From positions 1 to 7,144 of the forward strand of contig JACZRJ010000021.1 in assembly GCA_022574795.1 (NCBI GenBank): a stretch of 7,144 bases of DNA, written 5' to 3'. The DNA is from Patescibacteria group bacterium. Lineage in GTDB: Bacteria > Patescibacteriota > Andersenbacteria > UBA10190. Every line of letters starts with the position of its first letter. The first letter of the stretch is position 1. Under the pieces are notes generated by a model, which made no database searches, was not told where the DNA came from, and saw only the letters and a list, made by a program, of their open reading frames with translations. Made by a program: the position numbers and the translations under genes. This document shows positions 1-7,144 of this stretch, piece after piece.

Positions 1-1
1 A

Positions 2-604
2 GTCGCGGCTACCGGTGGCGGGCTGACCGGTTGGCGTGGTCGCCTGAGTATTACCGCTGTGGTGTTGCTGGTACTAGCCGGGCTGGTTACGGCGGTAGGT
101 TTCATTGGCCTGGTTACGTTTGCTGGTGCTGGTCAACTGACTCGGTTAAAGGTCTGGCAAGTTGTACAGCAGTTTAGTGCGGTGTCGACCTGGCCACTCT
201 ATGCTGTTGGTCTCCTGTTCAGTATTGGTCTGGCTTTGCACAGCTGGCAGCTGCGCTATCTGCTCTTGATTGGGTTGTTTGTAGTGCTGATCATTGCTCG
301 TTGGCGGGGCAGTGGGTCGGCCCGGGAGACGCATGGCATAGTGCGTAATGCGGTGACGCAATTACCTCTGTCGAATGTTATTATTCGTTGGTATGACCAA
401 GCTACTGATGTTCTGGTGGGTGCATCCGCCTCGGGATCAAGCGGGCGCTTTTTTGCGCTGCCGAAGTCGGGTATGTATCGCTTAGTGATTAGCAAGTCGG
501 GGTTTGCCCCATTTATTAAGAAGGATGTCAGTATTACTGCTGACCAGGATGTCACTATATCAGTGGCGGTTGATCTGATGCCAACAGCTCCTGGCAGGTT
601 ATAG
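2..604 (+). CDS. Multi-pass membrane protein with C-terminal carboxypeptidase-regulatory-like domain (5' end outside window)
   Basis: The frame is open from base 2 to the TAG at 602-604, so the gene almost certainly starts before the window; the GTG at 59 lies inside a hydrophobic stretch and has no obvious ribosome site. The visible 200 residues hold three hydrophobic segments, at roughly 15-43, 63-81 and 85-102. A basic stretch follows, then a soluble domain at about 110-195. That domain reads as a CarboxypepD_reg/Cna-B-like beta-sandwich: it opens GIVRN, has PLSNVIIRW, then SGRFFALPKSGMYRLVISKSG, the usual Gly-x-Tyr-x-Leu pattern ending in a Gly-Phe turn. Such domains are non-catalytic folding or adhesion modules, often on exported proteins. 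Whether it faces outside cannot be settled without the N-terminus. It precedes two small single-TM proteins on the same strand, 44 nt upstream of the first. Function is unknown; the domain call is moderately sure. Confidence 0.75.
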   Translation, partial: VAATGGGLTGWRGRLSITAVVLLVLAGLVTAVGFIGLVTFAGAGQLTRLKVWQVVQQFSAVSTWPLYAVGLLFSIGLALHSWQLRYLLLIGLFVVLIIARWRGSGSARETHGIVRNAVTQLPLSNVIIRWYDQATDVLVGASASGSSGRFFALPKSGMYRLVISKSGFAPFIKKDVSITADQDVTISVAVDLMPTAPGRL

Positions 605-634
605 GGTCTCGTAGGTTAATCAGATAACGCATGG

Positions 635-640
635 TATAGT
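635..640 (+). promoter_or_regulatory. Extended -10 element, likely leaderless start
   Basis: TATAGT preceded by TG one base earlier (632-633) forms an extended -10. It ends eight bases before ATG 649, so transcription would start about at the start codon. No good -35 is visible, which is usual for extended -10 promoters. AGG at 641-643 is only a weak Shine-Dalgarno candidate. Confidence 0.45.
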
Positions 641-648
641 AGGTAGTA

Positions 649-1287
649 ATGGTTCGTAAGAAAAGGAAGCTAGATAAGAATATGAAGAATCGTAATGTAA
701 TCTATAGTTCCGAGGGGTTGCTGGTAATAATGGTAGGAGTGTTAGTGGTAGTAGCGCTGGGCTGGGGGGCTAATAAATTAAGCTTGGCACCTGAGTTGGC
801 ATCGAGTGCTCTGGCTGTTGCTAGTGCCAGCCCTAGGGCGACAACAATAAGTACGGCGAGGATAATAGGGGTATCTACCGAGGCAACGACGAAGGCTAGA
901 GGAACAGCTGGGGACGTAAAGAGACAAAAAGAGGCACTTGCTTCGGTTTTAAAACAAGCTAAAGCAATGCAAGCCAATGGTTCGCTGTGCGATCGTCCGG
1001 TAGCAATAGCATTGAAAAATCTAGATACCAGGTTGTGCCGAGGGGACAATAGGGAACCGCGATCCTACGAGCTGGTAGGAAAACCTATCATGACGAGGCC
1101 TACGGTTTCTCCTGGGGTGACGCCAGTACTGCAACCAAAAATTGAATGCGAGACAGCGCTAACGGATGAGGGAGGTAAGTCTTATAAGTTGTCTTCAATT
1201 CCAGGATCGAGACTTAGCAAAGAAGCGCTGGTTATATGTGGGGCGAAATGCGTGGTTGAATACCAATGCGACAGGACTGACACGTAA
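649..1287 (+). CDS. Single-TM, six-cysteine surface protein (pilin-like architecture), unknown function
   Basis: The 212-residue product has a very basic N-terminus (VRKKRKLDKNMKNR), one hydrophobic segment at about 23-45, an Ala/Ser/Thr-rich stalk (about 46-90), a possible short helix (90-110) and a C-terminal region with six Cys at 114, 130, 167, 197, 201 and 207. Basic start plus one TM predicts N-inside topology with the Cys region outside, where disulfides could form. I do not recognise a named family and see no clear type IV prepilin peptidase site. The 199-codon reading frame just downstream has the same plan and a similar C-terminal Cys triad (C-x3-C-x5-C here, C-x4-C-x5-C there), so the two are probably tandem paralogues. 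Start choice: ATG 649 has TATAGT eight bases upstream; ATG 682 is the alternative and would remove the most basic residues. AGG and ATA codons are frequent, unlike the secreted-protein gene downstream. Confidence 0.75.
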   Translation: MVRKKRKLDKNMKNRNVIYSSEGLLVIMVGVLVVVALGWGANKLSLAPELASSALAVASASPRATTISTARIIGVSTEATTKARGTAGDVKRQKEALASVLKQAKAMQANGSLCDRPVAIALKNLDTRLCRGDNREPRSYELVGKPIMTRPTVSPGVTPVLQPKIECETALTDEGGKSYKLSSIPGSRLSKEALVICGAKCVVEYQCDRTDT

Positions 1288-1309
1288 TGGCTTAGTGGTA
1301 CATTAATAT
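1277..1309 (+). promoter_or_regulatory. Possible promoter for the second Cys-protein gene
   Basis: Two overlapping readings exist. CTGACA (1277-1282), 16 bases, then TACATT (1299-1304) gives a 5/6 and 4/6 match, with a start a few bases before ATG 1318. Alternatively TAATAT (1304-1309) ends eight bases before the ATG and fits the TANNNT leaderless pattern. The -35 lies inside the end of the preceding gene. No Shine-Dalgarno precedes the ATG. Confidence 0.35.
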
Positions 1310-1317
1310 GTAAGAAC

Positions 1318-1686
1318 ATGATGAGTAAGAAAAAGACTAATCAGACTACCGGTATTCCGGTTACTGTGATGGTGTTGGGTGGAGTAGTGGCAGTTTTTCT
1401 ATTGGCCTGGTTTGTCAATCAATCTGGTTTGGGCAGCTCGTTAAGCACGGCGGCTCTCGCGGTGGTAGAGCCTGAAATAAAGCACGTAGTCAGTACTGAC
1501 CTCCAAGGTGACGTTGAGCCATCTCCTCGAGTATATCGGTCAGCTCGGACGTGGGGGAAGGGGGATACTCCAGAGCTGGCGAAGACAGCATGTGCCGCTA
1601 AATTAGCTGCACAAGGTTGTGATTTTAATGCGCGGGCGTCAGGTATTAGGCATCCGAAATTGAATTGTGACCCGCTGAATTTTTAG
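1318..1686 (+). CDS. N-terminal part of a second single-TM Cys protein, ended by an in-frame TAG
   Basis: The 122-residue product starts MMSKKKTNQ and has one TM at about 13-33, then a stalk containing STAALAVVEPE that resembles SSALAVASASP of the gene upstream. A soluble part follows with Cys at 92, 101 and 117. Either of two adjacent ATGs (1318 or 1321) could start it. Reading ends at TAG 1684-1686, five residues after the KLNCDPL motif. The same frame then stays open for 76 more codons to TAA 1915-1917. Joined, the product would be about 199 residues with six Cys, matching the 212-residue, six-Cys protein encoded just upstream. I therefore read this as the front half of an interrupted gene, though the short product could still be made and membrane-anchored. 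It lies 30 nt after the previous gene. Function unknown. Confidence 0.65.
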   Translation: MMSKKKTNQTTGIPVTVMVLGGVVAVFLLAWFVNQSGLGSSLSTAALAVVEPEIKHVVSTDLQGDVEPSPRVYRSARTWGKGDTPELAKTACAAKLAAQGCDFNARASGIRHPKLNCDPLNF

Positions 1687-1722
1687 GGTGAGGCGATAGA
1701 CGGAGGAAGCGCTTATCGGAAG

Positions 1723-1917
1723 ATGACCAATGATATTGACGCCTATGTTAACGACGATTGGAAAAAGCCGGCAGATAGGAAAGCGGGAGGTGGTAAGGTT
1801 GTCTATACCGAAACCGGAGATTCTGGATTTGTAACCTGTGTGCAAACGGAGTGCACTGGCAAGCAGACTTGTGGCAGAAATCCTAAGCCCAGTAGTACAC
1901 CTAAGTCTTCGCCCTAA
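1723..1917 (+). CDS. C-terminal Cys-rich part of the interrupted gene (separate translation doubtful)
   Basis: A 64-residue frame with no signal peptide or TM, hydrophilic, ending in a Pro/Ser-rich tail after a Cys triad (CVQTECTGKQTC, C-x4-C-x5-C). It is in the same frame as the TM protein that ends at 1686, and there is no stop between them; codons 1687-1722 read GEAIDGGSAYRK. The stretch KLNC...(TAG)...AIDGGSAYR resembles KIEC...TDEGGKSYK in the upstream paralogue, which supports one original protein running across the TAG. As a free protein it would remain in the cytoplasm, an odd place for a Cys-rich tail. The GGAGGA at 1702-1707 lies 15 bases before ATG 1723, too far for a normal Shine-Dalgarno. 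It is most likely a pseudogene remnant or a readthrough extension, less likely an independent gene. Confidence 0.35.
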   Translation: MTNDIDAYVNDDWKKPADRKAGGGKVVYTETGDSGFVTCVQTECTGKQTCGRNPKPSSTPKSSP

Positions 1918-1954
1918 TTAATCAGGTCCGCGTTACAATAAACCAGAGCTTGAA

Positions 1955-2020
1955 TTGGGGCTGTGGTTTGTTGTTGCTTTAATGTTGCCGGCGGCGGCGG
2001 TTATGTTCAGGTTTCTCTAA
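1955..2020 (+). CDS. Doubtful 21-codon hydrophobic micro-ORF
   Basis: From TTG 1955 to TAA 2018-2020 the frame reads a single hydrophobic helix (LWFVVALMLPAAAVMFRFL), long enough to span a membrane. A TACAAT hexamer lies at 1934-1939, about 15 bases before the TTG, but no Shine-Dalgarno or ATG supports the start. It could be a tiny membrane peptide, a decayed fragment of a TM-anchored gene like the two upstream, or chance. The GCGGCGGCG run encoding AAA may inflate the hydrophobicity. Very low confidence. Confidence 0.12.
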   Translation: MGLWFVVALMLPAAAVMFRFL

Positions 2021-2088
2021 AAGGTTCGTAGGGTTGATATCTAAGCTTGTTAAAAACCTTGGTTAAGCCATCTGGTAAGGCAGCGCCA

Positions 2089-2117
2089 TTGCCAATTAGT
2101 GCTATTTAGTATATAGT
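2089..2117 (+). promoter_or_regulatory. Near-consensus sigma70-type promoter for the secreted-protein gene
   Basis: TTGCCA (2089-2094), a 17-base spacer and TATAGT (2112-2117): five of six matches in each box at the optimal spacing. Transcription would start near 2124, giving a leader of about 99 nt before ATG 2223, unlike the apparently leaderless neighbours. Confidence 0.65.
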
Positions 2118-2160
2118 TTTTGCTGGTTAGGTTTTGCTACGTTCATTGTCATTTCAATTC

Positions 2161-2192
2161 TTCCCGGTAACGGGAACGGCCTAGGCAGGCCG
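2161..2192 (+). promoter_or_regulatory. Two abutting perfect hairpins in the 5' leader
   Basis: TTCCCG-GTAA-CGGGAA (2161-2176) is a 6-bp stem closed by a GNRA-type tetraloop. It is followed with no gap by CGGCCT-AGGC-AGGCCG (2177-2192), another 6-bp stem with a 4-base loop. They lie between the predicted transcription start (about 2124) and the Shine-Dalgarno at 2211. There is no T tract, so this is not a terminator. An RNA stabiliser, a protein-binding site or a translation control element are all possible; function is inferred only from position. Confidence 0.55.
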
Positions 2193-2210
2193 AAAATCTC
2201 TTTCTAAGAC

Positions 2211-2216
2211 AAGGAG
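2211..2216 (+). promoter_or_regulatory. Shine-Dalgarno site fixing the start at ATG 2223
   Basis: AAGGAG followed by six bases and ATG. This is the only clear, well-spaced ribosome binding site in front of a real gene in the window. Confidence 0.8.
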
Positions 2217-2222
2217 TTTGCC

Positions 2223-3200
2223 ATGAAAAAGTTGAAAGTTCTGTGCCTGTCTTTGCTGTTGTTGATCTACATTCCGATCTTTGATGCTGTAGCTCAAGCG
2301 GTCGATGAGCAAGAACAAGGTCAGCAAGAAGCGGGCGAGCTCGCGAGAGTTGCCAAAGACGATTCACAACTGGCGAGCATTACTCTTGATCCTGGGCTTT
2401 CAGATAGCTGGGAGCAACGTCTGCAAGAAGCCTTTAAGTTGGTGATACCTGCCAAAGAGGATCCGCGGCTGCTGAAAATTAGTTTTAAGACTAAACCCTT
2501 CGATCGCTGGGATCGACAAGTATCGGAGGAGGAACTATGCGACATGGTGATGGCAGATCGCAGGTGGGACGGTGATGGTAACCGGATAAACATGGTGAAG
2601 GTACTTCAGTCTCAGCTGGGTACGTTTACCCAGGTACGTTCTCACCGGCGATACTCGATTGATCCAGAGGCTCACTACCGAGATGCAGGGCACCCTCAGC
2701 ATCTATTTTTGAGTCGGAGAGGCTTCGGGCCTTGGCATGACATGGTGCAATTTCCCGGCGGGAAATGGGTACGAGGATACCCCAACTCAGTCAACATCCT
2801 GAGGGTTGCAACAATCGATGAAGAGACGTTCCTCTTCACCCGTCAACACATAGTGCGGTGGCTGGGTGCGGGAAAATTCGAATCAGTCGTTCAGATTGGC
2901 AGCCATGATGCGTCACTGCGCCCTTACCTGGCGATAAATCGCGATTCGGCTGACGGTAGTTTTGTTGGTAGATTCTACGCTGTGGCGACCTCAAAGTGGT
3001 CACATTTCGGAGGCCTACTCGAATGTCGTCTCGGAGCCTGGCGTTTCTACCGTTACACTGGGCGGCACAAACATTGGGTGGAAGCAGCGGTTGAAAAGGA
3101 TGGAGTTGTAACACTCGGTTTGTTCAAGGGCTTTGGCGAAAATAAACGCCAGACCAAAGTCAGTTTCAACCCAGCCACCGGAGAGTTCAAGGACCTATAA
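2223..3200 (+). CDS. Secreted protein of unknown function with signal peptide
   Basis: The 325-residue product begins with a textbook Sec signal peptide: MKKLKV, a Leu-rich core (7-20), and a cleavage region AVAQA around residue 26. There is no lipobox. The mature N-terminus is Glu/Gln-rich and possibly helical (27-75). Residues 116-120 read DGDGN, similar to a calcium-loop fragment but not enough to claim EF-hand or dockerin. The rest (about 130-325) is rich in Trp, Phe and Tyr, with alternating beta-like segments that could form a beta-sheet or propeller-like fold. Only two Cys (106 and 268) remain in the mature part. I recognise no family or catalytic motif. It is a self-contained unit: its own near-consensus promoter, a structured leader, a clear Shine-Dalgarno and an intrinsic terminator about 70 bases after TAA. 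It is likely periplasmic or extracellular. Its organisation differs from its neighbours, which may mean separate acquisition or stronger regulated expression. Confidence 0.85.
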   Translation: MKKLKVLCLSLLLLIYIPIFDAVAQAVDEQEQGQQEAGELARVAKDDSQLASITLDPGLSDSWEQRLQEAFKLVIPAKEDPRLLKISFKTKPFDRWDRQVSEEELCDMVMADRRWDGDGNRINMVKVLQSQLGTFTQVRSHRRYSIDPEAHYRDAGHPQHLFLSRRGFGPWHDMVQFPGGKWVRGYPNSVNILRVATIDEETFLFTRQHIVRWLGAGKFESVVQIGSHDASLRPYLAINRDSADGSFVGRFYAVATSKWSHFGGLLECRLGAWRFYRYTGRHKHWVEAAVEKDGVVTLGLFKGFGENKRQTKVSFNPATGEFKDL

Positions 3201-3269
3201 CAATCGTTCATTTCTAAAGAACGTACCTTAGGTAACGTGAGCGCCTATTCTACTCACCTTACCGCTATC

Positions 3270-3301
3270 AGCCCCGTGTCAGATTGACCGGGGCTTTTTT
3301 T
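3270..3301 (+). terminator. Intrinsic terminator after the secreted-protein gene
   Basis: AGCCCCG (3270-3276) pairs with CGGGGCT (3289-3295), extended inside by GTC/GAC (3278-3280 with 3286-3288), and is followed by seven T (3295-3301). A weaker stem (CGTTC 3205-3209 with GAACG 3219-3223) lies between the stop codon and the terminator. Confidence 0.85.
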
Positions 3302-3363
3302 GATTCTTGCCGAAAAGAGTGAGCTCGCTGTTCAGCGAGCCACGGTTTTTCGAGCAAGAATCA
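3301..3363. repeat. Long 63-base imperfect hairpin
   Basis: TGATTCTTGC pairs with GCAAGAATCA (10 bp). A small internal loop separates this from GAAAA/TTTTC (5 bp), and the top is GTG/CAC plus GCTCGCT-GTTC-AGCGAGC. It begins on the last T of the upstream terminator's T tract and abuts the next hairpin. It is symmetric enough to fold on either strand; no T tract follows on either side in the right orientation, so it is not itself a terminator. Confidence 0.6.
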
Positions 3364-3509
3364 ACCCAGCGCCGGCAGGTGCTGGGTACTGATACCTCTT
3401 GTCCAATATGCTGAGTAAACGAAACTTTACGTCTAAGGGTACGGCTAGAATGATCAACTCCGCATCGTTTAGATGCGGCAGGCCAGCGGGCCAAGTCTTG
3501 CCTGCGTGG

Positions 3510-3545
3510 CTGAGCCACAGCGAAACCCCGTCTCAACGGGGCGGA
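3510..3545 (+). repeat. Dispersed hairpin repeat, copy A
   Basis: The core 3524-3545 (22 bases) is identical to the reverse complement of 7062-7083. It contains the hairpin CCCCG-TCTCAA-CGGGG followed by CGGA. The similarity extends upstream through CTGAGC(C)ACA and CGAA, with small indels, for about 36 bases. In copy A a second stem, GTGGC-TGA-GCCAC (3506-3518), precedes the core hairpin. Conservation of the loop bases as well as the stem suggests the sequence itself is recognised. Confidence 0.75.
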
Positions 3546-3579
3546 AGCAATCCTTACTGTATGGTATGAGTAAGGCTCC

Positions 3580-3601
3580 AGCCCTTGGGCTCCATTTTTT
3601 T
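3580..3601 (+). terminator. Intrinsic terminator 33 bases before the nucleotidyltransferase start
   Basis: AGCCC-TT-GGGCT (effectively a 4-bp stem with a CTTG tetraloop), then CCA and seven T (3595-3601). The stem is short, but the T tract is strong. It would end the structured RNA; its closeness to ATG 3635 also fits an attenuator. Confidence 0.5.
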
Positions 3602-3628
3602 GAGTGAAGGGGTTTGGTACCGTACTAT
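3600..3628 (+). promoter_or_regulatory. Promoter for the nucleotidyltransferase gene, probably leaderless
   Basis: TTGAGT (3600-3605), 17 bases, TACTAT (3623-3628): four of six matches in each box at optimal spacing. The -10 ends six bases before ATG 3635, so the transcript would begin at or next to the start codon. The -35 overlaps the end of the upstream T tract. Confidence 0.5.
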
Positions 3629-3634
3629 GTAGGT

Positions 3635-4324
3635 ATGAAGACGGTTGTTTTAGTGGCGGGGAAAGGGTCTCGCATGGCCAAGGACTATGAGGGTCCCAAG
3701 CACCTCTTACCGGTGGCAGGCAAACCCTTACTTGAGCACGTGCTGGATGGGCTGCCCAGCCAAGTGGACGGCATTGTGTTAGTTGTTGGCGGGCCACATG
3801 AGCAGGCCATTCGAGAACATTTCAAGGGTGGAGAGTATAACGGTTTGCCCATCGAGTTTGTGGTTCAGGAAGAGCAGCTGGGATTAGCGCATGCGTTTTG
3901 GACTGCCAAAGACGTTATCTCGGGAAGATGGTTGGGGATGATTGGTGACGATATTTTAGCTGAGGGCGACTTGGACAAACTGCTTGAGCACAAGATAGCT
4001 TTACTGGCGGCCAAAACAGATCATCCCGAAAACTTTGGGGTGTTGGTTGTTGACGATGAGGGATATTTAGTTCGATCCGTTGAAAAGCCCCAGGAATTTA
4101 TTTCTGATTTAGTCTGGACTGGCTTCATGGTGATGGATGAGCAGTTCATGCGGATTGAGGTGGCCCCCTCCCCTCGGGGAGAGTATGAGACACCGGATGT
4201 TTGGACCAAGCTGATCAACGAGCACGGGGCCAAAATAAAAGTGGTGGAGGCAGATTTTTGGTTACCGGTGAATGACAGAGAACAATTAGAAGAGGCGGCC
4301 CAGGTGCTTAGTGAACGAGGCTAG
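3635..4324 (+). CDS. Sugar-1-phosphate nucleotidyltransferase (NTP_transferase family)
   Basis: The 229-residue cytoplasmic enzyme would transfer a nucleotidyl group from an NTP to a sugar-1-phosphate, giving a nucleotide sugar and pyrophosphate. It is essentially one Rossmann-like catalytic domain. The signature loop is at 7-14 (AGKGSRM), the PK...LPVAGKP motif at 21-31, the nucleobase-contact stretch QEEQLGLAHA at 78-87, the metal-binding acidic region GDD at 104-106, ENFGVL at 132-137, VEKP at 149-152, GEYETPD at 182-188 and LPVNDREQL at 210-218. No left-handed beta-helix acetyltransferase domain follows, so it is not a full GlmU. The substrate (glucose-, GlcNAc- or another sugar-1-phosphate; UTP or dTTP) cannot be told. 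I chose ATG 3635: a TTG at 3614 is in frame but would place the -10 hexamer inside the gene. It converges on ugd, which consumes a nucleotide sugar, so a shared envelope-sugar role is plausible. Confidence 0.88.
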   Translation: MKTVVLVAGKGSRMAKDYEGPKHLLPVAGKPLLEHVLDGLPSQVDGIVLVVGGPHEQAIREHFKGGEYNGLPIEFVVQEEQLGLAHAFWTAKDVISGRWLGMIGDDILAEGDLDKLLEHKIALLAAKTDHPENFGVLVVDDEGYLVRSVEKPQEFISDLVWTGFMVMDEQFMRIEVAPSPRGEYETPDVWTKLINEHGAKIKVVEADFWLPVNDREQLEEAAQVLSERG

Positions 4325-4326
4325 TT

Positions 4327-4355
4327 TTGACTTTTGTCTCATAATAGTCTATACT
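4327..4355 (+). promoter_or_regulatory. Near-consensus promoter with no ORF behind it
   Basis: TTGACT (4327-4332), exactly 17 bases, TATACT (4350-4355): five of six matches in each box. It starts three bases after the nucleotidyltransferase stop codon. Predicted start is near 4362. Only about 45 bases separate that from the terminator's T tract, and no start codon is present between them. Confidence 0.5.
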
Positions 4356-4361
4356 AATATT

Positions 4362-4407
4362 ACGGTAAAAGGAGTAAGAAATACCCTGCTTTTGAGCGGG
4401 GTATTTT
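4362..4407 (+). ncRNA. Possible ~46-nt small RNA with Shine-Dalgarno-like motif
   Basis: A transcript from the promoter at 4327-4355 would run through AAAAGGAG (4367-4374) and end in the 10-bp terminator hairpin. The AGGAG-type motif has no ATG, GTG or TTG at usable distance, so it does not direct translation of anything visible. It may be a small RNA, a decoy or the relic of a lost gene. Purely predicted. Confidence 0.25.
4380..4407. terminator. Bidirectional terminator between convergent genes
   Basis: AATACCCTGC (4380-4389) pairs with GCGGGGTATT (4396-4405), a 10-bp stem with one G-U and a TTTTGA loop. On the plus strand it ends in TTTT (4404-4407); on the minus strand it runs into TTTCTTAC. 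It can serve both the nucleotidyltransferase (plus) and ugd (minus). Confidence 0.75.
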
Positions 4408-4462
4408 GCTATTAGTAGCTGTGTGGTGTGTTTGTCTGGATGCTTTTTATGTAGGTTCTGTC

Positions 4463-5782
4463 CTAACCGCGGCCGACTGAATGGTAGACAAACCCTAGTT
4501 TCTCCATTTTCTTAGGCTCAAACATATTACGACCGTCAATAATTATGGGGGAGCTCAACATTGATCTGACTTTGGTCCAATCTGGTTTCTTGAATTCATC
4601 CCAGTCTGTGGCGATGACTAAAACGTCGGCACCTTTCAGCGCATCGTACTTACTTCGCTGGTAGCGGACCTTGTTGCCAAGCACTGCCTTGGCTGTTTGG
4701 GTAGCCTTGGGGTCATAGGCTTGAATGACGGCGCCGTCTTTATGCAGTTGCTCAACCAGAGTGATGGTAGGGGCGTTACGCATGTCGTCGGTGTTGGGTT
4801 TAAAAGCTAAGCCCCAGAGAGCTATGGTTTTACCCTTGGTGACCCACAGCGCTTCCTCTATTTTTTGCAGAAAGAGTTGGCAGGCGAGGGCATTTATCTT
4901 TTCGACTTCCTTTAACAGGCCAAAATCGTAGCCTAGGTCATCAGCGATGGCGATGAACGCTGAGACATCTTTGGGGAAGCAAGAGCCACCATAGCCGATG
5001 CCAGCGTTGAGAAAATGCGGACCAATACGTTCATCGAGACCCATACCATGCGTTACTTGATCAATGTTGGCGCCAGTAAGCTCACAGATGCGGGCCAGGG
5101 CGTTGGCGAAAGAAATCTTGTTGGCCAGGAAGGAGTTGCTGGCATGCTTGATAAGCTCGGCACTCTTCACGTCAGTGGCAATAAAGGGAGCCTTGATCGG
5201 GGCATAGATCTCGCGCATGATTTTTTCTGCTCGTTTGTTATCGACACCAACGACAATACGATCGGGGTTGAGAAAATCGTCAATTGCTGAGCCTTCGCGC
5301 AGAAACTCGGGCTTGCTGACTACGTCAAAGTCGATGTTCCGTTTATTGTAGCGCTTGATGGTTTCAGCCACGCGCTCGGCAGTTTGCACCGGCACGGTAC
5401 TCTTATCCACGACCACCTTATACGAGTCGGCCGCCGCCGCGATTTCCTTGGCGGCACCGGCGACATATGAGAGGTCAGCTTTGCCGTTGGGCTGTGGTGG
5501 GGTATTAACGGCAATGAAAATAACCTCTGATTGTTTGACGGCTTCTTTGAGGTTTGTGGTGAAGGAAAGACGCTTTCGTTTGACGTTCTTTTTAACTAGC
5601 TCATCTAGTCCCGGCTCATAAATAGGGATGATGCCTCGCTTGAGCTTGGCGATTTTTTCTTTATTGTTGTCGACCAGGATGACGTGGTGTCCGATTTCGG
5701 CCAGGGCAGAACCGGAGACCAAACCAACGTAGCCAGCGCCAATAAAGGCGAGGCGGTGCTTGTGAAACTTTGTTTTTGGCAT
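4463..5782 (-). CDS. ugd: UDP-glucose 6-dehydrogenase
   Basis: The 439-residue enzyme oxidises UDP-glucose to UDP-glucuronate with two NAD+, in the cytoplasm, supplying acidic sugars for surface polysaccharide. The N-terminal Rossmann motif GAGYVGL is at 15-21, then YEPGLDELV (55-63), VNTPPQPNG (92-100), VDKSTVPVQT (125-134) and KPEFLREGSAIDDFLNPDR (157-175, with catalytic-type Glu159). Central-helix residues Lys212 and Asn216 lie in IKHASNSFLAN; GYGGSCFPKD (263-272) carries the nucleophile Cys268 and Asp272; the C-terminal UDP-binding domain begins near ALWGLAFKPNTDD (321-333) and has DVLVIATDWDEF (386-397). All key residues are present and the length is normal, so it should be active. A closely related dehydrogenase (for example UDP-ManNAc) is less likely given this motif set. 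I chose ATG 5782; GTG 5797 is in frame but would absorb the putative -10 TATCGT (5794-5789). It is divergent from the MFS gene, with 65 bases between. Confidence 0.95.
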   Translation of the reverse strand: MPKTKFHKHRLAFIGAGYVGLVSGSALAEIGHHVILVDNNKEKIAKLKRGIIPIYEPGLDELVKKNVKRKRLSFTTNLKEAVKQSEVIFIAVNTPPQPNGKADLSYVAGAAKEIAAAADSYKVVVDKSTVPVQTAERVAETIKRYNKRNIDFDVVSKPEFLREGSAIDDFLNPDRIVVGVDNKRAEKIMREIYAPIKAPFIATDVKSAELIKHASNSFLANKISFANALARICELTGANIDQVTHGMGLDERIGPHFLNAGIGYGGSCFPKDVSAFIAIADDLGYDFGLLKEVEKINALACQLFLQKIEEALWVTKGKTIALWGLAFKPNTDDMRNAPTITLVEQLHKDGAVIQAYDPKATQTAKAVLGNKVRYQRSKYDALKGADVLVIATDWDEFKKPDWTKVRSMLSSPIIIDGRNMFEPKKMEKLGFVYHSVGRG

Positions 5783-5788
5783 AGCCGC

Positions 5789-5818
5789 ACGATACACAAT
5801 GTTGTCTTATAAATGCAA
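5789..5818 (-). promoter_or_regulatory. Putative ugd promoter, leaderless type
   Basis: Minus strand: TTGCAT (5818-5813), an 18-base spacer, then TATCGT (5794-5789), ending six bases before ATG 5782. The -35 is weak (three of six) and no Shine-Dalgarno precedes the ATG. The -10 fits the TANNNT pattern of the neighbouring starts. Confidence 0.35.
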
Positions 5819-5834
5819 GAAGAAAGCAACGTGC

Positions 5835-5840
5835 TAGGAT
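5835..5840 (+). promoter_or_regulatory. Putative -10 of the MFS gene
   Basis: TAGGAT ends seven bases before ATG 5848 and fits TANNNT, but no convincing -35 is seen. The same bases contain AGGA at a workable Shine-Dalgarno distance (eight bases), so a ribosome site is an equally fair reading. Confidence 0.3.
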
Positions 5841-5847
5841 AAACATT

Positions 5848-7023
5848 ATGTCATTTCACACGGCGCGGTTACCACACGCGATAACGAGTTTATTTGCGGT
5901 AAAGCCATCGCCGCAGATGCGGGAGATGTATGCCTTTCTGAGTATTTTCAATTTTGCGGCCTCGCTGGTGGGAATTTTTGTGCCGGTTTTTCTCTGGCAG
6001 CAGGGGTTTTCACTTAGCGTCATTGCCTTGCTGTATGCGCTGCATTATGGCAGCTACGCCATCGCTATGCCTTTGGGTGGGCGGTTCGCGGCACGTTTTG
6101 GCCTGGAGAGGTCATTAGCCTTGTCGACACCTATTTTTGTTGCCGTCTTTCTGACGATAGCAGCGGTGCCCTCGGTGCCAAACCTCGTGTGGGTGTCGTT
6201 TTTGCTACTCACTGCCCATAAGATTTTTTATTGGCCGGCTCACCATGCGATCTTTGCCTCAAACATGGCGAAGAATAATCGGGGGACTGAGCTATCGTGG
6301 GTGCGCTTTGTTTCCTATAGCACGGGAATAATTGGACCGCTGATTGGTGGAGCGGTGGCCTTAGCGTTAGGTTTTCCAGCTCTTTTTATTATCGCCGCAG
6401 TAATATTGTCGCTGTCCAGCATACCAATTTTGCGGACCCGAGAGCACTTTCAGGTAGCTGAGCTAGATTACAGTCATTTCTGGCGCGAGATTAGGGCACC
6501 GGGTAATGAGCGCATGATAACGGGAATGATTGGCTGGGGAGAGGATTTGGTCTTCTTAGTTTTTTGGCCGATTTTTATGTTTATGATCTTGGGTAATCCA
6601 CAAACGTTGGGGATAGTCATTGCCATTAGCTCACTGGCCATGAGTGTTTGGGCCTTCGTTATTGGAGAAATGACTGACCGTCATACCCCGCGGACAGTAT
6701 TGCGGCTGGCTGCGCCAGTCTTTGCGCTGAGTTACGTGGTTCGGTTTTGGGTAACTACTGGGGGAGGGGTTTTAATGGCGGATATCTTTAATCGCTTGGC
6801 GTCGGCTAGTATCTCCATTCCATTTTTATCACGATTGTATGCGTTGGGCGTACGACGTAACCCGCTCGTTTATGTTTTGGCCGCCGAGATTGTGTTGGCA
6901 ATTACCAAGACCGTATTTGCTTTGTTATTGGCCTATATATTCTGGCAGTTTCCGCTGGCGGTTGCCTTTAAACTCACTTTTGGCATAGCGGCTGTTCTGG
7001 CGCTGTTGTACGCGTCGCTGTGA
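5848..7023 (+). CDS. Major facilitator superfamily transporter
   Basis: The 391-residue integral membrane protein is hydrophobic nearly throughout, with about 11-12 predicted helices in two halves. The loop after helix 2 has the MFS motif A, GGRFAARFGLER (77-88). The matching position of the second half has a weaker version, GEMTDRHTPRTVLR (273-286). A polar central loop lies at about 197-225. Length is typical of the family. Several acidic or basic residues sit in or near membrane segments (Glu27, His124, Glu232, Asp233), which could matter for proton coupling or substrate binding, but the substrate cannot be deduced. The protein ends directly after its last helix, with almost no C-terminal tail. 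It is divergent from ugd, so co-regulation across the 65-base gap is possible but not shown. ATG 5848 is the first start and leaves a 25-residue cytoplasmic N-terminus. Confidence 0.88.
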   Translation: MSFHTARLPHAITSLFAVKPSPQMREMYAFLSIFNFAASLVGIFVPVFLWQQGFSLSVIALLYALHYGSYAIAMPLGGRFAARFGLERSLALSTPIFVAVFLTIAAVPSVPNLVWVSFLLLTAHKIFYWPAHHAIFASNMAKNNRGTELSWVRFVSYSTGIIGPLIGGAVALALGFPALFIIAAVILSLSSIPILRTREHFQVAELDYSHFWREIRAPGNERMITGMIGWGEDLVFLVFWPIFMFMILGNPQTLGIVIAISSLAMSVWAFVIGEMTDRHTPRTVLRLAAPVFALSYVVRFWVTTGGGVLMADIFNRLASASISIPFLSRLYALGVRRNPLVYVLAAEIVLAITKTVFALLLAYIFWQFPLAVAFKLTFGIAAVLALLYASL

Positions 7024-7024
7024 T

Positions 7025-7054
7025 ATGAGGGAAGGGAGGTATCCCTTCCCTCAT
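7025..7054. repeat. Perfect 13-bp palindrome after the MFS gene
   Basis: ATGAGGGAAGGGA (7025-7037), loop GGTA, TCCCTTCCCTCAT (7042-7054), beginning two bases after the TGA stop. One arm is all purine apart from its T, the other nearly all pyrimidine. No T tract follows, so it is not a standard intrinsic terminator; it may protect the 3' end or act as a rho-type or palindromic repeat element. Confidence 0.6.
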
Positions 7055-7061
7055 CGTTCAC

Positions 7062-7096
7062 TCCGCCCCGTTGAGACGGGGTTCGTTTGTGCTCAG
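7062..7096 (-). repeat. Dispersed hairpin repeat, copy B (inverted relative to copy A)
   Basis: Read on the minus strand it repeats copy A: CTGAGCACAAACGAA, then the CCCCG-TCTCAA-CGGGG hairpin and CGGA. As in copy A, a stem precedes the core hairpin (GTGC/GCAC around a loop containing CTGA). It lies just beyond the palindrome that follows the MFS gene and runs towards GC-rich, CTCGCTTCGC-type sequence at the window edge. Confidence 0.75.
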
Positions 7097-7144
7097 TTGG
7101 CACCCTACGACTCGCTTCGCTGCGCTCTGCTGAGGCGCCCTCTC
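7097..7144. other. GC-rich intergenic tail with CTCGCTTCGC-type sequence
   Basis: No gene is visible. It holds the quasi-palindromic CTCGCTTCGCTGCGCTC (7111-7127) flanked by near direct repeats GGCACCC (7099-7105) and GGCGCCC (7134-7140). It is cut by the window edge and may be the outer part of the repeat element whose hairpin is at 7062-7096. Confidence 0.3.

Follow-up and report, generated by a model that had tools for sequence, protein, structure and literature searches.

Elements of the IS200/IS605 type carry a hairpin at the element end and insert 3' of a short target without target duplication. According to passages of PMC6006769, TnpA recognizes the structures at the ends of its elements, REPs are hairpins preceded on the 5' side, at 0-2 nt from the foot, by the tetranucleotide GTAG or GTGG, and long REPs have a bulge of 1-3 nt between two stems. 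Two super-families of tagged palindromes, GTAG and CGTC, are described in excerpts of PMC3733652, where tagged palindromes are reported so far mainly from Proteobacteria, G-T pairs are frequent in the GTAG stems, and the CGTC repeats seem to be without a dedicated transposase. REP copy numbers of more than a hundred are given in a passage of PMC2817692. Two further systems involve stem-loops or palindromes: group IIC introns integrate at a DNA stem-loop (excerpt of PMC10190682), and TIGR-Tas systems comprise arrays of variable palindromes in Patescibacteria (excerpt of PMC12045711).

Here we analyze a window of 7,144 nucleotides from a Patescibacteria group bacterium (assembly GCA_022574795.1, contig JACZRJ010000021.1). 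The interval 3301-3601 of this window had been predicted, from its letters and open reading frames, to be almost entirely made of hairpins and to represent either a dedicated structured RNA or a composite of palindromic elements. In the literature on palindromes of Patescibacteria, CPR and Andersenbacteria, with subscription journals and preprints outside the scope, no such repeats were described, and Patescibacteria are not mentioned in passages of the RepRanger survey (PMC12306157), which is recent.

Results

The window corresponds to contig C19 of its own genome (G000; 783 kb in 171 contigs, about 80% complete), and the gap is located between an ORF without Pfam match (2223-3200) and a nucleotidyltransferase gene (3635-4324). 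When homologous loci were sought via the latter gene, one relative was obtained, a Latescibacteria record with 60% identity. A protein search with the product of this gene gave 560 hits; among the 120 listed, the few with a named organism are three from Candidatus Andersenbacteria and one each from the Parcubacteria group, Dehalococcoidia, and a plain "bacterium", which makes a Patescibacterium close to Andersenbacteria the most likely host. Elsewhere in the window, the ORFs 1318-1686 and 1723-1917, both without Pfam match, are close neighbors on the same strand with different reading frames, and a single gene with an interruption may account for both.

The RNA fold of 3301-3601 reached -129.8 kcal/mol, compared with -96.6 +/- 5.5 kcal/mol for 100 dinucleotide-preserving shuffles, none of which was as stable (0/100; z -6.06), and the opposite strand gave a fold z of -4.57. 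These values confirm the unusual hairpin density that had been predicted for the interval; its extent was overstated by the words "almost entirely", as 188 of the 301 bases are paired in the minimum-energy fold (Table 1). The weakest part of the hairpin string is 3388-3448. The true left edge of the interval was placed at 3300, adjoining the T tract of a terminator-like stem (3270-3276/3289-3295) that passes the strict terminator test defined below with a 7-bp stem and six T in eight. At the right edge, the seven T predicted to follow the last stem are present at 3595-3601, where a terminator-like site ends; the minimum-energy fold pairs the stretch 3574-3591 of this site with other bases. Altogether, three terminator-like sites were computed in 3150-3720 vs. 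0.7 expected.

A search of the whole window against Rfam at E<=10 returned seven weak matches, all below the gathering score (best 26.7 bits vs. 47), and the best match inside 3301-3601 reached 21.5 bits against a gathering score of 63. ARAGORN detected neither a tRNA nor a tmRNA in the window. Because all seven Rfam matches are weak and none is near its threshold, RNase P RNA, tmRNA and SRP RNA are unsupported. The Rfam check that the original prediction had proposed thus yielded no family at its gathering score; motifs of these three RNAs had not been found by eye either. The small bacterial SRP RNA (RF00169, Rfam) was found in 0/39 genomes of the phylum (G000-G038) vs. 11/14 control genomes, and the SRP RNA of G000-G038 may be divergent or of another type.

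Table 1. Modules of the window and helices of the minimum-energy fold of 3301-3601
Feature	Position	Strand	Basis or remark
Terminator-like stem 3270-3276/3289-3295 and T tract, behind ORF 2223-3200	3270..3301	+	Sequence
Alpha, imperfect hairpin	3300..3364	+	R2 match 68.1 bits; covariation in 21 copies
Beta 1, perfect-stem hairpin right after alpha	3364..3387	+	10 bp in fold
Remnant read as second, damaged alpha	3388..3457	+	Interpretation inferred; same 3' arm and CTGAG junction in L024, L031, L036, L041
Beta 2, type CTCCGCATC...GATGCGG	3458..3478	+	Uninterrupted homologues in L024, L031 (two), L041
GC-rich palindromic insert	3479..3544	+	Interrupts beta/AGCAATCC junction
Resumed unit tail AAGCAATCCTTACTG	3545..3575	+	7-bp hairpin 3552-3575
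Weak terminator-like stem with seven T, 34 bases before next ORF	3574..3601	+	
Further GC-rich palindrome copy near contig end	7062..7083	-	22/22 identical
Helix, 10 + 7 + 3 + 7 bp	3301-3363		Minimum-energy fold
Helix, 4 bp	3391-3403		Minimum-energy fold
Helix, 5 bp	3415-3430		Minimum-energy fold
Helix, 10 bp	3431-3440 with 3581-3590		Minimum-energy fold
Helix, 4 bp	3443-3446 with 3513-3516		Minimum-energy fold
Helix, 7 bp	3460-3478		Minimum-energy fold
Helix, 4 + 6 bp	3482-3510		Minimum-energy fold
Helix, 6 bp	3526-3541		Minimum-energy fold
Two further helices, 2 bp each			Minimum-energy fold

BLAST of 3200-3640 against the own genome gave 64 rows at E<=10. Of these, 31 also pass E<=0.01, including the place of the query itself, which is matched on either strand and accounts for two rows. 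Module 3296-3388 has a 94% identical copy at C54, and copies of module 3456-3556 with 80-85% identity are found at C54, C22, and C63. The GC-rich palindrome around 3510-3546 recurs in about twenty copies in the own genome, which is the only one where this second family was detected; with a GC-rich array of another contig as query, 76 rows were obtained at E<=10, the query included. Alpha-beta units stand in tandem in several arrays, and other alphas carry a different beta downstream.

The junctions between the modules were compared with their counterparts elsewhere in the genome. A beta of the type CTCCGCAtC...GATGcGG continues into AGCAA at four places, two of them in L031 and one each in L024 and L041. 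In the window, the beta at 3458-3478 is followed by the GC-rich insert 3479-3544, with hairpins at 3482-3510, 3506-3518 (alternative) and 3526-3541, after which AAGCAATCC resumes, and the same insert starts at that point of beta in L022 (C54), L024 (C63, second beta) and L023 (C22). Likewise, the 3' arm of alpha is broken at one point (ATTTTG, then CTGAG) in L031, L036, and L041 and unbroken at nine listed places. These junctions suggest that GC-rich palindromes entered both beta and the alpha 3' arm, giving the hairpin string of the window. The stretch 3388-3457 looks like a damaged alpha of the CTGAG-interrupted kind, in which a spacer is followed by a GC-poorer insert from CTGAG (3411-3448) and by AATGATCAA at 3449-3457, read as the remains of the alpha 3' arm. 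In order, the predicted features of the window are accordingly a terminator followed by alpha and beta, then a damaged alpha and a second beta, each carrying an insert, and finally another hairpin and the weak terminator-like stem.

Since the modules recur separately and interrupt each other, the interval is a composite and not one RNA gene. Among the two options of the original prediction, it is thus the composite of palindromic elements that is supported, its modules being dispersed over many places of the genome. A dedicated structured RNA spanning the whole interval finds no support, as the matches in the own genome span at most 107 of its bases and the modules occur in both orientations.

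GC-rich palindromes are also located within or at the ends of ORFs, namely L028:2537-4360 (TraG/DUF87-like, with the copy behind the zinc-finger match), L036:2404-3033 (HrcA-like), and L040:1156-2499 (FG-GAP), which recalls the Rickettsia palindromic elements in genes. An ORF matching PF05635 (23S rRNA-intervening-sequence protein family; L033:1269-1736, minus strand) lies beside GC-rich palindromes. In the window, a 13-bp perfect hairpin at 7026-7054 (ATGAGGGAAGGGA...TCCCTTCCCTCAT) is found directly behind the MFS gene, before the GC-rich palindrome and the contig end. At L046:1501-1760 (G000:C123), an alpha-beta unit and an N run are followed by a near-copy of the same terminator and then by a different alpha, which reflects a tandem duplication or else the joining of two strain variants during scaffolding.

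Alpha is 61-66 nt long. From the foot inwards, its outer stem of ~11 bp is separated by a bulge on the 3' side from a core stem of 6 bp, which typically reads CAAAAT/ATTTTG. An internal loop lies between this core and a helix of 3 bp, and after a bulge of a single base the hairpin closes with an inner stem of 7 bp and a small loop. In an alignment of 21 copies, which was fitted to the structure and whose counts lean towards it, 95.4% of 566 cells are paired, 21 of the 27 pairs show changes on both sides, and two-sided changes number 125 vs. 34.6 +/- 4.9 in shuffles. None of 500 shuffles reached any of the five covariation measures, and pairing fell to 38-50% when the partners were slid by 1-3 columns. 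A MAFFT alignment of 12 rows gave the same covariation picture. The outer and inner stems drift and the core is constant; the outer arms pair but differ between copies, and shared terminal inverted repeats of the MITE type were not found.

The 21-row alignment was cut at E<=2e-9, which excludes reverse-strand matches of the palindrome; absent from it are G4_C23 and G5_C19, which are weaker copies, and the G006 copy, which was found later. For the covariance model R2, the window, C54b, C109, and G3_C11 were omitted from 16 rows, among which C22 and C54a had never been; all six are present in the 21-row alignment.

The internal loop is kept in 21/21 rows, as are the bulges. It is a 2x2 loop without a standard pair in 18 rows and a 2x3 loop in the remaining three, the window included, where one G might form a pair with T or C. 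Its letters are GA/GA in 11 rows, AA/GC in four, GA/AA in two, TA/AC in one, and GA/GGT or GA/GGC in three. That the loop is kept although its letters vary argues that the imperfection of the hairpin matters.

Selection on an RNA strand is expected to tolerate G-U and not A-C pairs. The 566 alpha cells comprise 534 Watson-Crick, 6 G-T, 13 A-C, and 13 other combinations. As a control, 109 pairs were parsed from nine tRNAs at loci of G000, G003, G005, and G024, fewer than nine full cloverleaves would give, with some partly or not read; they comprise 102 Watson-Crick, 7 G-U, and no A-C pairs. The G-U share is lower in alpha than in the tRNA stems (p 0.002, a rough value, as the copies are related and the cells not independent), and the excess of A-C over G-T in alpha is not significant (p 0.17, likewise rough for related copies). 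Covariation had been proposed as a check for a structured RNA: in the first 65 bases it is indeed strong, but the kinds of change speak less for an RNA of that strand than for a DNA hairpin. The palindrome looks to be kept about equally for both strands, as a DNA hairpin would be.

To determine the distribution of alpha, a first covariance model (R1) was built from three copies. It gave 22 matches at E<=10 in the own genome, including reverse-strand matches of the palindrome and fragments, as well as matches in two other genera. A marginal R1 match in G023 (E 0.067) was discounted, having no core and no R2 match at E<=0.01. With R2, a scan of the phylum at E<=0.01 with strict filters detected alpha in 4/379 genomes, all in the family of the window. 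A fuller scan of the class found it in 5/13 genomes (G000, G003, G004, G005, and G006), which represent five genera of one family; it was absent there from the other five genomes of this family and from three of the neighboring family. G006 was missed by the strict phylum scan and found by the class scan, and single weak copies beyond the class may therefore also be missed. Full-length copies were tabulated for G000 (ten, one with an insert), G003 (four), G004 (eight), G005 (one), and G006 (one). The neighboring genes on either strand are unrelated by Pfam and include S6, S9, RmlD, CAP, STAS, TrmB, peptidyl-tRNA hydrolase, GNAT, RecG, and others. No match to 3250-3640 of the window was found in phage and plasmid collections, and viral contigs contained no exact match of one degenerate alpha-core pattern, which is narrow and would miss many true alphas.

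Placement was assessed for 23 copies, with the G006 copy left out. At least three T in the four bases before alpha are present in 20/23 copies, compared with 7.5% among 20,000 positions drawn at random from the same loci. A strict terminator (stem score of at least 16 and at least five T in eight) is located upstream of 14/23 copies vs. 15/3555 control positions (Fisher p 1e-25), and on the other side of alpha in 1/23 copies (G5_C19). Near-misses of the strict test are C85, G4_C20, and C123, with stem scores of 15.8, 15.2, and 13.6, respectively, and six or seven T. G3_C13 and G4_C25a fail it and show what look by eye like longer-looped stems; G4_C25b also fails, an IS intervening. No upstream terminator is visible at C26, at C54b, which lies inside an array, or at G5_C19. 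The G006 copy, found after the rule had been set, has a terminator-like stem and six T upstream.

Three copies of G003 (C17, C12, and C13) are identical at 61-62 of 63 positions and are located at unrelated loci. Their upstream flanks of 20 bases (skipping the four next to alpha) agree at 5-6 positions and their downstream flanks of 20 bases at 3-9. C12 and C13 are 100% identical over 67 bases, with no identity beyond except for a short palindrome further downstream. As the near-identity ends at alpha, the unit copied in this genome consists of alpha and a few T, and we infer from the copies that alpha inserts. Neither a target-site duplication nor a shared flank around the alpha copies was apparent by eye.

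We also searched for candidate transposases. No Y1_Tnp was found in the own genome (G000, ~80% complete). Y1 genes are present in 19/39 relatives, and in 4/5 alpha-bearing genomes of the family vs. 2/5 without alpha, which is a weak association. Among 23 Y1 loci scanned out of 30 retrieved, alpha occurs at one, in G004. The IS200-like Y1 ORF at this locus (L067:1041-1493, G004:C25) ends five bases before the alpha match and is flanked by two near-identical hairpins; upstream of the first hairpin, a terminator-like stem, a T tract, and ATTA fit the missing part of the alpha 5' arm. The Y1 element (L067:780-1561) is thus best read as a separate IS inserted into the 5' arm of alpha and not as alpha's own transposase. 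REP/RAYT proper was rejected, as G000 has no Y1 and the only alpha-linked Y1 gene has its own flanking hairpins. From the pattern in the family genomes, a Y1 protein may act in trans.

Discussion

On balance, we favor the view that dispersed hairpin repeats make up the interval as a mosaic and that alpha, with 64-65 nt and abutting a predicted terminator, is likely a tiny non-autonomous mobile element. It would be transferred as single-stranded DNA folded into the hairpin, with insertion on the 3' side of T-runs. A trans-acting transposase of the HUH/Y1 type (IS200/REP-like) would recognize the imperfect hairpin and use the T-run as target tag, and the GC-rich palindromes would have invaded later, into beta and the alpha 3' arm. 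With a T-run as target, the position of alpha behind terminators would be accounted for, as would its orientation. More tentatively, with the odds somewhat against it, alpha may found a third super-family next to the GTAG and CGTC palindromes of bacteria: a mobile DNA hairpin tagged by a T-run, with intrinsic terminators as landing sites and an obligatory internal loop with freely drifting stems, spread in the reduced genomes of Patescibacteria without an adjacent transposase gene.

Alternatively, alpha could be a structured RNA element 3' of transcripts that is reached by terminator read-through and serves in protein binding or in the control of RNA stability or termination. The strong covariation together with the conserved core and internal loop would agree with this, as would the orientation relative to the terminator, which is constant in nearly all copies having one; conserved core and constant orientation also fit a functional element at transcript ends, and in the window five T come after the inner stem, which resembles a terminator on either strand. 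We nevertheless regard such an element as unlikely, because G-T is rarer than A-C (6 vs. 13 of 566 cells) and also falls below its share in tRNA stems, alpha lies behind the T tract and not before it, and near-identical copies occur at unrelated loci with different neighbors. The palindromes might also spread and diversify without any transposase if, at stalled replication forks, template switching and hairpin-primed repair copied one arm onto the other, and the missing Y1 transposase in the own genome, the chimeric arrays and the arm-wise changes without G-T intermediates would suit this. Arm correction, however, should erase the bulges and internal loop that 21/21 rows retain, and it leaves the T-run in 20/23 copies and the identical distant copies unexplained, so that we consider this process quite improbable as an explanation of alpha.

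Movement by the group IIC intron machinery, which integrates at DNA stem-loops, would place alpha in the same kind of site, behind a stem-loop, and reverse transcriptase genes are present in three of the five alpha-bearing genomes (G003, G004, G006). PF00078 was not found in G000 and G005, both with alpha, and is present in G001 and G002 without it; alpha occurs at 0/12 RT loci and no Rfam intron family in the window, all of which makes this machinery a very improbable vehicle. The arrays could finally be stem-loop guide arrays of the TIGR-Tas type, which passages of PMC12045711 describe from these bacteria with variable but consistently palindromic stems. The interior of alpha is paired in all rows and leaves no two unpaired spacers of 8-12 nt, and the guide arrays were set aside on structure alone; in addition, the copies stand singly behind unrelated genes, and no Tas (Nop-domain) gene was named in the Pfam scans of the alpha neighbors. 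We give this last reading almost no credence.

If the mobile DNA hairpin is confirmed, a terminator-landing family in genomes of ~1 Mb shows how reduced genomes gather non-coding structure, and suggests a safe-site strategy, as insertion at the end of a transcription unit harms no gene. It also carries a warning for searches for new RNAs, since intergenic hairpins can owe strong covariation to the DNA level; G-U pairs, almost absent here, offer a simple check for this.

Among the known systems, alpha resembles the GTAG REPs and their RAYTs in having an imperfect, bulged hairpin with a short tag 5' of its foot, and in its place behind genes, with some copies in genes and with dimers and arrays, as far as these are described in excerpts of PMC3733652 and PMC6006769. 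It differs from them in its tag, which is a T-run and not GTAG/GTGG, in its length of about 64 nt vs. 20-40 nt, in being almost without G-T pairs, in having no cognate transposase gene beside it, and in copy number, with about ten full copies in the own genome vs. the more than a hundred stated in the cited passage of PMC2817692. With the CGTC REPs and the Rickettsia palindromic elements it shares that dispersed palindromes lack a dedicated transposase and lie partly in ORFs (passages of PMC3733652); in contrast to these, alpha has no CGTC tag, contains an internal loop, and sits behind terminators. A terminal hairpin and, as proposed for alpha, insertion 3' of a short target are common to alpha and to IS200/IS605 with its small derivatives, but alpha has no internal transposase gene, and in G003 a single hairpin suffices as the copied unit. 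Group IIC introns likewise have a DNA stem-loop as their integration place, whereas alpha is not a ribozyme and shows no association with reverse transcriptase genes. Finally, arrays of variable palindromes in Patescibacteria are shared with TIGR-Tas, from which alpha is set apart by the lack of unpaired dual spacers and by being dispersed rather than located beside one gene.
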